Assembly (NCBI RefSeq): GCF_001294645.1
Contig: NZ_CP011868.1
Span: 3,534,001-3,598,000, forward strand
Direction: 5' to 3'
DNA: 64,000 nucleotides
Source of the DNA: Pseudonocardia sp. HH130629-09
GTDB lineage: Bacteria; Actinomycetota; Actinomycetes; Mycobacteriales; Pseudonocardiaceae
The number at the start of each line of letters is the position of its first letter. Within the stretch, counting starts at the first letter, position 1. The position numbers and the translations under genes were made by a program. A model generated the notes under the pieces. It saw only the letters and a list, made by a program, of their open reading frames with translations. It searched no databases and was not told the origin of the DNA. Positions 1-64,000 of the stretch are shown one piece after another.

Positions 1-2423
1 AGCCGCAGCTCGATGCCCTGCGGCGGTACCGCGGGCCATCCGGAGGCGGCGGGCTCCTGCCCACCCGCCGCGGCGGTCACGTCCGCCCCTGTCCCGGCCG
101 ACTCCACTCCGGTCGACGACGCTGCGCCCGACGACAGCGCGGGCGACGTAGCCGCGGGCGACAAGGGGATGGAGGCGAGGGCGGGCACCGGAGCCGTGGA
201 GGCCGCGGCCGACGGCCCGACGGGAGCCGCGGCCGAGGCGGCCGGGGCTGCCGTGGACACCGGACCGGACGTCCTGGACCGGTTCGCGAACGGGTTCGGC
301 AGGGCGCCGTGGTCGACCTTGCCGTTGGTTGTGATCGGCAGCTCCGCCAGCACGACGAAGCGGTTCGGCACCATGTAGGGCGGCAGCGCCGCGCGCAGCG
401 CGGCCGCCAGCTCGCCGTCGCCGGGCGGGGTCGCCGGGTCGGCGGGCACCACGAACGCGACGAGCCGGGGCCGGTCGTCCGGGCCGCGGACCGCCTGGGC
501 GACGGCGTGGCGGACCGCGGGCAGCCGGTCCAGGGTCGCCTCCAGCTCCCCCAGCTCGATCCGGTGACCACGGATCTTCACCTGCCGGTCGGTGCGGCCC
601 AGGAATTCGATGGTGCCGTCCGGGCGCCACCGCCCGAGGTCACCGGTCCGGTAGAGGCGGGTGCCGGTGGTCGGGTGCACGGCGAAGCGGGCGGCGGTCT
701 GGTCGGGGTCGCCGACGTAGCCCTCGGCGAGCCCGTCGCCGCCGATGAACAGCTCCCCGGGCCGTCCCACGGGGCAGGGCCGGCCGTCGTCGGGGTCGAG
801 GACGTGGAAGCTCTGGCCACCCAGCGCACGGCCGTAGGGGATGCTCGGCCAGGCCGGGTCGACCTCGTCGACCGGGTAGGAGATCGACCAGATCGACGCC
901 TCGGTGGCGCCGCCGAGACCGACCACCCGTGCCTGCGGGGCGAGCGCGCGCAGCCGGTCGGGCAGGGTCACCGGGATCCAGTCGGCGGACAGGAACACCT
1001 GGCGCAGCGACGCCAGCGCGCGCCGCGTCGCCTCCGGTTCGATCTCGGCGTACTCGACGAGCATCTCCAGCAGTGCGGGCGCGGTGTTCCACACGGTCAC
1101 GCGGTGGACCGCCATCAGCTCCAGCCAGTGACCGGGGTCGCGCTGCCGGTCGGCGTCGGGCAGCACCACCCCGCCGCCGACACCGAGTACCGAGAAGACG
1201 TCGTAGACCGACAGGTCGAAGCTGAACGCCGACAGGGCGAGCACCCGGTCGTCCGCGCGCAGCGGGTAGCGGGACTCGAGGTCGTCGAGGGTGGTGCGGG
1301 CGGCGCGGTGGGCGATCCCGACCCCCTTCGGGGTGCCGGTCGACCCTGAGGTGAAGATCGCATAGGCGAGGTCCCCGGGGTCGGCGCGGCGCGAGGTCGC
1401 GGCGCCCCCGACGAGGACGCCGTCGGCGTCGAGGACGTGGGTCCGCACCCCGTCGGGCCAGGTGGTGTCGTCCCCGGGGGCGACGAGTGCGTGCCGCAGG
1501 CCGGACCGGGCACAGACCGAGGCGATCCGTGCGGCGGGCCACGACGGTTCGACCGGGACGTAGCCCGCACCGCTCGCGAGAACCCCGAGCAGGGCGGTGA
1601 CCTGCGCGATCCCCTTGTCCACGCAGACCGCGACCAGGTCGCCCGGCCCGGCCCCCAGACCCGCGAGCGCGGCACCGGTGCGGTCCGCGCGGGCGGCGAG
1701 CACGTCGGCGGCCACGCAGCCACGGGCGTCGAGCAGCGCGGGGCGGCCCGGCCGTACGGCGGCGCGCGAGGGGTCGTCGAGGAGCGGGCCGCACTCGGTG
1801 AACGGGTTCGGCCCGACCGGCTCGGCCGGAGCCGTCGACGGGTCGTGCCCCAGGGTGGGGTCGGTCCAGGCCCCCGGCTCGTCGGCCAGCCGGCGCAGCA
1901 GCCTGTGGTGGGCGTCGCGCAGCCCGGGCACGAACCCGGTGGGCAGGGTGTCCGCGCGCAGGTCCCAGTGCACCCGGAGCACGCCGCCCGCGTCGTGGAC
2001 GATGTGGTCGAGCAGCACCTGCGGGGTCTGCGAGATCCCGAAGACCTCCTCCCCCAACCAGTCCGTGGCCGCCGGGCCGTCCCCGGTGAGCCCCAGACCG
2101 CTGGTGAACACCACCGGGTGTGCGGGGGCGGGCAGCCCGGTGCGCGGGTCGCGCGGCCCGGCGGTGCCCGCGGTGACCTCGACGCCGGGCACCGAGCGGT
2201 GCTCCAGGTCGGCCCAGAACCGCCGGTTGACGCGCCCCGCGAAGGCGGCGAAGTCGTCCCGGCCACGCAGGTCGGGCGGCTCGACGGCGACCAGGACGGT
2301 GCTGGTGAAGTCTCCGACCACCCGGTCCAGTCCCGGGGTGTCGTCACCGGCGGCGACGTCGTCACGGTCGAACAGCGTGGTGTTGAGGGCGAAGGGCTCC
2401 TCGGCGCCGCAGCGACTCTCGCT
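1..2423 (-). CDS. Cy-A nonribosomal peptide synthetase, cysteine-type, partial (off left edge) and 5'-truncated
   Basis: The frame opens in the middle of a heterocyclization (Cy) domain: ALNTTLFD, then VVGDFTST, VVFTSGLG and SQTPQVLLDHIVHDAGG, i.e. only the C-terminal half. A full adenylation domain follows (IFTSGSTGTPKG; SFDLSVYDVF; WNTAPALLE; GGATEASIW; YRTGDLGR; NGKVDHG). Pocket residues I can place (D, L, Y, N, then L/I/W) resemble the DLYNLSLIWK cysteine code of pyochelin/yersiniabactin-type synthetases, so cysteine activation for thiazoline formation is inferred. An Ala/Ser/Pro-rich linker of about 100 residues runs off the window. The Cy N-terminal half is missing: a TAA sits at 2426-2424, Cy homology starts about 10 codons later, and the first in-frame GTG is only at 2321. 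Either the gene was cut by a rearrangement or a degraded half-Cy is retained. Confidence 0.85.
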
Positions 2424-2427
2424 TTAT

Positions 2428-2442
2428 TGAGTCTGATTGTCA
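2428..2442. promoter_or_regulatory. Zur-like operator between divergent NRPS genes
   Basis: TGAGTCTGATTGTCA matches the actinobacterial Zur palindrome TGAAAATGATTTTCA at 11 of 15 positions, with both TGA/TCA ends intact. It lies in an AT-rich patch in a very GC-rich setting, 22 bp before the ATG of the PCP-Cy-PCP gene and just upstream of the truncated Cy-A frame. Zur control of the thiazoline-type coelibactin cluster of Streptomyces is established; applying it here is inference. Confidence 0.4.
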
Positions 2443-2463
2443 ATATCGTCTACCGTCATCCGC

Positions 2464-4428
2464 ATGACTGCCCCACCGACCGCCGACCCCATCGCCGACA
2501 TCACGACCGAGATCACGACCGTCTGGTCCGAGCTGCTCGACCTCCCGCCCGCCGAGATCCCCCACGACGTCGGGTTCCTCGTGCTGGGCGGTGACTCGGT
2601 GCTGGCGGTGCGCATGTCGGCGCTGATCCGGGCGCGCCTCGGTGTCGCGCTCGGCCTGGCCGAGGTCCGGGTCGACACCACCGTCGGCGAGATCGCCGCA
2701 CTCGTCGCCGATCGGGTGAGTGATCCGTCGTCCGGGTCACTGCCGTCGATCACCCACCGTCGCGCCGATCCGCACGCCCCGTTCCCGCTGCTGCCGCTGC
2801 AGCAGGGCTACTTCGTCGGCCAGCAGGACGGCTGGGAGCTGTCCTACGCCTCGGCGCACTACTACGTCGACTACCCCCTCGACGGCATCGACGGCGACGA
2901 GGCGGCGGAGGCACTCGCCGACGCCCTGGAGCGGCTGGCCCGGCGCCAGCCCGGCCTGCGCGCCCGGGTCGACGCCGACGGCCGCCAGTACGTGCTGCCC
3001 GTCGAGGCACCCGGGGCGGTGCCGACCCCGACCGTGCTGGACCTGCGCGACGCCGCACCGGAGGAGATCGAGACCCGGCTCGCCGCACTGCGGGACCTGA
3101 TGAACGTCAGCGGGCCCGACCCGACCTCCGGCCCCGGCCTGGACGTCCGGCTGACGCTGCTGCCCGGCGACGCCGGTCTGCTGCACGGCGCGTTCAGCCT
3201 GCTGCTGTTCGACGGCTGGTCGGCCGGGGTCCTCACCCGCGAGCTGCTGGCGCTGGCCCAGGACTGGAACGCGGTGCTCGACCCCCTGGAGATCGACCCC
3301 GGCGACTACGTCGAGGCGGTCGGGGCGCTACGCGGAACCCGCGGCCGCAACGCCGACCGCGACTGGTGGTGGGAGCGGATCGACGCGCTCCCGGCCCCGC
3401 CCGCGCTGCCGCTGGTCGTCGACCCGCAGGAGATCACCCCCACGGTGATGCAGCACCGCGAGTTCCGGCTCGACCCGGCCCGCTGGGCGGCGCTGCGCGC
3501 GGCCTGCCGCGACCAGCACGTCACCCCGGCGACGGCGCTGCTCACGGCGTTCTCCGTCGTGCTGGCCCGCTGGGCGGGACACCGGCGGATGCTGCTCAAC
3601 TCGCTGCAGACCGGACGCCTGCCGCTGCACCCCGACGTGCACCGCATGATCGGCGGCTTCGCCACCACCATGCTGCTGCCGGTGGTCCCGGAGACGGGGA
3701 CGTCGTTCGCCGAGCTGGCCCGGACCGTGCAGCGGACCTTCGCCGAGCACGCCGCGCACATGCTCGTCCCGGGCGTCGAGGTGGCCCGGGAGGTCGGGCG
3801 CCGACGCGGCACCCACCGCCCAGTGGCACCGGTGGTGTTCCAGTCCACGATCGGGATGGACGCCGCGATGGGCAGCCCCCTGCCGACCGAGGCCGGACCA
3901 CTGGGCCGGGTGCGCGCCGGGGACTACACCCACCACCTGCGCACCCCGCAGGTGGCGCTGGAGACCCGCTGCTTCGAGATCGACGAGCAGCTCGTCCTGG
4001 TGTTCTCCCTGGTCGCGGAGCTGTTCGCCGACGACGAGGTGACGGCCGCGTTCGCCGAGCTGGTCGAGCTCGCGACGGCGCTGGCCGACGGGCCCGGCTG
4101 GGACGCCGTGCCGGAGCTGCCCGAGGCGCTCGACCCGGTCCCCGGGGAGGGGCTGCGCATCGGCGCACTGCCCGGAACCGGTCGCACGCACGCCCCCGGA
4201 CCGCCCGCGGACGGCGCGGAGCAGGTGGTGGCCGACGTGTTCGAGGACTTCCTGGAGATCCCGGTCCTGGATCGCACCGTGCACTTCTTCACCGCGGGCG
4301 GCGACTCGCTGCTCGCGATCCGGGTGCTGGCCCGGCTCGCCGCCGAGCTCGACCACCCGGTGCCGGTGCGAGCCTTCCTCGCCGACCCGACGGTCGCCGG
4401 GGTCGCGGCGGCCGGGCGGGGGGCCTGA
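2464..4428 (+). CDS. NRPS protein with PCP-Cy-PCP architecture and no adenylation domain
   Basis: 654 residues. Domains in order: a carrier protein (about 10-85; LGGDSVLAVR holds the phosphopantetheine serine), a cyclization/condensation domain (about 105-560; starts PFPLLPLQQGYFVGQ, then LLLFDGWSAG, GRLPLHPDV, GGFATTMLLPV, VVFQSTIG, RTPQVALE) and a second carrier (about 585-650; AGGDSLLAIR). The Cy-specific signatures mark thiazoline/oxazoline assembly lines. The DxxxxD Cy motif reads SLLLFD here, so the first aspartate is Ser and cyclization activity may be lost or altered. With no A domain, both carriers must be loaded in trans, possibly by the cysteine A domain encoded divergently. I chose ATG 2464; a TTG at 2437 is open but would overlap the Zur-like box. 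The stop overlaps the next gene by one base. Confidence 0.85.
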   Translation: MTAPPTADPIADITTEITTVWSELLDLPPAEIPHDVGFLVLGGDSVLAVRMSALIRARLGVALGLAEVRVDTTVGEIAALVADRVSDPSSGSLPSITHRRADPHAPFPLLPLQQGYFVGQQDGWELSYASAHYYVDYPLDGIDGDEAAEALADALERLARRQPGLRARVDADGRQYVLPVEAPGAVPTPTVLDLRDAAPEEIETRLAALRDLMNVSGPDPTSGPGLDVRLTLLPGDAGLLHGAFSLLLFDGWSAGVLTRELLALAQDWNAVLDPLEIDPGDYVEAVGALRGTRGRNADRDWWWERIDALPAPPALPLVVDPQEITPTVMQHREFRLDPARWAALRAACRDQHVTPATALLTAFSVVLARWAGHRRMLLNSLQTGRLPLHPDVHRMIGGFATTMLLPVVPETGTSFAELARTVQRTFAEHAAHMLVPGVEVAREVGRRRGTHRPVAPVVFQSTIGMDAAMGSPLPTEAGPLGRVRAGDYTHHLRTPQVALETRCFEIDEQLVLVFSLVAELFADDEVTAAFAELVELATALADGPGWDAVPELPEALDPVPGEGLRIGALPGTGRTHAPGPPADGAEQVVADVFEDFLEIPVLDRTVHFFTAGGDSLLAIRVLARLAAELDHPVPVRAFLADPTVAGVAAAGRGA

Positions 4429-5456
4429 TGGCCGAGGACCCCCGTCCGCTGGTCGCCGTGCTGGGCGCCTCCGGTGCGACCGGGCGGACCGCGGCGCAGC
4501 GACTGGCCGCGACGGGCCGGGTGCGGCTGCGGCTCGGGGCCCGCGACGCCGGCGCGCTCGCCGCACCGGCGGCCGTGCTCGGGGCCGAGGCGGTCGGCGT
4601 CGACGCGGGCGACGCCGAGGCCCTGGCCGGGTTCTGCGCCGGCGCGGACGTCGTCGTGCAGTGCGCGGGACCGTCGCTGCGGCTCACCCCGGCCGTGGTC
4701 CGGGCCGCGCTCGCCGCGGGCGCCCACGTCGTCGACCCGGCCGGTGACCTGGACCCGTTCCCGACCGGTGACCGCTCGGTCGTGCTGGGCACGGGCGTGG
4801 TGCCCGGGCTGTCGGGCCTGCTCCCGCGCCTGCTCCCGCCGGGGGCCCGGCGGCTGGACCTGTACGCCGGTGGCGCCGACCGGCTGACCCCGGCCGCGGC
4901 TGCGGACGTGCTGTTGTCGGTCCCGCCCCGCTACGGCCTGCCCCGGGCGCTGTGGCGCGACGGCGGCCCCGTCGAGGCCGCGCTGACGGTCCAGCCCGCC
5001 GTGACGCTGCCGGGCTTCGACGGTCCGGTGCACGCCGTGCCGCTGCTCACGGCCGAGGCGCAGCGGCTGGCCGCGGACACCGGTGCGGCGCAGCTGCGGT
5101 CCTACTCGGTGTTCCCGGGGCCGGGGCTGCCGGACACCCTCGCCCTGGCCTGGGCGTCGGGGGACCCGCTGGCGCACGTCGACGCCGTCATCGCCGCCGC
5201 CGACGCCGACGTCGCCACGCACGGCGTGGCCATCACGCTGCTCGCCTCGGCACGCTACGCCGACGGCGCCCGTCGGACGCTGCTGCGGTCCACCGACTCG
5301 CTCGCCCTGACCGGCGCGTTCACCGCGCTCGCCGTCACCGACGTGCTGGCGGGCCGGGTCGCGCCCGGGGTCGGCCGGGCCGCCGAGGTGCTCGACCCGG
5401 CGACGACGGCCGCCCGGCTGTCCGCCGACCCCTCGGTGGACGAGCTGCGGTACTGA
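4428..5456 (+). CDS. Saccharopine-dehydrogenase-like NAD(P)-binding reductase
   Basis: 342 residues with an N-terminal Rossmann fold (VAVLGASGATGRTAAQRLA, residues about 8-26), then VVQCAGPSLR and AGAHVVDPAGD, as in the saccharopine dehydrogenase NADP-binding family (trans-acting enoyl reductase-like). It starts on the last base of the NRPS stop (TGATG), so it is translationally coupled and probably reduces an assembly-line intermediate. It is not the Gfo/Idh/MocA type of the classical thiazolinyl imide reductases, so that exact activity cannot be claimed. A strong hairpin follows it. Confidence 0.75.
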   Translation: MAEDPRPLVAVLGASGATGRTAAQRLAATGRVRLRLGARDAGALAAPAAVLGAEAVGVDAGDAEALAGFCAGADVVVQCAGPSLRLTPAVVRAALAAGAHVVDPAGDLDPFPTGDRSVVLGTGVVPGLSGLLPRLLPPGARRLDLYAGGADRLTPAAAADVLLSVPPRYGLPRALWRDGGPVEAALTVQPAVTLPGFDGPVHAVPLLTAEAQRLAADTGAAQLRSYSVFPGPGLPDTLALAWASGDPLAHVDAVIAAADADVATHGVAITLLASARYADGARRTLLRSTDSLALTGAFTALAVTDVLAGRVAPGVGRAAEVLDPATTAARLSADPSVDELRY

Positions 5457-5459
5457 CCC

Positions 5460-5489
5460 GGGTGCCCCGGGCACGCGCCCGGGGCACCC
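5460..5489. terminator. Bidirectional hairpin terminator
   Basis: Perfect 13-bp arms (GGGTGCCCCGGGC / GCCCGGGGCACCC) with a 4-nt loop lie between two convergent stops at 5456 and 5497. There is no T-tract, which is usual for actinomycete terminators. Confidence 0.8.
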
Positions 5490-5496
5490 GGCGGGC

Positions 5497-6435
5497 TCAC
5501 CCCTGACCGGGGGCGACCGGCAGGCCGGTCCGGAACAGCTCCTGCTCCAACCACACCGCCGCGGCGACGCCGTTCCCGGCACCCACGCTCACCAGCGTCA
5601 CGCCGTCGGGCAGCCCGGCCTGCCGGGCCGCGTCGCCGGCGGCGGAGACCCCCGGGACGGAGGTCCGGCCGCACTCGTCGACGGCGATCGCACCGTCGTC
5701 GAGCACTCTGGCCCCGAGGCTCGCGGCCAGCGCGTTGCCGGGGCGGGTCGGGGCGCGGTGGTAGATGCCGTCGCGGGCGAGGGTGGCGCCGTCGGCGAAG
5801 CGCAGCTGGAGTGCGCCCAGGTCTCCGTCGATGGCCGTGATCGGGGACTCCACGACCCGCACCCCGCGCGCCTCCAGGTTGCCCGCGACCCAGCCTGGCA
5901 GCTCGGCGGGTCCGTGGGTGGCGAGTACGACGTCGTCGCTGAACCGGTCCCGCACGTACGCGGCGAGCATCCCGGCCAGGCCGTTGCCGATCACCACGAG
6001 CGCCATGCCGGTGGTCTCGTAGCCGTGGCAGAACGGGCAGTGGAACACCGAGCCGCCCCACCGCTGCGCCAGCCCTGGCACGTCGAGCGGCTCGTCGACC
6101 TGGCCGCCGGCCAGCAGCAGCCGCCGCGCCCGCACCTCGGTGCCGTCGTCGAGGTCGAGGGTGAAGTCGTCGAGGGCGCCGCGCACGCCGGTGGCCCGGC
6201 CCGCCCGGCGGGTCACCGTCGGGTAGGCGTCGACCTCGGCGCGGCCGTCGGCGAGCAGCTGCGCGGGGTCCGCGCCGTCGCGACCGAGATACATGTGCAT
6301 CTCGGCGGCCGGGGCGTTGCGCGGCTCGCCGGCGTCAACGAGCAGGACACGACGCCGCTGACGGCCGAGTACCAGGGTCGCCGACAGGCCCGCGGGCCCA
6401 CCGCCGACGACCACCACGTCGTAGGTGTCGTTCAC
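5497..6435 (-). CDS. Thioredoxin-reductase-like FAD/NAD(P) oxidoreductase
   Basis: 312 residues. FAD-binding GGGPAGLSA near the N-terminus, a CPFC redox pair followed by HGYE near residue 130 (the thioredoxin reductase position), a second nucleotide site GNGLAGMLAA, and AAGDAA near the C-terminus. The family reduces or oxidizes disulfides; members in thiol or thiazole natural-product clusters act as dithiol oxidases. The GTG start overlaps the stop of the LLM gene (GTGA), so the two are coupled. Involvement in the neighbouring NRPS product is inferred from proximity only. Confidence 0.8.
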   Translation of the reverse strand: MNDTYDVVVVGGGPAGLSATLVLGRQRRRVLLVDAGEPRNAPAAEMHMYLGRDGADPAQLLADGRAEVDAYPTVTRRAGRATGVRGALDDFTLDLDDGTEVRARRLLLAGGQVDEPLDVPGLAQRWGGSVFHCPFCHGYETTGMALVVIGNGLAGMLAAYVRDRFSDDVVLATHGPAELPGWVAGNLEARGVRVVESPITAIDGDLGALQLRFADGATLARDGIYHRAPTRPGNALAASLGARVLDDGAIAVDECGRTSVPGVSAAGDAARQAGLPDGVTLVSVGAGNGVAAAVWLEQELFRTGLPVAPGQG

Positions 6436-7448
6436 GGGTTCTCCAGTTCCTTCCGGACGGCGGGCAGGATCTCGGTCGCGAGGCGTTCGATGTTGGCGAG
6501 CACCGCGTCGCGCTCGCCGGAGGACTCCACGTGCAGCAGCACCCGCCCGGCCCCGCTCCCCCGGACCAGGTCGACGAGCCGGCGGACGCACAGCTCCGGC
6601 GGCCCGATCGGCTGGCGCTCGAGGATGGTCGCGGCCAGCTCGTCGGGGGTGGGCCGCGGGCCGCGGTACTCCTCCACCATCACGTACTCGGCGAAGCCGG
6701 AGGCGAACACCGGCGCCAGCCGCTCGTGGACGATCCGCTCGGCCTCGGCGGCCGAGTCGGTGACGTGGGCCAGGGCGGCGGTGCCGTGCACCGGCCGCGC
6801 CGTGGTCCGCTGCTCGTAGTCGGCGATCAGCCGGGCCTGCTCCTCTGCGGCCTGGGAGAAGAAGAACAGCATCGGCAGGCCGTGCCGGGCGGCGAGCTCC
6901 ACCCCGGTGGCCGAGGTCGCGGCCACGTGCACCGGCGGGTGCGGACGCGTGTACGGCTCCGGTCCGGGCGCGACCTCGCGGAACCGGTAGTGCTCGGAGT
7001 CCGCGGACACCCGCCCGGCGAAGGAGTCGAGGACCAGCCCGAGCGCCTCGGGCAGCCCGCTGCGCCACCGCTCGATCCCGGTGCCGAGCACCTCGTGGTC
7101 CACCACCGGCCCGGCCCGGCCGATGCCGAGGTCGAACCGGCCGCCGGAGAGCTGGTCGAGCAGAGCCGCCTGTTCGGCGACGTGCACCGGCGCGTGCGTC
7201 GGCAGGATCGTCACGGCCGTCCCGACCCGCACCCGCCGGGTGCGGCCGAGCAGGAACGCGGCCAGCGTCGTCGCCGAGGGGTTGATCCCGTAGCCGGTCA
7301 GGAAGTGGTGCTCGGTGGTCCACACCGACGCGAACCCGTGCGCCTCGGCCGCCTGCGCGAGGTCCGAGGCCAGCGTGAACACCTCGGTCGGACTCTGCCC
7401 GGGGAAGCGGTGGGTGAACAGCATGACGCCGAACGAGGGAGCAGCCAC
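6432..7448 (-). CDS. LLM-class (luciferase-like) flavin-dependent monooxygenase
   Basis: 338 residues with a bacterial luciferase-like fold: FGVMLFTHRF, SVWTTEHHFL, VRVGTAVTILP, LSGGRFDLGIGRAGP and HPPVHVAATS. It probably uses reduced FMN or F420 to oxygenate a small substrate. GTG 7448 gives the full N-terminus typical of the family. It overlaps the downstream flavoprotein by 4 bp, suggesting a monooxygenase-flavoprotein operon transcribed toward the NRPS genes. The 29 bp upstream are AT-rich and hold the likely promoter. Confidence 0.85.
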   Translation of the reverse strand: MAAPSFGVMLFTHRFPGQSPTEVFTLASDLAQAAEAHGFASVWTTEHHFLTGYGINPSATTLAAFLLGRTRRVRVGTAVTILPTHAPVHVAEQAALLDQLSGGRFDLGIGRAGPVVDHEVLGTGIERWRSGLPEALGLVLDSFAGRVSADSEHYRFREVAPGPEPYTRPHPPVHVAATSATGVELAARHGLPMLFFFSQAAEEQARLIADYEQRTTARPVHGTAALAHVTDSAAEAERIVHERLAPVFASGFAEYVMVEEYRGPRPTPDELAATILERQPIGPPELCVRRLVDLVRGSGAGRVLLHVESSGERDAVLANIERLATEILPAVRKELENP

Positions 7449-7477
7449 GCCTTGACAGTACCGGATGTCGTTATTGA

Positions 7478-9762
7478 TTAGGCCGACCTGTGCCCGGGGT
7501 CGGGCCGGGCGAGCCGGTCGTCGTTCCGCCGGGCGATGAGCTCGGTGCGCGAGCGCACGCCGAACTTCGCGTAGATCCGCGTCAGGTGGTACTGCACGGT
7601 CTTCGGCGACACGTGCAGCTCCGCGGCGACGTCGCGGGTCGACATCCCCCGTGCGACCAGGGCCTCGACGGCCGTCTCCTGGGGCGTCAGGTCGACCGGT
7701 GCCCGCTCGTCGCGACCGGCGCCGACCCCGCCCGCCCGGAGCTCGCGGTCGCAGCGGTGGACGTGGACGGTCGCTCCGAGCGCGTCGAAGTGCTCGCGCG
7801 CGATCAGCAGGGACGTGTCGGCGTCGCGCCGCTTGCCCGCCCGCCGCAGGGTCTGGCCGTAGGCGAGGTGGATCCGGGCCAGGTCGTAGCGCAGCGCCAT
7901 GCCGTCGACCGCCCGCACCGCTGTCTCGAAGGCCTCCGTGGCCGCGTCGACGTCCCCGTGCGCGCCGTGCCACCGCCCCCGGGCGGCGCCGAGCCGGGCC
8001 AGGGTCGACCGGTGCCCGCGCTGCGCCGCGAGGGCCTCGTGCCGGTGGAGGACGGTGTCCGCCTCCTCGAGCCGACCGGTCAGCACGAGGGCGTTCGCGT
8101 AGACGTCGGCCCACGGCCACCAGCCGGGCTCCCGCAGACACCCGTCGGAGCCGGACCTGTCCAACGGCGCGAGCACCCGGACGACCCGCTCGTAGTCGGC
8201 GGCGGACTCCGCGATGTGGGCCCGGGCGAGGACCGCGGGCACCCGCATGATCTCGTAGGCGGCCCCGCCCGCCTCACTGCGCCGCGCGGCGCGGTCGGCC
8301 GCCGCGGTGTCGCCCCGCAGCGAGTGGACCTGGGCCGCCGTCCACTCGATCAGCGGCATCGTGAGCAGGATCCCGGTGCGCTCGCCGAGGGCCCGGCCGC
8401 GGTCGGGCGCCGCGAGCGCCCCCGTCCCAGTCCCCGCCCAGGAACCGGGCACGGGCCAGCCAGCCCCATGCCCACAGCGAGATGCGCGACGATCCGCCCA
8501 GCAGGGTGGTGGGCGTCGCTCCCTCGAGCTCCAGCCGCGCCTCGTCCAGGTCGTCGGTCACGACCGCCAGCCAGCGACGGCCCATCGTGACCCGTTGGTG
8601 CTGCGCGCCGTGCCGGATCTGCTCGGCGGCCCGGTCGTAGGACCGTGCGGCCCCCACGGGATCACCCGACGCCGCCTGCCCGAGCCCCCGGATGGCCGCC
8701 GCCTCCACCGCGGCCGGGGACCCCGGCTCGGCGTGCTCTCCGACGCGGTCGGCCCACTCGACGATCTCGGCTCCGCGGCAGTGCGCGAGGGCGTGGAGGA
8801 CGTGGCGCTGAGCCACCAGGGCCGCGGTCGCCGGGTCGGAGCGCGGATCGACCAGCTCCCACGCCCGCCCGAGCCGGACCCCCGCCTCGGCGGCCTTGCC
8901 CTGCACGATGGCGAGATAGCCGAGCACGGCGTTGCGCAACGGTGTGTCCCGCTGGCCCTCGACGGCCGGGATCAGCGCCTGCGCACCGCGAGGACCACCT
9001 CACCAGGTCGGCAGTTCCACCCGCTCGCCGAGGACCGCGTCGGCCTCGACGAGCGCGCGGGCGCCCGCGCCGATCCCGGCCAACCTCACACGCACGGAGA
9101 TCGATGTCGCCGCCGGGGCGGGAGCCGGAGGAACGGGTCGGCCCAGTCCTCGGCGTCCACCTCGGTGAGCAGGGCGACGACGTGCCGGGGTGTGCCCGGG
9201 TGTGGCGCCGCAGCCGTTCGGCGGCCGGCGCCGTGAGCGGGCGGCCGAGCTCGGACGCGATGGCGCCGATGCTGCGCGCGTCGAGCGGGTCCAGGCGCAC
9301 GGTGTGCTCGACGCGGGCCAGGAGGTCGTGCTGCTCGGCTCCCGCCCGTAGGGGGTCCACGGCCAGCACCACCAGGATCGCCGTGCGCGCATGGTGGGCG
9401 ACCAGCGTGCTCAGGGCCTGGAGGGACGCCACGTCGGCCGCGTGGGCGTCGTCGACGACGACCAGGCCGCCGTCGCGGCCGATCCGGTCCGCGAGCTGCC
9501 CGGCGATCTCGAACGGTGTGGCCCGCGCGTCGATCCCCTCCGCCAGCTGGCAGACGACCCCGCCCGCACGGGACCTTTCCCAGGGCGCCGCGCGTGCCCG
9601 CAGGACCACACCGTCGGTCGCGCGGACCAGCGCGTCGAGGACGGTGGTCTTCCCGTAGCCCGAGGGCCCGGTGAGGACGACCGTGCACGCCGGGCCGGTG
9701 GCGGTCGGTCGGTAAGCCGACAGCCGGTCGACGACGGCGTCGCGGCCGGAGGGGGACGTCAT
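7478..9762 (-). pseudogene. Broken LuxR-family (large ATP-binding) regulator, probable former benzoate-operon activator
   Basis: Homology runs from ATG 9762 (Walker A TGPSGYGKTT, Walker B LVVVDDAH) to a C-terminal LuxR helix-turn-helix (LTPQETAVEALVARG, VSPKTVQYHL). It is spread over three frames: shifts near 9190, 9110 and 8430, plus an in-frame TGA at 9002-9000 (after ELPTW). No full-length product is possible. It sits 25 bp downstream of the benD remnant on the same strand. Large LuxR-type regulators accompany ben genes in actinomycetes, so a BenR-like role in the ancestor is likely but inferred. Confidence 0.85.
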
Positions 9763-9787
9763 GACCCCATCCTGGCGAACGACGAGG

Positions 9788-10389
9788 TCACCCGAGGTCG
9801 CCTCCTGCCACCGGCAGGACCGTCCCGGTGATATAGGAGGCCTCGTCCGAGGCCAGGAACGTCAGCGCGGCGGCCTGCTCGTCGAGCGTGCCGTAGCGCT
9901 TCATCAACGACGACTCCGTCGTCTGCTCGACGATCGTGGCGTACCAGCCGCATTCCTGCTCGCCCTGCGGCGCCGGACCGCGGAGGGTCCGTCGCGGCGG
10001 CGCGTCGGTGCCCCCCGGTGCGGTGGCGACGACCCGGATCCCGTGCGGTGCCAGCTCGAGCGCGAGAGCCGAGGTGATCGCGTTGACCCCGCCCTTCGCG
10101 GCCGCGTACGGCACCCGGTTGAGCCCGCGGGTGGCGACCGAGGAGACGTTCACGATCGTCCCGCTCCCCCGCTCGACCATGTGCGGGGCGACCGCACGAC
10201 AGGACCACAGGGTCGGCCACAGCGACCGGTCGATCTCGGCCCGGATCTGCTCGGGCGGGTAGTGCTCGAACGGCTTGGCCCAGATGGTCCCGCCGACGGT
10301 GTGGATCGCGACGTCGACGCGGCCGAACCTGCCGATCGCGGCCTCGACGACGGGGCCGCGGGACCGGTGCCCTTCTCGGTGGTGGTCAT
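9788..10389 (-). pseudogene. benD: benB start fused out of frame to the 3' part of benD (deletion remnant)
   Basis: ATG 10389 overlaps the benA stop (ATGA), exactly where benB should start, and gives [12 protein letters not shown]. About 12 codons later the sequence becomes, in another frame, the C-terminal two thirds of the benzoate-diol dehydrogenase BenD: VGGTIWAKPFEHY, IVNVSSVATRG, active site YAAAKGG, SSLMKRYG, LASDEASYITG and a GGDLG end. The BenD Rossmann N-terminus, nearly all of benB and all of benC are absent. A single deletion between early benB and benD explains this. The benD part is well conserved, so the loss looks recent. Confidence 0.8.
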
Positions 10390-11834
10390 CGTGCGTCGGC
10401 CCTTCCCGCGCCGGCCTGCGCGTTGGCGGCGCGCCGGTCCTCGGCGGTCAGGGAGCCGTGTCCGTGCGCGCCGTGCCCGTCACCGGAAGCCTCCTTCGCC
10501 GCAGCGGCCCGCATGATCCGCTGCCAGTAGCCGTGCTGGACCGGGAACAGTCCCTCGTCCTCGTTCTTCATCCCGGCGGAGATGACGCCGGGCATGCCCA
10601 GGGCGCTCGCGACCTCGTCGGGGCCGCTCAGCCAGTGCTCGGCACCGCGGGACATGTCGTTCCACGGGGCGGTGGTCGCGTGGAAGGTGAGCTGGCAGGA
10701 GCGGAACTCCTCCAGGTCGTCGGGGGTGGCCATGCCCGAGGCGTTGAAGAAGTCCTCGTATTGGCGGATCCGGTGCGCGCGGGCGGCGTCGCTCTCCCCC
10801 TTCGGCGCGATGCAGTAGATCGTCACCTCGGTCCGATCCGGAGCGAGGGGGCGGAACATCCGGATCTGGGTGGAGAACTGGTCCATGATGAAGACGTTGG
10901 GGTAGAGGCACAGGTTGCGGCTGCCCTTCACCATGAACTCGCCCTTGGCCTCGCCGAACCGCTCCTTGAGTGCGTCCAGCTCACTCCACAGCGGACGGTC
11001 CTGTGGGTTCGCGGCCCAGGTCCACAGGCACAGGTGGCCGTTCGGGTAGGACCAGTAGCCACCGCCGGACTTGCCCCAGCCACCGGCGTCGAGGGCCTTC
11101 GTGTCGTTCGCCGACTCGCCCGAGCTGCGCCGGGAGGTGGTGGCGGCGTAGTTCCAGTGCACCGACGAGACGTGGTAGCCGTCGGCCCCGTTCTCGGCCT
11201 GCACCTTCCAGTTGCCGTCGAAGGTGTAGGTGGAGCTGCCGCGCACCACCTGCAGGGCGTCCGGGGACTGGTCGACGAGCATGCCGATGACCGTGGTGGT
11301 GTCACCCAGGTGCTCGGACAGCGGCAGCACGTCCGGGTTGAGCGACCCGAACAGGAACCCCCGGTAGGACTCGAAGCGGGCGACCTTCGTGAGGTCGTGC
11401 GAGCCGTCGGTCGCGAAGCTCTCCGGGTAGCCGGCGCCGTCGGGCTCCTTGACCTTGAGCAGCGTCCCGTCGTTGCGGAAGGTCCAGCCGTGGAGCCGGC
11501 AGGTGAGCGTCAGCCGGTTGTCGGTCTTGCGGCGGCACAGCATGGCCCCGCGGTGCGCGCAGGCGTTGATGAGACAGTGCAGCTCACCGTGCCGGTCCCG
11601 GGTGATGAGGATCGGCTGCCGGCCGATGTGGCCGGTGAGGTAGTCCCCGTTCTCCGGCAGCTGGCTCTCGTGGGCGAGGTAGATTCAGTTGCCCTCGAAG
11701 ATGTGCTTCATCTCGAGGTCGAAGATCTCCTCGTCGGTGAAGATCCGACGGTTCGCGCGGTCGACCCCGGCGTCGCGGTCCTCGACGACGGCGGTGTCGA
11801 GCACCGCCCCGAGACGGTCGATGTCCACACTCAT
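10386..11834 (-). pseudogene. benA: Benzoate 1,2-dioxygenase alpha subunit, interrupted by in-frame TGA
   Basis: Rieske non-heme iron oxygenase large subunit. ATG 11834 follows GGAGG; MSVDIDRLG leads to MKHIFEGN, then TGA at 11687-11685, then the same frame continues [13 protein letters not shown], the Rieske ligands CAHRGAMLC...CRLHGW and the catalytic domain to 10386. Family members have Trp at the stop position (EGNWIYLAHES), so a TGG-to-TGA change kills the gene after about 49 codons. Internal restarts would lack part of the Rieske domain. Its partners benB and benC are deleted, so the enzyme could not work anyway. Confidence 0.9.
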
Positions 11835-12059
11835 GACGTCCTCCGTGGTGGTCACTCCGGTGTGCGCGGAGAGGGCAGCGTCCCCAGGAAGTTCGCACGG
11901 CGCGGGCGGAGGCACACTGGGTGGATTCCCAGTCCTGACCCAGGGGTCCGGACCGGTTCCGCGGTCCCTGACGCACCGCGTCTCGACCGCGACGCGCGGC
12001 GTCGCGATCCGGCCGGACGCGGTCGCCACGGACCAGGTCGGCAGGAGAGGATCACCGGC

Positions 12060-13214
12060 ATGACCGTCTGGCACACGCCCGAGCGCCGCGCCCTGCGCGA
12101 CACCGTCACCCGCTTCACCGAGCGGGAGATCGTGCCGCACCTGCCCCGCTGGGAGGACGAGGGCCGTCTGCCCCGCGAGCTGCACGCGGCCGCGGCGAAG
12201 GCCGGCATCCTCGGCATCGGGTTCGACGAGGCGCTCGGCGGCGAGGGCGGCGACCGGCTCGACGTCGCCGTGACGACCGAGGCGCTGATCGGGGCGGGCG
12301 GCAGCTCCGGGGTCGTCGCGTCGCTGTTCACCCACGGCATCGCGCTGCCGCACATCGTCGCGGCCGGGACGCCCGACCTGGTCGACCGCTTCGTCCGTCC
12401 GACGCTGGCCGGGGAGACGATCGGCTCGCTCGCCGTCACCGAGCCCGGCGGCGGCAGCGACGTGGCCGGGCTGACCACCCGCGCGGTGCGCGACGGGGAC
12501 CACTGGGTCGTCGACGGCGCCAAGACCTTCATCACCTCGGGCACCCGCGCCGACTTCGTGACGACGCTCGTGCGCACCGGCGGCGAGGGGCACGGCGGGC
12601 TCAGCCTGCTCGTGGTCGAGACGGGCACGCCCGGGTTCACCGTGAGCGCCCCGCTGCGCAAGATGGGCTGGCACTGCTCGGACACCGCCGAGCTGAGCTT
12701 GGACGGCGTCCGGGTGCCCGCGGCGAACCTGGTCGGCCCCGAGAACGGCGGCTTCGCCCTGGTCATGCAGCAGTTCGTCGGTGAGCGCCTCGGCCTGGCC
12801 GTGCAGGCCCACGCGACCGCCCAGCGCGCCCTGGACCTCGCGGTGCGCCACGCCCGCGACCGCGTCACGTTCGGCGAACCGCTGGTGAAGCGGCAGGTCG
12901 TGCAGCACACGCTGGTGGAGATGCACCGGCGCACCGACGCCGCACGCACCGTGACGCGCGCCGCCCTGGAGCGCTCGGCGACGACGTCGCCGACCGACCC
13001 CGCGATGGTGCTCGCCGCGCTGATGGCCAAGAACACCGCGGTCGAGGCCGTCGAGTGGGTGGTGGACTCCGCGGTGCAGCTGCACGGCGGGATGGGCTAC
13101 ATGCGCGAGTCGGAGATCGAACGCCACTACCGCGACGCCCGCATCCTCGGCATCGGCGGCGGGGCCACCGAGGTGCTGACCGACCTGGCGGCCCGGCTGC
13201 TCGGCTACCGGTAG
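12060..13214 (+). CDS. Acyl-CoA dehydrogenase
   Basis: 384 residues. Typical acyl-CoA dehydrogenase features: GSLAVTEPGGGSDVAG (FAD/substrate motif), DGAKTFITSGT, GERLGLAVQA, and the C-terminal QLHGGMGYMRE with YRDARI. The family oxidizes an acyl-CoA at alpha-beta, passing electrons to ETF. ATG 12060 follows AGGAGAGG within about 10 nt. It is transcribed away from the dead benA, with 225 bp between the two starts holding no gene. Substrate cannot be read; short or branched acyl-CoA is possible. Confidence 0.9.
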   Translation: MTVWHTPERRALRDTVTRFTEREIVPHLPRWEDEGRLPRELHAAAAKAGILGIGFDEALGGEGGDRLDVAVTTEALIGAGGSSGVVASLFTHGIALPHIVAAGTPDLVDRFVRPTLAGETIGSLAVTEPGGGSDVAGLTTRAVRDGDHWVVDGAKTFITSGTRADFVTTLVRTGGEGHGGLSLLVVETGTPGFTVSAPLRKMGWHCSDTAELSLDGVRVPAANLVGPENGGFALVMQQFVGERLGLAVQAHATAQRALDLAVRHARDRVTFGEPLVKRQVVQHTLVEMHRRTDAARTVTRAALERSATTSPTDPAMVLAALMAKNTAVEAVEWVVDSAVQLHGGMGYMRESEIERHYRDARILGIGGGATEVLTDLAARLLGYR

Positions 13215-13226
13215 GACGGGCGGCGC

Positions 13227-14138
13227 TCAGGCCCGGGTCTGGTACTCCCGGGCCACGTCGACGAGCATCTGGTGCATGGCCAGCTCGGCCGGCGCCCGCA
13301 AGCGGTCCGGCCGGTGGGCCAGCAGCACCCGTCGCGACGGCGCCTCCCGGCCGAGCCCGAGCACCCGGACGTCGGGTCGCGGCGTGGTGACGGCGGTGCG
13401 CGGGGCCAGCGCCACGCCCAGCCCGACGCTGACCATCGCCTGGGCCTCCTGGTAGTCGTTCGCCTGGAACGCGATCCGCGGCGAGAACCCGGCCGCCCGG
13501 CAGCTGCGCTCCAGCACCTCAGCGACCGGGTGGTCGTGCGCCCGCACCACCCAGTCCTCGTCGGCGAGCTCGGTCATCGACGTGGTGCGACGGCGGGCGA
13601 GCCGGTGGTCCTCGGACACGACGAGCACGGTCGGGTCGTCCAGCAACGGGGTCAGCGAGAACTGGGCGGCGTCCACCCGCTGCCAGGCGTAGTCCCACAG
13701 CAGCGAGATCCCGACCCGCCCGCTCTCCAGCATCGCGATCAGCTCGTCGTAACGCGCGCTGCGCACGTCGAGCCGGATGTCGGGGTACTGGCGCCGGAAC
13801 CGGCTGACGACCTGCGGCATCAGGGCGCTCGCGATCGTCGGGAAGGTGCCGATCGCCAGCGTGCCGCGGCGCAGGCCCGCGAGCTCCGCCAGGTCGGCCT
13901 CGGCGGCCTCCAGCCGGCGCAGCACGTGCCGGGCGTGCCCGGCGAGCACGGCGCCGGCCTCGGTCGGCAGCACCCCGCGGGCGAGGCGTTGCACGAGCGG
14001 CTGGCCGGCCTCGGCCTCGAGCCGGCGCAGCTGCTGCGACACCGCCGACGGTGAGTAGCCGAGCTGCTCCGCCGCGGCCGTCATCGAACCGGCGTCGAGG
14101 ACGGCGGCCAGCAGCGCGAGCCGTCGGACGTCGAGCAC
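13227..14138 (-). CDS. LysR-family transcriptional regulator
   Basis: 303 residues. N-terminal winged HTH (residues 1-60: LALLAAVLDAGSMTAAAEQ, SPSAVSQQLRRLE) and a LysR substrate-binding domain (TLAIGTFPTIASALMPQVV onward). GTG 14138 fits the family N-terminus. It is divergent from prpF and the MatC-like carrier across 261 bp, so control of those genes by a di- or tricarboxylate inducer is likely. It converges with the acyl-CoA dehydrogenase with only 12 bp between. Confidence 0.9.
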   Translation of the reverse strand: MLDVRRLALLAAVLDAGSMTAAAEQLGYSPSAVSQQLRRLEAEAGQPLVQRLARGVLPTEAGAVLAGHARHVLRRLEAAEADLAELAGLRRGTLAIGTFPTIASALMPQVVSRFRRQYPDIRLDVRSARYDELIAMLESGRVGISLLWDYAWQRVDAAQFSLTPLLDDPTVLVVSEDHRLARRRTTSMTELADEDWVVRAHDHPVAEVLERSCRAAGFSPRIAFQANDYQEAQAMVSVGLGVALAPRTAVTTPRPDVRVLGLGREAPSRRVLLAHRPDRLRAPAELAMHQMLVDVAREYQTRA

Positions 14139-14280
14139 GGGGCCTCCCGGGCGAGGAACTCGGGCCCGGTGGATCGCAGAGCTCATCCAGGGCCTGCATG
14201 TCTGCTTCACCCTAGCCGAGCCGGGGAGCTGCGGAGACGTTGGATCGTGGCCCGAATCCGCTCTCCGGGCCCGTACGAGC

Positions 14281-14297
14281 GTGAAGCACAGCTTCAC
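14281..14297. promoter_or_regulatory. Candidate LysR operator in the LysR/prpF divergent region
   Basis: Perfect 7-bp dyad GTGAAGC-ACA-GCTTCAC in the 261-bp divergent promoter region, with a related half-site (GCTTCAC) near 14209. LysR regulators bind short interrupted dyads in such regions. Confidence 0.45.
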
Positions 14298-14399
14298 AGG
14301 CATCGACGAGGACGCGCTGGTGCTGCAGCCGAGTCGGGCGCACTGTCGCCCCATCACACCGGCCCGCGGTGCCCGCCACCGCCGACGAGGGAGCGACTC

Positions 14400-15491
14400 G
14401 TGCGCGACATCTCCGCCACCTGGATGCGCGGCGGCACCAGCAAGTGCTGGGTCTTCGACCGCGACGACCTGGACGTCGACGGTCACACGGTCGACGAGGT
14501 CCTGCTGCGCCTGTACGGCAGCCCCGACCCGCGCCAGATCGACGGCGTCGGCGGTGCCACCTCGACCACCAGCAAGGCCGTCGTGCTCTCCCCCGCCCGC
14601 GGCGAGGACGCCGACGTCGACTACACCTTCGCCCAGGTCGGCATCACCGACGGCGCGGTCGACTGGACCAGCAACTGCGGCAACTGCTCCGCCGTCGTCG
14701 GGCCCTACGCGCTGCGCCGCGGCTGGGTGAGCCCGACCGGCGACGTCACCGCCGTCCGGGTCCGCAACACCAACACCGGCCAGCTGATCGTGCTGGACGT
14801 CCCGACCCCCGGCGGCCGGGTCGTCGAGGAGGGCGACGAGTACATCCCCGGCGTCCCCCAGCCCGGTCTGGGCATCCGGATGTGGTTCGTCGACCCCGCG
14901 GGCCGGACCACCGGTGCGCTGCTGCCCACCGGGAACGCGACCGACGTCGTGCACGGGGTGGCGGTCACCCTCGTCGACGCCGGGGCACCGGTCGTCGTCG
15001 TCCCCGCGGCGACCGTGGGGATCACCGGGCACGAGTCGCCCGCCGAGATCGACGCGGTGCCGGGGCTGCTGGACCGGCTCGACGTGATCCGCCGGGAGGC
15101 CGCGGTCCGCATGGGCCTGGCCCGCACCCCGCGCGAGGCCGCCCGGGCCGTGCCGAAGCTGGCGCTGGTCGCCGAGGGTTCGCCCGGCCGGTCCGACGTG
15201 GCCGTCCGCATGCTGTCGATGGGGCGTACGCACCCGGCGCTGGCCGTGACCGGCTCGATCGCGCTCACCCTGGCGGCCTGCACTCCCGGTACCGTGCTGC
15301 ACGACCTCGTCGCGACGGAGCGGGAGGACCTGCTGATCGACACCCCGGCCGGCGTCATCGCCACCGTGCACGGCAGCCGGGACGGTCTGCCCGCGGTCGC
15401 GGTGCGGCGCACCGCGCGCCGGATCGCGGACGCCCTCCTGGCCCTTCCGGAGGCCGCGACCGCGGCCGCCGCGGCGGCGCACGCCGCCTGA
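14400..15491 (+). CDS. PrpF-family isomerase (methylaconitate/oxalomesaconate type)
   Basis: 363 residues. PrpF fold of the DapF-like superfamily: WMRGGTSKCW at the N-terminus, DGVGGATSTTSKAVV, WTSNCGNCSAVVG with the active-site-region cysteines, and RTHPALAVTGSIAL near the C-terminus. The family isomerizes or tautomerizes unsaturated tricarboxylates such as trans-aconitate, 2-methylaconitate or 4-oxalomesaconate. GTG 14400 follows GAGGGAG. It is followed after 73 bp by a dicarboxylate-type carrier and faces a LysR gene, so uptake and isomerization of a tricarboxylate is the likely job. Confidence 0.85.
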   Translation: MRDISATWMRGGTSKCWVFDRDDLDVDGHTVDEVLLRLYGSPDPRQIDGVGGATSTTSKAVVLSPARGEDADVDYTFAQVGITDGAVDWTSNCGNCSAVVGPYALRRGWVSPTGDVTAVRVRNTNTGQLIVLDVPTPGGRVVEEGDEYIPGVPQPGLGIRMWFVDPAGRTTGALLPTGNATDVVHGVAVTLVDAGAPVVVVPAATVGITGHESPAEIDAVPGLLDRLDVIRREAAVRMGLARTPREAARAVPKLALVAEGSPGRSDVAVRMLSMGRTHPALAVTGSIALTLAACTPGTVLHDLVATEREDLLIDTPAGVIATVHGSRDGLPAVAVRRTARRIADALLALPEAATAAAAAAHAA

Positions 15492-15564
15492 GACCCCTCC
15501 GGGAGCGGCACGCCGACCGGCTCCCACCCATCACCGGACCGCTCCGTTCACCCGAAGGACAACG

Positions 15565-16860
15565 ATGTCGCCCCAACTCCTCTCCATCCTGGTCCTGGCC
15601 GGCATGTTCGTCGTCGCGACGATGCTGCCGATCAACATCGGGATCCTGGCCTTCGTCGCCTCGTTCGTGGTCGGGACCTTCGCCCTCGGTCTCGACGAGA
15701 AGGAGATCTTCGAAGGCTTCCCGGTCTCGTTGTTCATCACCGTCGTCGGCGTCACCTACCTGTTCTCGGTGGCGAAGCTGAACGGCACGATCGACCTGCT
15801 GGTCGACCAGGGGATTCGCCTGGTCCGGGGCCGCGCGATCCTGGTGCCCTGGGTCCTGTTCGCCGTCGCCGCGGTGCTCACCGCGCTGGGCACGTTCACC
15901 CCGGCCGCCGTCGCGCTGCTGGTGCCGATCGGCATGAACTTCGCCTTCAAGTACCGGATCAGCCCGCTGATGATCGGCATGATGGTCATCTGTGGTGCGC
16001 ACGCCGGCGCGTTCTCCCCGATGGCCGTCTCCGGTGCCCTGGTCTTCGGGATCGTCGCCGACTCCGGACTCGCGGTCTCCCAAGCCGTGCTCTTCTTCGC
16101 CAGCCTCGCGTTCAACGCCCTGCTGGGCGGCATCACCTACCTGCTGCTGCGCAACCGGGGCGAGGAGAGCTTCGTCGAGCGGCCCGAGACCACCGACACC
16201 GACGACGACCTGCCCACCGGGGGCGGCGGCGTCGCGACACTGGTCCGTACCCGGCCGCAGGTGATCACCTGGCAGCAGCGTGCCACCCTGGTCGCGCTGG
16301 TCGGCCTCGTCATCGGCGCGCTGGCCTTCCACCTGCAGATCGGCTTCCTCGCCCTGGCCGCCGGCGCCGTCCTGGCCCTGCTCGACCGCGAGAACCTGGG
16401 CAAGGCGATCGACGGCATCAGCTGGCCGACGATCCTGCTGGTCGCCGGCATGGTGACCTACGTCGGGGTGCTGGAGCACGCCGGGACGATCGAGTGGGTC
16501 TCCGAGGGCGCGGTCCACCTGGGCGCGCCGCTGCTGGTCGCGCTGGTTCTCTGCCTGGTCGTCGGCATCACCTCGGCGTTCGCCTCCTCGACCGCGATCC
16601 TGACCGCGGTGATCCCGATGGCGATCCCGCTGCTGCTCACCGGCTCGCTGCCCGCCGCGGGGGTCATCGCGGCCATGGCCATCTCGACCACGATCGTCGA
16701 CGTCTCGCCGTTCTCCACCAACGGCGCGCTGGTGCTGGCCAACGCCCGGGGCGTCGACCGGACCCGCTTCTACCGCCAGGTCATCACCTACACCTGCGGC
16801 ATCGTGGCCCTCGGGCCGCTCGCCGCGTGGGCGGTCCTGGTCCTGCCCGGGGCGTTCTGA
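15565..16860 (+). CDS. MatC/SLC13-type di- or tricarboxylate transporter
   Basis: 431 residues, strongly hydrophobic, about 11 membrane segments. The N-terminal half resembles the MatC dicarboxylate carrier domain (MLPINIGILAFVASFVVG, FTPAAVALLVPIGM). The C-terminal half repeats the pattern (SSTAILTAVIPMAIPLL, VDVSPFSTNGAL), typical of SLC13/ion-transporter inverted repeats with Ser/Thr-Pro substrate motifs. A hydrophilic loop lies near residues 200-230. Co-transcription with prpF is likely. Confidence 0.85.
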   Translation: MSPQLLSILVLAGMFVVATMLPINIGILAFVASFVVGTFALGLDEKEIFEGFPVSLFITVVGVTYLFSVAKLNGTIDLLVDQGIRLVRGRAILVPWVLFAVAAVLTALGTFTPAAVALLVPIGMNFAFKYRISPLMIGMMVICGAHAGAFSPMAVSGALVFGIVADSGLAVSQAVLFFASLAFNALLGGITYLLLRNRGEESFVERPETTDTDDDLPTGGGGVATLVRTRPQVITWQQRATLVALVGLVIGALAFHLQIGFLALAAGAVLALLDRENLGKAIDGISWPTILLVAGMVTYVGVLEHAGTIEWVSEGAVHLGAPLLVALVLCLVVGITSAFASSTAILTAVIPMAIPLLLTGSLPAAGVIAAMAISTTIVDVSPFSTNGALVLANARGVDRTRFYRQVITYTCGIVALGPLAAWAVLVLPGAF

Positions 16861-16920
16861 GGTCCCCTCGACGTCGGTCCGGGTCCCGCCACGCGACCTG
16901 GGTCCGGGCCGACCCGCACC

Positions 16921-16957
16921 GTGTGCCGGTACCTGCTCGCAGCGGGTACCGGCACAC
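16921..16957. terminator. Bidirectional hairpin terminator
   Basis: Perfect 13-bp arms (GTGTGCCGGTACC / GGTACCGGCACAC) with an 11-nt loop, between the convergent carrier gene and the end of the nitrile hydratase operon. Confidence 0.75.
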
Positions 16958-17039
16958 GGCCGTGCGGGGCCGGTCGTGCGTCGTCGCGGGCCGTCGTCCT
17001 GGTCGGGCGGCGGTCGGGCGGCGGTCGGCGCTGCCCCGC

Positions 17040-17783
17040 TCAGGCGGTGAGCCGGACGGCCTCGGCGGCGGCGCGCACCCAGCCCGCACCGACGTCGTCG
17101 ACCGGGGCGGTCACCGCGGCCCCGACGAGGACGGGCCGCAGGCCAGGTCGGTCGGTGCCGATCGCCAGGACCAGGGCGAGGGCACAGAGCTCCCAGGGGT
17201 GGTCGAGGAGCCGTTCGTCGAGCACGTAACCCGGCAGCGCCCTCGCCCACTCCGGGTCCCCGGGGGGCGCCGGGCCGGTGGACGCGACGGGCACGCCGCG
17301 CAGGGCAGCTCGTCCGACCTGCGACTCGAGGTCGGCCGGGCCACGGGTCTCCCCCGCCGGCACCCGGGGGACCACGAGGTGGTGGGAGCGGGGCGAGTCG
17401 GTCCAGATCGCCGTGCGCGCCGCGGGGTCGTCCGGCGTCACGGTCTCGAACAGGTACTCCGAACGCGGCCGGTACCAGCTCGGCGGCACCCCGAGCACCG
17501 GCCAGCCGCTGCAGCCGGGGGCGCCGGGCAGCACGACGTTGCGCACGGTGTCGGTGTCGTGGTGGGCCCGCCAGATCCGACCGCAGGCGCACCGGCCCAG
17601 GTCGTCGCCCAGCGCGCCGGCGCCACCGTCGCGCGCGGCGCCCGACCAGGCCCGGGCCACCGCCCGGGCCCCGGTCCGGGGCCCCACCTCGTCGGCGTGG
17701 TGGTCGTACCAGCGGTCGACGGCCTCGATGGTGGTGAGCCCACGGCGCAGCGCCGCGCGTCCGACCAGATCGACCATCAGCAT
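17040..17783 (-). CDS. Cysteine-less nitrile hydratase alpha-like protein fused to an accessory-like tail
   Basis: 247 residues. Residues 5-165 align with the true alpha subunit encoded upstream: DEVGPRTGARAVARAW (31-46) against [16 protein letters not shown], then DTDTVRNVV, WPVL, SWY and PRSHHLVVPRVPAG. The metal claw CTLCSC is gone: the segment reads LPGAPGCSG (85-93), one cysteine only, so the cobalt site cannot form. A separate CAC triplet lies at 65-67. Residues 192-245 (LDHPWELCALALVLAI) resemble the accessory protein motif [14 protein letters not shown]. It is thus a dead alpha joined to an accessory-type domain. Its ATG overlaps the FhuF-like stop (TGATG), last gene of the operon. 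A role as assembly scaffold or metallochaperone is inferred. Confidence 0.75.
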   Translation of the reverse strand: MLMVDLVGRAALRRGLTTIEAVDRWYDHHADEVGPRTGARAVARAWSGAARDGGAGALGDDLGRCACGRIWRAHHDTDTVRNVVLPGAPGCSGWPVLGVPPSWYRPRSEYLFETVTPDDPAARTAIWTDSPRSHHLVVPRVPAGETRGPADLESQVGRAALRGVPVASTGPAPPGDPEWARALPGYVLDERLLDHPWELCALALVLAIGTDRPGLRPVLVGAAVTAPVDDVGAGWVRAAAEAVRLTA

Positions 17784-18625
17784 CACGGCGTGCTCCCCGG
17801 TGGGTTCGGCAGCGGGTTCGGCAGCGAGTTCGGCCGCGGGTCCGGCGCCGCGCGGGCGCGGAACGAGCGGGCGGCGTCGGCCAGGTCGGCCTCGACGGCG
17901 GCGGCAGGTCGTACCGGACAGGCGCCGCAGTACCGCCCGGTGGCGGAGGTGGTCCGGAAGGCGAGGCAGCACGCCCGGCGACGCACCGACATCCAGTCGG
18001 TGCCGTCGACGCGCACCGCACCGACGACGACCAGACCGGCCAGCCCGGCGTCGTGCAGCAGCGCCCGGGTCGGCCCGACGAGGGCGTCGGGACGCGGGCG
18101 CCGCCAGGACAGGTGCAGCATGCTCAGCGCCACTGCGTGCGCGACCGCGGCCCGCAGCGTGCGATGCCCGGCCCGGGTCCGTACCGCGAGGTCGTCGGCG
18201 AGCGGCAGCAGCGCCCCGTCGAGCAGCGACGCCCGCAGCGCTGCCCGGTCCCCTCGGGCGGGGCGCCCGGGAGCGGCGAGGGCGAGCCAGCCCGGGGTGT
18301 GGGGGTCCGGGCCGAGGTAGACCACCTCCGGCCGGGCGTCGAGCAGGACGTCGAGCTCGTGGAACGCGGCCAGGACCGGGGCGGTGAGGCGCAGGGCGTA
18401 GCGGTCGAGCAGCAGGACCGCCGCGACGGCACGGCGGTCGGTCCCGCGCTCGTCGGCGACGCGGTCGAGGGTGTCGTCCAGCTCCGGCCCGAGGACCCGG
18501 TGGGCCGGGGACCAGCCCTGCGGACGACCGGACCGGGCGACGAAGCGGGGCCCGAGCGGCACGCGGGAGACCGGCACCGTGCCGGGTCCGCCGTCGGCGG
18601 GCGCGGATGCGGGGAGCGGCGTCAT
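17783..18625 (-). CDS. FhuF-like [2Fe-2S] protein in the nitrile hydratase operon
   Basis: 280 residues. The C-terminal part has the FhuF-type iron-sulfur signature: RRRACCLAF with Cys219-Cys220, then Cys233-x2-Cys236 (YCGACP). The middle holds the alpha-helical FhuF-like region (LLLDRYALRLTAPVLAAF). FhuF family proteins bind [2Fe-2S] and reduce ferric chelates. Here it lies 53 bp after the accessory gene and overlaps the cysteine-less alpha-like gene, so a redox step in metallocentre assembly is a plausible inference. The Pro-rich C-terminus (NSLPNPLPNPP) comes from a short 12-bp tandem repeat near 17803-17836. Confidence 0.75.
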   Translation of the reverse strand: MTPLPASAPADGGPGTVPVSRVPLGPRFVARSGRPQGWSPAHRVLGPELDDTLDRVADERGTDRRAVAAVLLLDRYALRLTAPVLAAFHELDVLLDARPEVVYLGPDPHTPGWLALAAPGRPARGDRAALRASLLDGALLPLADDLAVRTRAGHRTLRAAVAHAVALSMLHLSWRRPRPDALVGPTRALLHDAGLAGLVVVGAVRVDGTDWMSVRRRACCLAFRTTSATGRYCGACPVRPAAAVEADLADAARSFRARAAPDPRPNSLPNPLPNPPGSTP

Positions 18626-18678
18626 GACGACGGCACCGGCCCGGTCCGTGGGGAGACGGACCGGGCCGGCGACCGGGT

Positions 18679-19089
18679 TCAGCGCGTCGCCGGCGAGATC
18701 GCGACCGGCTCGCGCCGCGCCTCGTGGTGGTTGGCGTTGCGCGGGGTGGACAGGACCTGGCGGGTCCGCTCGTCGAGGGCGAGGGAGTCCGACAGGGCAC
18801 CGCTGGAGGCCAGGGTGGTCTCCAGCGCCTCCAGCCAGTGCAGGTAGTAGCTCCACGGCTCGCCGCCGTCGCCCTTCTCCCACGAGCGGATGGAGTCGAT
18901 CAGCGAGAGCTGGAACTCGCTCCACTCGTAGTGGCCCTCGTGGTAGGCGGCGACGGCCATCGCGAAGGCCCGCACCTCCCACGGCTCGGAGAACGGCTTG
19001 TCGGCGCCGGGCATGTCGCACACCAGCTTCTCGATCCGCCGGCGGGCGTCGCCCAGCTCGGTGGCGTCGGTGCGCACCCCCTCGCTCAT
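18679..19089 (-). CDS. Nitrile hydratase accessory (activator) protein
   Basis: 136 residues. Contains the beta-N-terminus-like accessory signature: [20 protein letters not shown] (33-52), [12 protein letters not shown], then [14 protein letters not shown] (77-90). Such proteins (NhlE/P14K-like) hold the alpha subunit during cobalt insertion and subunit exchange. ATG 19089 overlaps the alpha stop (ATGA), so production is coupled to alpha. Confidence 0.9.
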
Positions 19090-19712
19090 GCCCCGGCCGC
19101 CTCGGTGACCACCGGCTTCGGCGCTCCGACCCCGATCATCGAGTCCCGGGTGACGAGCTCGGCGAGCTGCTCCTCCGACAGGTGCTCGCTGCCGGCCGGG
19201 CGCTGCGGGAGCACCCAGTAGCGCAGCTCGGAGCTGGAGTCCCAGACGCGGATCTCGACCGAGTCCGGCAGGGGGTAGCCGAAGTCCTCGGCGAGGACCT
19301 TGCGGGGCTCGCGGACGATGCGCGCCCGGAACGGCGGCGCTTTGTACCAGTTCGGCGGCAGGACCGGCCACGGGTAGCAAGAGCACAGGGTGCAGACGAT
19401 GACGTGCTGGACGGTGTCGGTGTTCTCGACGACGACCATCTCCTCGCCCTGCAGGCCGCCGATGCCCAGCTCGCGACAGGCCGCGGAGGCGTCGGCGAGC
19501 AGACGCGCCTTGAACTCCGGGTCGGTCCAGGCCTTCGCGACGACCTTCGCGCCGAGCTGCGGACCGACCTCGTTCTCGTAGACCTCGACGAGGCGGTCGA
19601 CCGCCTTCGTGGTCACGACACCCTTCTCGATGAGGACCGACTCCAGGGCCTTGACCCGTGCGGCGATCTCCTCCTGGGTGCGGAGCGGGGTGTCGGTGGG
19701 GTTCGCGGTCAT
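19086..19712 (-). CDS. nthA: Nitrile hydratase alpha subunit, cobalt type
   Basis: 208 residues. Claw motif V-CTLCSC at residues 107-112; Thr at the second position marks the Co(III) class (Fe enzymes have Ser). Cys110 and Cys112 are normally oxidized to sulfinate and sulfenate. Other family blocks: [39 protein letters not shown] and [14 protein letters not shown]. It hydrates nitriles to amides together with the beta subunit, encoded 3 bp upstream. The order beta-alpha-accessory is usual for Co enzymes. Confidence 0.97.
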
Positions 19713-19715
19713 GGG

Positions 19716-20420
19716 TCAGGCTCCCTGGGTGGCGGGGACGGGGGTGAGGTAGGGCTCCCACACGTCGAAGTAGTTGACGCCGTTGGGGTCCGCGGCCTCG
19801 GGACCCCACAGCTCGGCGGCCGTGAACTTGATGGTGTAGAGGTGCTCGGGGCAGTCACCGAGGCCGTTGCCGGCGGTGTCGGGGTAGAGGAAGGTGCCGT
19901 GCGCCGCGGTGATCACGCCTCGGTGCCCGCGGATGTAGCGCGCGCGGCGGGTGTGTCCGTACGGGCTCTCGTTCCCGATGACGACCTCGTCGCCGACGGA
20001 GAACCGGGCCTCCTTGTCGGACTCACGGTTGGCGGGGAACCCGTTGCTGACCGCCCAGTCGACGAACTCGACGATCTCGGTGTCGGTCTCGCGCTCGGGC
20101 AGCGGCGCGTCCGGGTTCTCCAGGTAGTACTGGGTGCGCTTCTCGAGGTCGGCCGGGTCGAGGATGCCCGCGACCTCGGCGTAGTGCTCGATCGTGTGCA
20201 TCCAGTGCTCGTAGTAGTTCGAGAGCAGGTACTCCGCCGGGTCCATCTTCTCGATGCCGTGGCGGAACTGGTCCACGTTGAACAGTCCGGCACGCGCGCT
20301 CTGGGCGAACATGGGAAAGACCCGCTTCTCCCACTCGGCGCGGAACACGGCCTCGCTCATGTGGTCGTTCTCGACAGGTCCGAGACCGTCGGTCCCGCCG
20401 AGGTCGAAGACTCCGTTCAC
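19716..20420 (-). CDS. nthB: Nitrile hydratase beta subunit
   Basis: 234 residues beginning MNGVFDLGGTDGLGPV, the family N-terminus, with YYEHWMHTIEHY, FSVGDEVVIGNE, HTRRARYIRGHRGVI and the DVWEPYL C-terminus. GTG 20420 overlaps the amidase stop (GTGA). Beta packs around the alpha metal centre and lines the substrate channel; no feature suggests loss of function. Confidence 0.97.
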   Translation of the reverse strand: MNGVFDLGGTDGLGPVENDHMSEAVFRAEWEKRVFPMFAQSARAGLFNVDQFRHGIEKMDPAEYLLSNYYEHWMHTIEHYAEVAGILDPADLEKRTQYYLENPDAPLPERETDTEIVEFVDWAVSNGFPANRESDKEARFSVGDEVVIGNESPYGHTRRARYIRGHRGVITAAHGTFLYPDTAGNGLGDCPEHLYTIKFTAAELWGPEAADPNGVNYFDVWEPYLTPVPATQGA

Positions 20421-21961
20421 TGCTGTCCTCCTACTGTGGCGAGGGCCGGTGGGGCGGGGAAGCCGCCGACGGCCTGCTCGAAGGTGTGCGCGACCCGAAG
20501 GACGGTCGCGTCGTCGAAACGCCGGCCGACGATCATCAGACCGACCGGGAGCCCGTCGACCAGCCCGGCCGGCACCGAGACCGCGGGGTGACCGGACACG
20601 TCGAACGGGGCACAGTTGCCGACCATCCCCAACGCGGTAGGCAGGTAGGTGTCCAGCCCGGCGTCGAGCCCGATCAGCTCCGGCGCGGTGTAGGGCAGGG
20701 TCGGCATGACCAGCACGTCATAGCCACTCAGCGCCCGGTCGTAGGCCGCACGCAGCTCCAACGCGAGGTTGCGGGCCATGCCGTAGTAGGCACCGCCCCC
20801 GTGGCCGAAGGTGTAGCCACCCGAGAGCCCGACCAGCTTGACCGTCTTGGACAACTCCGACCCGCGGGCATGCCGCTGACGGTGGTAGTGCGCGATCAGC
20901 TCCGGGTCGTAGAGACCCGGATAGTTCATGCCGTAGGCGTTGCCGTCGACCATCTGGTAGGCCGCACCCTCGGTCGCGATGACGTTCCACACCGCCATCC
21001 CGTCCAGGTGCCACGGGATCGACACCTCCTCCGCCACCAACCCGGCCCCAGCCAGAGCGCCGACCGCGGCACGCACGGCCTCGTCGACGGCCGGGTCGCT
21101 CTCCGGGCGGCCGAAACCCTCGACCACGATCCCGACCCGCAACCCCGCCGCCGACTGCTCCAACGCGGCGAGGTAGTCGACCGGGTCCAGGACGGTGGGC
21201 TGACGGGCGTCGAACCCGTCGACACCCGCGAGGACCGTGAGCATCCGTGCGGCGTCGGACACCGTCCGGGTGATCGGACCCAGGTGGTCGATCGTGGCCT
21301 CGATCGGGAACGCCCCGGTGTAGGGGACCAGCCCGTGAGTGGGCTTGTGCCCCACCGTCCCGCAGAACGCACTCGGAATCCGGATCGAACCACCCTGATC
21401 ACCACCCACGGCCAGATCCACCCCACCCGAGGCCACCAGCGCCGCGCTCCCACTCGACGAGCCACCGGCATTACGGCCGGTGTCCCACGGGTTGCGCACC
21501 GGCCACGGACGCGAGGTGAAACTCGCACCCGAGAAACACAGGTCCTCACACACCGACTTCCCGGTGATCGTCGCCCCCGCCGCCAGCAGCCGGGGCACCA
21601 CCGTGGCGTCCCGGGACGGGACGAAACCCTCGACCGTCGCCGACCCGTTGGTCATCGGCACCCCGGCGAGGCAGATGTTGTCCTTCAACGCCACCGTGCG
21701 CCCGGCCAGCGGCCCCTCGGCGGCACCCGGCACCGACGTCGTCACATACCAACCACCGAGCGGGTTGTCCGCAGGCTCCGACCAGGCCCGCTGGGGCGTC
21801 TGCGGCGCCGAGGCCCGGTAGAGCTCCTCGACCCGGTCGGAAGCAGCCAGCGTCGCCGTGACCGCCGGACCGAACTCCGCCAGCTCGGCCTCGGACAGAC
21901 CGAACGCGTAGTGCTCGTTCAGCGCCGCCAGCCGGGCGGCATCGGGAGGGGGAATCGCCAT
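20417..21961 (-). CDS. Amidase (amidase-signature family)
   Basis: 514 residues. Ser-cisSer-Lys triad visible: Lys93 (ALKDNI), Ser within GGSSSGS (168-172), nucleophile Ser192 (GGDQGGSIRIPS). It hydrolyses the amide made by nitrile hydratase to acid plus ammonia and is the first gene of the operon. I chose ATG 21961 because GAGGAG lies about 10 nt upstream; a GTG 18 bp earlier would bury that ribosome site. A good promoter lies just upstream. Confidence 0.95.
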   Translation of the reverse strand: MAIPPPDAARLAALNEHYAFGLSEAELAEFGPAVTATLAASDRVEELYRASAPQTPQRAWSEPADNPLGGWYVTTSVPGAAEGPLAGRTVALKDNICLAGVPMTNGSATVEGFVPSRDATVVPRLLAAGATITGKSVCEDLCFSGASFTSRPWPVRNPWDTGRNAGGSSSGSAALVASGGVDLAVGGDQGGSIRIPSAFCGTVGHKPTHGLVPYTGAFPIEATIDHLGPITRTVSDAARMLTVLAGVDGFDARQPTVLDPVDYLAALEQSAAGLRVGIVVEGFGRPESDPAVDEAVRAAVGALAGAGLVAEEVSIPWHLDGMAVWNVIATEGAAYQMVDGNAYGMNYPGLYDPELIAHYHRQRHARGSELSKTVKLVGLSGGYTFGHGGGAYYGMARNLALELRAAYDRALSGYDVLVMPTLPYTAPELIGLDAGLDTYLPTALGMVGNCAPFDVSGHPAVSVPAGLVDGLPVGLMIVGRRFDDATVLRVAHTFEQAVGGFPAPPALATVGGQQ

Positions 21962-21995
21962 CGGGGTGGTGCTCCTCACGTCGGGGGATGCGAGA

Positions 21996-22024
21996 AACCT
22001 AGGACCGACCCCTCATCGTGTCAA
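21996..22024 (-). promoter_or_regulatory. Sigma-A type promoter of the nitrile hydratase operon
   Basis: Reading the minus strand: TTGACA (22024-22019), 17-bp spacer, TAGGTT (22001-21996), about 35 bp before the amidase start. The -35 is a perfect consensus and is part of an inverted repeat. Confidence 0.65.
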
Positions 22025-22044
22025 CGCTTGCAGACACATTGACA
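22019..22044. promoter_or_regulatory. Inverted repeat over the -35 of the nitrile hydratase operon
   Basis: TGTCAACG-N10-CATTGACA, 7 of 8 positions symmetric, one arm being the -35 hexamer itself. Position suggests a repressor site or an activator overlapping RNA polymerase; the ArsR protein encoded upstream is the natural candidate. Confidence 0.55.
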
Positions 22045-22086
22045 AGATCCGGAAACACGGCGACCCACGCCGGCAACACGGCGTGG

Positions 22087-23517
22087 TCAGGGGTGCGCGG
22101 GGCCGTCGTCCATCGAGCCGAAGGTCGTGCCGCGGGCCTCCGCCAGGTACAGCGGCTGGTCGACGTGGTGCTCGCCGTGCAGGTCCAGGGTCCCGCGGGG
22201 CAGGTCGTAGCGGCCGCGCCGGATCTCGTCGGCGACGGCCACCGGGTCGGTCGAGCGGACCTGCCGGGCCGCCGCGGCCCACACGTGGATCGCCTCGAAC
22301 ATCGACTCCGACAGCGACGACAACGGCGGTGCCCACCGACCGAACCGCAGCCGGTACCGCTCCAGGAGCGTCCCGTTGCGCTCGGTCTGCAGGTGCTGGA
22401 AGTAGCCGGACACCCCGTGGATCCCCTCGGCCGCGGCCGGCCCGATCCGTTCGAGGGTCGCCTCGTCCATGGCGGGGCCCAGGCTCACCGTGCGGTCCCG
22501 CAGCCCCAACGCGTGGCACCGGCGCTCGAAGGCCGCGGCGTCGGCGCCGACGAAGGTGCTCAGCACGACGTCGGCACCGGATGCGGCGATCCGCTCGACG
22601 AGCGGGGTGACGTCCCCGCCACCGAGGGGGGCGTACCCCTCCCCGACCAGCACCGCCCCCTGGCCGGGGAGGATCTCGCGGGCGACGGCGTTGACCGACC
22701 GGGGCCACACGTAGTCGTTGCCCGCGAGGAACCAGCGCCGGCCGCCGGCCGCACGCATGACCGGACGGGCCGCCGTCGCGAGCTGGGTGGCCGGCCGCTC
22801 CCCCAGCCGGATCCGCAGACGGGACTCCCCGCCGCCCTCGTTCATGTTGGTGTGCACGACCAGCACGTCCTGCCCGGACAGGGCGGCCGAGACGGCGTGG
22901 TAGGTCGCCGAGGTCGTCATCAGGAAGATCGTGCGGCAGCCGGCCCGGACCAGCCGCATCGCCTCCAGGGCCCCGGTGCCGGGGTCGGTGGCGTCGTCGG
23001 CCTCCAGCAGCTCCAGCGGCCGCCCCCCGATCCCGCCCGAGGCGTCGATCTCCTCGACGGCGAGCGCGGCCACGTTCCCCACGGCCGAGGCGAACAGGCT
23101 GCCCGACCCGGAGCGGCTGGTGATCACCCCGATCCGCGGTCCGTCGGCGGGGCCCTCGGGCAGCGGATGGCCGCGGCGACGCATCAGCCACTCCAGCCCA
23201 CGGCGGTCGATCTCGGCGTCGAGCCGGACACGGGTCCCACCGGGCGCGTCGTCGAACCGCAGCCGGATGCGGCCCCGCCAGGGCTGGTCGTGGGTGATGG
23301 TGATGGCCCGGGAGACACGCAGGTCGCTGATCCGGCCCAGCACGTCTACCGGGGGCCCGCCGGCGATCGGTGCGCGCAGCGCGACCGGGGCACCGACGGC
23401 GACCCGGTCGCAGACCGCGTCGAACAGCCAGCCGGCGCCCTCGGTGCCGAACCGGTCGAAGACCACCGTCGGGGCCGCGGCGGCGAACCTCTCGACCGCG
23501 AGCGCGATCGACCCCAC
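22087..23517 (-). CDS. SRPBCC domain fused to an AmiC-like ligand-binding domain; probable nitrile/amide sensor
   Basis: 476 residues, no signal peptide. Residues 1 to about 115 look like an SRPBCC/AHSA1 ligand pocket (RISDLRVSRAITITHDQPW, then GTRVRLDAEID). From about 126 a type I periplasmic-binding fold of the AmiC/urea-amide class follows (RIGVITSRSGSGSLFASAVG, NVAALAVEEIDASGGIGGR, and later SGYFQHLQTERNG). AmiC-like proteins (NhlC/NhhC) regulate nitrile hydratase operons in Rhodococcus by sensing amides in the cytoplasm. It lies 28 bp after the ArsR gene, likely co-transcribed, and ends just before the amidase promoter. The SRPBCC fusion is unusual. Confidence 0.7.
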   Translation of the reverse strand: MGSIALAVERFAAAAPTVVFDRFGTEGAGWLFDAVCDRVAVGAPVALRAPIAGGPPVDVLGRISDLRVSRAITITHDQPWRGRIRLRFDDAPGGTRVRLDAEIDRRGLEWLMRRRGHPLPEGPADGPRIGVITSRSGSGSLFASAVGNVAALAVEEIDASGGIGGRPLELLEADDATDPGTGALEAMRLVRAGCRTIFLMTTSATYHAVSAALSGQDVLVVHTNMNEGGGESRLRIRLGERPATQLATAARPVMRAAGGRRWFLAGNDYVWPRSVNAVAREILPGQGAVLVGEGYAPLGGGDVTPLVERIAASGADVVLSTFVGADAAAFERRCHALGLRDRTVSLGPAMDEATLERIGPAAAEGIHGVSGYFQHLQTERNGTLLERYRLRFGRWAPPLSSLSESMFEAIHVWAAAARQVRSTDPVAVADEIRRGRYDLPRGTLDLHGEHHVDQPLYLAEARGTTFGSMDDGPAHP

Positions 23518-23545
23518 GGTCAGCGCCGATGTGACGACACGCCGG

Positions 23546-23920
23546 TCATCCGGTCGCGTCGGCCCGATACGTCATGCCCTGATCCTCCACCGCCGCCCCC
23601 ACCTCGTCGAGGGTCGACTGGAACAACGCCCGCAGCAGGGCGATCACATCGGCCGCCGCGCCGTGCGGATCGATCGCGTAGTAGCGGAACCGGCCCGAGC
23701 GTCGCTCGGTGACCAGCCCCGCGACGCGCAGCACCCGCAGGTGGGTGGACACCGCGGTGCGCCCGACGGAGGTGATGCGCTCGGCGAGGTCTCCGGCGCT
23801 GCACTCCTCCTGCTCGGCGAGCACCGTCAAGATCTCCCGGCGGACGGGATCGGCGAGCGCGTCGAAGGCGAGGCCCGCTTCCTTGCCGCCGCCGCCCGAA
23901 GCGTCATGATCTGATGACAC
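23546..23920 (-). CDS. ArsR-family winged-helix regulator (NhlD-like)
   Basis: 124 residues: FDALADPVRREILTVLAEQE, CSAGDLAERI, AVSTHLRVLRVAGLV (recognition helix) and RRSGRFRYYAI, the classical ArsR/SmtB wing. No metal-binding Cys cluster is visible, so a metal sensor is unlikely. ArsR plus AHSA1-type genes are often paired; here the AHSA1-like domain is in the next protein. Together they probably control the nitrile hydratase operon. GTG 23920 follows the -10 almost directly. Confidence 0.9.
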   Translation of the reverse strand: MSSDHDASGGGGKEAGLAFDALADPVRREILTVLAEQEECSAGDLAERITSVGRTAVSTHLRVLRVAGLVTERRSGRFRYYAIDPHGAAADVIALLRALFQSTLDEVGAAVEDQGMTYRADATG

Positions 23921-23933
23921 GTCAGGGATAATA
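23911..23933 (-). promoter_or_regulatory. Promoter of the ArsR gene, possibly leaderless, with imperfect dyad
   Basis: Minus strand TATTAT at 23933-23928 lies only 7 nt from GTG 23920, leaving room for transcription to start at or next to the start codon. An imperfect dyad CTGA-N7-TCAG (23911-23925) overlaps the start codon, an expected autoregulatory position. Confidence 0.45.
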
Positions 23934-23935
23934 GC

Positions 23936-24778
23936 GTGATCCGCTCCGGGACGCGTGCCCGCGTCGCGGAGCCGTGCCCACGGCCACCGGGACCGTGCGC
24001 GGTGTTGGCCGGTGCCCGCTCATCCACCGCGATCGCCGAACACACCCGGGACGTCGGTGTCGGCCTGCTGGTCGAACTCGCCGACCGGCTCGGCATCGAC
24101 CCGCAGCACGCCGTACTGGTGGTGCCCCACGAGTCCACGATCCGCAGGCTGCTCCAGCAACTCGACCCCGTCGCGCTGGAGTCCGCTCTGCACGCCTGGA
24201 CCAGCGCACAGCTTGCCGAGCGCCCGACCGACACCGGTCGGCCGCGTCGAGAGCAACGGCGGGTGTGGGCGCCGGACGGCAAGACCGTACGTGGCGCCCG
24301 TACCCCTGACGGGCAGCCACACCTGGTCTCGATGATCGACCAGACCAGCGGCGCCGTGCTGGCCCAGACCCCGGTCCCGGCCAAGCACACGCAGCTCTCC
24401 GCCGCGGCGACCGTACTGTCCGAGCTGGACCTGCGCACCCGGGTGCGGTTCGTCTACGCCGACGCCGGGTTCGCCGGACGCCTGCTCGACTGGGCGACTA
24501 CGATCCTGCAGACGACGGTCGAGGTCGTCCGCAAGCCGCCTGAGCAGCGCGGATTCGCCGTCCTCCCGCGGCGCTGGGTGGTCGAACGGACCCTGGCCTG
24601 GCTCACCGCGCACCGCCGCCTGGCCCGGGACTACGAACGCCACCCCGCAGTGTCCGAGGCCATGATCCGCTGGGCGGCGATCAACACCATCACCCGCCGC
24701 ATCGCCCGCGGCGAACCCGCGACGCCAGCAGAAGTACGTAGTCACACCCTCAACATGACCTTCTCAAACACTCTCTAA
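23936..24778 (+). mobile_element. Chimeric transposase remnant: ISAs1-type front joined in frame to IS5-type back
   Basis: One open frame (about 280 codons) made of two unrelated transposases. Up to about 24425 it matches the ISAs1 family (LAGARSSTAIAEH, HESTIRRLLQQLDP, VWAPDGKTVRGAR, LVSMIDQTSGAVLAQ). From about 24435 it matches the IS5/IS427-type C-terminus (FVYADAGFAGRLLDWATT, EVVRKPPEQRGF, RRWVVERTLAWLTAHRRLA). The ISAs1 part lacks its N-terminus and its second and third catalytic acids; the IS5 part lacks its first. It cannot transpose. Terminal repeats were not found. Both neighbours look cut: the MFS gene downstream lacks its start. Confidence 0.8.
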
Positions 24779-24831
24779 GATCCACAACTGGAGGAAGCCC
24801 TCCGAGATATTCGCCGAGCTCGTCGAGATGG

Positions 24832-25695
24832 ATGCTTCAACCGCCTGAACTCGCCCTACCCTGGGTGCTGCGACGGACCCCACCGGAGCGAAGTGGACGC
24901 GTCGCAGGCTGGTTCGGCCTTTCGATGTGGGGTGGCCTGGCGATAGGCCCCCTCGTGGCCTCATTGACGGTCCCGACGGGCGGCTACACGACAGTCTGGC
25001 TACTCGTATCGGGACTCGGCCTCCTGTCCGCGGTCCTGGTGTCGACAACCCTCGCGCAGGACAGAGAGCCCGTGACGCAGACTCGTCCGCTCCGTCAGCT
25101 CCTCGGCATCCGGACGCTCGTTCCTCACGCAGCTGTCGCCCCCGGTATCGCGTTCGGATTGTCGAGCTTCGGGTACGGCACCATCGCCGCAATGGTCGTG
25201 CTGTTCCTGAGCGATGCCGAAGTCGCGGCCGCCGGTTACGCACTTGCCGTCTTCGCAATTGTTTTCTTGATCGTTCGAGCCGTCGGCAGCCCGATGGTCG
25301 ACCGTTTCGGTGGAGCGCGGATCGGACAGATCGCAGTGGCCGGCGAGGTCATCGGTCTGGTAGCTCTTGCGTTGCTACCACCTTCGAACCTCTCCGTCCT
25401 GGGCGTGGCCGTCGTCGGCGCGGGCGTCGCACTCACGTATCCGGCGACAGTGTCGATGACTGTGCGCCGGGCGAAATCGATGAATCTAGGGACGAGCGTC
25501 GGTGTGATGATCTCGTTCTGGGACCTCGGTATCATGGTCGCCGGCCCGATCGCGGGGTTGGTCGCAGTGCTGCTCGGCTTCCCCGCCGCCTTCCTCATCG
25601 CGGCGCTCCTCGGGGTCGGCTCGATTGCAGTCATCCAGTTCGGCGTGCGACGCCCCGAGTCCATGGCGACGGCAGCCCACGGCGCGAGGGAGTGA
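24832..25695 (+). pseudogene. MFS transporter, 5'-truncated
   Basis: 287 codons, beginning at ALPWVLRRTPPERSGR, the loop around TM4 of a typical 12-TM facilitator; the first three or four helices are missing, while the rest (about 8 helices, ending RRPESMA) is intact. It starts 50 bp after the transposase remnant, which probably caused the cut. GC content is visibly lower than in the surrounding genes, suggesting foreign origin together with the next gene. Substrate unknown. Confidence 0.75.
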
Positions 25696-25698
25696 CGG

Positions 25699-26548
25699 AT
25701 GGGAAAGCCCGGCGACATCGGCCCCCGGTATGACGGGCCGGCGATCGAGCTGGCCGGCGTCACGGTCCGCCGCCGACTGGTGCCACTCGTGCAGGACATC
25801 GACTGGCGAGCCGAGTACGGGCAGCACTGGGTGGTCTTCGGCCGAAACGGGGCCGGGAAGACAACGATCATGCGGGTAGCGAGCGGGACCACTTTCTCCA
25901 GCAGCGGTCACGCGACCGTACTGGGACACCGGATGGGACGGGTCGACCTCCGATCACTCCGCAAGCACGTGGGCCTCGTGACGACCAAACAACGACTGCC
26001 GGACGAAGAGAGGTGCACGGCCGAGACCGTCGTGCTGACGGGGCACACCGGGACGGTTCTTCCTCTGTGGAGCTACTACGACGATGACGTCCAGGGGCGC
26101 GCGCCGCTGGCTGGAGTTCGTGGGTTGCGGCTACCTGCGTGAGCGATCCATCCGAGCCTGTTCACAGGGAGAGCGCGCTCGCGTCCGACTGGCGCGGGCC
26201 CTCATGGCCGATCCGGCGCTGCTCATCCTTGACGAGCCATTCGCCGGCCTGGACATGCCGGCCCGCGAGGATCTTGTCGCAGCTCTGGAGGAGCTTCCCA
26301 GGATCAATCCGGCCTTGACCACGGTGCTCGTGACTCATCACGTCGAAGAGATCCCCCGCACGACATCCCACGCGCTTCTTCTGCGTGACGGCAGAGTGAC
26401 TCGCTCGGGACCTCTCGCCGAGGCCTTCACCGAGGATGCGCTGGGAGAGTGTCTGGATCGCAAGGTCCGCCTGACCGAGATCGACAGACGTTGGACTGCC
26501 GTGGTCCCGCGATCAGATGCGTCCGGCGGGATGATGGGTCACCGCTGA
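25699..26548 (+). pseudogene. ABC transporter ATPase, frameshifted
   Basis: Frame 1 (from ATG 25699) has Walker A FGRNGAGKTT and runs to about 26085 (LWSYYDDDVQG). Frame 2 continues with RRWLEFVGCGYL, the signature CSQGERARVRLARALM, Walker B LLILDEPFAGLD and the H-loop VTHH. A one-base change in the GGGGCGCGCG run near 26095 joins them. The order resembles the YlmA/ModF-type soluble ABC ATPases. It starts 3 bp after the MFS stop. A sequencing indel in the GC run is possible. The 297 bp from here to the next gene show nothing I can name. Confidence 0.8.
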
Positions 26549-26845
26549 TCACTCGGGGCTGTTCGAGTGCTCCCGGACCCTCCCCATCAGCTCCACCGCC
26601 CGGGTCGAGGCGACTCGGTAAACCGGCTGCACCAGCCGTCGGTCTGGTCCCAGGAGCCTTGCAGAGCATCACCGCGGGCTGAGGAGATCTCCAGTCGATT
26701 CCGCATGCTCGGAGAAGATCGTGCATCGGAGCCGCACTAGCGAAGTTGTCACCGGGCTGTCACTCTCGGAGCTGCCACCGGGCGGCACGTGGGCGACCCC
26801 GCCGCCTGCCACGAGCGACGTCGACCAATGGAGGTCCGACACTCG

Positions 26846-28336
26846 ATGAGCATCACCAGTGACACCCGGGCACCGCTCAAGGCGCTCGACAGGTTCTTCA
26901 TCGGCGGCGAGTGGGTCACCCCGTCCTCGTCCAGCACGATCTCGGTGATCGAGCCCGCCACCGAACAGGTCTACTACCAGGTCCCGGAGGCCCAGGACGC
27001 CGACGTCGACCGGGCCGTCACGGCAGCCCGCGACGCGTTCGACAACGGCCCCTGGCCGACGATGGGTCATGCCCGGCGCGCGGAGTTCCTGCGCGCCATC
27101 GGCGAGGCCGTGCGGGAGCGCACCGCCGACGTCGTCGAGGTCTGGCCGCGCGAGTCCGGCATCGTCCTGGGCGCGGCCCAGGCCATGATCGGCGGCGTCC
27201 CGGACGCGTACGCGTTCTACGCCGACCTGGCCGACACCTTCGCGTTCGAGGAGCCGGCGACGCCGACCGCGGGCGGCCGGTACGGGATGATCTCCCGCGA
27301 GCCGGTCGGGGTCGTCGGCGCGATCATCCCGTGGAACGCGCCCATGACGCTGATCGCCTACAAGCTGGCACCGGCACTGCTCGCCGGCTGCACGGTGGTG
27401 CTCAAGGCCTCGCCCGAGGCGCCGGGCGCGCCGTACATCATGGCCGAGATCGCGGAGAAGGTCGGCCTGCCCGCCGGCGTCCTCAACGTCCTCACCGCCG
27501 ACCGCGAGGTCTCCGAGTCGCTGGTCCGCGACCCGCGGGTCGACAAGATCGCCTTCACCGGCTCCACCGCGGCGGGACGCCGGATCGCCTCGATCCTGGG
27601 CGAGCGCATCGGCCGCTACACCCTCGAGCTCGGTGGCAAGTCCGCGGCGGTCATCCTCGACGACATGGACCTCGCCGAGGCCGCGGCGAGCCTGTCCGGC
27701 GCCGAGTGCTTCCTGTCGGGCCAGGTCTGCTCGTCGCTGACCCGCATCGTCGTACCGCGACGACGGCACGACGAGATGGCCGACGCCCTGGCCGGGACGT
27801 TCTCCCAGGTCCGCGTCGGCGACCCGTTCGACGCGAACACCCAGATGGGCCCGCTGGCCATGGAGCGCCAGCGCGACCGGGTCGAGGGCTTCATCGCCCA
27901 GGGCAAGGCCGAGGGTGCGCGCCTGGTGACCGGCGGGGGCCGCCCGCAGGGCCTCGACCGGGGCTGGTTCATCGAGCCGACGGTGTTCGCCGGGGTCGAC
28001 AACTCCTGGTCCATCGCCCAGGAGGAGATCTTCGGTCCGGTCCTGTCGGTGATCCCGGCCGAGGACGAGGAGGACGCGATCCGGATCGCCAACGACACGA
28101 TCTACGGGCTGAACGCCGCGGTGTTCACCCACGACGCCGACCGCGCGCGGGAGGTGGCCGGCCGCCTGCGGGCGGGGACGGTCGGGCACAACAACTTCCG
28201 GACGGACTTCGGTATCGGCTTCGGCGGGTTCAAGCAGTCCGGGACGGGCCGGGAGGGCGGCGTCGACGGCCTGCTGCCGTACCTGGAGAACAAGACGATT
28301 ATCTTCGAGGAGAAGCCGGGGAACTTCCCGGGCTGA
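26846..28336 (+). CDS. Aldehyde dehydrogenase (NAD(P)-dependent)
   Basis: 496 residues. Catalytic Cys295 (SGQVCSSLT), general base Glu in LELGGKSA, cofactor loop FTGSTAAGRR, and IPWNAPMTL with KASPEAPGAP. It oxidizes an aldehyde to the acid. It is a distant paralog of the enzyme encoded at 34723-36168 (shared GRPQGLDRGWFIEPTVFA-type block). In the aldoxime-nitrile context it may handle aldehydes in equilibrium with aldoximes. A hairpin terminator follows. Confidence 0.92.
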   Translation: MSITSDTRAPLKALDRFFIGGEWVTPSSSSTISVIEPATEQVYYQVPEAQDADVDRAVTAARDAFDNGPWPTMGHARRAEFLRAIGEAVRERTADVVEVWPRESGIVLGAAQAMIGGVPDAYAFYADLADTFAFEEPATPTAGGRYGMISREPVGVVGAIIPWNAPMTLIAYKLAPALLAGCTVVLKASPEAPGAPYIMAEIAEKVGLPAGVLNVLTADREVSESLVRDPRVDKIAFTGSTAAGRRIASILGERIGRYTLELGGKSAAVILDDMDLAEAAASLSGAECFLSGQVCSSLTRIVVPRRRHDEMADALAGTFSQVRVGDPFDANTQMGPLAMERQRDRVEGFIAQGKAEGARLVTGGGRPQGLDRGWFIEPTVFAGVDNSWSIAQEEIFGPVLSVIPAEDEEDAIRIANDTIYGLNAAVFTHDADRAREVAGRLRAGTVGHNNFRTDFGIGFGGFKQSGTGREGGVDGLLPYLENKTIIFEEKPGNFPG

Positions 28337-28343
28337 CCACGAG

Positions 28344-28377
28344 GTGTGGTGCGTCGTCAGCCGACGGCGCACCACAC
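28344..28377. terminator. Hairpin terminator between convergent genes
   Basis: 15-bp arms, 14 paired (GTGTGGTGCGTCGTC / GACGGCGCACCACAC) with a 4-nt loop, 8 bp after the aldehyde dehydrogenase stop. Confidence 0.8.
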
Positions 28378-28553
28378 ATCGGCGTCCGTCACCCGGCCGG
28401 GCTCGTGCGCCCGGACTCCGCCGCGGCGTCGGCCGACCGTAGGGAGATCGGATCCCCTCAGCCACGTCGGCGCCTGGTGTGGAGCGGGTCAGGTGTTCGG
28501 TACCCGGGCAGTGCATGCTCGGCGTCCCCTGCGAGCAGAGCTGCCCTGGGACC

Positions 28554-28958
28554 CTATCCGCCGGTGGGCGTCTCGATGATGACGTCCGTCGACTTGATGA
28601 CAGCGACGGCCAACGACCCCGGTTCGAGGTGGAGCTCGCGGGCGGCCTCGCTGCTCATCACCGACACGACACGGTGCGGGCCGGCCTGGATTTCCACCTG
28701 GGCCATGACCAGGTCGCTGACGACCGATGTCACGAGCCCGACCATGTGGTTGCGCGCCGACCTGTCCCCCGGCCTCGAGTCGTCGAGGCTGATACCCGGG
28801 TGGTCGCGCAGGAACATGGCGAGGTCCGCCCCGTCGACCACCATGCGGCCGCCCGTGTCGAGATCGGACGGAAGGCCGCCCCTCGAGATCCACCGGCGGA
28901 AAGCGTCCTCACCGACACCCACCATTAGAGCAGCAGCGTTGACCCGGTACTGCACCAT
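28554..28958 (-). CDS. Small HTH-TOBE (Mop-like) molybdate/tungstate-responsive protein
   Basis: 134 residues. N-terminal MerR/excisionase-like helix-turn-helix (VNAAALMVGVGEDAFRRWIS, then GRMVVDGADLAMFL), C-terminal TOBE/Mop domain (SARNHMVGLVTSVVSDLVMA, SSEAARELHLEPG, AVIKSTDVIIET). Such two-domain proteins sense oxyanions such as molybdate and may control uptake genes; none are seen here. ATG 28958 is the best start. The formate dehydrogenase nearby is the metal-free NAD type, so no direct link is visible. Confidence 0.8.
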   Translation of the reverse strand: MVQYRVNAAALMVGVGEDAFRRWISRGGLPSDLDTGGRMVVDGADLAMFLRDHPGISLDDSRPGDRSARNHMVGLVTSVVSDLVMAQVEIQAGPHRVVSVMSSEAARELHLEPGSLAVAVIKSTDVIIETPTGG

Positions 28959-29005
28959 GCCGCGCGATCCTAGGCCCATGCCGCTCGTCGACCCGATCGA
29001 GCAGG

Positions 29006-29354
29006 TCAGATGTCGAGGAGCTGGTCGTGGAACCCCCCGAACCCCCGCCCGGAGTCGACGATGTGGATCTCCAGAATCCAGTGACACATCTTCCCCGACG
29101 GCGACACGCGACGCAGCGGCGCGCTGTTCCCTGCGGTGATGTAGCTACCTCGCTCCTCACCGTCGATCCGCTCGTGCGGGAACTCGCCCACGAGGTGCCC
29201 GGCGTGCGTCTCCGGGTGTTCCCACCCCGCTTCGGCGATCAGCCCCAGGACGTGGTGATACAGCTGCTCACCCGACCACCTCGTCGAACAACGTGGACGC
29301 CTTGGCCTCGGCACCTTGCAGGGCCGCCACCCGAGCGTGCTCCTCCGTAGCCAT
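29006..29354 (-). pseudogene. M24 (Xaa-Pro peptidase-type) metallopeptidase, internal deletion
   Basis: ATG 29354 opens MATEEHARVAALQGAEAKAS and then TLFDEVV, a typical M24 N-terminus. At about 29275 the reading shifts to the family C-terminus: GEQLYHHVLGLIAEAGWEHP, HAGHLVGEFPHERIDG, YITAGNSAPLR, CHWILEIHIVD, FGGFHDQLL. Most of the protein (several hundred residues, including the metal ligands) is missing and the junction is out of frame. A single deletion explains it. Confidence 0.8.
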
Positions 29355-30439
29355 CGCCGACTTCCCCTCCGCGCCCGGCCGGGGCCCGCGTAACGGACAA
29401 TCTTCTCCGCGTGTGCGGCTCGATGCCGACGATAACAACGCCTCAGCGGACGGAAGCCACGCACGGAGGCCCGGAGGCCTGCCCATCTCGGCACCGTCGG
29501 CCGATCCACCGAGGGCGCGACATCCCAGGCTCCGTCGAGCTCGGTGGCAACACCCGCGGCCGCTACCGCGTCGAGGAGCGCACGCGCCACGTACGAGGCC
29601 GGCCCATGGTCACCGAGCCGCAGACCCACGGTCGGCCGCGGGTCCGCGGCCTCGATGGGCAACGCCCGCATCCCGTCCGGATCCCCGAAGGCCCGCAGCC
29701 AGGTGTGGGCGATCACCGCCGACCACCGGGTCGTCGCGAGGTGGGCGTAGACGGCGGCCACGGTGTCGGTCTCCACCACGATCCGGGGCTCACCCCCGGC
29801 AGCGCGAACGGCCTCGTCGACGAGCCGGCGGTTCTGCATCCCCGTGGTCAGCGCACACAGCTCGACACCGGAGACATCGCCCCACCCCAGGCTGTCGCGG
29901 TCGGCGAACGAACTGTCCGCGGGCCCAAGCAACAGGTAGCGCTCGCGGTACAGCGGGAGCACCGAGACCCCGTCCTCGCCCGGCGCGAGGTAGGTGAGCC
30001 CGGCGTCGAGCTCGAACTCGGCGAGCCTGCGATCGATCTCCCGTGCGGAGAGGACCTCGACCCGGACCCCGGCCCGCGGATGGGCTTCGGTCCAGGCGGC
30101 GGTGAGCGCGGCGGTCGCCGGTACCGCGGTCGGGATCGCGCCGATCCGGACGACTGCCGACAGCCCTTCCCGCATGCGGGCCAGGTCGTCGCGCAGGGCG
30201 TCGCGTTCGGCGAGGATGCGGTGCGCCCACCCGACGACCCGCTCCCCCTCGGCCGTGCAGCCCTGGAAGCGGTGGCTGCGGTGCACGATCGTCACGCCGA
30301 GCTGACGCTCCAGGGCCCGCAACGCCGCCGAGAGCGTCGACTGTCCGGCGTGACACGACTCCGCGGCCCGCCCGAAGTGCCGCTCCCGGGCGAGCGCGAC
30401 GAGGTACTCGAGCTGCCGCAGCTGGACATCGCCGGCCAT
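29006..30439 (-). CDS. LysR-family regulator whose frame reads through into the M24 remnant
   Basis: ATG 30439 starts a standard LysR protein: LRQLEYLVALARERHFGRAA, GQSTLSAALRALERQLG (HTH), and an effector domain (VRIGAIPTAVPATAAL, LDAGLTYLAPGEDGV). Homology ends at about residue 310 (near 29510). No stop follows in this frame; it runs through low-complexity Arg-rich sequence into the M24 C-terminal segment and stops at 29006, giving 477 residues. The normal stop was probably lost with the M24 deletion. The gene faces formate dehydrogenase across 136 bp and likely regulates it. Confidence 0.75.
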   Translation of the reverse strand: MAGDVQLRQLEYLVALARERHFGRAAESCHAGQSTLSAALRALERQLGVTIVHRSHRFQGCTAEGERVVGWAHRILAERDALRDDLARMREGLSAVVRIGAIPTAVPATAALTAAWTEAHPRAGVRVEVLSAREIDRRLAEFELDAGLTYLAPGEDGVSVLPLYRERYLLLGPADSSFADRDSLGWGDVSGVELCALTTGMQNRRLVDEAVRAAGGEPRIVVETDTVAAVYAHLATTRWSAVIAHTWLRAFGDPDGMRALPIEAADPRPTVGLRLGDHGPASYVARALLDAVAAAGVATELDGAWDVAPSVDRPTVPRWAGLRASVRGFRPLRRCYRRHRAAHAEKIVRYAGPGRARRGSRRWLRRSTLGWRPCKVPRPRRPRCSTRWSGEQLYHHVLGLIAEAGWEHPETHAGHLVGEFPHERIDGEERGSYITAGNSAPLRRVSPSGKMCHWILEIHIVDSGRGFGGFHDQLLDI

Positions 30440-30575
30440 TCCACGAGCCTAGCCGCCCGACCGGCGATCGAGATCGTCGATCATCCCATCGCCAGGCCTC
30501 ATTTCGACGCTGTTGCGGCTACTTCCTCGCTGTACCACCGTGAACACAGAACATACTCGGACTCGAGGAGGAGTC

Positions 30576-31736
30576 ATGGCCACCGTTCTCTGCGTGCTCT
30601 ACGACGACCCGGTCGACGGTTACCCGACCGACTACGCGCGCGACGGGCTGCCTCATCTCGACCAGTACCCCGACGGTCAGACCGTGCCGACCCCGTCGGC
30701 GAGGGACTTCACCCCGGGAGCTCTGCTCGGCAGCGTCTCGGGCGAGCTGGGCCTTCGCGGATACCTGGAGAGCCTCGGCCACACACTGATCGTCACCTCG
30801 GACAAGGACGGCCCCGACTCGGAGTTCGAGCGGCTCCTCCCCGAGGCCGATGTGGTGATCTCCCAGCCGTTCTGGCCCGCCTACCTGACCGCGGAGCGGA
30901 TCGCGAAGGCCCCGAACCTCAAGCTGGCTCTGACCGCTGGGATCGGCTCGGACCACGTCGACCTGGACGCGGCGATCGCGCACGGCGTGACGGTCGCCGA
31001 GGTGACCTACTGCAACAGCATCAGCGTCGCCGAGCACGTGGTGATGATGATCCTGTCGCTGGTGCGCAACTACCTTCCGTCCCACCAGTGGGTCCGCGAC
31101 GGCGGCTGGAACATCGCCGACTGTGTGTCCCGCGCCTATGACGTCGAGGGGATGGACGTCGGCACCGTGGCCGCCGGCCGGATCGGCCTGGCCGTGCTAC
31201 GTCGGCTCGCGCCGTTCGACATGCGCCTGCACTACACCGACCGGCACCGGCTCCCCGCCGAGGTCGAGCAGGAGCTGAACCTGACCTACCACCCCGACGC
31301 CCGGTCGATGGTGCCGCACTGCGACGTCGTCACCATCAACGCCCCGCTGCACCACGAGACCCGCAACCTGTTCGACGACGACCTGCTCGCCTCGATGCGG
31401 CGCGGCGCCTATCTGGTCAACACCGCCCGGGGCCTCATCGTCGACCGGGACGCGGTCGTCCGCGCACTGGAAAGCGGGCAGCTCGCCGGGTACGCCGGGG
31501 ACGTCTGGTACCCGCAGCCCGCCCCCGCCGACCACCCCTGGCGGTCCATGCCGCACCACGGCATGACCCCGCACATCTCCGGTTCGACGCTGTCCGCGCA
31601 GACCCGCTACGCCGACGGCACCCGGGAGATCCTGGAGTCGTTCTTCGCCGGCACCCCCATCCGCGACGAGTACCTCATCGTCGACGGCGGGCGACTGGCC
31701 GGTACCGGTGCCCACTCCTACAGCGCGAAGGGCTGA
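30576..31736 (+). CDS. fdh: NAD-dependent formate dehydrogenase
   Basis: 386 residues, D-2-hydroxyacid dehydrogenase fold, close to the Pseudomonas sp. 101 enzyme: ISQPFWPAYLTAERI (formate site), TAGIGSDHVDLDAA, NAD loop AAGRIGLAVLRRLAPFD, catalytic Arg in HHETRNLFDDDLL, and the Gln-His pair region HHGMTPHISGSTLSAQTRY. It oxidizes formate to CO2 with NAD and needs no metal. A GAGGAGGAG ribosome site lies 5 nt before ATG 30576. Cyanase follows after 4 bp, so the two are co-transcribed. Confidence 0.96.
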   Translation: MATVLCVLYDDPVDGYPTDYARDGLPHLDQYPDGQTVPTPSARDFTPGALLGSVSGELGLRGYLESLGHTLIVTSDKDGPDSEFERLLPEADVVISQPFWPAYLTAERIAKAPNLKLALTAGIGSDHVDLDAAIAHGVTVAEVTYCNSISVAEHVVMMILSLVRNYLPSHQWVRDGGWNIADCVSRAYDVEGMDVGTVAAGRIGLAVLRRLAPFDMRLHYTDRHRLPAEVEQELNLTYHPDARSMVPHCDVVTINAPLHHETRNLFDDDLLASMRRGAYLVNTARGLIVDRDAVVRALESGQLAGYAGDVWYPQPAPADHPWRSMPHHGMTPHISGSTLSAQTRYADGTREILESFFAGTPIRDEYLIVDGGRLAGTGAHSYSAKG

Positions 31737-31740
31737 TCCG

Positions 31741-32169
31741 GTGTCCACCCGACTCGACGCCCGGCGATCCGTACTCGCGGCGAAGAAGCGCCTCGGGCTG
31801 CGCCGGGGCACGATCGCGACGGCGCTGGGCCGCTCCACCGAGTGGTCGACCTCGGCGTTGCCGGGCCAGCAGACACTGACCACGGAGCAGGCCGCCGCGG
31901 CCGGAGACCTGCTGGAGCTCGAGGCACTGACCCTGCCGCCCGAGCGGGGCACGGCCGCCGTCGACCCGAGCGACCCGCTGGTCTACCGGCTGGGCGAGGT
32001 CGTCCAGGTCTACGGCTCGACCGTGTCCGAGCTGGTCCGGGAGGAGTTCGGCGACGGGATCGTCTCGGCCATCGACTTCGAGCTCGCCATGGCACGGGTC
32101 GCCGACCCGAAGGGCGACCGCGTCGTGATCACCCTGAACGGGAAGTTCCTCCCCTACCGCGTCTGGTGA
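31741..32169 (+). CDS. cynS: Cyanate hydratase (cyanase)
   Basis: 142 residues. N-terminal helical domain and the conserved C-terminal catalytic domain: VYRLGEVVQVYGST carries the Arg and Glu, EEFGDGIVSAIDFELAMARV carries the Ser, and the end KFLPYRVW matches the family. It converts cyanate plus bicarbonate to CO2 and ammonia (via carbamate). GTG 31741 gives the family length. Pairing with formate dehydrogenase suggests clearing C1-nitrogen compounds; inference. Confidence 0.95.
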   Translation: MSTRLDARRSVLAAKKRLGLRRGTIATALGRSTEWSTSALPGQQTLTTEQAAAAGDLLELEALTLPPERGTAAVDPSDPLVYRLGEVVQVYGSTVSELVREEFGDGIVSAIDFELAMARVADPKGDRVVITLNGKFLPYRVW

Positions 32170-32203
32170 GACGCGGCGTCCCGACCTCGTGACAGGCACA
32201 CCA

Positions 32204-32236
32204 CCCCTGACTAGTCTCACTGCGACTAGTCAGGGG
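32204..32236 (+). promoter_or_regulatory. Perfect 13-bp hairpin covering the ribosome site of the Ros-like gene
   Basis: Arms CCCCTGACTAGTC (32204-32216) and GACTAGTCAGGGG (32224-32236), loop TCACTGC. The right arm contains the only G-rich Shine-Dalgarno-like stretch before ATG 32242. It could be the cynS terminator, an autoregulatory operator, or an RNA switch. Confidence 0.6.
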
Positions 32237-32241
32237 GTGTG

Positions 32242-33321
32242 ATGTCGGAGGCCGCATTCGACAGCGATGTCCGTAGCTCCCGCCCGCTCGGGCGGCTCGC
32301 CGACGGGACGGTGTTCCACGTCCCGATCGGCGTCATGCGGATCGACGGCGAGCACGCCCGGTGCCATCTGTGTGGCGACTGGTTCCGCTCGGTGGGCGCC
32401 CACCTGCGGGCACACGGCTGGGACCGGGCCGGCTACCGGGCCGCCTTCGGGCTGGAACGGAGTCAGCCGCTCGAAGGCCGGGCCACCCGGGAGCGACGGG
32501 CCCGTGCCATGGAACGACGCCGCCGGGACGACGCCGCCGTGCGGGCCGGGTGCGAGATCGGGCAGCGATCGGCTGCAACCGGGGAGCTCTCCCGGCTCGC
32601 GGCCTCCGCTGCTCGCGGACGCCGCCAGCCCGAGCAGCGCCGACGCAAGACCCTGCTGACCCTCGCCTCGATCCCGCCCGGGGTACGTGAGGAGGCTGCA
32701 AGCCGGGCGTCGGTCGCCCGACTGCGTGCGGTGGCGAAGCGCGCAGCCCAGGACGCCGGGTTCGCCGACGTCGGGGATCTCGTGCGAGGCCATCTCGCCG
32801 ACGGCGGGAGCCTGGCCGGGCTGAGCCGGGCCGCCGGGCTGCACAAGGACTGGTTCAGCCGGCACCTGCCGACGGTCGACCCGGACACCGCGCACGAGGT
32901 GGCCGAGATGGTCTCCGGGCCGCGTCCGCCGCGGTACGACGCGGGGCTCGCCCGCCGCATTCACGGGTTCGACGACGTCGGGGCCTTCCTCCGCCGACGC
33001 CACCTCGTCGAGCACCGCTCGGTCCGGGCGATCGCCGAGGAGGTCGGCATGAGCCGGTACGCCGTCACGGCCGCGATGGAACGGCACGGCGTCGCACTCA
33101 CCCCGCACGTCACCGTGCGGACCGCGGCCGCCGAACAGGCCCGCCGCATCTGCGATGCGCACGGATTCGCCGATCTCGACGCGTACCTCGCCGACCGCCG
33201 GGCAGCGGGCTGGAGCTGGCAGCGGATCTCCGACGAGTGCGGGCGACCCCCGACCTGGCTACGACGACGTGCAGGCCCGGGTGTCCGACCGAGCCGACCC
33301 ACCGTGATCGAGGACGACTGA
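32242..33321 (+). CDS. Ros/MucR-type zinc-finger DNA-binding protein
   Basis: 359 residues. Near residue 40 a CHLCGDWFRSVGAHLRAHGW zinc finger (C-x2-C-x9-H-x3-H) followed by YRAAFGL, as in Ros/MucR. Then an Arg-rich region and several homeodomain-like helix-turn-helix segments (SLAGLSRAAGLHKDWFSRHL; SVRAIAEEVGMSRYAVTAAM; WSWQRISDECGRPPTWLRRR). Ros/MucR is best known from alphaproteobacteria. It probably controls neighbouring genes; the hairpin over its own start suggests autoregulation. Its stop overlaps the next start (TGATG). Confidence 0.75.
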   Translation: MSEAAFDSDVRSSRPLGRLADGTVFHVPIGVMRIDGEHARCHLCGDWFRSVGAHLRAHGWDRAGYRAAFGLERSQPLEGRATRERRARAMERRRRDDAAVRAGCEIGQRSAATGELSRLAASAARGRRQPEQRRRKTLLTLASIPPGVREEAASRASVARLRAVAKRAAQDAGFADVGDLVRGHLADGGSLAGLSRAAGLHKDWFSRHLPTVDPDTAHEVAEMVSGPRPPRYDAGLARRIHGFDDVGAFLRRRHLVEHRSVRAIAEEVGMSRYAVTAAMERHGVALTPHVTVRTAAAEQARRICDAHGFADLDAYLADRRAAGWSWQRISDECGRPPTWLRRRAGPGVRPSRPTVIEDD

Positions 33322-33554
33322 TGGACAGCGCCGACGCCACCCTCCGCTGCAGCAACGACGGATGCCTACGGTCATGGACCCCTGCCCCCGGAGAGCTGCT
33401 CCCACTGGCCCCGGTGGCCGAACGGATCGCCTCGGGCGAGCGACGGTGGCACCCCTGCCCGGAGTGCCTCGACGCCGACGCCCTCGCCGCCGAGCTGTCC
33501 CACCGGGTACGGGAGCGGACAGCCCGGGAGCTGGCCGCAGTCACCGAGAGCTGA
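33321..33554 (+). CDS. Small zinc-ribbon-like protein
   Basis: 77 residues with two cysteine knuckles, CSNDGC near residue 10 and CPEC near residue 47, spaced as in a zinc ribbon. ATG 33321 shares a base with the previous stop, so it is made together with the Ros-like protein and may assist it. Function unknown. Its 3' end overlaps the convergent aldoxime dehydratase by 14 bp. Confidence 0.65.
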   Translation: MDSADATLRCSNDGCLRSWTPAPGELLPLAPVAERIASGERRWHPCPECLDADALAAELSHRVRERTARELAAVTES

Positions 33555-34563
33555 CCGGGGCTCCGGCGAGCAACCCGGTCCCCGGGACGCAGTCGGCGTA
33601 CTCGAACCACTGCTCGTGCGGCGCCGCGACGGCGACCTCGTGATAGAGCCGCAGAGCGCTCCGACCGCCCTGCTCCCGGACCGCACGGCCGAACGCACCG
33701 AAGATCGCCAGGTGGGTGCGGTGCGACGACGACCATCGCTCCAGGTCGGCCATCGTGCGCCACCAGCCCAGCCCGTAGGTGCGCTCGACGGGGGCGCCGT
33801 CGTCGTCGACGACGGTGAGGAAGCGGTTGCTCAGGCAGCCCGCGGCCGGACCGCCGGGACCTGCGAGATGGTCCATGCCCTCGTGCAGGCGCGGCGCGAT
33901 CGCGTGGAGGTAGGTCCTGCGTTCGTCGTCGCCGGTGTCGGACCAGTCCTGGCCGGACCGGATCAGGCACACGCTCCCCCGTCCCCGCACCCGGACGCGG
34001 TCGTCCATGACGGTCGCCCAGGGGGTGAACGGGTTGTCCAGGGCCTCCGTCGCCGATGCCGGCATCCGGTCGCGCATGCTGCCCCAGTAGCCGTGCTCGA
34101 CGATCGGATCCGAGAACCGCTCGGCGACGACGGCCACACCCTCGGGCCGGCTGCGCGCTCCCGCGATCGTCTCCAGCCGACGGACCGACGGCCGGACCGC
34201 CTCGATCCATCGACCACCGTCGGCCGGGGACGGCCACGCCTCCCGGTGGGCGTCGAACCAGCGCTCGAAGGCGAGCGGGTCGGTCCAGTACGCGGCGACG
34301 ACGGTCTCCGCCGGGCGGTCGTCCCGCTCGGCGGTGACCGCCCGGTCGTGGTGCCGGGGCCCGTCCGCGCCTCTCAGGGCGGGGCCGAGATCGTCGGCGC
34401 GCCCCGCACCCTGCGCGCCGAGGAACGCGATCACCACCTGCCCGACGTCCGGTGCGGTCCACCCCGAGAACGACGGGTAAGGCGGGTGGTATCCGTCCGG
34501 GGTGCACGACTCACGGTTACGGGGCTCACGCAGGTGGGGCGGGATCGCGGAGTCGAGGGGCAT
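33541..34563 (-). CDS. oxd: Aldoxime dehydratase (heme, Oxd family)
   Basis: 340 residues, family about 350. EEHGYWGSMRDR-type block near 156-166 (the Arg of the active site), IRSGQDW with Ser203, SNRF near 245, SHRTHLAIFGAF (281-291, proximal heme His region) and RLYHEVAV with His308 (distal catalytic His). It dehydrates aldoximes to nitriles on ferrous heme, feeding the nitrile hydratase operon. ATG 34563 follows GGAGGTAGGCCC; an upstream ATG lacks a ribosome site. A slightly shortened loop near residues 50-80 is the only oddity. Confidence 0.93.
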   Translation of the reverse strand: MPLDSAIPPHLREPRNRESCTPDGYHPPYPSFSGWTAPDVGQVVIAFLGAQGAGRADDLGPALRGADGPRHHDRAVTAERDDRPAETVVAAYWTDPLAFERWFDAHREAWPSPADGGRWIEAVRPSVRRLETIAGARSRPEGVAVVAERFSDPIVEHGYWGSMRDRMPASATEALDNPFTPWATVMDDRVRVRGRGSVCLIRSGQDWSDTGDDERRTYLHAIAPRLHEGMDHLAGPGGPAAGCLSNRFLTVVDDDGAPVERTYGLGWWRTMADLERWSSSHRTHLAIFGAFGRAVREQGGRSALRLYHEVAVAAPHEQWFEYADCVPGTGLLAGAPVSSR

Positions 34564-34722
34564 GGGCCTACCTCCGTGCGTCGGCGTCACGCCCATCATC
34601 GCCGACCATGGCGTCTGCGGACCGGTCGGACGATCAGGTCCGCATTCCTGCCGCAGGACCCACGAACGGGCGGCCGACCCCCGTGCCCGGCCGCCGGACC
34701 GGCCGGGCGGCGGCCGTCGGTC

Positions 34723-36168
34723 TCACGGCGCGAGGTAGATGGACTTCAGCGCCTGGTAGGCGGCGAGCCCCTCAGGGCCGAGCTCGCGACCCAGACCGGA
34801 CTGCTTGACACCACCGAAGGGTGCGGCCGGATCCGGCAGGTAGGCGTTGATGCCGATCGTCCCGGTCTGGACCCTGGCCGCGACCGCCTCCCCCCGTTCC
34901 GGGTCCGAGGTCCACACACTGCCACCGAGACCGAAGTCGGACTCGTTCGCGATCCGGACCGCATCGTCGACGTCGGAGTAGGAGATCACCGACAACACCG
35001 GTCCGAAGATCTCCTCCTGGGCGATCGTGTGCCGGTTGTCGACGTCGGCGAACACGGTCGGCTCCACGAACCAGCCCCGGTCGAGCCCCGCCGGACGCCC
35101 GCCACCGGCCGTGATGCGAGCCCCCTCGCCGGTGCCCTTGGCGATGTAGCCCTCGATCCGGTCCCGCTGCCGAGCCGAGGCGACCGGCCCGATCTGCGTC
35201 CGTTCGTCGAGCGCGTCACCGACCTGGAGGCTCTGCGCGAACCCAGTCAGGGTGTCGACGACCTCGGCGTAGCGCGACGACGGCGCGAGGATGCGCGTAC
35301 CCAGGTAGCAGGTCTGACCGTTGTTCAGCAGCGTCGCACCGAACAGGCTCTCCAGGTTCGACGCGAGATCGGCGTCGTCGAGGACGATCGCCGCCGACTT
35401 ACCACCCAGCTCGAGGGTGACCGGACGCAGCAGCCGCGCACAGGTCTCGGCGACGGTCCGACCCGCCGCCGTCGACCCGGTGAAGGCGACCTTGTCGACC
35501 TGCGGGTGCTCGATCAGGTACTGGCCGGTGTCCCGACCGCCCTGCACGATGTTCACCACGCCCGCCGGGAGGCCGGCGGCGGCCGCCGCCTCGGCGAACA
35601 GCTGCGCGTCGAGGACGGTCTCCGGGCTGGGCTTGAGCACGATCGTGCAGCCCATCGCGAGCGCCGGCCCGAGCTTGAACGCGGCGAGGGTCTGCGGGTA
35701 GTTCCACGGCACGATCCCGGCGACGACCCCGATCGGCTTGCGGGTCACCCGGATCCGCCCGCCCATGACTCCGTCGCGGACCTCGTCGAGCTCGGTGCTG
35801 CGGATCAGGCCGGCGTAGTAGCGCAACAGCACCTGCGGGAAGACGCCCTCCAGCTGGGTGGCGATCGAGATCGGCATGCCGTTCTGCGACGCCACCCGAC
35901 GAGCCATCTCGGGCGCGCGGGCGTCGAGCTCATCGGCGAGCCGCTCCATCACCGCGGCCCGGTCCGCGGGCGCCCACGTCGCCCAGCCCGACGGGTCGTC
36001 GAACGCGGCACGAGCGGCTGCGACAGCGGCGTCGACGTCCCGTTCGACGGCTTCGGGAACCCGACCGATGACCTCCTCCGTACTGGCGGAGACGACCTCG
36101 ATGGTGCGCGACGAGGACGGGGCGACCCACTCCCCGCCGATGTACAGGGACTCGTACACGGTGCTCAC
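34723..36168 (-). CDS. Aldehyde dehydrogenase
   Basis: 481 residues. LYIGGEWVAPSSS start, VPWNYPQTLAAFKLGPALA, KPSPETVLDA, FTGSTAAGRT, LELGGKSAAIVLDD (catalytic Glu), NNGQTCYLGTR (catalytic Cys) and QEEIFGPVLSVI. GTG 36168 follows AAGGAG. It is transcribed toward the aldoxime dehydratase with 159 bp between. Likely oxidizes the aldehyde partner of an aldoxime. The 254 bp upstream to the IS256 end hold nothing I can name besides a probable promoter. Confidence 0.92.
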   Translation of the reverse strand: MSTVYESLYIGGEWVAPSSSRTIEVVSASTEEVIGRVPEAVERDVDAAVAAARAAFDDPSGWATWAPADRAAVMERLADELDARAPEMARRVASQNGMPISIATQLEGVFPQVLLRYYAGLIRSTELDEVRDGVMGGRIRVTRKPIGVVAGIVPWNYPQTLAAFKLGPALAMGCTIVLKPSPETVLDAQLFAEAAAAAGLPAGVVNIVQGGRDTGQYLIEHPQVDKVAFTGSTAAGRTVAETCARLLRPVTLELGGKSAAIVLDDADLASNLESLFGATLLNNGQTCYLGTRILAPSSRYAEVVDTLTGFAQSLQVGDALDERTQIGPVASARQRDRIEGYIAKGTGEGARITAGGGRPAGLDRGWFVEPTVFADVDNRHTIAQEEIFGPVLSVISYSDVDDAVRIANESDFGLGGSVWTSDPERGEAVAARVQTGTIGINAYLPDPAAPFGGVKQSGLGRELGPEGLAAYQALKSIYLAP

Positions 36169-36422
36169 TGCGACTCCTTCGTCGGACTGCGATTCACTAC
36201 GGCACACTGCCGCTACTTCGGCTTCGTATCGACTGTAGTTCCGCGAATGCGGTCATAGTCTGCTGCGTACCGCGTTGACCTGCTGCGGCGGGCGCACCCG
36301 TACGACAGGTCCGAGCCGACGCCTGCCCGTCCACCTGACGGCGGCGAGCATGGCTAACGGGTTCCCTGCTGTTCGCTGCGCGCCGTCGAGGGCCGGACCG
36401 AACAGCTCCGCAGCAGCGACCT

Positions 36423-37830
36423 GGGGCCTGTCTCGTGATCGGTGTTTCGGCGTCGTTGCTCAGTAGGTCTCGGCTCCCGGCCAGCGGTCACCGAACGTGA
36501 TGGCGAACGCGTTGATCACGGGCTTCCAACGCATCGTCCACCTCGTGCGGCCCGTCCCGGTCGGGTCCAGGCTGCGAGTCACAAGATACAAGCATTTCAT
36601 CGCAGCCTGCTCAGTGGGGAAATGACCACGCGCCCGCACCGCGCGCCGGTAGCGGGCGTTAAGCGATTCGATCGCATTCGTAGAGCAGATCACCCTTCGA
36701 ATCTCGACGTCGTAGTCCAAGAACGGCACGAACTCTTCCCACGCGTTGCGCCATAGCCGGATCATCGCCGCGTACTTACGGCCCCATTTCTCGTCGAGCT
36801 CATCCATAGCGATAAGTGCTGCATTCGGGTTGGGCGCGGCATAGATTGGTTTGATGTCGCGCTTCACCGCGTCCCAGTCCTGTCGACCCACCAGCCGGAA
36901 AGTGTTTCGGATCAGGTGCACGACGCAGGTTTGGACAATGGTTTGCGGCCACACGTTGGCCACGACCTCCGGGAGTCCTTTGAGGCCGTCGCAGACCAGG
37001 AACAGCACGTCACGCACGCCGCGGTTCTTCAGGTCGACCAGCACGCTCATCCAGAACTTCGCGCCCTCACTGCCGACGCCCATCCACAGCCCCAGCACGT
37101 CCTTGCAGCCGTCCACGGTGACGCCGATGGCTGCGTAGACCGGCCGGTTGGCGACCTGCCCGTCCCGGACCTTGACGTGGACAGCGTCGATGAACACCGC
37201 GGCGTACACCGAATCCAACGGCCGACCAACCCAGTCATTCATCTCGGCGACGACCTTGTCGGTGATCCGCGAGACCGTCTCCTTCGATACTGACGCCCCA
37301 TAGATGTCAGCGAAATGTGCGGAAACCTCCCCGGTCGTCATCCCTTTCGCATACAGCGACAGTACGACCTCGTCGACATCTGTGAGGCGCCGCTGACGCT
37401 TCTTCACGATCTGCGGCTCGAAAGTGCTGGCCCTGTCTCTCGGAACGTCGATCTCCACGTCACCCGCGGCATCCGAGAGAACCGTCTTCGAGCGGGACCC
37501 GTTCCGCACGTTGGTGGATTCCCGGCCGGGGTCGGCCCGGTTCTTGTCGTGCCCGAGGTGCTCGGTCATCTCCTCGTTCAGCGCCGTTTCCAGAACATTC
37601 TTGGTAAAGAGCTTCAACAGGCCGTCCGGGCCGGTCAACGCCAGCCCGCGCGCCTTCGCCTCGGCCACCATCGCCGCCGCAGCGGCCCGCTCCGCCGACG
37701 CCTGCCGAGCAGGCTTCGGGTCACCCTCGCTTGGATCCACAAGGTCCGATGTCATCACTGTCCGTGCCCATCTCGCCGGACCTCAGCCCGGCGTGTCGGG
37801 CCGAAAACACCGATCTTGAAACAGTCCCCC
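36423..37830. mobile_element. IS256-family insertion sequence
   Basis: About 1.4 kb bounded by imperfect inverted repeats: left CCTGTCTCGTGATCGGTGTT, right (reverse complement) ACTGTTTCAAGATCGGTGTT, both preceded by GGGG. One full transposase lies inside. I could not see an 8-bp target duplication. It abuts an IS21 element on the right. Confidence 0.85.
36460..37755 (-). CDS. IS256-family transposase
   Basis: 431 residues, full length. DDE residues visible in VFIDAVHVKVRDG, FLVCDGLKGLPEVV and CSTNAIESLNARYRRAVRARG. Typical upstream motifs LYAKGMTTGEVSAHF and SKETVSRITDKV. No stop or shift, so it may be active. ATG 37755; a GTG lies one codon upstream. Confidence 0.95.
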   Translation of the reverse strand: MTSDLVDPSEGDPKPARQASAERAAAAAMVAEAKARGLALTGPDGLLKLFTKNVLETALNEEMTEHLGHDKNRADPGRESTNVRNGSRSKTVLSDAAGDVEIDVPRDRASTFEPQIVKKRQRRLTDVDEVVLSLYAKGMTTGEVSAHFADIYGASVSKETVSRITDKVVAEMNDWVGRPLDSVYAAVFIDAVHVKVRDGQVANRPVYAAIGVTVDGCKDVLGLWMGVGSEGAKFWMSVLVDLKNRGVRDVLFLVCDGLKGLPEVVANVWPQTIVQTCVVHLIRNTFRLVGRQDWDAVKRDIKPIYAAPNPNAALIAMDELDEKWGRKYAAMIRLWRNAWEEFVPFLDYDVEIRRVICSTNAIESLNARYRRAVRARGHFPTEQAAMKCLYLVTRSLDPTGTGRTRWTMRWKPVINAFAITFGDRWPGAETY

Positions 37831-37929
37831 CGATCATGGGGGAACCGCATGCCGCTGCTGTCAACGGCGGGTTGGGAGTGACCCCGTAGCGACGGATTGG
37901 AACTGACCCCCGGCGTGGTGTGGTGATGG

Positions 37930-38781
37930 TCAGTCGTTGCTGGCGCGGTTGTGTTTGGCCAGGAGCTCGCGTCGGGCGCGGGTGCGGTAGGAGTCCCCGG
38001 ACAGGGTCAGGACTTCGGCGTGGTGGACGAGGCGGTCGATCATGGCTGCGGCGACGACGTCGTCGGAGAAGGTCTCGCCCCAGCGGCCGAAGGGCAGATT
38101 GCTGGTGACCATGACGCTGCCTTGTTCATAGCGGGAAGCGATGAGCTGGAAGAACAGGTTCGCTGCGTCCTGGTCGAACGGGATGTAGCCGACCTCGTCG
38201 ATGATGATCAGTTTGTAGCGGCGGATCTTCTTCAGCTCGGCCTCGAGCCGGCCGCTCTGGTGCGCGGCGGCGAGTCTGGTGATCCAGTTGCTGGCGGTGT
38301 CGAACAGGACCGAGTAGCCGGCGTGGGCGGCTTTGACGCCGAGCCCGATCGCGAGGTGGGTCTTCCCGATCCCGGGCGGGCCGAGCAGGATCACGTTCTC
38401 GCACTTGGCGACGAACGTGCTCGTGGCCAGGTGGGCCAGGATGTCGCGGCGCAGCGAGGGCAGATGGTCGAGGTTGAAGTCCTCCAAGGTCTTGACCTGG
38501 GGGAAGTGCGCGGTGCGGATCCGCATGACCGTGCCCTTGGACTCGCGGTCGGCGACCTGGCGCTGCAGCAGCGCGCCCAGATACTCCTCGTGCGACCAGT
38601 TCTCCTCACGGGCCTGGGCGGCAAGCTGTTCCCAGCTGGCCGCGATGGTCGGGGTCTTCAGGACCCGGGTCAGGTAGGCGATCATCGCCGGCAGTCCGTC
38701 GGGGACCGCGGCCAGCACCGGACCGGCCGGCCCCGAGCTCCCAGCGGGGTCGGTGGTGATCTTCGGTGGTGTGGTTGTCAT
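37930..38781 (-). CDS. istB: IS21 helper ATPase IstB
   Basis: 283 residues, DnaC-like AAA+ protein: Walker A LLGPPGIGKTHLA, Walker B LIIIDEVGYIPFD, sensor MVTSNLPFGRWGE. Assists IstA in target selection. ATG 38781 overlaps the istA stop by 4 bp. Intact. Confidence 0.95.
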   Translation of the reverse strand: MTTTPPKITTDPAGSSGPAGPVLAAVPDGLPAMIAYLTRVLKTPTIAASWEQLAAQAREENWSHEEYLGALLQRQVADRESKGTVMRIRTAHFPQVKTLEDFNLDHLPSLRRDILAHLATSTFVAKCENVILLGPPGIGKTHLAIGLGVKAAHAGYSVLFDTASNWITRLAAAHQSGRLEAELKKIRRYKLIIIDEVGYIPFDQDAANLFFQLIASRYEQGSVMVTSNLPFGRWGETFSDDVVAAAMIDRLVHHAEVLTLSGDSYRTRARRELLAKHNRASND

Positions 38782-40037
38782 GAGCTGCTCGCTTCCTCGG
38801 CAGTGGAGACGAAGTCGACACCGAACAGGGCGTCGTAGTCGGGCAGTGCGCGCAGGGTCACCGGGTGGCCGTCGAGGTGACGGCGTGCTGCGGCCTGTCG
38901 GGTGTTGCGGTCGTGGGCCAGGGCGCGGCGCATCGCCGCGGCGGTGTGCTGGTGCGCCGGGTCGGTGATCACCGCGTGGCGGGCCCAGCTGCGGTCGTGA
39001 CGGGCGACGACCTGGCCGGCGCAGTAGACGACGACCTCGCGCGGTGAGGCGGCGACATCGACGAACCGGCCGATCATCTGCGGATCCACGGAGTAGTCGT
39101 TGGCATCGACGCGGACGTAGTAGTCCCGTGCCAGCCGGATCCGCTGGGCCAGCCCGATCGGCGGGTCCAGCGGCGGCAGCGGAGTCATCGCCGCGTAGTC
39201 GTGGGCGAGCACGTCCACCGGGCGGCCGCCGATCGCTCGGACGGTGCGGGTGTTGGCCCGGGCCAGCCAGTCGTCGATCTGGTGGTTGAAGTCGGCTGGG
39301 GAGGCGAAGCGACGTCCGGGCAGGAACGAGGTCTCGAAGTAGCCGTTGTTGCGTTCGACCAGCCCCTTGAACTCCGGATCCCGCGGTGGGGCAAGCCGGA
39401 TCCGGGTGGCCAGAGTGCCGGCGAACGCAGCGGCCGGTGCCGAGACCCGCCCGGTCCCGCCGATCGCAGACTCCCGGTCCCAGACCAGCGTGCGGGTCAC
39501 CCGCCCGACGTCGCTGATCAGCTGCCACATCCCGGACAGGATGTCCCCGGCCTGGCGCGAGGGGATCATCGTCGCGGACAAGAACCGCGAGTAGCCCAGC
39601 GTCATCACCAGCACCGGTAGGACCCGTTCCTAGCCTGGGCCGACGGGGATCGTGGTCTCGGGGAACCACAGGTCGCACTGGGTGATCTCGCCCGGTGCGT
39701 AGGCGACCCGGTCGACCGGGTCGATCCCGACATACTCGGGGCGGATCTGGCGGATCCGGTCCTTGAGCACGGTCAGCGAGTGCTCCCACCCGATCCGCTC
39801 TGCGATCACCGTGGCCGGCATGCGTGGGAACTGCGCCAGCAATGCCCGCACCTGCGGCTCGACCGCATCCGCCAGCGATCCCCGCGGGCCCCGTTCCCGC
39901 TTCGGCGGGCCCGGCGCCCGCAACGCGGAGCGCACCGTGTTGCGGGCCACCCCCAGCCGGCGGGCGATCTCCTTGATCGGGACACCCTCGGCCCGATGCA
40001 GACGACGGATCTCGGCCCAGTCCTCCACCGACAACAC
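38778..40037 (-). pseudogene. istA: IS21 transposase IstA, in-frame amber stop
   Basis: The frame starts at ATG 40037 with an IstA HTH (IRRLHRAEGVPIKEIARRLG, VARNTVRSALR), reaches ITQCDLWFPETTIPVGPG, meets TAG at 39632-39630, then continues in the same frame ERVLPVLVMTLGYSRF, RNNGYFETSFLPGRRF and the beta-barrel C-terminus to 38778. The stop most simply derives from a CAG glutamine codon. Transposition would need read-through or help in trans. Confidence 0.9.
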
Positions 40038-40089
40038 CCCCTCAGCGTCGTGCAGAGGGGGTCAATCCCAAGCCGACGCTAGGGGGTCA

Positions 40090-40485
40090 GTCTGAGCCCG
40101 TCGTCGACACCTGGTCACTCTCGATCTCCGATCGTGCCTTCTCTAAGCCTCAGTCGATGTCGCCCGGGTATGCGGATGCCTCCGACTGACGGCCGAGTAC
40201 CGACCCGGCCCGGCCTACTCGGAGACGAGGACGAGAGTCCGCGGCGCTCAGCGCGTCGCCGTTCCTGCGGTATCGGCGGACCCGGACGTGACCAGTGGGA
40301 AGCCAGGGAGACGCAAGGAATCTCAGCGATCTCGGGGCCGCGACGAGACATCCGTAGTCACCGAAAGCACGTCTCCACCCTCAGATGAGGGTGGAGACAA
40401 GGCCGGCTCTTTCCTACGGTCGCGGGAACGTCGGCGGGTCGCGGGCGCTCCCCTGCCACCTCGCCCGTCGAGCGAAGGAGCGACG
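40090..40485. other. Intergenic region after IS21
   Basis: 396 bp without a supportable gene. It holds the strong palindrome at 40371-40398 and, at its end, the GAAGGAG ribosome site of the next gene. No tRNA, repeat array or second element seen. Confidence 0.6.
40371..40398. promoter_or_regulatory. 28-bp perfect palindrome, operator shared with 49164-49179
   Basis: Arms GTCTCCACCCTCA and TGAGGGTGGAGAC around GA, 88 bp before the first gene of the operon. The core ACCCTCAG/A-TGAGGGT recurs before the divergent oxidase operon at 49 kb. Probable binding site of the NarL-type response regulator encoded between the two operons. Confidence 0.7.
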
Positions 40486-41032
40486 ATGCGCGTCACCCCG
40501 ATCAGGGTGCTCATCACCGTGTGCTGCGCTCTCGTCACCACCGGGCTCACGCTGTCCGGGGTCGTACACGATGCACCCGAGCGCGGTGCTGATCGACCCG
40601 ATCGTCAGCGAGGCCGGCCGGACCATCCTCGGGGTCCCGGTGCCGGACCTACCGGGTACTCCCGGCGTCCCCGGGGCGCTCCCGGTGAGTCCGCCGGTCG
40701 CGGTGCCGACGGTGGGGCCGGGCGTCGTCGTACCGCTCCCGAGCCACGGTCATATCGCCGGGACCACCCACGGCGCGCAGGTCTGGTGGCAGATGACCGT
40801 GGTTCTGATCCGCGACCCGTCGATCTGGCCCGACCGGGAGGGAGACCGTGCCGCCGGACGGAACCAGTGCCTGACCTCGATCGACGTCCTGCGAACTGCA
40901 CAGGGGCGCGGCGACGCGGTGGCCGGACACGACATTTCGACCAACCCGTGGCTCTTCTTCGCCAACCAGCCCCAGCAGGGCCCGGTCGGCGAGAACGCAC
41001 CGGCACCAGGCTCCGGGGCGCACCACGGATGA
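40486..41032 (+). pseudogene. Secreted protein gene with an apparent frameshift after the signal peptide
   Basis: ATG 40486 has a good GAAGGAG site and encodes a clear signal peptide (RVLITVCCALVTTGLTLSG). The frame then degenerates into Arg/Pro-rich sequence, while the next frame becomes protein-like near 40565 (MHPSAVLIDPIVSEAG, later AQVWWQMTVVLIRDPSIWP, NPWLFFANQP) and ends at 41032 overlapping the next ATG. One extra base near GGTCGTACACG explains it. Alternatively a shorter cytosolic protein starts at ATG 40571, or the indel is a sequencing error. Family unknown. Confidence 0.6.
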
Positions 41033-42120
41033 ACCTGTCCCATACCCGGGTCGTCGCCGGGCTGGCGGTACTCGGCGCGACCGTTGCGACGATGCTGGCG
41101 CCGCCGGCCGACGCCGCGGAGCCATCGGTCGTCGCCGTCCTCGACACGGTCACACCCGCCGTCACGGACGGCGGCCTTGTCACCGTCACCCCGGACGGTG
41201 CGCTCGCGGTGGTGAACCCGGGGCCGGTACCGCTGACCGTCCCGGCGCCCGACGGGCGAGACGTCGTACGAGTCTCGGCAGCCGGCGTCGAGGTCGACGC
41301 CGCGCATCCGTTCACCTACGAGACGCGCAACCCGCCGGGCATCCCGACCCGGCTCCCGAAGGGCGTCACCCCTGACGCCGCACCACGCTGGACACCGGTG
41401 TCCCAGGACGTGTCGTGGCGCTGGTACGACCCACGCATCGCGGTGTCGGGAGTGCGGGCGCCTTCGGGCGGGCGGACGGGAGACATCCAGGTGCTGTCCA
41501 CCTGGTCGGTACCCGTGCGCCACGGCGGAACCGCAATCGACGTCCGCGGTCGGATCGAGCTCCGCCAGCCGACCGGGGGGTTCCGCGTCGAGACCGACCC
41601 GACGCCGGCCGGCGTCTCCCTGACCGTTGCACCCGGGCCCCGCCCGAGCGCGATCCTGGCTGTGCACGGGACCGGCCCAGTTGCCGTCGCGGGCCTGGAC
41701 GGCGAACCGTTCCTTCGGCGGACCGCCGACGGGTCTTGGCAGGCCGAACTGTCCAGCCGGACCTATCGGCTGAACCTCCTGCTCGCGGGTCACCCGGTTC
41801 CAGCCGGCAGCGGATGGCGAACTTATGCGGGCCCGGGCCCGGTCGGCTGGACCGACGAGCGGCTCGTCGCCCCACCCGGAGTCACCCCCGATGCGCCTGC
41901 ACGATGGAGCCTCCCGGTCGTGCTCGGCGACCGCACCACCGAGCTGACCGGCGCGGTCCGGGCCGTGCCCCGCCCCGGGACCGACGGAACACCGGCGGGC
42001 TCTGTCCCCACCGGAGCGCTCATCGCGGCGGTCGCGCTGCTCGGCATCGCCGGTGGGGCACTCGCCCTCCGGCACCGCAGACCCCGACCCTCCCCTCCCT
42101 CAGGAGCGAATGCCCGGTGA
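41029..42120 (+). CDS. Secreted, C-terminally membrane-anchored protein, unknown function
   Basis: 363 residues. Signal peptide at 1-30 ending ADAAEP, an extracellular beta-rich body (SWRWYDPRIAVSG, LSTWSVPVRHGG, RIELRQPTGGFRVETD) and a C-terminal helix (ALIAAVALLGIAGGALAL) with an Arg-rich cytoplasmic tail. It shares architecture and the W-x-W-(Y/F)-D-(P/H)-R block with the protein encoded at 45396-46664, so the two are likely paralogs. ATGA overlaps on both sides tie it into a four-gene operon. Confidence 0.75.
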   Translation: MNLSHTRVVAGLAVLGATVATMLAPPADAAEPSVVAVLDTVTPAVTDGGLVTVTPDGALAVVNPGPVPLTVPAPDGRDVVRVSAAGVEVDAAHPFTYETRNPPGIPTRLPKGVTPDAAPRWTPVSQDVSWRWYDPRIAVSGVRAPSGGRTGDIQVLSTWSVPVRHGGTAIDVRGRIELRQPTGGFRVETDPTPAGVSLTVAPGPRPSAILAVHGTGPVAVAGLDGEPFLRRTADGSWQAELSSRTYRLNLLLAGHPVPAGSGWRTYAGPGPVGWTDERLVAPPGVTPDAPARWSLPVVLGDRTTELTGAVRAVPRPGTDGTPAGSVPTGALIAAVALLGIAGGALALRHRRPRPSPPSGANAR

Positions 42121-42530
42121 TCACGTCCTGGAAGTCCCTGGCGACCGCCACAGCGGTCGTACTGCTCGTCGCCGTCGGCGGCTGCGCGAGCCGGCTGCCC
42201 GCTCCCGCCGACGCGGGCGGATCGGTGCCTGCGCCGACTGCCGCAGGTGTCGCATCGGATTCCGGGGCACAGGAACGTGTCGAGTTCCGGGTCGTCGACG
42301 GCGAGGTCGAGGGCGGGGCAACCCGGATCACCGTTGAACGTGGCACCCCCGTCAATCTCGTCGTGACCGCTGACCGGGCGGACGAGGCCCACCTGCACGG
42401 CTACGACCGGGCCGTCGCCCTCCAACCGGGCCGGCGGGCCGAGGTCCGGTTCACCGCCGACGTCCCGGGTTCGTTCGAGTTCGAGCTGCACGGAAGCGGA
42501 GCGCTGCTCGCGCGGATCGAGGTCCGCTGA
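42117..42530 (+). CDS. Lipoprotein with cupredoxin-like domain
   Basis: 137 residues. Lipobox VAVGGCAS near residue 20 after a hydrophobic stretch, then a small beta-sandwich domain: TRITVERGTPVNLVVTADRA, DEAHLHGYDR, EVRFTADVPGSFEFELHGSG. The pattern is that of the cupredoxin_1 family; the copper ligand set looks incomplete (His residues only), so metal binding is possible but unproven. GTG 42117 overlaps the upstream stop; the stop overlaps the FedB-like start. Confidence 0.75.
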   Translation: MITSWKSLATATAVVLLVAVGGCASRLPAPADAGGSVPAPTAAGVASDSGAQERVEFRVVDGEVEGGATRITVERGTPVNLVVTADRADEAHLHGYDRAVALQPGRRAEVRFTADVPGSFEFELHGSGALLARIEVR

Positions 42531-43828
42531 TGGTCCTCGCTCACGGGATCGGGACGCGCAGCGACCTGCCGGTACCCCTCGGCCCCGCGGCCGCCGCCGC
42601 GGGGACGGCTCTGATCGCGTCCTTCGTCATTCTGTCGCTGTTCCGGCGACGGCCACGGACGCCGTGGCCCGGACGCCCGCTGCCCGACCGTGCCACCGCG
42701 GTCGTCGACCATCCCGCGACCAGAACCGCCGCCCGGATCGTGGCGTTGACGGCCGTCGCCGCCGTGACGGCCGTCGGGTTCCTCGGCCCGGCGGACTCCG
42801 CCGACAATCTCGCGCCGTGGGCGTTCTATGTGACGTTCTGGGCCGGGCTGGTGCCGGCGTCGCTACTCGCAGGTCCTGTCGTCCGCTATGTGAACCCACT
42901 GCGACTGGTCCACGCCGTGCTCGCCCGGCTGCTCAGGATCGCGCCCGACGGGATCAGGACGCTCTCCCCCCGGCTGGGACGGTGGCCCGCCGCAGCCGGG
43001 CTGTTCGCGTTCGCCTGGCTCGAGCTCGTCGCACCAGGCCGGACGGACCCAGTGTGGGTGGCGACCTTCGTGAGCGGGTACGCCGTGATCCAGCTGGCGG
43101 GCGCGCTCGTGTACGGGCGGACCTGGTTCGACCGGTGCGACGGGTTCGAGGTCTACTCCGTCCTACTCGGCGCGCTGTCTCCTCTCGGCCGCCTGGCCGA
43201 CGGCCGGCTCGGCCTCCGGAGCCCGCTCGACGGGCTCGACCGGGTCGAGCCGACACCCGGGCTGGTCGGAGTCGTCGTGGTGCTCATCGGTTCGACCGGC
43301 TACGACGGGTTGTCCCGAACGCTCTGGTGGGTCTCCGCCGTCGACGACGGCGTGGCTGCAGGGACGCTCGGCCTCCTGGCGACGACGCTGGCTGCAGGCG
43401 TGCTGTACCTGCTCGGCTGCTCGGCGCTCACCCAGGAGCGGGCACACGAGGGCCACCGGCCGGGGCCCACCGCGTTCGCCAGCACTCTCGTCCCGATCGC
43501 GGCCGGCTACGCGGTCGCCCACTACGCCAGCCTGCTGCTGTTCGACGGCCAGCAGACCCTGATTCTGGCCTCCGACCCCTTCCAGACCGGACTCGACCTG
43601 TTCGGCACCGCCGGATGGACGATCGACTACCGATGGGCGGAGCCGGTCGGGATCATGGTCGTCCAGCTGGTGGCGATCGTGGGCGGCCACCTCGTCGCAT
43701 CGCTCGCCGCCCACGATCGCGCCGTGCGGATGTATCCGTCCGGCGCCGCCGTACGGACCCAGTTCCCGATGCTCACAGCGATGGTGGCGCTGACCGTCGG
43801 CGCGGTCGGGCTTCTGTTCGCAGCCTGA
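42530..43828 (+). CDS. FedB-like polytopic membrane protein
   Basis: 432 residues, about 10 membrane helices. The start MVLAHGIGTRSDLPVPL is characteristic of actinobacterial proteins annotated as fenitrothion hydrolase FedB-like; biochemical function of these is unclear, and the annotation should not be read as organophosphate hydrolysis. Last gene of the operon with the cupredoxin lipoprotein, so export or metal handling for an envelope enzyme is a reasonable inference. Confidence 0.7.
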   Translation: MVLAHGIGTRSDLPVPLGPAAAAAGTALIASFVILSLFRRRPRTPWPGRPLPDRATAVVDHPATRTAARIVALTAVAAVTAVGFLGPADSADNLAPWAFYVTFWAGLVPASLLAGPVVRYVNPLRLVHAVLARLLRIAPDGIRTLSPRLGRWPAAAGLFAFAWLELVAPGRTDPVWVATFVSGYAVIQLAGALVYGRTWFDRCDGFEVYSVLLGALSPLGRLADGRLGLRSPLDGLDRVEPTPGLVGVVVVLIGSTGYDGLSRTLWWVSAVDDGVAAGTLGLLATTLAAGVLYLLGCSALTQERAHEGHRPGPTAFASTLVPIAAGYAVAHYASLLLFDGQQTLILASDPFQTGLDLFGTAGWTIDYRWAEPVGIMVVQLVAIVGGHLVASLAAHDRAVRMYPSGAAVRTQFPMLTAMVALTVGAVGLLFAA

Positions 43829-43917
43829 TAGCGGCCCTACGACTCCGCAGGTGCGGGTGTTTTTCTCGCGTTCGGGTGATTCTGCGGACTTCGGGCGACC
43901 CAGCTCGTTAACCGGAT

Positions 43918-44700
43918 ATGTGCGCAGTCAACGGCAGTGTCGCCGCCACGCCGAACACATCGATCGTCACCGGACAGTACGGACGGCACGCCCGGCGATG
44001 CGGCGCACGAGCCACCTCGGCCGGACTCGGCGACGTCCGCCGGAAGGGAGCCCACGCACCCGATCCGGAATCGGAGACCCGGCGTGCCGGGGCGGCACGC
44101 CAGCACCTCGCCGGGGCGCTGCACGACGAGATCGGGCCCCTGCTGTTCGCGATCGCCGCCGGAACCCAACGGGCGCGGGCACTGCACGGCGACGACGCCG
44201 CCGAGCTCCGCAGGACCCTCGACACGATCTCCGACCAGGTCCTGGCCGCCTCGGACCGCATGCGGGAGATTCTGGCTGCGGCGGCACCTGCCGACCCCGC
44301 CGAAGCGGTCCCGGCCGCCATCGAGCGTGACCTGGTGGACCTGCGGTCCCGCAGCTCCCTCGACGTCCGGCTCGTCGTCCGCGGCTTCGCCCGTCGGCTG
44401 ACTGCCCGGCAGGAGGCTGCTGTCCTCACCTGTGCCCGGCAGGGGCTGTACAACATCGAGCGCCACGCGGGCGCGACCCGGGTGGTGGTGACACTGACCT
44501 ACTCACCGGAGACCGTCACCCTGGTCGTCCTCGACGACGGTCGCGGTGTCGGCACCGGACCCGGCCTGTCCGCGGTGCCCGACGGCGGGAACCGATGGGG
44601 GTCGGCATCCATGCGGCGCGAGGCCGAGCAGAACGGCGGCGAGATCTCGCTCCGGGACGTCGAGGACGGCACCGCGCTCCGCCTCCGGCTCCCGGTCTGA
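43918..44700 (+). CDS. NarL-type sensor histidine kinase without a visible sensor domain
   Basis: 260 residues. H-box LAGALHDEIGPLLFAI (His near 66 of the region 62-78), then an ATPase domain with N-box YNIERHAGATRVVV and VVLDDGRGVG. Only about 60 residues precede the H-box and no membrane helix is present, so it is cytosolic and must sense through a partner or internal ligand. The start is uncertain (ATG 43918, no clear ribosome site). It is followed after 6 bp by its response regulator. Confidence 0.8.
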   Translation: MCAVNGSVAATPNTSIVTGQYGRHARRCGARATSAGLGDVRRKGAHAPDPESETRRAGAARQHLAGALHDEIGPLLFAIAAGTQRARALHGDDAAELRRTLDTISDQVLAASDRMREILAAAAPADPAEAVPAAIERDLVDLRSRSSLDVRLVVRGFARRLTARQEAAVLTCARQGLYNIERHAGATRVVVTLTYSPETVTLVVLDDGRGVGTGPGLSAVPDGGNRWGSASMRREAEQNGGEISLRDVEDGTALRLRLPV

Positions 44701-44706
44701 CACCCG

Positions 44707-45342
44707 GTGACGAGGACCGACGGCAGGGCCGGGGTGTTCGTGGTCGACGACCACCCCGTGGTCGCCGACGGGGTCACGGCACTGCTCGCGGCCACCACGG
44801 ACCTCACGGTGATCGGGTCGTCGACCGAGCGACCGATGGCGATCACACAGGTGGAGCGGATACGTCCGGCCGTGGTCCTGCTCGACCTCCGCATGCACGG
44901 GAACTATGCACCGGGCATGCCCGCCGCGATCAAGGGAGTGGCGCCCGACACCCGCGTCCTGCTGCACACCGCGACCGAGGAACCGGAACCGGTTCAGGCC
45001 GCCCTCACCGCAGGTGCCGACGGTGTCGTGTACAAGGACAGCCGCCTGCTGGTCGAAGCCCTGCGGGCCGTCCTGGCCGAGGACGTGCCGTTCGTCGACC
45101 CGAGGCTGGGTCTCCGTGACCCGGTTCGCGGGGACGGGCGGTCGGCACTCCAGGTCCTGTCGCCCCGGGAGTACGAGCTGCTGTGCGCCATCGCCGACGG
45201 CCGGTCGACCAGGGAGATGGCACGGGACCTCTTCCTCACCGAGAGCACCGTTCGCAGCTACCTGAAGTCGTTGTTCACCAAGCTCGGCGTGCACAGCCGG
45301 GTCGAGGCGCTCGCCGAGGCTCGCAGGCTCGCGCTGATCTGA
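44707..45342 (+). CDS. NarL/LuxR-family response regulator
   Basis: 211 residues. Receiver: FVVDDHPVVADGV (acidic pocket), VVLLDLRMHG (phosphoacceptor Asp), GVVYKDS (Lys). C-terminal LuxR HTH: LSPREYELLCAIADGRSTRE, FLTESTVRSYLKSLFTKLG. It is the probable binder of the ACCCTCAG(C/A)TGAGGGT-type palindromes that flank both operons here. GTG 44707. Confidence 0.9.
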   Translation: MTRTDGRAGVFVVDDHPVVADGVTALLAATTDLTVIGSSTERPMAITQVERIRPAVVLLDLRMHGNYAPGMPAAIKGVAPDTRVLLHTATEEPEPVQAALTAGADGVVYKDSRLLVEALRAVLAEDVPFVDPRLGLRDPVRGDGRSALQVLSPREYELLCAIADGRSTREMARDLFLTESTVRSYLKSLFTKLGVHSRVEALAEARRLALI

Positions 45343-45353
45343 GATCACCGGTC

Positions 45354-45387
45354 GTCGGGCGGCGACCCGGTCAAGCCGCCGCCCGAC
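45354..45387. terminator. Bidirectional hairpin terminator
   Basis: 11-bp perfect arms (GTCGGGCGGCG / CGCCGCCCGAC) with a 12-nt loop, between the convergent response regulator and anchored-protein genes. Confidence 0.8.
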
Positions 45388-45395
45388 CCGTCGGA

Positions 45396-46664
45396 TCAGC
45401 GGTCGCGCCCCACGCGTCGGTCGCGGGCATCCGACGCCGGACCCCCGTCGGGTGCCGTGCCCGCTCCGGACCGACCGCGCCGCGACCACCACCACAGCAC
45501 GGTCCCGACGGTCAGGAGCAGTACGGCGATGCCGCCGATCCACCACCATGTGGCGTCGCCGCCGCGGTCGAGAGGGTTGAACGTGGTCACGCCGGAGACG
45601 TCGATCCGTCGGCCGTCGACGAGCAGCGCGACCGTCCATTCCCGTACGTCCGCCGAGTCGGTCATCGCGTAGAGATCGGCCTGCCCCAGGTCCGGCTCCG
45701 CCGCCCGGACGGTGAACGACACCTGCGGTGTCCTGCCCATCCCGACCCATCGGGGCTGCGCCGCGGGATCCCCGCCGGCACCCATCTGCCCGCTCTGCTC
45801 GGCGAGCCACGTGGGACTGAGCTCGTTGTGTTCCGCGCCGGCCGTGGTGAGCCGCAGGAAGGGCTCGCCCACCTCGCCCAGGACGACGACCTCCTGGTCG
45901 AGACCGTTCTCGACGGAGACCCCAGGAACCGGGTTGCCCGGTAACGCGATCAGCCTGATCCCCGGGGCGGGTTCGCTCTCCTGCAGGTGGGGGACGAACG
46001 AGCCGAGCGGCGGGCGGTACTCGAAGTGGCCGTCGACGGTGCCCCGGCGGTCGCCGTAGCCGATCGGGACCGACCAGGCGCCGAAGGCCTCCAACGTGTC
46101 CATCGACGACTTCTGCTCGGCGCTGAGAACAGCGTCGTGCAGACGGTGGTCGAACCATCCCCACGACGGGTCCTTACTGACTCGGACCCAGACCGGCACG
46201 CCACGGTCGACGGCCCGTGGCGGCACCGTCACGTCCCCGCCCACCAGTTTGGAGGTGTACCAGTCCGGCGAGCGGAAGTTGGCCAGGACGCCGTCCGGGC
46301 CGATCCGGAACAGCGGGTCACCGGCCGCCGAGGTCACGGTGACCTCGGTCGGCGTCGGGTTCTCGAGCACGAACTGCGAGCCGAGAGAGGTCGTCCGGAC
46401 GGTCAGATCGACACCGGGCATGTCGATGCCGACCCGGTCGAGCACAGCAGCGATCGACGGGTCCGCAGCGCCGTGGGCCGACGCGGAGGGAGCCACCGTG
46501 ACTCCGATGAGAGAAGCGAGGAGAGCCACCACGACCCACCGGACCGCAGGTCGTAGGCCTACTGTGACCGATGGTGCGGGTGTGACGGAAGAGCGGATGC
46601 GCCGAAGCGCCCGTCCGTACCGGACGGGCGCTTCGGAGGTGCTCCGCGAGGAGCGGTCGGTCAT
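45396..46664 (-). CDS. Secreted, C-terminally membrane-anchored protein, paralog of 41029-42120
   Basis: 422 residues. Long N-region then signal helix (WVVVALLASLIGVTVAPSAS), extracellular body (DWYTSKLVGGDVTVPPRAVD, DPSWGWFDHRLHDAVL, WSVPIGYGDRRG), C-terminal helix (WWWIGGIAVLLLTVGTVLWW) and basic tail. The W-x-W-F-D-H-R and WSVP-x-x-(Y/H)-G blocks match the protein at 41029-42120. ATG 46664 overlaps the oxidase stop (ATGA), so it is made with the oxidase and may hold or mature it. Function unknown. Confidence 0.75.
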   Translation of the reverse strand: MTDRSSRSTSEAPVRYGRALRRIRSSVTPAPSVTVGLRPAVRWVVVALLASLIGVTVAPSASAHGAADPSIAAVLDRVGIDMPGVDLTVRTTSLGSQFVLENPTPTEVTVTSAAGDPLFRIGPDGVLANFRSPDWYTSKLVGGDVTVPPRAVDRGVPVWVRVSKDPSWGWFDHRLHDAVLSAEQKSSMDTLEAFGAWSVPIGYGDRRGTVDGHFEYRPPLGSFVPHLQESEPAPGIRLIALPGNPVPGVSVENGLDQEVVVLGEVGEPFLRLTTAGAEHNELSPTWLAEQSGQMGAGGDPAAQPRWVGMGRTPQVSFTVRAAEPDLGQADLYAMTDSADVREWTVALLVDGRRIDVSGVTTFNPLDRGGDATWWWIGGIAVLLLTVGTVLWWWSRRGRSGAGTAPDGGPASDARDRRVGRDR

Positions 46665-49057
46665 GAGCGGGTCCTCGGAGTGCGTCGATGATGGCCGGCT
46701 CGCGGACGGCGCCGGGTCTCGCTGCCCCCGAGCGGGAGCTTCGGCAACAGACCCGGTTCCGGTTCCTGCGTGACCCCGCCCGGCGGGCCCTGCTCGGGCT
46801 CCGTTCCGTCACCGTTCAGGTTCGGCTCCCCCTCACCGATCCCGCTCCCGGTGGTGTCCGGAACGGGCTCGGTGACGCCCGGGACGCCCGGCGGTACGCC
46901 GAGCGGGTCCCGCTGCCCGGGAACGGTCGGGGTCTCCAACGGGTTCGGCGGGTTGCCGAGCAGCGTGTTGGCTTCGGTCCGGGTGGCACCGTTCGGCTCG
47001 AACCCCTCGACCGTCTCCGGTCCCATCGGCTGGATCGCCTCGGCCCTGTCGGAGCGGTCGGACACCTTGACGATGCGGGCCACCGAGGGCACCGAGCCGC
47101 CGTCACCGTCCGAGCGATTGACGAAGAGGTAGTAGTAGTAGCCGGGCGGGGCGGCAACCCCGTCCTGCGGCGCGGACGCCCGCAGACCTCCCTCGTTCTC
47201 CTTCGTGAACGGCAGCTCGCGGGTCCGGGTGTCGTTGTCCATCACGCGCTGCGGGGACGGCATGCGCATCAGCACGACCTTGTCGATCGACGACGCGTCG
47301 TCGGTGCGGACGGCGAAGTCCTCGCCCCACGCGATGCCCTTCTGGACACCGTCGATGCCTGGCCGGTCGCCCTTGTGCAGGTAGGGCGGGGAGAAGATCT
47401 CGAACGACGGGTCCTTGTCGTTGTTCCCGGTGACTCCGGGGACCGCGTCGCGCTGAACGCTGTAGCCCAGCGAGATCGGGGAGTTGCCGCCGACCAGCAC
47501 CTGGCCGTTCGGCAGCAGCAGCGCGTTGTTGTGGTAGGTCCGCGCCCGCTCCGGCAACGCCATCGCGGTGAACGAGTTACTCGCCGGGTCGTAGAGTTCG
47601 GGTTGCTTGACCGGGAGCTCACCACCCGGGAACACGACTTCGTCGTTGCGGGCTCCGCTGGTCAGCAGGACCTTGCCGTCGGGCAGCGGAGTGGGCTGGG
47701 TGAACCAACGTCCCTCTGCCAGGGTCGGCCCGGGCGTGTTGGTCACGTTCCCGGCCTTGTCCACCGTCGTCAGCGTGGTGGTCGGGGTCCCGACATAGGT
47801 GCCCGGGGGCGGTCCGAAAGTGCCACCTGCCCGCAGGATCGTCATCGAGTCGTACGGGGCCTTCATCGGCAACGCGACCGATGCCGGCGAGCTGCGCGGC
47901 AGCGTGATGCCGGTGTTCTCCCACTCCTTGGTCTCGGGGTTGAAGAAGCCCTGCTGTGCGAACAGCGCCTCGTCCACCGCCTGGCCGAACGGCCCGAACA
48001 TCTGGCCGTCGCCGCTGTAGAAGATCTTGCCGTTGGGAGTCAGGTACATCCGTGCGTTCTGCGGCAGGGTCTTCTCCGACGCCGGACCGGTGTAGTCCTC
48101 GGTCCACTGCTCGGATGCCGGGTCATAGGTCTCGGTGCGTCGGACCTGGGAGCCCTGCGTCGACTTGATCAGCTTGACCGTGCCGCTGACGACGGTCATC
48201 CGACCGTCGGGCATGGTCGTGACCGAGGGGTACCAACGACCGAACTTCATCGGCGCCGTGGCGTCCCAGCGATCGGTCTTGGAATCGAAGGTCCGCGCGC
48301 TGCGCAGCCCCTCCAGCTCGATGACCCCCACGTTGAGCGGATCGCCGTCGGCCTTCTCCAGGATCGACGGCTCGTTGTACCAGTCCGTGCCTCCGACCAG
48401 GAGGTTACGGCCGTCCGGGAGCTGAGCGATGTCGGCGCAGAAGATGTCGCCGTCATTGAGCGGGACGTCGTCGGGGGCACAGGTGGGCTCTGCTGCCGGC
48501 CCGCCGAGCTGCTCGTTGACCGAGCCGACGAGCCCATCACCGCCGCGACCGGGCACACCGGCGACGCCGAACGGCGCGTCCGTGAGGCAGTCGTCGCTGG
48601 TCCGGCCGGACTCGATCGTCGGGTTGTCCCCGTCGGTGGTCTCGTTCTCCGGAGTGCTCCACGACGGCGTGCCGTCCCGCAGGTCCAGAACCCGCGTCCG
48701 GCCGTCCCGGGCCTCCGCCGAGAGCGCGGGGACCACCGATTCCTCGGCGTTCTCCTCGCTCTCGATGCCGTTGCCGTACAGGATCCGGCCGTCAGGCAGG
48801 GCCGCCGTCGTGACGGCCGCGAGCTTACACCGGAGGCGGTCACGGGTGTCGCCCGGGTTGTCGCTCGGGACGACCTCACACCGCGGGGTCTCCGCGCCGC
48901 CCTCCTCGAACGGGACGGACCAGGACCCCTCTGAAGAAGGGTCTCCACCGGGCGCGGCGAGCACACCCGGGGCGGTGGCCACTCCACCCGCGGTCGCGAG
49001 CGCGGCAACTGTCGCGAACGCGATCAGTCTCCGTCCCGCCGATCTCGGTCGTCTCAT
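46661..49057 (-). CDS. Secreted galactose-oxidase-like (AA5/DUF1929) protein
   Basis: 798 residues. Signal peptide (RLIAFATVAALATAGG, cleavage near VLAAPG), kelch-type propeller and C-terminal early-set domain. Radical-copper residues can be matched: Cys in GDIFCADIAQ (galactose oxidase Cys228), Tyr in FGRWYPSVTTM (Tyr272), Tyr-His in ARTYHNNALLLPNG (Tyr495-His496). The third copper ligand (His581 region) reads MPSPQRVMDND, with no His. A Pro/Gly-rich tail of about 100 residues follows. ATG 49057 is chosen because GAGAGGAG precedes it. Oxidase activity, with H2O2 release, is uncertain given the missing ligand. Confidence 0.85.
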   Translation of the reverse strand: MRRPRSAGRRLIAFATVAALATAGGVATAPGVLAAPGGDPSSEGSWSVPFEEGGAETPRCEVVPSDNPGDTRDRLRCKLAAVTTAALPDGRILYGNGIESEENAEESVVPALSAEARDGRTRVLDLRDGTPSWSTPENETTDGDNPTIESGRTSDDCLTDAPFGVAGVPGRGGDGLVGSVNEQLGGPAAEPTCAPDDVPLNDGDIFCADIAQLPDGRNLLVGGTDWYNEPSILEKADGDPLNVGVIELEGLRSARTFDSKTDRWDATAPMKFGRWYPSVTTMPDGRMTVVSGTVKLIKSTQGSQVRRTETYDPASEQWTEDYTGPASEKTLPQNARMYLTPNGKIFYSGDGQMFGPFGQAVDEALFAQQGFFNPETKEWENTGITLPRSSPASVALPMKAPYDSMTILRAGGTFGPPPGTYVGTPTTTLTTVDKAGNVTNTPGPTLAEGRWFTQPTPLPDGKVLLTSGARNDEVVFPGGELPVKQPELYDPASNSFTAMALPERARTYHNNALLLPNGQVLVGGNSPISLGYSVQRDAVPGVTGNNDKDPSFEIFSPPYLHKGDRPGIDGVQKGIAWGEDFAVRTDDASSIDKVVLMRMPSPQRVMDNDTRTRELPFTKENEGGLRASAPQDGVAAPPGYYYYLFVNRSDGDGGSVPSVARIVKVSDRSDRAEAIQPMGPETVEGFEPNGATRTEANTLLGNPPNPLETPTVPGQRDPLGVPPGVPGVTEPVPDTTGSGIGEGEPNLNGDGTEPEQGPPGGVTQEPEPGLLPKLPLGGSETRRRPRAGHHRRTPRTRS

Positions 49058-49163
49058 GAGCACTCCTCTCATCACCCGCGACTGGGGAGTCGGCCGACCT
49101 CGGGGAGCTGGAGTCGGAGGCACGGGTTCAGGTGGAGTAAAGGGAGCAGAGCTCGGGATCACT

Positions 49164-49179
49164 ACCCTCAGCTGAGGGT
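49164..49179. promoter_or_regulatory. 16-bp perfect palindrome upstream of the oxidase operon
   Basis: ACCCTCAGCTGAGGGT, 107 bp before the oxidase start, same core as the palindrome at 40371-40398. Marks a regulon with the response regulator at 44707. Confidence 0.65.
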
Positions 49180-49213
49180 CGGCACCGCCGCCGATCCGTC
49201 CTCAGGGGGATCT

Positions 49214-49520
49214 TCATCGCCGGTGGGAGGTCGAGGACCGACGCGACCACGTCGGACGGCGAGGCGACCGCCGGGGGCCGGGGGCCGCCGGCGTCGCCGT
49301 GGCCGGGCGGGTGTGGGGACGGCACCGTGGGTTGAAGGGAGCGCCGCAGCCCGGACGGGATCCGAGACGGGCGTAGTCGTCGATTCGGAGCTCGGAACGA
49401 CACACCCCGCACAGGATCGCCCGGCACCCCCGTTCGTCGGACGGCCACCGTCGTATCGGATGGTCGGAGTGCGCGGCGTGGCACCGGAAGCACGGGTAGT
49501 AGCGGTCGCAGCACCGGAAC
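49214..49520 (-). pseudogene. CHY zinc-finger protein fragment
   Basis: At 49513-49322 the minus strand encodes CCDRYYPCFRCH, HPIRRWPSDER, ILCGVCRSELRI, CGAPFNPRC, the C-terminal two thirds of a CHY-type zinc finger protein. The conserved N-terminal part (Cys-His-Tyr block) is missing and the frame runs straight into the ABC ATPase remnant, so the gene lacks its start. Confidence 0.75.
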
Positions 49521-50050
49521 GCGGACCGCGGCGGCCGCCTGACGCAGCCGGTGGGCGACGACCAGACCGGTCCGCCCGCGCAGGACGACCGCGGCGGCCT
49601 CCTCCAGCCGGGTCGCGTCGCGGCTGTCGGGCCTCGACCGTCGCCTCGGCGAGCACGACGACCGCGGGGTCGGCGAGCAGGGCGCGAACCAGCGCCACCT
49701 CTGCGGTCCGTGCCGGGTCCAGGTCGTGTCCCGGCTCCCCCCCACCCCCCACCACGGTCCGGACCGCCGTCGGGCAGGTCGTCGCCCCCACGCCGCGCCC
49801 ACGGCGTGCAGGGCCCGCTCGACGTCGCCCGGTCGCCGTCGGGCAGCCGAGCCGCACGTCCTCGACGAGCGGGCGCGCGAACACATGCGCCTCCCGCGTG
49901 ACCAGCACCAGGGGTGCCGCAGGACCGGGCGGCGATCCCGCCCAGGTGACCCGGCACCGGCTCGGCGGGGACAGACCGGCCAGCAGGACGGCCAGGGTCG
50001 ACTGGCCCGCCCCGCTCGCACCGACGAGCGAAGACGGCGAGATGTAATCC
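49520..50050 (-). pseudogene. ABC transporter ATPase fossil (exporter/CydC-like)
   Basis: Recognizable pieces in two frames: LVGASGAGQSTLAVLLAGLS (Walker A with the essential Lys replaced by Gln), VEDVRLG, VALVRALLADPAVVVLAEAT (Walker B region) and LRGRTGLVVAHRLRQA (H-loop). At least three frameshifts, no membrane domain, and the sequence begins about 20 bp from the tRNA 3' end. Clearly non-functional. Confidence 0.7.
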
Positions 50051-50067
50051 GCTGATCTGCACTTCTG

Positions 50068-50142
50068 TGCGGCGGGCCGGGCTCGAACCGGCAACCTGAC
50101 GGGTTATGAGTCCGCTGCTCTGACCAATTGAGCTACCGCCGC
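50068..50142 (-). tRNA. tRNA-Met (anticodon CAT)
   Basis: 75 nt. Acceptor arms GCGGCGG / CCGCCGC, D-arm TAGCTCAATTGGTCAGAGCA, anticodon loop CTCATAA, T-loop GGTTCGAGCC, discriminator A, no encoded CCA. CAT could also be a lysidine-modified tRNA-Ile, but the anticodon stem and D-arm fit elongator Met better. Confidence 0.9.
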
Positions 50143-50238
50143 GGCGAGCCGGAGGATACCGGAACCGGCACACTCCGAACCGCCGTCACCCCGGTCCTCC
50201 GGCAGGGCCGGAGGACCCCCGGCATAGGGTGCCTCGGC

Positions 50239-51117
50239 ATGCGGCTCGGTTACCTCACGCACGTCACCGGTGACGATCCGTCACGCACCTACCGCGAGAC
50301 GATCCGGCTGGCGGAGCGGGCCGAGGAACTCGGGTACGACTCGTTCTGGGTGGCCCAGCACCACGACGGGCACCTCGGCGGGCGGTTGCCGTCGCCACTG
50401 GTCCTGCTGGCCGCGGTGGCCGAGCGTACCCGGCTGATCCGGCTCGGGACCGCGGTCGTCGCGCTGCCGCTGGAGGACCCGCGCCGGCTCGCGGAGGACG
50501 CCGGGGTGCTCGATGCCCTGTCCGGCGGGCGACTGGAGCTGGGCATAGGGGCGGGAGCCGATCCCGACGCGGCGCGACGCTTCGGGCGTCACCACGACGA
50601 CCGGCACCGCGACACCGTCGCCGCGCTCGACGTCCTGCTGGAGACGCTGCCGACGGCGCTCGCCGCGCAGCGGGTGTGGTGGGCGACGGGGTCGGCGTCA
50701 TCGGTGGACGCCGCCGCGGTCCGCGGGGTGGGAGTGCTGTCGGGCAGGCCGCCGTCGTCGCACGGCGGCGTCGTCTCCGACCTGGCCCGGTACTGGACCT
50801 ACGCCCGCGGGGTCCCCCGGGTCGCGCTGTCCCGGCCGCTCCCGGCGGGCCACTCGACCGGCCGGGTCATCGACGAGCTGCTGGCCGACCCCGCGCTGCC
50901 GTGGGCGGGCGAGATCATCGTCCAGGCCCAGCCGTCGACGGTGCGGGCCGACGTCCACGACGAGGTGATGGAGCGGACCGCGCGCTTCGTGCGGCCGTTC
51001 CTCGGGGTGGCCGGGCCGGCGCACGGGGCCGCGGTCGTCGAGGCGGTCGACACCGACGACGACCACCCGCCCGCGATGCGGCCGCGGCCGGTGTTGCGAC
51101 CCCACCGTGAGGTGTGA
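50239..51117 (+). CDS. LLM-class (probably F420-dependent) oxidoreductase
   Basis: 292 residues: MRLGYLTHV start, AEELGYDSFWVAQHH, TRLIRLGTAVVALPLEDP, LSGGRLELGIGAG. Compact member of the luciferase-like family, distinct from the one at 6432-7448. Lies alone next to the tRNA. Substrate unknown. Confidence 0.85.
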   Translation: MRLGYLTHVTGDDPSRTYRETIRLAERAEELGYDSFWVAQHHDGHLGGRLPSPLVLLAAVAERTRLIRLGTAVVALPLEDPRRLAEDAGVLDALSGGRLELGIGAGADPDAARRFGRHHDDRHRDTVAALDVLLETLPTALAAQRVWWATGSASSVDAAAVRGVGVLSGRPPSSHGGVVSDLARYWTYARGVPRVALSRPLPAGHSTGRVIDELLADPALPWAGEIIVQAQPSTVRADVHDEVMERTARFVRPFLGVAGPAHGAAVVEAVDTDDDHPPAMRPRPVLRPHREV

Positions 51118-51204
51118 CTCCCGGCTGGGGCGTCGACGCGGACCGCCGGCACCGGGGCCTCCCGACGCCATCTCGACACCCGCGCACCGCGTTCCGCGGA
51201 ACGC

Positions 51205-51906
51205 TCACCCCCGGCGCGCGAGCTCGGCCAGCCACTTCTTGAGCAACACCGTCTCGGGCACCCCGAGGACGTCGTTGTCGTCCGGCAGCGCGAGCAGGGC
51301 CGCCGCTGCCGCACCGACGCCTGGATCCCCGGGCGCGCGCTCGCCCGGTCCGCCGGTGATCGCGGCGAGGGTGGCCTCCCGCATGTCGGACGACAGCCCG
51401 GGGTCCGGGCGTGCGGTGATGATCTGGCGCAGGGTGACGCCGACGTTGGCGGCCAGGATGTGCGCCGCGGCGCGTTCCGGGGTCACGGTCAGCCGTCCCC
51501 GGCGGTCGGCCTCGCGGGTCAGACCGAGCAGGGCCGCGGACGGCCCGTCCTGGGCCGCGGGCCGTCGCCCGGGTGTGACCTGGCCGTACATGAGGGCGTA
51601 GAAGCCGGGGTTCGCGATGCCGAACGCGACGTGGGCGTCCCATCCGTCGCGGATGTCCTGGATCGGGTCCCCGCTGGACTCCTGGGCCCGCTTCGCGGAC
51701 AGGTACTGCTCGAACCCGTGCTCGACGACGGCGTCGAGCAGGCCTTCCTTGCTGCCGAAGAAGTGGTACAGCGTCGGGAGGCGCACACCGGCGGCGTCGC
51801 AGATCGCCCGCAGCGGCACGCTCTCCCCCGGCGACGCCGCGATGAGGTCGGCGGCCGCCCGCAGGAGCCGGTCCCGGGTCCCGGTCTCCGCCGGTCGATC
51901 TTCCAC
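51205..51906 (-). CDS. TetR-family regulator
   Basis: 233 residues. N-terminal HTH: TRDRLLRAAADLIAASPGES, LRAICDAAGVRLPTLYHFFG (recognition helix), SKEGLLDAV. C-terminal ligand domain ends VLLKKWLAELARRG. GTG 51906. It lies 88 bp downstream of an SDR gene on the same strand and likely controls it; an imperfect dyad precedes the SDR gene. Confidence 0.9.
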   Translation of the reverse strand: MEDRPAETGTRDRLLRAAADLIAASPGESVPLRAICDAAGVRLPTLYHFFGSKEGLLDAVVEHGFEQYLSAKRAQESSGDPIQDIRDGWDAHVAFGIANPGFYALMYGQVTPGRRPAAQDGPSAALLGLTREADRRGRLTVTPERAAAHILAANVGVTLRQIITARPDPGLSSDMREATLAAITGGPGERAPGDPGVGAAAAALLALPDDNDVLGVPETVLLKKWLAELARRG

Positions 51907-51994
51907 CGGACCACTGTAGGGCGGCCGCGCGGCGCCGGGACGGCGACGGCGGCGTCCCGGCCGCCGCCGCGCCCCAGCGCTCACGACGACGTCC

Positions 51995-52750
51995 TCACCG
52001 CGTGGTGTAGCCGCCGTTGGCGAAGATCGTCTGACCGGTGATCCAGTGCCCCTCGGTGGCGAGGAACCGGACGATCGGGGCGATGTCCTCGATCCTGGTG
52101 AGCCGCCCGCCCATCGCCTGCGACTTGTGGAACTCGACCCGCTCCGGGGTCTCCTGCGGGTAGAAGAACGGGGTGTCCATCGGACCGGGCGCGATGCTGT
52201 TCACCGAGATGCCGCGGTCGGCGAACTCCTTGGACGCGGCGCGGGTGAAGTGCTCGACCGGGGACTTCCCACCGGCGTAGGTGGAGTAGCCGTCGGTGAA
52301 GGCGGCCAGCAGCGCCGTGACGATCGTGATGATCGAGCCGTTGTCGGAGACGCTGCGGCCCGCCTCCTTGATGAAGAAGTACGCGGCCTTGGAGTTGATG
52401 TCGAACATCGAGTCGTACTCGGCCTCGGTGGTCTCCACGATCGGCTTGCGGAGCACCTTGCCGACGGCGTTGACGGCGACGTCGATCGAGCCCAGCGAGC
52501 CCGTCGCGTCCGCGAAGAGCTTCTCGACCTCCGCCGGGACGGTCAGGTCCCCCTGCAGCAGCACACCCTCGCGGCCCGCGGCCTCGACCGCCTTCAGGGT
52601 CTCCTCGGCCTCGGCGCGCGAGGACTCGGAATTGTAGTGGATCGCGACGTTCGCCCCCGCCTCGGCGGCCTGACTGCTGATCAGGCCCCCGAGGTTCTTG
52701 CCGCCCGCAGCGACGAGCACGTTCCGGCCCTGCAACGACTGTGTGGTCAT
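51995..52750 (-). CDS. Short-chain dehydrogenase/reductase
   Basis: 251 residues. NVLVAAGGKNLGGLISSQAA (cofactor loop, glycine pattern slightly atypical), DVAVNAVG (NNAG-equivalent), active site YSTYAGGKSP, GHWITGQTIFANGG C-terminus. Classical NAD(P)-dependent SDR; substrate unknown. ATG 52750 follows GGGAGAG. Confidence 0.9.
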   Translation of the reverse strand: MTTQSLQGRNVLVAAGGKNLGGLISSQAAEAGANVAIHYNSESSRAEAEETLKAVEAAGREGVLLQGDLTVPAEVEKLFADATGSLGSIDVAVNAVGKVLRKPIVETTEAEYDSMFDINSKAAYFFIKEAGRSVSDNGSIITIVTALLAAFTDGYSTYAGGKSPVEHFTRAASKEFADRGISVNSIAPGPMDTPFFYPQETPERVEFHKSQAMGGRLTRIEDIAPIVRFLATEGHWITGQTIFANGGYTTR

Positions 52751-52785
52751 GCGCTCTCCCAGATCGAATGTATCGCTGGCATATC

Positions 52786-52804
52786 CCTGTGTATCAGCTA
52801 TACA
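52786..52804. promoter_or_regulatory. Candidate TetR operator upstream of the SDR gene
   Basis: Imperfect dyad CTGTGTA-N5-TATACAG, 6 of 7 pairs, in an AT-rich patch 36 bp before the SDR start. Confidence 0.4.
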
Positions 52805-52826
52805 GAGCGATGTCGACCGGGCCCGC

Positions 52827-53366
52827 TCAGAACGCCCAGGTGCCGGTCATCAGCGCGACCCCCGTGACCGCCAGCAATCCGACGACGACGTGTTCCCCGG
52901 TCCCGCCGGTCCGGAACCGCAGCATCCGCGGCCAGCGGATCCCCGCCAACGGCCAGAACGCGAACCGGTTCCCGTTCGAGGTCAGCTCGTCGCCGATCGC
53001 ACCGATCCAGCAGCCCGCACCGGCCGCGACGCCGGTCCAGACCGCCGTCTGACCGGGCAGCAGGTAACCGGTCCCCCACCACGCCAGCAGCCCGACCGCG
53101 GCCGCGAAGACCGGCGAGTGCGACAGCCCGCGGTGCGACACCCCGGTCGTCACCCGCGACAGCCACCGGATCACCCGGCACAGCAGCCAGGTCACCGGCG
53201 GCAGCGCCCGCGCCGCGACGCTCGACGGATGATCCAGGTCCGGCGCGAACGCGGCCAGCGCGCACACCATCACGACCACCGGCACCAGCACCGGTGGCGG
53301 CGGCACCGCCGAGCACACCGCGAGCCCCAGCACCGCACCCGACAACGCGTGCGTACGCCCCATCAT
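52827..53366 (-). CDS. YdjM-like membrane-bound metal-dependent hydrolase (DUF457)
   Basis: 179 residues, four or five helices. Metal-ligand-like motifs GRTHALSGAVLGLAV, FAPDLDHPSS, SHRGLSHSPVF and GAIGDELTSNG are typical of the YdjM/LexA-regulated family. Enzymatic activity of the family is unproven. ATG 53366 (or 53363). Confidence 0.8.
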   Translation of the reverse strand: MMGRTHALSGAVLGLAVCSAVPPPPVLVPVVVMVCALAAFAPDLDHPSSVAARALPPVTWLLCRVIRWLSRVTTGVSHRGLSHSPVFAAAVGLLAWWGTGYLLPGQTAVWTGVAAGAGCWIGAIGDELTSNGNRFAFWPLAGIRWPRMLRFRTGGTGEHVVVGLLAVTGVALMTGTWAF

Positions 53367-54241
53367 CGTGACCCCACCTTCCCCAGAAGGACACGGAACG
53401 TAATCACGCGCCACCGTCCCGACCGGTCCCCGACACGCGCAGGACGGTCTTGACCACACCCGGTGGGCCGCGCAGGCTCGCACCGTGACGCAGCGGTGGC
53501 GCAACTGGGCGGGCAACCAGCGCACCCGTCCGATCAGGACGGTCCGGGCGCGCGACACCGGCGACGTCGTCGACGCCGTCCGCCGGGCCGCCGAACAGGG
53601 ACTGCGGGTGCGTCCGCTCGGCAGCGGCCACTCCTTCACCGGGATCGGCGTGCCCGACGGCGTCGCGCTCGCGGTGCCCGCCGACCCGGCCGGGCTGCGC
53701 TGCGACGGCGCGCTCGTGACCGTCCCGGCCGGGGTCACCCTGCACACGCTCAACCGGTGGCTGTGGGCGCGCGGACGGGCGCTGCCGAACCTCGGCGACA
53801 TCGATGCCCAGACCGTCGCCGGCGCGATCTCCACCGGCACCCACGGAGCCGGCGCCGGGTACCGCGGCATCGCCGACGCGGTGCGCGGGCTGCTCCTCGT
53901 CGACGGCACCGGCACGGTGCACACACTCGACACGACCCGCGAGCCCGACCTGTTCGACCTGGCCAGGGTGGGGCTCGGGGCGCTCGGGGTGATCGTCGAG
54001 GTGACCCTGGAGACCGTCCCCGCTTTCCACCTGCACGCCTGCGAGACCGCCCGCCCGCTCGCCGAGGTCCTCGACGGCCTCGACGCGCTCGCCGCGGCAC
54101 ACGACCACGTCGAGTTCTATTGGTTCCCGCACACCATCACCGCGGTGCTGAAGACCAACCACCGGACCGGCGCGACCGGCCCCCGCCGCAGCCGGGCCGC
54201 CGCCCTCGTCGGCGACGAGCTGCTCGGCAACGGCGCGTTAG

Positions 54242-55935
54242 CCCTGGTGATTCACGGAGCTGCGGATTGACCGCGTGATCGGCTGGCGGCGGATCCGGTC
54301 CGGTTCGTTCGATGGGTGGGCATGGCGAAGGGGCCGGCCTGCGCGTTCTGCCGGGAGCTCCCGCCGCTCGTCGTGTCGGGCTTCGGAGATCAACCAGCAG
54401 GAACAGGCAACGCGCACAGCCGCGCGAACGCGCGGGCGAGATCGACCGCCCAGGGCCAGGACCGTTGGATACGGACCCAGACTCGGCGTTGCCCGCGGGT
54501 GATCCGCGCGGCGGTGTGCAACAACCGGTAGCGCAACGCCTTCGGCTCGACCTTCGCCAGGTCGCCGTCGAGAAGCAGGCGCTGGGTCCAGGTGATCAGG
54601 TCGACCGCGAGCATGACCACGGTCAACCACGCCGCGTTGACGGCGAAGGACCGGGACGGGAAGTGGTTGAGGCCGGTGTCCTTGCCGCAGCGGATCCGGT
54701 CCTCGACCCGGGCGTGGGCGCGGTGGCGGGCGTCGAGGAAGGCGAGCTGCCCGACGCGGGTGTCGGTGGCGAACGCGGTGTAGCGCCAGCCGTCACGCTC
54801 CTCGAACGCATCGAGCTGCGCGCCGGGATGCGGCCGTTCGCGACGGACGACAACGCGGGTCCCGGCCGGGTAGTCGACCAACGCGGAGGCGGGGAGCAAG
54901 CCGGTGATCTCGGCCAGCCCGGCGCCGTCACGGTGCCCGCCGTCAGCGTCGACCGCCTCGGCCCACACCGTCTTCGGGACCAGGCTGATCACGGTGCGTT
55001 CGCGGTCGGTGACGGCCCAGCCGACGGAGAACTCACAGCTCACCGCTGTGTCTTGTTGCGCTCGGATGTGGGCGAGGAAGGCTTTCGTGGCGCCCGCGGT
55101 GTCGGTGCGGACCAGGATCGGGTGCCCGTGACGGAACGCGTCAGGGATCTGGGCGAGCGCGTCGTCGAGCACGTTGATGTGATCCGCGGCGGTGTTCGCA
55201 CCGGCGTTCCCGCGGCGCAAGCGGGCGGCGAGGAACTCGCCGGTGTTGTCGCAGAACGCCAGCATCGGGTGATACCCGAACGTCTTCTTGAACGTGGGCG
55301 TGGCCTGTTCCTTCTCGCTGTGGGCGATGACGATCGTGGCGTCGAGATCGATCACCAGCACGTCCCGGCCGTGCCGGCGCAGGTCGCGGCCGGCGACCCG
55401 AGCCGCGGGAAACGCGCGACCATCGACGTCGGCGTGCTGGGCCCAGACCACCTCCCGGGCCCGCGCCCGCCCCGCCGCGATCGAGGACAACCGGCGCTCG
55501 TCGAGCTTGTCGAGCAGTCGCCAGCAGGTCGAGTCCGATGCCACCGACCCGAACACCGCGCCCTGATCGGCCAGGACCGCGATCTCGCAGATCCTCGTGG
55601 CCCCGTCGGCGACCGCGACGGCCAGATCGACCAGCACCCGCCCCGGATCATGACGCGCCCGAGCTCGTCGCAGCGGTGCGAGCGCGGTCGAGAGTTCACT
55701 GGTCAACGTGGTCCGGTCGGCGACATCGGCCAGCAGACGCGACCCGACGTGCGACACCACCCCAGCGCCGTCGGCGGTCACGATGACCGGTGGGCGCGTG
55801 CTTGTAGTCTGCACTCGGAAAGTGCCTCCTCGACCATGGCGGACAGGGCTTCGACACCCGCTGTCTTACCTGGTCACGAGGCACTTTCTTCAGTTGGGGT
55901 CGGAGATCACCGGCACAGCCCGTGAAGAGTCCGGG
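54242..55935. mobile_element. IS1380-family insertion sequence with TTAG target duplication
   Basis: 1694 bp. Flanked by TTAG at 54238-54241 and 55936-55939. Ends are imperfect inverted repeats sharing TTCACGG (left starts CCCTGGTGATTCACGG, right complement CCCGGACTCTTCACGG). One intact transposase. Boundaries are fixed by the restored host frame. Confidence 0.93.
54390..55814 (-). CDS. IS1380-family transposase
   Basis: 474 residues. DDE positions in VLVIDLDATIVIAHSEKEQA, HPILVRTDTAGATKAFLAH and the C-terminal VEDRIRCGKDTGLNHFPS (E of the YREK-like block). KKTFGYHPMLAFCDNTGEFLA is a family hallmark. No stops, so probably active. Confidence 0.95.
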   Translation of the reverse strand: MQTTSTRPPVIVTADGAGVVSHVGSRLLADVADRTTLTSELSTALAPLRRARARHDPGRVLVDLAVAVADGATRICEIAVLADQGAVFGSVASDSTCWRLLDKLDERRLSSIAAGRARAREVVWAQHADVDGRAFPAARVAGRDLRRHGRDVLVIDLDATIVIAHSEKEQATPTFKKTFGYHPMLAFCDNTGEFLAARLRRGNAGANTAADHINVLDDALAQIPDAFRHGHPILVRTDTAGATKAFLAHIRAQQDTAVSCEFSVGWAVTDRERTVISLVPKTVWAEAVDADGGHRDGAGLAEITGLLPASALVDYPAGTRVVVRRERPHPGAQLDAFEERDGWRYTAFATDTRVGQLAFLDARHRAHARVEDRIRCGKDTGLNHFPSRSFAVNAAWLTVVMLAVDLITWTQRLLLDGDLAKVEPKALRYRLLHTAARITRGQRRVWVRIQRSWPWAVDLARAFARLCALPVPAG

Positions 55936-56474
55936 TTAGGGCTGGTCCAGCGGGTCGCCGCGGCGGCACCGCCGTTGGTGCCGCGGCTCAACCGGGTCAT
56001 GGCCGGGCAGATGGCCGCCGGGGAGTACGTGGCCCCGTCCTACGCGGTGTTCTGCAGCCCGCGCCGCGTGCGGTTCCTGGAGATGGAGTACGCCGTGCCG
56101 CGGGCCGCGCTCGGTGACGCGTTCGCCGGGCTGCGGGCCGCCGCCGCCCGGCACGCCGCGGACGTCGCGTTCCCCGTCGAGGTCCGGGTGCTCGGCGGCG
56201 ACGACATCGGGCTGTCCACCGCGTACGGACGCGACACCGCCTACCTCGCGGTGCACGTCCACGCGCGACGCCCGCACGAGGCCTACTTCGGCGCCGTCGA
56301 GTCGGTGCTGTCCGCACTGGACGGACGTCCGCACTGGGGCAAGCTGCACACCCGCACCGCGGCGCAGCTGCGGCCCCGCTACCCGCGGTTCGACGCGTTC
56401 GTCGCCGCGCGGGACCGGCTCGACCCGGAGGGCCGGTTCCGCAACCCCTACCTCGACCGGGTCCTGGGGGTTCC

Positions 56475-57485
56475 GTGCACGTCGACGCCCTGACCACGCC
56501 CGCGCTGCTGGTCGACGCGGCCGCGCTGGAGGCCAACCTCGCGGACATGGCGGCGCTGCTGCCCGGCCCGCGGCTGCGTCCGCACGTGAAGGCGCACAAG
56601 ACGACCGAGCTGGCCCGACGACAGGCCGCGCACGGCCACACCGGGTTCACCTGTGCGACGGTGCGTGAGGTGGAGGGCATGGCCGCGGCCGGTCTGGGCG
56701 CGGACCTGCTGCTGGCCAACGAGGTGCTCGACGCGCGCCGCCTCGGTGCCGTCGTGCGGTCCGGGGCCCGGGTGACACTCGCGATCGACTCCGAGCAGAC
56801 GCTGCGCGCGGCCGTCGACGGCGGCGTGCGCGAGGTGCTGATCGACGTCAACATCGGACTGCCGCGCTGCGGGATCACGCCGGCCCGCGCCGGGGCGCTC
56901 GCCGACGCCGCCCGCGCCGCCGGGCTGACGGTGCGCGGGGTGATGGGCTACGAGGGCCACCTGCAGATGCTCCCCGACCAGGCCGAACGGGCCCGGCTCA
57001 CCACCGAGTGCACCGACCGGCTCCGCGCGGCGCACGCCGACGTCGGCGGCGGGATCGTCTCCGGCGGCGGCACCGGGACGCACGCGTTGAACACCGCGTG
57101 CACCGAGATCCAGGCCGGGTCCTACGCGCTGATGGACACCGCCTACACCGCCGCCGGGCTGCCGTTCCGCCAGGCGCTCACCGTGCTGTCCACGGTGGTC
57201 TCGACGACCGCGCCGGACGGCGACATGCCCGGCTGGGCGGTCGCCGACGCCGGACTCAAGGCGTTCGGCATGGACCACGGCAACCCCACCGTCCCCGGCG
57301 GGAACGTGTGGTTCTGCGCCGACGAGCACCTCGTGTTCGCCGCCGACACCCCACCGGCCACCGGCGACCGGGTGCGGATCGTGCCCGCCCACGTCGACCC
57401 CACCGTCGCCCTCCACGAGCGGATGCACGTCGTGGAGGGCGACCGGGTCGTCGACACCTGGGCGGTCGACCTGCGCGGCTGGTGA
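56475..57485 (+). CDS. D-threonine aldolase / D-serine dehydratase-like PLP enzyme
   Basis: 336 residues, fold-type III (alanine racemase-like barrel). N-terminal TPALLVDAAALEANLADMA, PLP-lysine in LRPHVKAHKTTELA, VLIDVNIGLPRCGI and VSGGGTGTHALN (phosphate loop), C-terminal metal-binding-type domain. It overlaps the 3' end of the oxidase fragment by 19 bp (GTG 56475). With its presumed partner broken, expression may depend on the IS end. Confidence 0.85.
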   Translation: MHVDALTTPALLVDAAALEANLADMAALLPGPRLRPHVKAHKTTELARRQAAHGHTGFTCATVREVEGMAAAGLGADLLLANEVLDARRLGAVVRSGARVTLAIDSEQTLRAAVDGGVREVLIDVNIGLPRCGITPARAGALADAARAAGLTVRGVMGYEGHLQMLPDQAERARLTTECTDRLRAAHADVGGGIVSGGGTGTHALNTACTEIQAGSYALMDTAYTAAGLPFRQALTVLSTVVSTTAPDGDMPGWAVADAGLKAFGMDHGNPTVPGGNVWFCADEHLVFAADTPPATGDRVRIVPAHVDPTVALHERMHVVEGDRVVDTWAVDLRGW

Positions 57486-57487
57486 GG

Positions 57488-59206
57488 TCAGCCGGCGTCG
57501 ATGCCGCCGCCGTCGTACAGCGACTCGACCGTGTCGGCGAACTTCTCGGTGATCGGGCGGCGCTTGAGCTTCATGGTCGGGGTGAGCTCGTCGCCGCCGG
57601 GGATCCACGGGTCGGGCACGATCGCGTACCGGCGGACGGTCTCGACCCGGGCCAGGCGCGCGTTGCCCTCCTTCACCGCGCGAGCGACCTCCTCGCGCAC
57701 CGTCGGGTCGTCGTGGGCCCGGCCGGCCGCGACGTCCGGGTCCAGCGCGACCAGCGCGACGTTGTAGGGCCGGGCGTCGCCGATCACGCACAGCTGGCCG
57801 ATGAGCGGGGACCGGGACTTGATCGCCGACTCCACCGCCGACGGGGAGATGTTCTTCCCCGCCGCGTTGATGATCAGCTCCTTCTTCCGGTCGACGATCC
57901 GCAGGTAGCCGTCCTCGATGACGCCGATGTCGCCGGTGCGCAGGAAGCCGTCCTCGGTGAACACCGCCGCGGTCTCCTCCGGCTTGCCGCGGTAGCCCCG
58001 CATCACGGCCTCGGAGCGCATCAGGACCTCGCCGTCGGAGTCCAGGCGCAGCTCGGTCCCGGGCAGCGCGGGGCCCGCGGTGCCGACCCGGATCGCGTCG
58101 GACGGGTTGCAGGTGCACGCGGCGCAGTTCTCCGACATGCCGTAGATCTCGCCGAGCGGGACGCCGATCGCGTGGAAGAACAGCGTCAGCTCCGGCGCGC
58201 TCGGGGCGGCACCGATGTTGGCCGACCGCGCCTCGTCCAGGCCCAGTGCGGCCCGCAGCGACGCCAGGACCGGCGCGGCGGCCTCCACCCGGGCCGCGAG
58301 CTCGGCGGGCACCGGCTCCCCGGCCTGGGTGAGCCGGGCGGCCTCGGTCCCGTCGGCGATCGCCGCCTCCACGAGCGCGCGCTCCCGCGGCTCCCTGGCC
58401 GCGACCGCGGCCTCCACCCCCGCCTTGAGCTTCTCCCAGATCCGGGGCACCGCGAAGAACGAGTGCGGGCGCACCTCGCGCAGCGCCGCGCCGATCTCCC
58501 GCGGGTTCGCGCACGTCGTGACGTCGAGGCCGAACAGGATGGCCATGTAGTACGACGCGTCCCGCTCGGCGATGTGGGCCAGCGGCAGCCAGCACACCAC
58601 GCGGTCCCCGGGCCGCAGCCCGAACACCGTGCCGACGGTGCGGTTCGCGCTCACCAGGTTGCGATGGGTCAGCTCGACGCCCTTGGGCGGGCCGGTCGTC
58701 CCCGAGGTGTAGATGATCGTCAGCAGGTCGTCCGGGGTCACCGCGGCCGGCGCGGCGAGCGGCTCGGCCGCCAGCAGCACGTCCCACCCGATGGCGCCCT
58801 CCGGGCCGGGCCCGTCGAGGGCGACGACCCGGCAGCCGGCAGCCGCAGCCGGTGCCGCCGCGACGGCGGCGAAGCTCTCCTGCACGATCAGGACCGTGGC
58901 GCCGGAGTCGCGCAGCACGTACGCGATCTGCTCGGGCGAGGAGGTGTTGTAGATCGACAACGTGGCCGCCCCGAGCAGCACGGCGCCCAGGTCGGCGACG
59001 TGGAACTCGGGCCGGTTCTCCAGCATCAGCGCGACGACCGAGCCGTGGCCGACTCCGAGCCCGGCCAGGCCGGACGCGGCGCGGCGGGCCAGCACATCGT
59101 ACTCCGACCAGGTCCACCGGACCGCGCCGTCCCGGGTGCGCAGCGCGACCTCGTCGGGGCGTGCGGCGACGGTGTCGTGCAGGGCGTTCAGCAACGTCTC
59201 GGTCAT
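57488..59206 (-). CDS. Long-chain acyl-CoA synthetase (FadD15-like)
   Basis: 572 residues. AMP-binding motif LLTIIYTSGTTGPPKGVELT, then EIYGMSENCAACTCNP, LRTGDIGVIEDGYLRIVDRK and KNISPSAVESAIKSRSP. It adenylates a fatty or aromatic acid and forms its CoA thioester. ATG 59206 overlaps the stop of the FAD monooxygenase (ATGA), so both are made from one message. Converges with the PLP enzyme with 2 bp between. Confidence 0.92.
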   Translation of the reverse strand: MTETLLNALHDTVAARPDEVALRTRDGAVRWTWSEYDVLARRAASGLAGLGVGHGSVVALMLENRPEFHVADLGAVLLGAATLSIYNTSSPEQIAYVLRDSGATVLIVQESFAAVAAAPAAAAGCRVVALDGPGPEGAIGWDVLLAAEPLAAPAAVTPDDLLTIIYTSGTTGPPKGVELTHRNLVSANRTVGTVFGLRPGDRVVCWLPLAHIAERDASYYMAILFGLDVTTCANPREIGAALREVRPHSFFAVPRIWEKLKAGVEAAVAAREPRERALVEAAIADGTEAARLTQAGEPVPAELAARVEAAAPVLASLRAALGLDEARSANIGAAPSAPELTLFFHAIGVPLGEIYGMSENCAACTCNPSDAIRVGTAGPALPGTELRLDSDGEVLMRSEAVMRGYRGKPEETAAVFTEDGFLRTGDIGVIEDGYLRIVDRKKELIINAAGKNISPSAVESAIKSRSPLIGQLCVIGDARPYNVALVALDPDVAAGRAHDDPTVREEVARAVKEGNARLARVETVRRYAIVPDPWIPGGDELTPTMKLKRRPITEKFADTVESLYDGGGIDAG

Positions 59207-60612
59207 GCTCCGGCCTCCGGGGCGATCAGGGCCGGCGCCCGTTCAGGGGACTCGGTCGCCGGGGTGAGACCGCGTCGTGCGGACTCCTCGCGATTCTGCA
59301 CGAACCCGCGTGCCTCTCGGACCCTGGCGATCTCCCGGCCGACGTCGCGCCGCAGCACCCGCCACAGCTCGGCGCGGTCCACCGCAGGGTCGCGCAGGCA
59401 GTCGCGGACCCAGCCCAGGAGCCGGGCCGGGCGGAAGACCTGGGTCGGTGGCCGCCGGCGGGAGAACACGTCCCACAGCTCGGTGGCGCGGTCCTCGCTC
59501 ACGGCGAACCAGCGGTAGGACGCGCGCTCCAGCGGTGAGACGTCGTCGTCGCGCCCCAGGCCGTTGGCCCACTGGTACATCGGCAGGCACTGCTCGTCGC
59601 GGTCGGACTCCCAGCGCGCGAGCGCGGCGTCGAGGTCGGCCGGGTCGTCCAGGTACGGAGCGACGGCCTCGCCGAGCAGGCGGCCGAAGCGCAGCGCGTC
59701 GCGGATGCCCTGGGCGGTGACCGGGTCCTTGAAGTGACCGGCGTCGCCGGCGAGCGCCCAACCCGGCCCCTGCGAGTGCCGGAAGTACGACGGGTGACTG
59801 CGCGAGGTGCGGACCTTCGACGCCATCGTGCAGCCGCGCAGCCGCTCGGCCAACGGCGCGATCGCGGCCACGGTCGAGGAGAACGCGGCGGTCGCGTCGC
59901 GCCGGAACTCCTCCGCGCGCGCCACCGGCGGCATGAGCAGCACGACGGACTTCCCGCCGTCGCACGGGAAGACGGTGGCGAGCTCGCGCCCCTCGCGCCA
60001 CTGGGCGGCGACGCCGCGCAGCTCCTCGCGGGGGTCGTCGTAGTAGGCGAAGGCCATCATCCGCTGGTTCTCCCAGCGGTGGTGCTCGCGGGTGCCGAAC
60101 AGGCGGGCGACGGTGGAGCGACGCCCGTCGGCGCCGACCACCAGCTTCGCCCGGATCTCCCCGGTGCGGTCCTCGCGGTCCTTCCAGCGGACCCCGACGA
60201 CGCGTCCGTCGTCGTCGTGGAGCAGGTCGGTCACCCGGGTCGCCTCGCGGACCTCGGCCCCGGCCGCGCGAGCGGTCTCCACCAGCGCGAGGTCGAGCCC
60301 GGGGCGGCGCACGCAGGAGCCGGTGGCGATGCCCTCGTAGGCACCGTAGCGACCGGTGATCTCGACCTCCGGCGTGCCGAGCGCGGCCCGCGGATGCAGC
60401 GGCGGGTCCAGCGCCAGCACCCGGTCCCTGGCCCCGAGCCGTTCCAGCTCCGCCCAGTGGTGCGGGAAGAACAGGTGGGTGGACAGCGTGTCCGAGGGGA
60501 AGGTCGCGCCGTCGAGGGCGACGACCGCACGGCCGCGGCGGGCCAGAGCGATGGCGGCGGCGGAACCCGCACAGCGGGCCCCGACGACGAGCACGTCGGC
60601 GTGGGTCTCCAT
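59203..60612 (-). CDS. FAD-dependent monooxygenase / geranylgeranyl-reductase-like
   Basis: 469 residues. DVLVVGARCAGSAAAIALAR (FAD, group A style), VVGADGRRSTVARLFG (DG motif), WALAGDAGHFKDPVTAQGIR (GD motif). Typical of aromatic hydroxylase or halogenase-like flavoproteins. Operon with the acyl-CoA ligase; divergent from a TetR gene over 89 bp, the likely control point. Confidence 0.88.
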   Translation of the reverse strand: METHADVLVVGARCAGSAAAIALARRGRAVVALDGATFPSDTLSTHLFFPHHWAELERLGARDRVLALDPPLHPRAALGTPEVEITGRYGAYEGIATGSCVRRPGLDLALVETARAAGAEVREATRVTDLLHDDDGRVVGVRWKDREDRTGEIRAKLVVGADGRRSTVARLFGTREHHRWENQRMMAFAYYDDPREELRGVAAQWREGRELATVFPCDGGKSVVLLMPPVARAEEFRRDATAAFSSTVAAIAPLAERLRGCTMASKVRTSRSHPSYFRHSQGPGWALAGDAGHFKDPVTAQGIRDALRFGRLLGEAVAPYLDDPADLDAALARWESDRDEQCLPMYQWANGLGRDDDVSPLERASYRWFAVSEDRATELWDVFSRRRPPTQVFRPARLLGWVRDCLRDPAVDRAELWRVLRRDVGREIARVREARGFVQNREESARRGLTPATESPERAPALIAPEAGA

Positions 60613-60650
60613 GAGCAGCGACGATGGCAGTTCGACGAGTGTTTTACGAG

Positions 60651-60684
60651 AGTGTTCATCCAGTGGACGCACTTCTAGAACACT
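60651..60684. promoter_or_regulatory. Candidate TetR operator in divergent promoter
   Basis: AGTGTTC-N20-GAACACT, a perfect 7-bp dyad, with a further AGTGTT direct copy at 60639. Lies between the FAD monooxygenase start and the TetR start. Confidence 0.45.
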
Positions 60685-60701
60685 GCGGTTGTCCTGTCCC
60701 G

Positions 60702-61403
60702 GTGACGACGGGCGCAGGCACGACGGCAGCGGCGCGGGGCGAACGCCGGCGTGCCAGGACCCGGGCCGCGATCCTCGACCCCGCCGAGGAGGTCTTCCGC
60801 CGCGAGGGGCACGAGACGGCGCGGATCGAGGAGATCGCCGACCTCGCCGACGTGTCGGTGGGCTCGATCTACACCCACTTCGACGGCAAGCTCGGCCTCT
60901 ACCTGACCCTGGTCGAGCAGTCGCTGGACCTGTTCGCCGCATACATGGCGCGGGTCGACGCACCCGAGCTGACCCCGCTCGGCCGGGTCCTCGCGGGAGG
61001 CGACGCCTACCTGCGCTTCCATCTGGAGCACCCGGGCGCCTTCCAGTTCCTGGCCCACCCCCGACCCGCCGGCGCGGTGCACTCGGGCGGGGGCGACATC
61101 GAGACGCGGATCCGGGAACGGGTCGGCGGCCTGCTCGACGACTTCGCCGCCCGGATCGACGCGGCCGTCGCCGCCGGGGAGGCTCGACCGGTCGACGCCG
61201 GCCGGCTCACCCGCTACCTGTGGGGCGCGTGGAACGGCGTGATCGGGCTGAGCCTGCAGCCCGACGGGCAGCGGCTCTCGCCCGACGAGGTCGCCGAGAC
61301 CCTCGAGCTGGGCCGTTGGCTGCTGCGCGAGGGGCTGGCCACGGCGTCGCTGCGCGGACCGGACGGCACCGTCGGCGACCGGGTGCCCCTGCCCCGCGTC
61401 TGA
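60702..61403 (+). CDS. TetR-family regulator
   Basis: 233 residues from GTG 60702. HTH: RTRAAILDPAEEVFRREGHE, IEEIADLADVSVGSIYTHF, DGKLGLYLTLVEQ. An upstream start at 60624 is open but would use the operator region as coding sequence. Probable repressor of the divergent monooxygenase-ligase operon. Confidence 0.88.
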   Translation: MTTGAGTTAAARGERRRARTRAAILDPAEEVFRREGHETARIEEIADLADVSVGSIYTHFDGKLGLYLTLVEQSLDLFAAYMARVDAPELTPLGRVLAGGDAYLRFHLEHPGAFQFLAHPRPAGAVHSGGGDIETRIRERVGGLLDDFAARIDAAVAAGEARPVDAGRLTRYLWGAWNGVIGLSLQPDGQRLSPDEVAETLELGRWLLREGLATASLRGPDGTVGDRVPLPRV

Positions 61404-61425
61404 CCTCGGAGCAGGGTCCGGCTGC

Positions 61426-61863
61426 TCACACCCAACGTTGCGCCAGCGCGGCCAGCCCGGCCGCGAACACGCCGTTCGCGAACATCCCGGCGAGCTCGCC
61501 CTCGTCGGCCCCGTCCGCGTCGAACTCGGTCCACCACTCGCCGAAGGTGTGCCCGACCGCGGTGACCGGGGCCAGCCGGATGGTGGAGACGTAGCGGCGC
61601 ACCGGGAACGGCGACTCGAGGATCTCGTAGGTGAGGGCGTGCCCGCGCTCGTCGAGTGCGGTCAGCTCCTCGACGACGGTACCGCCGCCGTCGGCCAGTG
61701 TCAGGCGCCGCTGCGCACCGATCTCGCTGCCGGACGCGCCACGGATCAGCTCGCAGGTCGCGATCGCCGCGTGCCAGCGGTGGAGGCCACCGAAGTCACG
61801 GACGTGCGGCCACACCTCGGCCAGCGGTGCCGTGATCACGGCGCTGGAGTAGGGACGGGGCAT
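61426..61863 (-). CDS. SRPBCC (polyketide cyclase/dehydrase-like) protein
   Basis: 145 residues: SSAVITAPLAEVWPHVRDFG, LHRWHAAIATCELIRG, GEWWTEFDADGAD, a START-type lipid/aromatic-binding fold of the BetV1/PYR-like class. ATG 61863 fits the family start. Ligand unknown. Confidence 0.85.
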   Translation of the reverse strand: MPRPYSSAVITAPLAEVWPHVRDFGGLHRWHAAIATCELIRGASGSEIGAQRRLTLADGGGTVVEELTALDERGHALTYEILESPFPVRRYVSTIRLAPVTAVGHTFGEWWTEFDADGADEGELAGMFANGVFAAGLAALAQRWV

Positions 61864-62187
61864 CGGGAACTCCTCCTCGGGAGTGTCAGGACTGCCGGCG
61901 CAGGTGGGGGCCTGTGCCACGTACTCGGCGGCGTCGTGGAACACGGTGCGGGCGACCTCGCTGCCCTGCCCGGCGGGCTCCGGGCTCTCGCCCGTCCGCG
62001 CGGCGCGCAGGACCTCGGCGAGTTCGGCGTCAGGGTGCCGATCACGTACGCGGTCCGCACACCGGAGTTCTACCGGTCCCCGGGTACCCGGGGCGAGGGT
62101 CGGAGCCCGGACGGCGCAAGGCACCATGGACACGCCCCCCTTCCGCCGGGCTCGTGACCTCGGGGCCCGTGACGTCGTTGGAGAGAC
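61864..62187. other. Intergenic region without a supportable gene
   Basis: 324 bp between divergent starts. Open frames here are Arg/Pro-rich and resemble no family. The minus strand has a weakly protein-like piece (FHDAAEYVAQAP) continuous with the SRPBCC frame, possibly a longer N-terminus or a relic. It ends with the GGAGAG ribosome site of the next gene. Confidence 0.5.
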
Positions 62188-63384
62188 ATGCTCGGTCAAC
62201 CGGACGACCCGCGCGGCATCGTGGTCCCGCTCGACGGGCGGCCCGGCGGAACGGAGACCGGCGCCCCCGAACGCAACGGTGGCCCGCGTCCCCTCCGCAA
62301 CGGGAGCCCGCCTCCCGGCCCGGCCCTGCTGCTGAGCTGGGCCCCCACCCCGGCCGTCGACGACGACCGCACCTGGGCGACGTTGTCGGCGTCGAGCGAG
62401 CTGGCGCGGCGGCTCGCGCCCGACGCGGGCCGCGGTCCCGCCGCCGGGCTCACCTTCCGGCTCGCGCTGCCCGAGGCGTTCGGCGCCGAGCCGCTGCTGC
62501 GCCTGGCCGGCGGTGAGACGGCGGCGGCGGCCCCCGGGTCGTCGGCACTGGTGCCGGTCGCGCCCACCGCGCCCGGTGACCGGCACGGCGCCGGGCTGGG
62601 CCTGCTCACCCTGACCACCGCGGCCGAGATCGCCGCGACCGGCACCCAGACCCGGGTGCTCGACGAGCTGACCGCCGCGGTCGACCAGCTGGCGCCGTCG
62701 TGCGTGATGCGGCTGGACTCGCGGCTGCGGGCGGCCGAGGAGTCGCTGCGCGAGGCCCAGACCGAGCTGCTCGAGCGCGGCTCGCTCGTCGTCGACGGCG
62801 CCGGGACCGACAGCGGCTCCCCGTCGCGCGGGCTCGAGACGGCGGTCGCGAACCTGTCGGTGCTGCGCCACCAGACGCACGCCTGGATCGCGGGCTGGGA
62901 GCGGGCCGTCGCCGGGGCCGACCCGTCGGGCATGCCCGGCCTGGCGCTGCGCGACGCGCTCGGCGAGGTCGGCAAGCTCGGCTGGACCGGGTTCCCGGCG
63001 GCGGTGCACGGCGCCTACCAGGCGCTCGTCCTGGACGCCCGGCGCATTCTGCTCACCGCGGCGGACCACCTGCTGCGCGCCCCGAACCGGCCGCTGACCG
63101 CGCTGCGCCCCCTGGTCGAGAGCGACCTCGCGGGCCGGGCCGCGGACGTCGCGCGGCTGCACCGGCTGCTGACCACGCTGTCGACGCTGCCGCAGACCGT
63201 GCGCAAGCGCTCCGGCGGGATGATGCCGAACCTGATCGCCGACCAGGCGGCGGCCAACGCCCGCAGCCAGGCGCTGTTCACGCGGATGGCGAACGCGCTG
63301 CGCTCCCCGGTGTGGGACGGCCGCGTCGTCGTCGAGGTGCGGTCGCTCGACTCGGGCGAGCTGCAGGTGCTGCGCCCGATCTGA
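62188..63384 (+). CDS. Conserved-looking protein of unknown function
   Basis: 398 residues, not recognised. A Pro/Gly-rich N-terminus (1-50), then alternating helical segments; residues about 165-200 (MRLDSRLRAAEESLREAQTE) suggest a coiled coil. No signal peptide or membrane helix. ATG 62188 follows GGAGAG. High codon-position GC bias supports coding. A strong terminator follows. Confidence 0.7.
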   Translation: MLGQPDDPRGIVVPLDGRPGGTETGAPERNGGPRPLRNGSPPPGPALLLSWAPTPAVDDDRTWATLSASSELARRLAPDAGRGPAAGLTFRLALPEAFGAEPLLRLAGGETAAAAPGSSALVPVAPTAPGDRHGAGLGLLTLTTAAEIAATGTQTRVLDELTAAVDQLAPSCVMRLDSRLRAAEESLREAQTELLERGSLVVDGAGTDSGSPSRGLETAVANLSVLRHQTHAWIAGWERAVAGADPSGMPGLALRDALGEVGKLGWTGFPAAVHGAYQALVLDARRILLTAADHLLRAPNRPLTALRPLVESDLAGRAADVARLHRLLTTLSTLPQTVRKRSGGMMPNLIADQAAANARSQALFTRMANALRSPVWDGRVVVEVRSLDSGELQVLRPI

Positions 63385-63395
63385 CCCGGGACACG

Positions 63396-63440
63396 CCACG
63401 GCCCTCCCGTCCGGCGCGGTGCCGGTCGGGAGGGCCGTGG
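63396..63440. terminator. Bidirectional hairpin terminator
   Basis: 14-bp perfect arms (CCACGGCCCTCCCG / CGGGAGGGCCGTGG) between convergent stops at 63384 and 63460. Confidence 0.85.
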
Positions 63441-63459
63441 ACGGGGGTGTCGCGGTGGG

Positions 63460-64000
63460 TCAGCGGGCGACGGCCTTGGCGCGCTTGCGCGCGTCCTTCG
63501 CCGACGCCTTGGCCTGCTTGGCGGCCTCGGCACCGGCCACCGACGCGCGGTCGGCCAGGTCCGAGCCGAGCTTCGCGGCCTGGGACTGTGCCTGGGTGAC
63601 CAGGGTGGAGAAGCGGTCGACGTACTCGGGGGCACGCTTCTCCGCGCGGGCGGCGGCCTTGCGGGCCTGCTTCTCCCAGCGGGCGCGGCGCTTCTCGGCC
63701 TCGCGCACCCACTTGCCACCGGTGCGCCCGGCGGCCTTGCGGTACTGGGCACCCTTCTTGTCCACGAGCTTCTCGAGCTGGGCGCCCCGCTTCTCGGCCG
63801 CCTTCGCCAGCTTGGCGCCACGCTTCTCGGCGACCTTCGCCTTCTTCTGGGCCGCCTTGGAGGTGCGCTCGGCGGCGGCCGAGAGCTGCTCGGACCAGGT
63901 GGAGGCCTTGTCCGAGGCGACCTCGGACAGGTGCGCGGCCTGCTCGGAGGCCTTGCCGCCCCACTCGGTGGCGCGCTCGCGCACGACCGGGCCGTACTCC
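63460..64000 (-). CDS. Lys/Ala-rich coiled-coil protein, partial (off right edge)
   Basis: At least 174 residues from GTG 63984, but the frame stays protein-like to the window end (EYGPVVRERATEW), so the true start is probably beyond 64000. Composition is rich in Ala, Lys, Arg, Glu and Gln with heptad patterns (EKRGAKLAKAAEKRGAQLEK, VDKKGAQYRKAAG), resembling DNA-associated or stress-related coiled coils. Function unknown. Confidence 0.75.
   Translation of the reverse strand, partial: EYGPVVRERATEWGGKASEQAAHLSEVASDKASTWSEQLSAAAERTSKAAQKKAKVAEKRGAKLAKAAEKRGAQLEKLVDKKGAQYRKAAGRTGGKWVREAEKRRARWEKQARKAAARAEKRAPEYVDRFSTLVTQAQSQAAKLGSDLADRASVAGAEAAKQAKASAKDARKRAKAVAR

Follow-up and report, generated by a model that had tools for sequence, protein, structure and literature searches.

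The window, by which we mean the whole stretch of 64,000 nucleotides from Pseudonocardia sp. HH130629-09 analysed here, carries a cluster of nitrile hydratase (NHase) genes on its minus strand. Furthest upstream lies a gene for an ArsR-type regulator (23546..23920; PF01022, E 9.2e-7 for the 92 residues called), followed by one for a periplasmic-binding-protein-like product, still upstream of the operon (22087..23517; PF13458, E 1.2e-70), which is presumably AmiC-like. Then come an amidase (20417..21979, with a possible start at 21961; PF01425, NF005565), the NHase beta subunit P0005 (19716..20420; TIGR03888, 256.1 bits), the true alpha subunit P0004 (19086..19712; TIGR01323, 293.3 bits) with the claw CTLCSC, which we take to be of the Co type, and with a Gly-Leu pair missing from its sequence as it stands, and the NHase accessory (activator) protein P0003 (18679..19089; TIGR03889, 68.8 bits against a cut-off of 46). 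The row ends with a FhuF-like (2Fe-2S) protein, P0002 (17783..18625), assigned from its cysteine motif, profile and homolog neighbourhoods, and with P0001 (17040..17783), in which profile searches, hhalign and a structure model distinguish a claw-less NHase-alpha-like part and an accessory-like C-terminus.

Because the spacing is so tight, the genes from the amidase to this fusion likely form one operon, as the earlier note had supposed from their overlaps and near-overlaps. Amidase and beta overlap by 4 bases, beta and alpha are separated by 3, alpha and accessory overlap by 4, the accessory and FhuF-like genes lie 53 bases apart, and the FhuF-like gene overlaps the fusion gene by 1 base in a TGATG stop/start (17781..17785). 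A scan of positions 16800-24200 for promoters and terminators found none.

An alpha-like protein with an accessory-related C-terminus

The P0001 open reading frame encodes 247 residues on the minus strand, its ATG start lying inside the TGATG overlap with the preceding FhuF-like gene. Within the alpha-like region (residues 10-168; 17280..17756), Pfam NHase_alpha (PF02979) matches residues 10-107 (E 1.3e-12, 47.9 bits, cut-off 27.2), TIGR01323 reaches 61.7 bits over residues 12-168, under its equivalog cut-off of 249.85, and a phmmer search against the PDB returns NHase alpha chains as the top solved relatives over residues 11-166. The alignment of about 160 residues with the operon's true alpha that was first noticed from the sequence alone is borne out by 35% identity to P0004 over residues 10-164, and the GWPVLGxPPSWY region is retained. 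In the structure model, residues 34-165 give a VIA Z of 11.2 with 2cz0_A (rmsd 3.5, 124 aligned), and Foldseek with the whole chain a loose superposition (TM 0.36-0.38, rmsd 7.6-10.4); the alpha fold of this model is partly circular, because true alphas stood in its input alignment.

The accessory-like piece covers residues 183-247 (17043..17237). By hhalign, the C-terminal ~55 residues, for which an accessory-like character had been claimed, match the NHase accessory protein with a probability of 93.8 and a score of 43.9 over 52 columns, whereas none of 200 column-shuffled controls reached that score (best 18.5) and the reversed profile scored 8.4. At E 1, the curated accessory model TIGR03889 matched none of the six fusion C-terminal pieces, nor whole P0001. 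When the C-terminus was modelled alone, the top of 45 chains re-aligned with VIA was 1ugp_B, the N-terminus of NHase beta (Z 4.4, rmsd 2.8, 57 aligned; second row Z 2.3), and Foldseek on the same model found no significant match, the best being unrelated at E 2.8. Both halves thus show the kinship expected of the alpha-accessory mimic proposed in the earlier note, and the structure models are broadly in line with this, the alpha one with the circularity just mentioned and the C-terminal one by VIA though not by Foldseek. That a claw-less NHase alpha paralog fused to an accessory-related C-terminus exists in the window is confirmed.

Cysteines and histidines around the lost claw

Where the CTLCSC claw stands in true alpha, P0001 reads LPGAPGCSGW. 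The claw is indeed replaced, as the first description had it; what that description overlooked is that a Cys survives three residues before the conserved Trp, at the position of the third claw Cys. This residue begins C91-S-G-W (17502..17513; C-x-G-W in 6/6 copies), upstream of which lies C65-A-C67-G-R-I-W (17571..17591; CxCGRxW in 6/6 copies) and downstream the pair H134-H135 (17379..17384), which the copy alignment shows to be equally invariant. Not one of 61 distinct true alphas from the fetched loci has the upstream CxCG, or the downstream CxGW or HH[LIV]. The first and third Cys are spaced by 26 in all four intact fusions, and in the fusions of genomes G063 and G061 these three Cys are the only ones. 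The statement that there is no cobalt site therefore holds for the claw but went too far for the protein, since its three Cys, whose arrangement is both new and invariant, could bind a metal or form a disulfide. The claw-less fusion with this arrangement suggests a helper that loads or guards the metal; counting against such a helper, the model has pLDDT below 50 at residues 89-98, around C91, which is part of the putative site.

The same residues bear on other ways to read the protein. P0001 might be a catalytically silent subunit or regulator, replacing alpha in NHase or in the alpha-accessory complex and tuning assembly or stability without handling metal, its Cys being structural, for instance in a disulfide. 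The loss of the claw, the preserved alpha fold and GWPVLGxPPSWY region, the attached accessory/beta-N-like part and the location of the gene in the operon would all suit such a role. However, keeping the new Cys and HH in 6/6 copies goes beyond the needs of a bare scaffold, and a single structural disulfide leaves one of the three Cys free; we regard a silent subunit as unlikely. Quite improbable, to our minds, is a new enzyme or sensor that uses the alpha fold to build a CxC/C/HH metal site and acts on nitriles, amides or cobalt apart from NHase maturation: the invariant new Cys and His set speaks for it, as does an operon with an ArsR regulator, a periplasmic-binding-type protein and an amidase, but a tail resembling the accessory protein suggests that P0001 binds components of NHase, and we know of no precedent for this residue set.

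The claw is also missing from NHLP-type precursor peptides, leaders of ribosomal natural products, which excerpts of PMC2887384 present as known alpha relatives; in these a 63-residue deletion affects the metal region, a Gly-Gly site is present and the tail is rich in residues that can be heterocyclized. P0001 is likewise an alpha relative without the claw, yet NHLP proteins have dropped the metal region and bear a core peptide, whereas in P0001 that region is rebuilt: its alignment spans the part deleted there, TIGR03793 (NHLP) gives no match at E 1, and the protein ends in an accessory-like domain. An NHLP leader was accordingly rejected as extremely improbable.

Distribution, selection and the FhuF-like neighbour

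The fusion occurs in 6 of 62 Pseudonocardia genomes, and so is dispensable for Co-NHase maturation; the same six were found among 390 genomes of the taxonomic family. Its carriers are a few soil actinobacteria. In the family search, among the matches listed, which are ranked by E-value, the six fusions occupy the top places (3.5e-47 or better) and the others start from 4e-34. The order and phylum samples showed no further fusion amongst their matches, which fall in 3/397 genomes at E 1e-30 and 9/396 at E 1e-28, respectively, the window's own genome counted in each; four other loci from these samples (L125-L128) have the CTLCSC claw, and each remaining match listed either reaches no further than residue 193 or runs across a stop codon. 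A wider contig scan returned three loci, all in Pseudonocardia, by a single peptide pattern that diverged copies could escape. Three homologs in plasmid records were set aside: two are annotated nthA and the third is an ordinary alpha with CSLCSC.

Each of the six fusions sits in a Co-NHase cluster or within ~6 kb of one, two types of operon being represented, so the homologs are not scattered and the tie to Co-NHase that had been claimed stands. In G079 and G026 the fusion is downstream of the accessory gene, in the window downstream of the accessory and then the FhuF-like gene, in G063 and G061 downstream of a second amidase, and in P. dioxanivorans ~5.4 kb upstream of the NHase cluster. The normal accessory gene is kept in all six clusters, which counts against a helper.

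Could the family consist of dying duplicates, alpha-accessory pairs fused by stop loss and drifting without function? Its narrow, patchy distribution and fast evolution would fit, as would the two broken copies out of six, P. dioxanivorans with a frameshift and G026 with frameshifts and a stop, which also weigh against a helper. In-frame alpha-TAG-accessory pairs exist as well: at L127 alpha and accessory share one frame with a single TAG between them, so that the loss of one stop codon would produce such a fusion. On the other hand, three further open reading frames are intact, at 41-64% identity to the window's P0001 and with the same cysteine spacing. The four intact fusions form one clade in the tree (100/100), separate from 48 alphas, and are thus no fresh local duplicates; this clade has stayed with two operon types. 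Selection exceeds the neutral null, amino-acid identity lying above all 200 neutral simulations in three pairs (0.63 against a maximum of 0.51, 0.48 against 0.375, and 0.48 against 0.37): the four intact fusions are under purifying selection. By NG86, which ignores strong codon bias, dN/dS between the window and G079 is 0.45 for the fusion, while the amidase, beta, alpha and accessory genes give 0.15-0.25, a further point against a helper; the C-terminal piece of G026 gives 0.37 versus the window and 0.30 versus G079, two N-terminal rows of G026 being excluded because the broken stretch is off a single frame. Functionless decay seems to us rather unlikely.

P0002 has the FhuF signature CC-x12-C-x2-C that was read in the gene before the fusion (C219, C220, C233 and C236; 17918..17971), and these four Cys, the predicted 2Fe-2S ligands, are invariant in 7/7 aligned sequences. 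Pfam FhuF (PF06276) scores it at 13.4, under the cut-off of 25.2, and of six members of the FhuF-like subfamily tested only G006 passes, at 31.4. The 17 places of this subfamily comprise six Co-NHase clusters, three at cobalt importer genes, two near a formamidase, one (G022) at a siderophore/B12-type importer and five unassigned, siderophore context being judged from named neighbour genes only. Its position beside Co-NHase, cbiMNQO and cbtAB suggests that the supply of cobalt involves a reductive step.

The earlier note went on to join the fusion and the FhuF-like gene into one module, and here we part from it. The two share a cluster in the window only (1/6 fusion clusters), and in five other genomes a FhuF-like gene stands at an NHase cluster where no fusion was seen, although the G005 contig breaks off within the FhuF gene and a fusion behind it is possible. 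In P. dioxanivorans (G016) the FhuF-like gene is >1 Mb from the fusion. A two-gene module is therefore unsupported and was rejected; two independent helpers are the better reading, with P0002, to judge by its gene neighbours, probably a separate helper, a 2Fe-2S reductase in cobalt supply.

Proposed role and relation to known systems

Co-NHase is used in industry, yet how it acquires its cobalt and how its cysteines are oxidised is understood only in part. We propose as the likeliest role, at a probability of roughly 0.4, that P0001 is a maturation helper imitating the alpha-accessory complex. The family would be an old and fast-evolving one, arisen when an NHase alpha gene joined with a portion of an accessory gene; the alpha-like half would imitate the apo-alpha subunit and the C-terminal half the accessory/beta-N partner, one chain thereby imitating the alpha-accessory complex of self-subunit swapping. 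The CxC...C (+ HH) set in place of the claw could carry cobalt for true alpha or, alternatively, act for it as a thiol/disulfide relay. Both this metal or thiol chemistry and any interaction with alpha, beta or accessory protein are predictions from sequence. A more specific version, which we put forward tentatively and hold to be doubtful, is a metallocentre maturase: the claw would have been rebuilt from other residues (a CxC just ahead of the hairpin, the Cys in third claw position, HH) into a transient cobalt/thiol-transfer site loading or repairing true alpha, and the cobalt-linked FhuF-like reductase would help independently of it. A natural alpha-accessory fusion with the claw exchanged for another Cys set would reveal the construction of the maturation complex, and might serve to improve metal loading. 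Among the matches listed, the open-licence literature gave no description of a cobalt-linked FhuF-like subfamily, and nothing on point about the fusion or about FhuF with NHase; excerpts of PMC7689651, PMC4531530 and PMC7587978 likewise contain nothing on the fusion or on FhuF with NHase.

Set beside NHase alpha (TIGR01323/PF02979), P0001 is alike in fold and sequence over ~155 residues, but lacks the CTLCSC claw and ~16 N-terminal residues and has the new CxC and HH and an extra C-terminal domain; ~11 residues after PPSWYRP are absent in the window copy and present in P. ammonioxydans. With the NHase accessory/activator proteins (TIGR03889; NhlE, NhhG, P14K) it has ~52 columns in common, with the motifs PWE(L)R..A...A and W..AL, although its C-terminus equals only a strongly diverged part of the accessory protein. 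P0002 resembles the FhuF siderophore-iron reductases (PF06276, TIGR03951) in its CC-x(n)-C-x2-C and in some of the profile, but 9 of the 17 places of its subfamily belong to Co-NHase clusters or adjoin genes for cobalt importers; the place in G022 fits an ordinary FhuF. In the excerpted text of PMC3511329, alpha takes up cobalt inside alpha-activator2 in the presence of reducing agents and is swapped afterwards, and that of PMC4709657 describes an engineered beta-alpha-activator (P14K) fusion that is active. P0001 likewise unites alpha and activator, yet it does so as a natural single chain, without the claw, and beside normal alpha and accessory genes.

The P0001 chain

In the window, a row of genes on the minus strand runs from an ArsR-type regulator (23920-23546) through a periplasmic-binding-type protein (23517-22087), an amidase, the nitrile hydratase (NHase) β and α subunits, the latter with its CTLCSC metal claw, the accessory protein and a FhuF-like protein to P0001 (247 residues, 17783-17040), the last gene of this operon-like row. 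Between neighbouring genes from amidase to P0001 there is either an overlap or a gap of 3-53 bases, and a TGATG overlap holds the P0001 start. A DDE transposase (PF01609, E 5.6e-14; 24002-24778, plus strand) adjoins the ArsR end of the cluster. The true α (19086-19712, minus strand) lacks a Gly-Leu pair directly before PPNWY, the sole one to do so in a tally of 44 alphas, through either an in-frame 6-base loss or an assembly error; such a loss could impair the NHase of this 6.3-Mb genome.

P0001 matches the Pfam NHase α family (E 1.3e-12), and its solved relatives are NHase α or thiocyanate hydrolase γ chains. In its structure model (pLDDT 74.9, pTM 0.58), residues 34-165 superpose on NHase α with Z 11.2 (rmsd 3.5, 124 aligned), and Foldseek relates the model to NHase α at E 3.9e-5, though the chain as a whole superposes loosely: TM normalised to the query is 0.38 and rmsd 8.6. 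Because the predictor's input alignment included four true alphas, this fold is supportive rather than independent.

For the remainder of the chain, a profile of six fusion C-terminal pieces (two from broken copies) was compared with one of seven accessory proteins, scoring 43.9 (probability 93.8, and E 1.8e-7 when a single comparison is counted) against 18.5 for the best of 200 column shuffles and 8.4 for the reversed profile; none of the six pieces matched the curated TIGR03889 at E 1. A model built from four fusion C-termini alone, accessory proteins being absent from the alignment, reached pLDDT 83.9. Foldseek gave no significant match for it, and re-alignment to 45 chains placed 1ugp_B, the β chain of a Co-type NHase, at the top (Z 4.4, 57 residues; next 2.3). 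The accessory protein in turn shows kinship with the N-terminus of NHase β (PF21006, E 1.9e-9; the same part of 1ugp_B, E 0.39). A Z of 4.4 on a small helical piece is weak by itself, and fits when joined to the profile result. The earlier note's observation of a claw-less α paralogue fused to an accessory-like domain was correct, and rather sharp.

Where the CTLCSC stretch has gone, P0001 retains the Cys three residues before Trp, and it has a new CxC where the operon's true α reads GGLQG, right before a hairpin strand. The Gln of GGLQG would correspond to α-Gln90 of the Rhodococcus enzyme and lie near the metal. A mutational study of that α-Gln90 is named in the title of 2zcf. CxCGRxW, C-x-G-W and HH recur in all six fusion copies, the two broken ones being counted by their pieces; the first and third cysteines lie 26 residues apart in all four intact copies, and the three are the only cysteines in G063 and P. 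ammonioxydans, the window copy having one extra and that of ICBG1293 two. CxCG upstream, CxGW, and HH[LIV] downstream are each absent from all 61 different alphas that were picked out of the fetched loci by their claw; 45 of them have some Cys within 50 residues before it. The natural reading of these motifs is that the fusion may hold a new metal or thiol site, although the model is untrustworthy at residues 89-98 and does not give the geometry of this putative site. That such cysteines serve a new activity seems quite improbable to us.

Distribution and evolution of the fusion

P0001 relatives that include the C-terminal part occur in 6 of 62 genus genomes, window included, and the same six carry the fusion among 390 genomes of the family. 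Evenly drawn samples of 397 genomes from the order and 396 from the phylum, where most α-only matches were judged from the listing, showed no further fusion, and scanning 84,980 species for a single peptide pattern led to three named loci, in Pseudonocardia sp. ICBG1293, P. ammonioxydans CGMCC 4.1877 and P. dioxanivorans CB1190. The fusion family is real and small, and we found no description of it among the open-licence papers that our searches listed.

In ICBG1293 and G026 the fusion, broken in the latter by frameshifts and a stop, follows amidase, β, α and accessory genes; in G063 and P. ammonioxydans the order is β, α, accessory, small protein, second amidase, fusion; and in P. dioxanivorans a frameshifted fusion lies ~5.4 kb from an NHase cluster, with a transposase-like gene (named by eye) upstream. 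The small protein (74-75 residues; locus L066 8368-8595, L067 4988-5212) resembles by eye a GatC/AtzG-type amidase partner, and a 386-402-residue protein, membrane-like by eye, adjoins the fusion gene in two genomes (L066 4887-6095, L069 5075-6235); the L066 copies of both had no Pfam match. In the draft genome G005, the true α of the NHase cluster is split by a frameshift (L070 3051-3257).

The four intact fusions form a single clade (100/100) outside 48 alphas, on long branches that make their placement among alphas unsure. The true alphas beside them fall in different groups, and therefore the fusion was retained across two operon types, not remade in each. Between the window and ICBG1293, NG86 dN/dS is 0.45 for the fusion and 0.15-0.25 for neighbour genes (the FhuF-like gene, window against G062, gives 0.47), and in each of three pairs the fusion's amino-acid identity lies above all 200 neutral simulations: its evolution is relaxed or rapid, yet constrained. 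A dying duplicate would suit the raised ratio and the broken copies, but not the constraint, and we hold it to be unlikely. A silent subunit would suit the lost claw, and less readily the shared cysteines; it is doubtful, if slightly less so.

How might such a chain arise? In two further genomes of actinobacteria the profile match continues from α into accessory across one TAG. One of them (G535) is known from the profile match only; in the other (G578), where the locus was read (L127), the two genes share one frame with a lone TAG between them. Readthrough or loss of the stop in such pairs would yield a fusion, so the L127 arrangement offers an easy path to one.

The FhuF-like neighbour

In 390 genomes of the family, the FhuF-like subfamily profile found 17 places, spread over 16 genomes. 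Six are at Co-NHase clusters: the window, G062, G072 (where a hydrolase gene intervenes), G025 (a degenerate copy), G005 (behind a second amidase, the gene running off its contig) and G123, which belongs to another genus and where the gene is divergent from an amidase-β-α-accessory operon (L121 7875-12036). Three are at cobalt importer genes, namely cbiMNQO in G006 (by Pfam) and G004 (by similarity), and cbtA-cbtB in G165 (CbtA E 1.3e-52; CbtB 26.4 bits, just below the cut-off of 27), whose FhuF-like protein is the weakest of the 17 matches. In G165, also of another genus, cbtB and then cbtA come after the FhuF-like gene in the same orientation (L122 6777-8640) and probably encode a cobalt transporter. 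The G006 (L074 2588-12547) and G004 (L075) clusters hold ArsR, cbiMNQO, a DUF3099 protein, the FhuF-like protein, a periplasmic-binding-type protein and FmdA formamidase, and here cobalt import is joined to amide use. Two places are near a formamidase gene (P. dioxanivorans, G001), and one (G022) precedes a siderophore/B12-type importer (FecCD, Peripla_BP_2), as expected of ordinary FhuF. For the other five (a second G001 copy, G078, G108, G112, G116), the neighbours looked at, some of which went unnamed, gave no clue. Sub-threshold matches had no NHase or cbi match nearby at L083, L084 and L124, and no NHase match at L081 and L082, searched for NHase.

This distribution points to a role in cobalt supply, though not exclusively. 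The association is independent of the fusion, and the module of two genes proposed in the earlier note is therefore unsupported. The C-terminus of the window protein (NSLPNPLPNP) is encoded by a tandem repeat with a 12-base unit and 3.8 copies (17802-17846).

Likely role of P0001

Our best guess, at a probability of roughly 0.4, is that P0001 with its new cysteines would help to load metal, protect thiols or clear away bad α; we rank this ahead of a silent subunit, a dying duplicate and a new activity, in that order. In the account of PMC3511329, accessory protein and α form an α-accessory2 complex in which cobalt enters α under reducing conditions, and the loaded α is then swapped into the enzyme. 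An engineered β-α-activator fusion is described as active (PMC4709657), and a β-N-terminal-like subunit of a Streptomyces enzyme as a swapping chaperone (PMC7329996). By analogy with this complex, fusion and chaperone, one may expect P0001, which joins an α mimic and an accessory/β-N mimic in one chain, to dock on components of the NHase.
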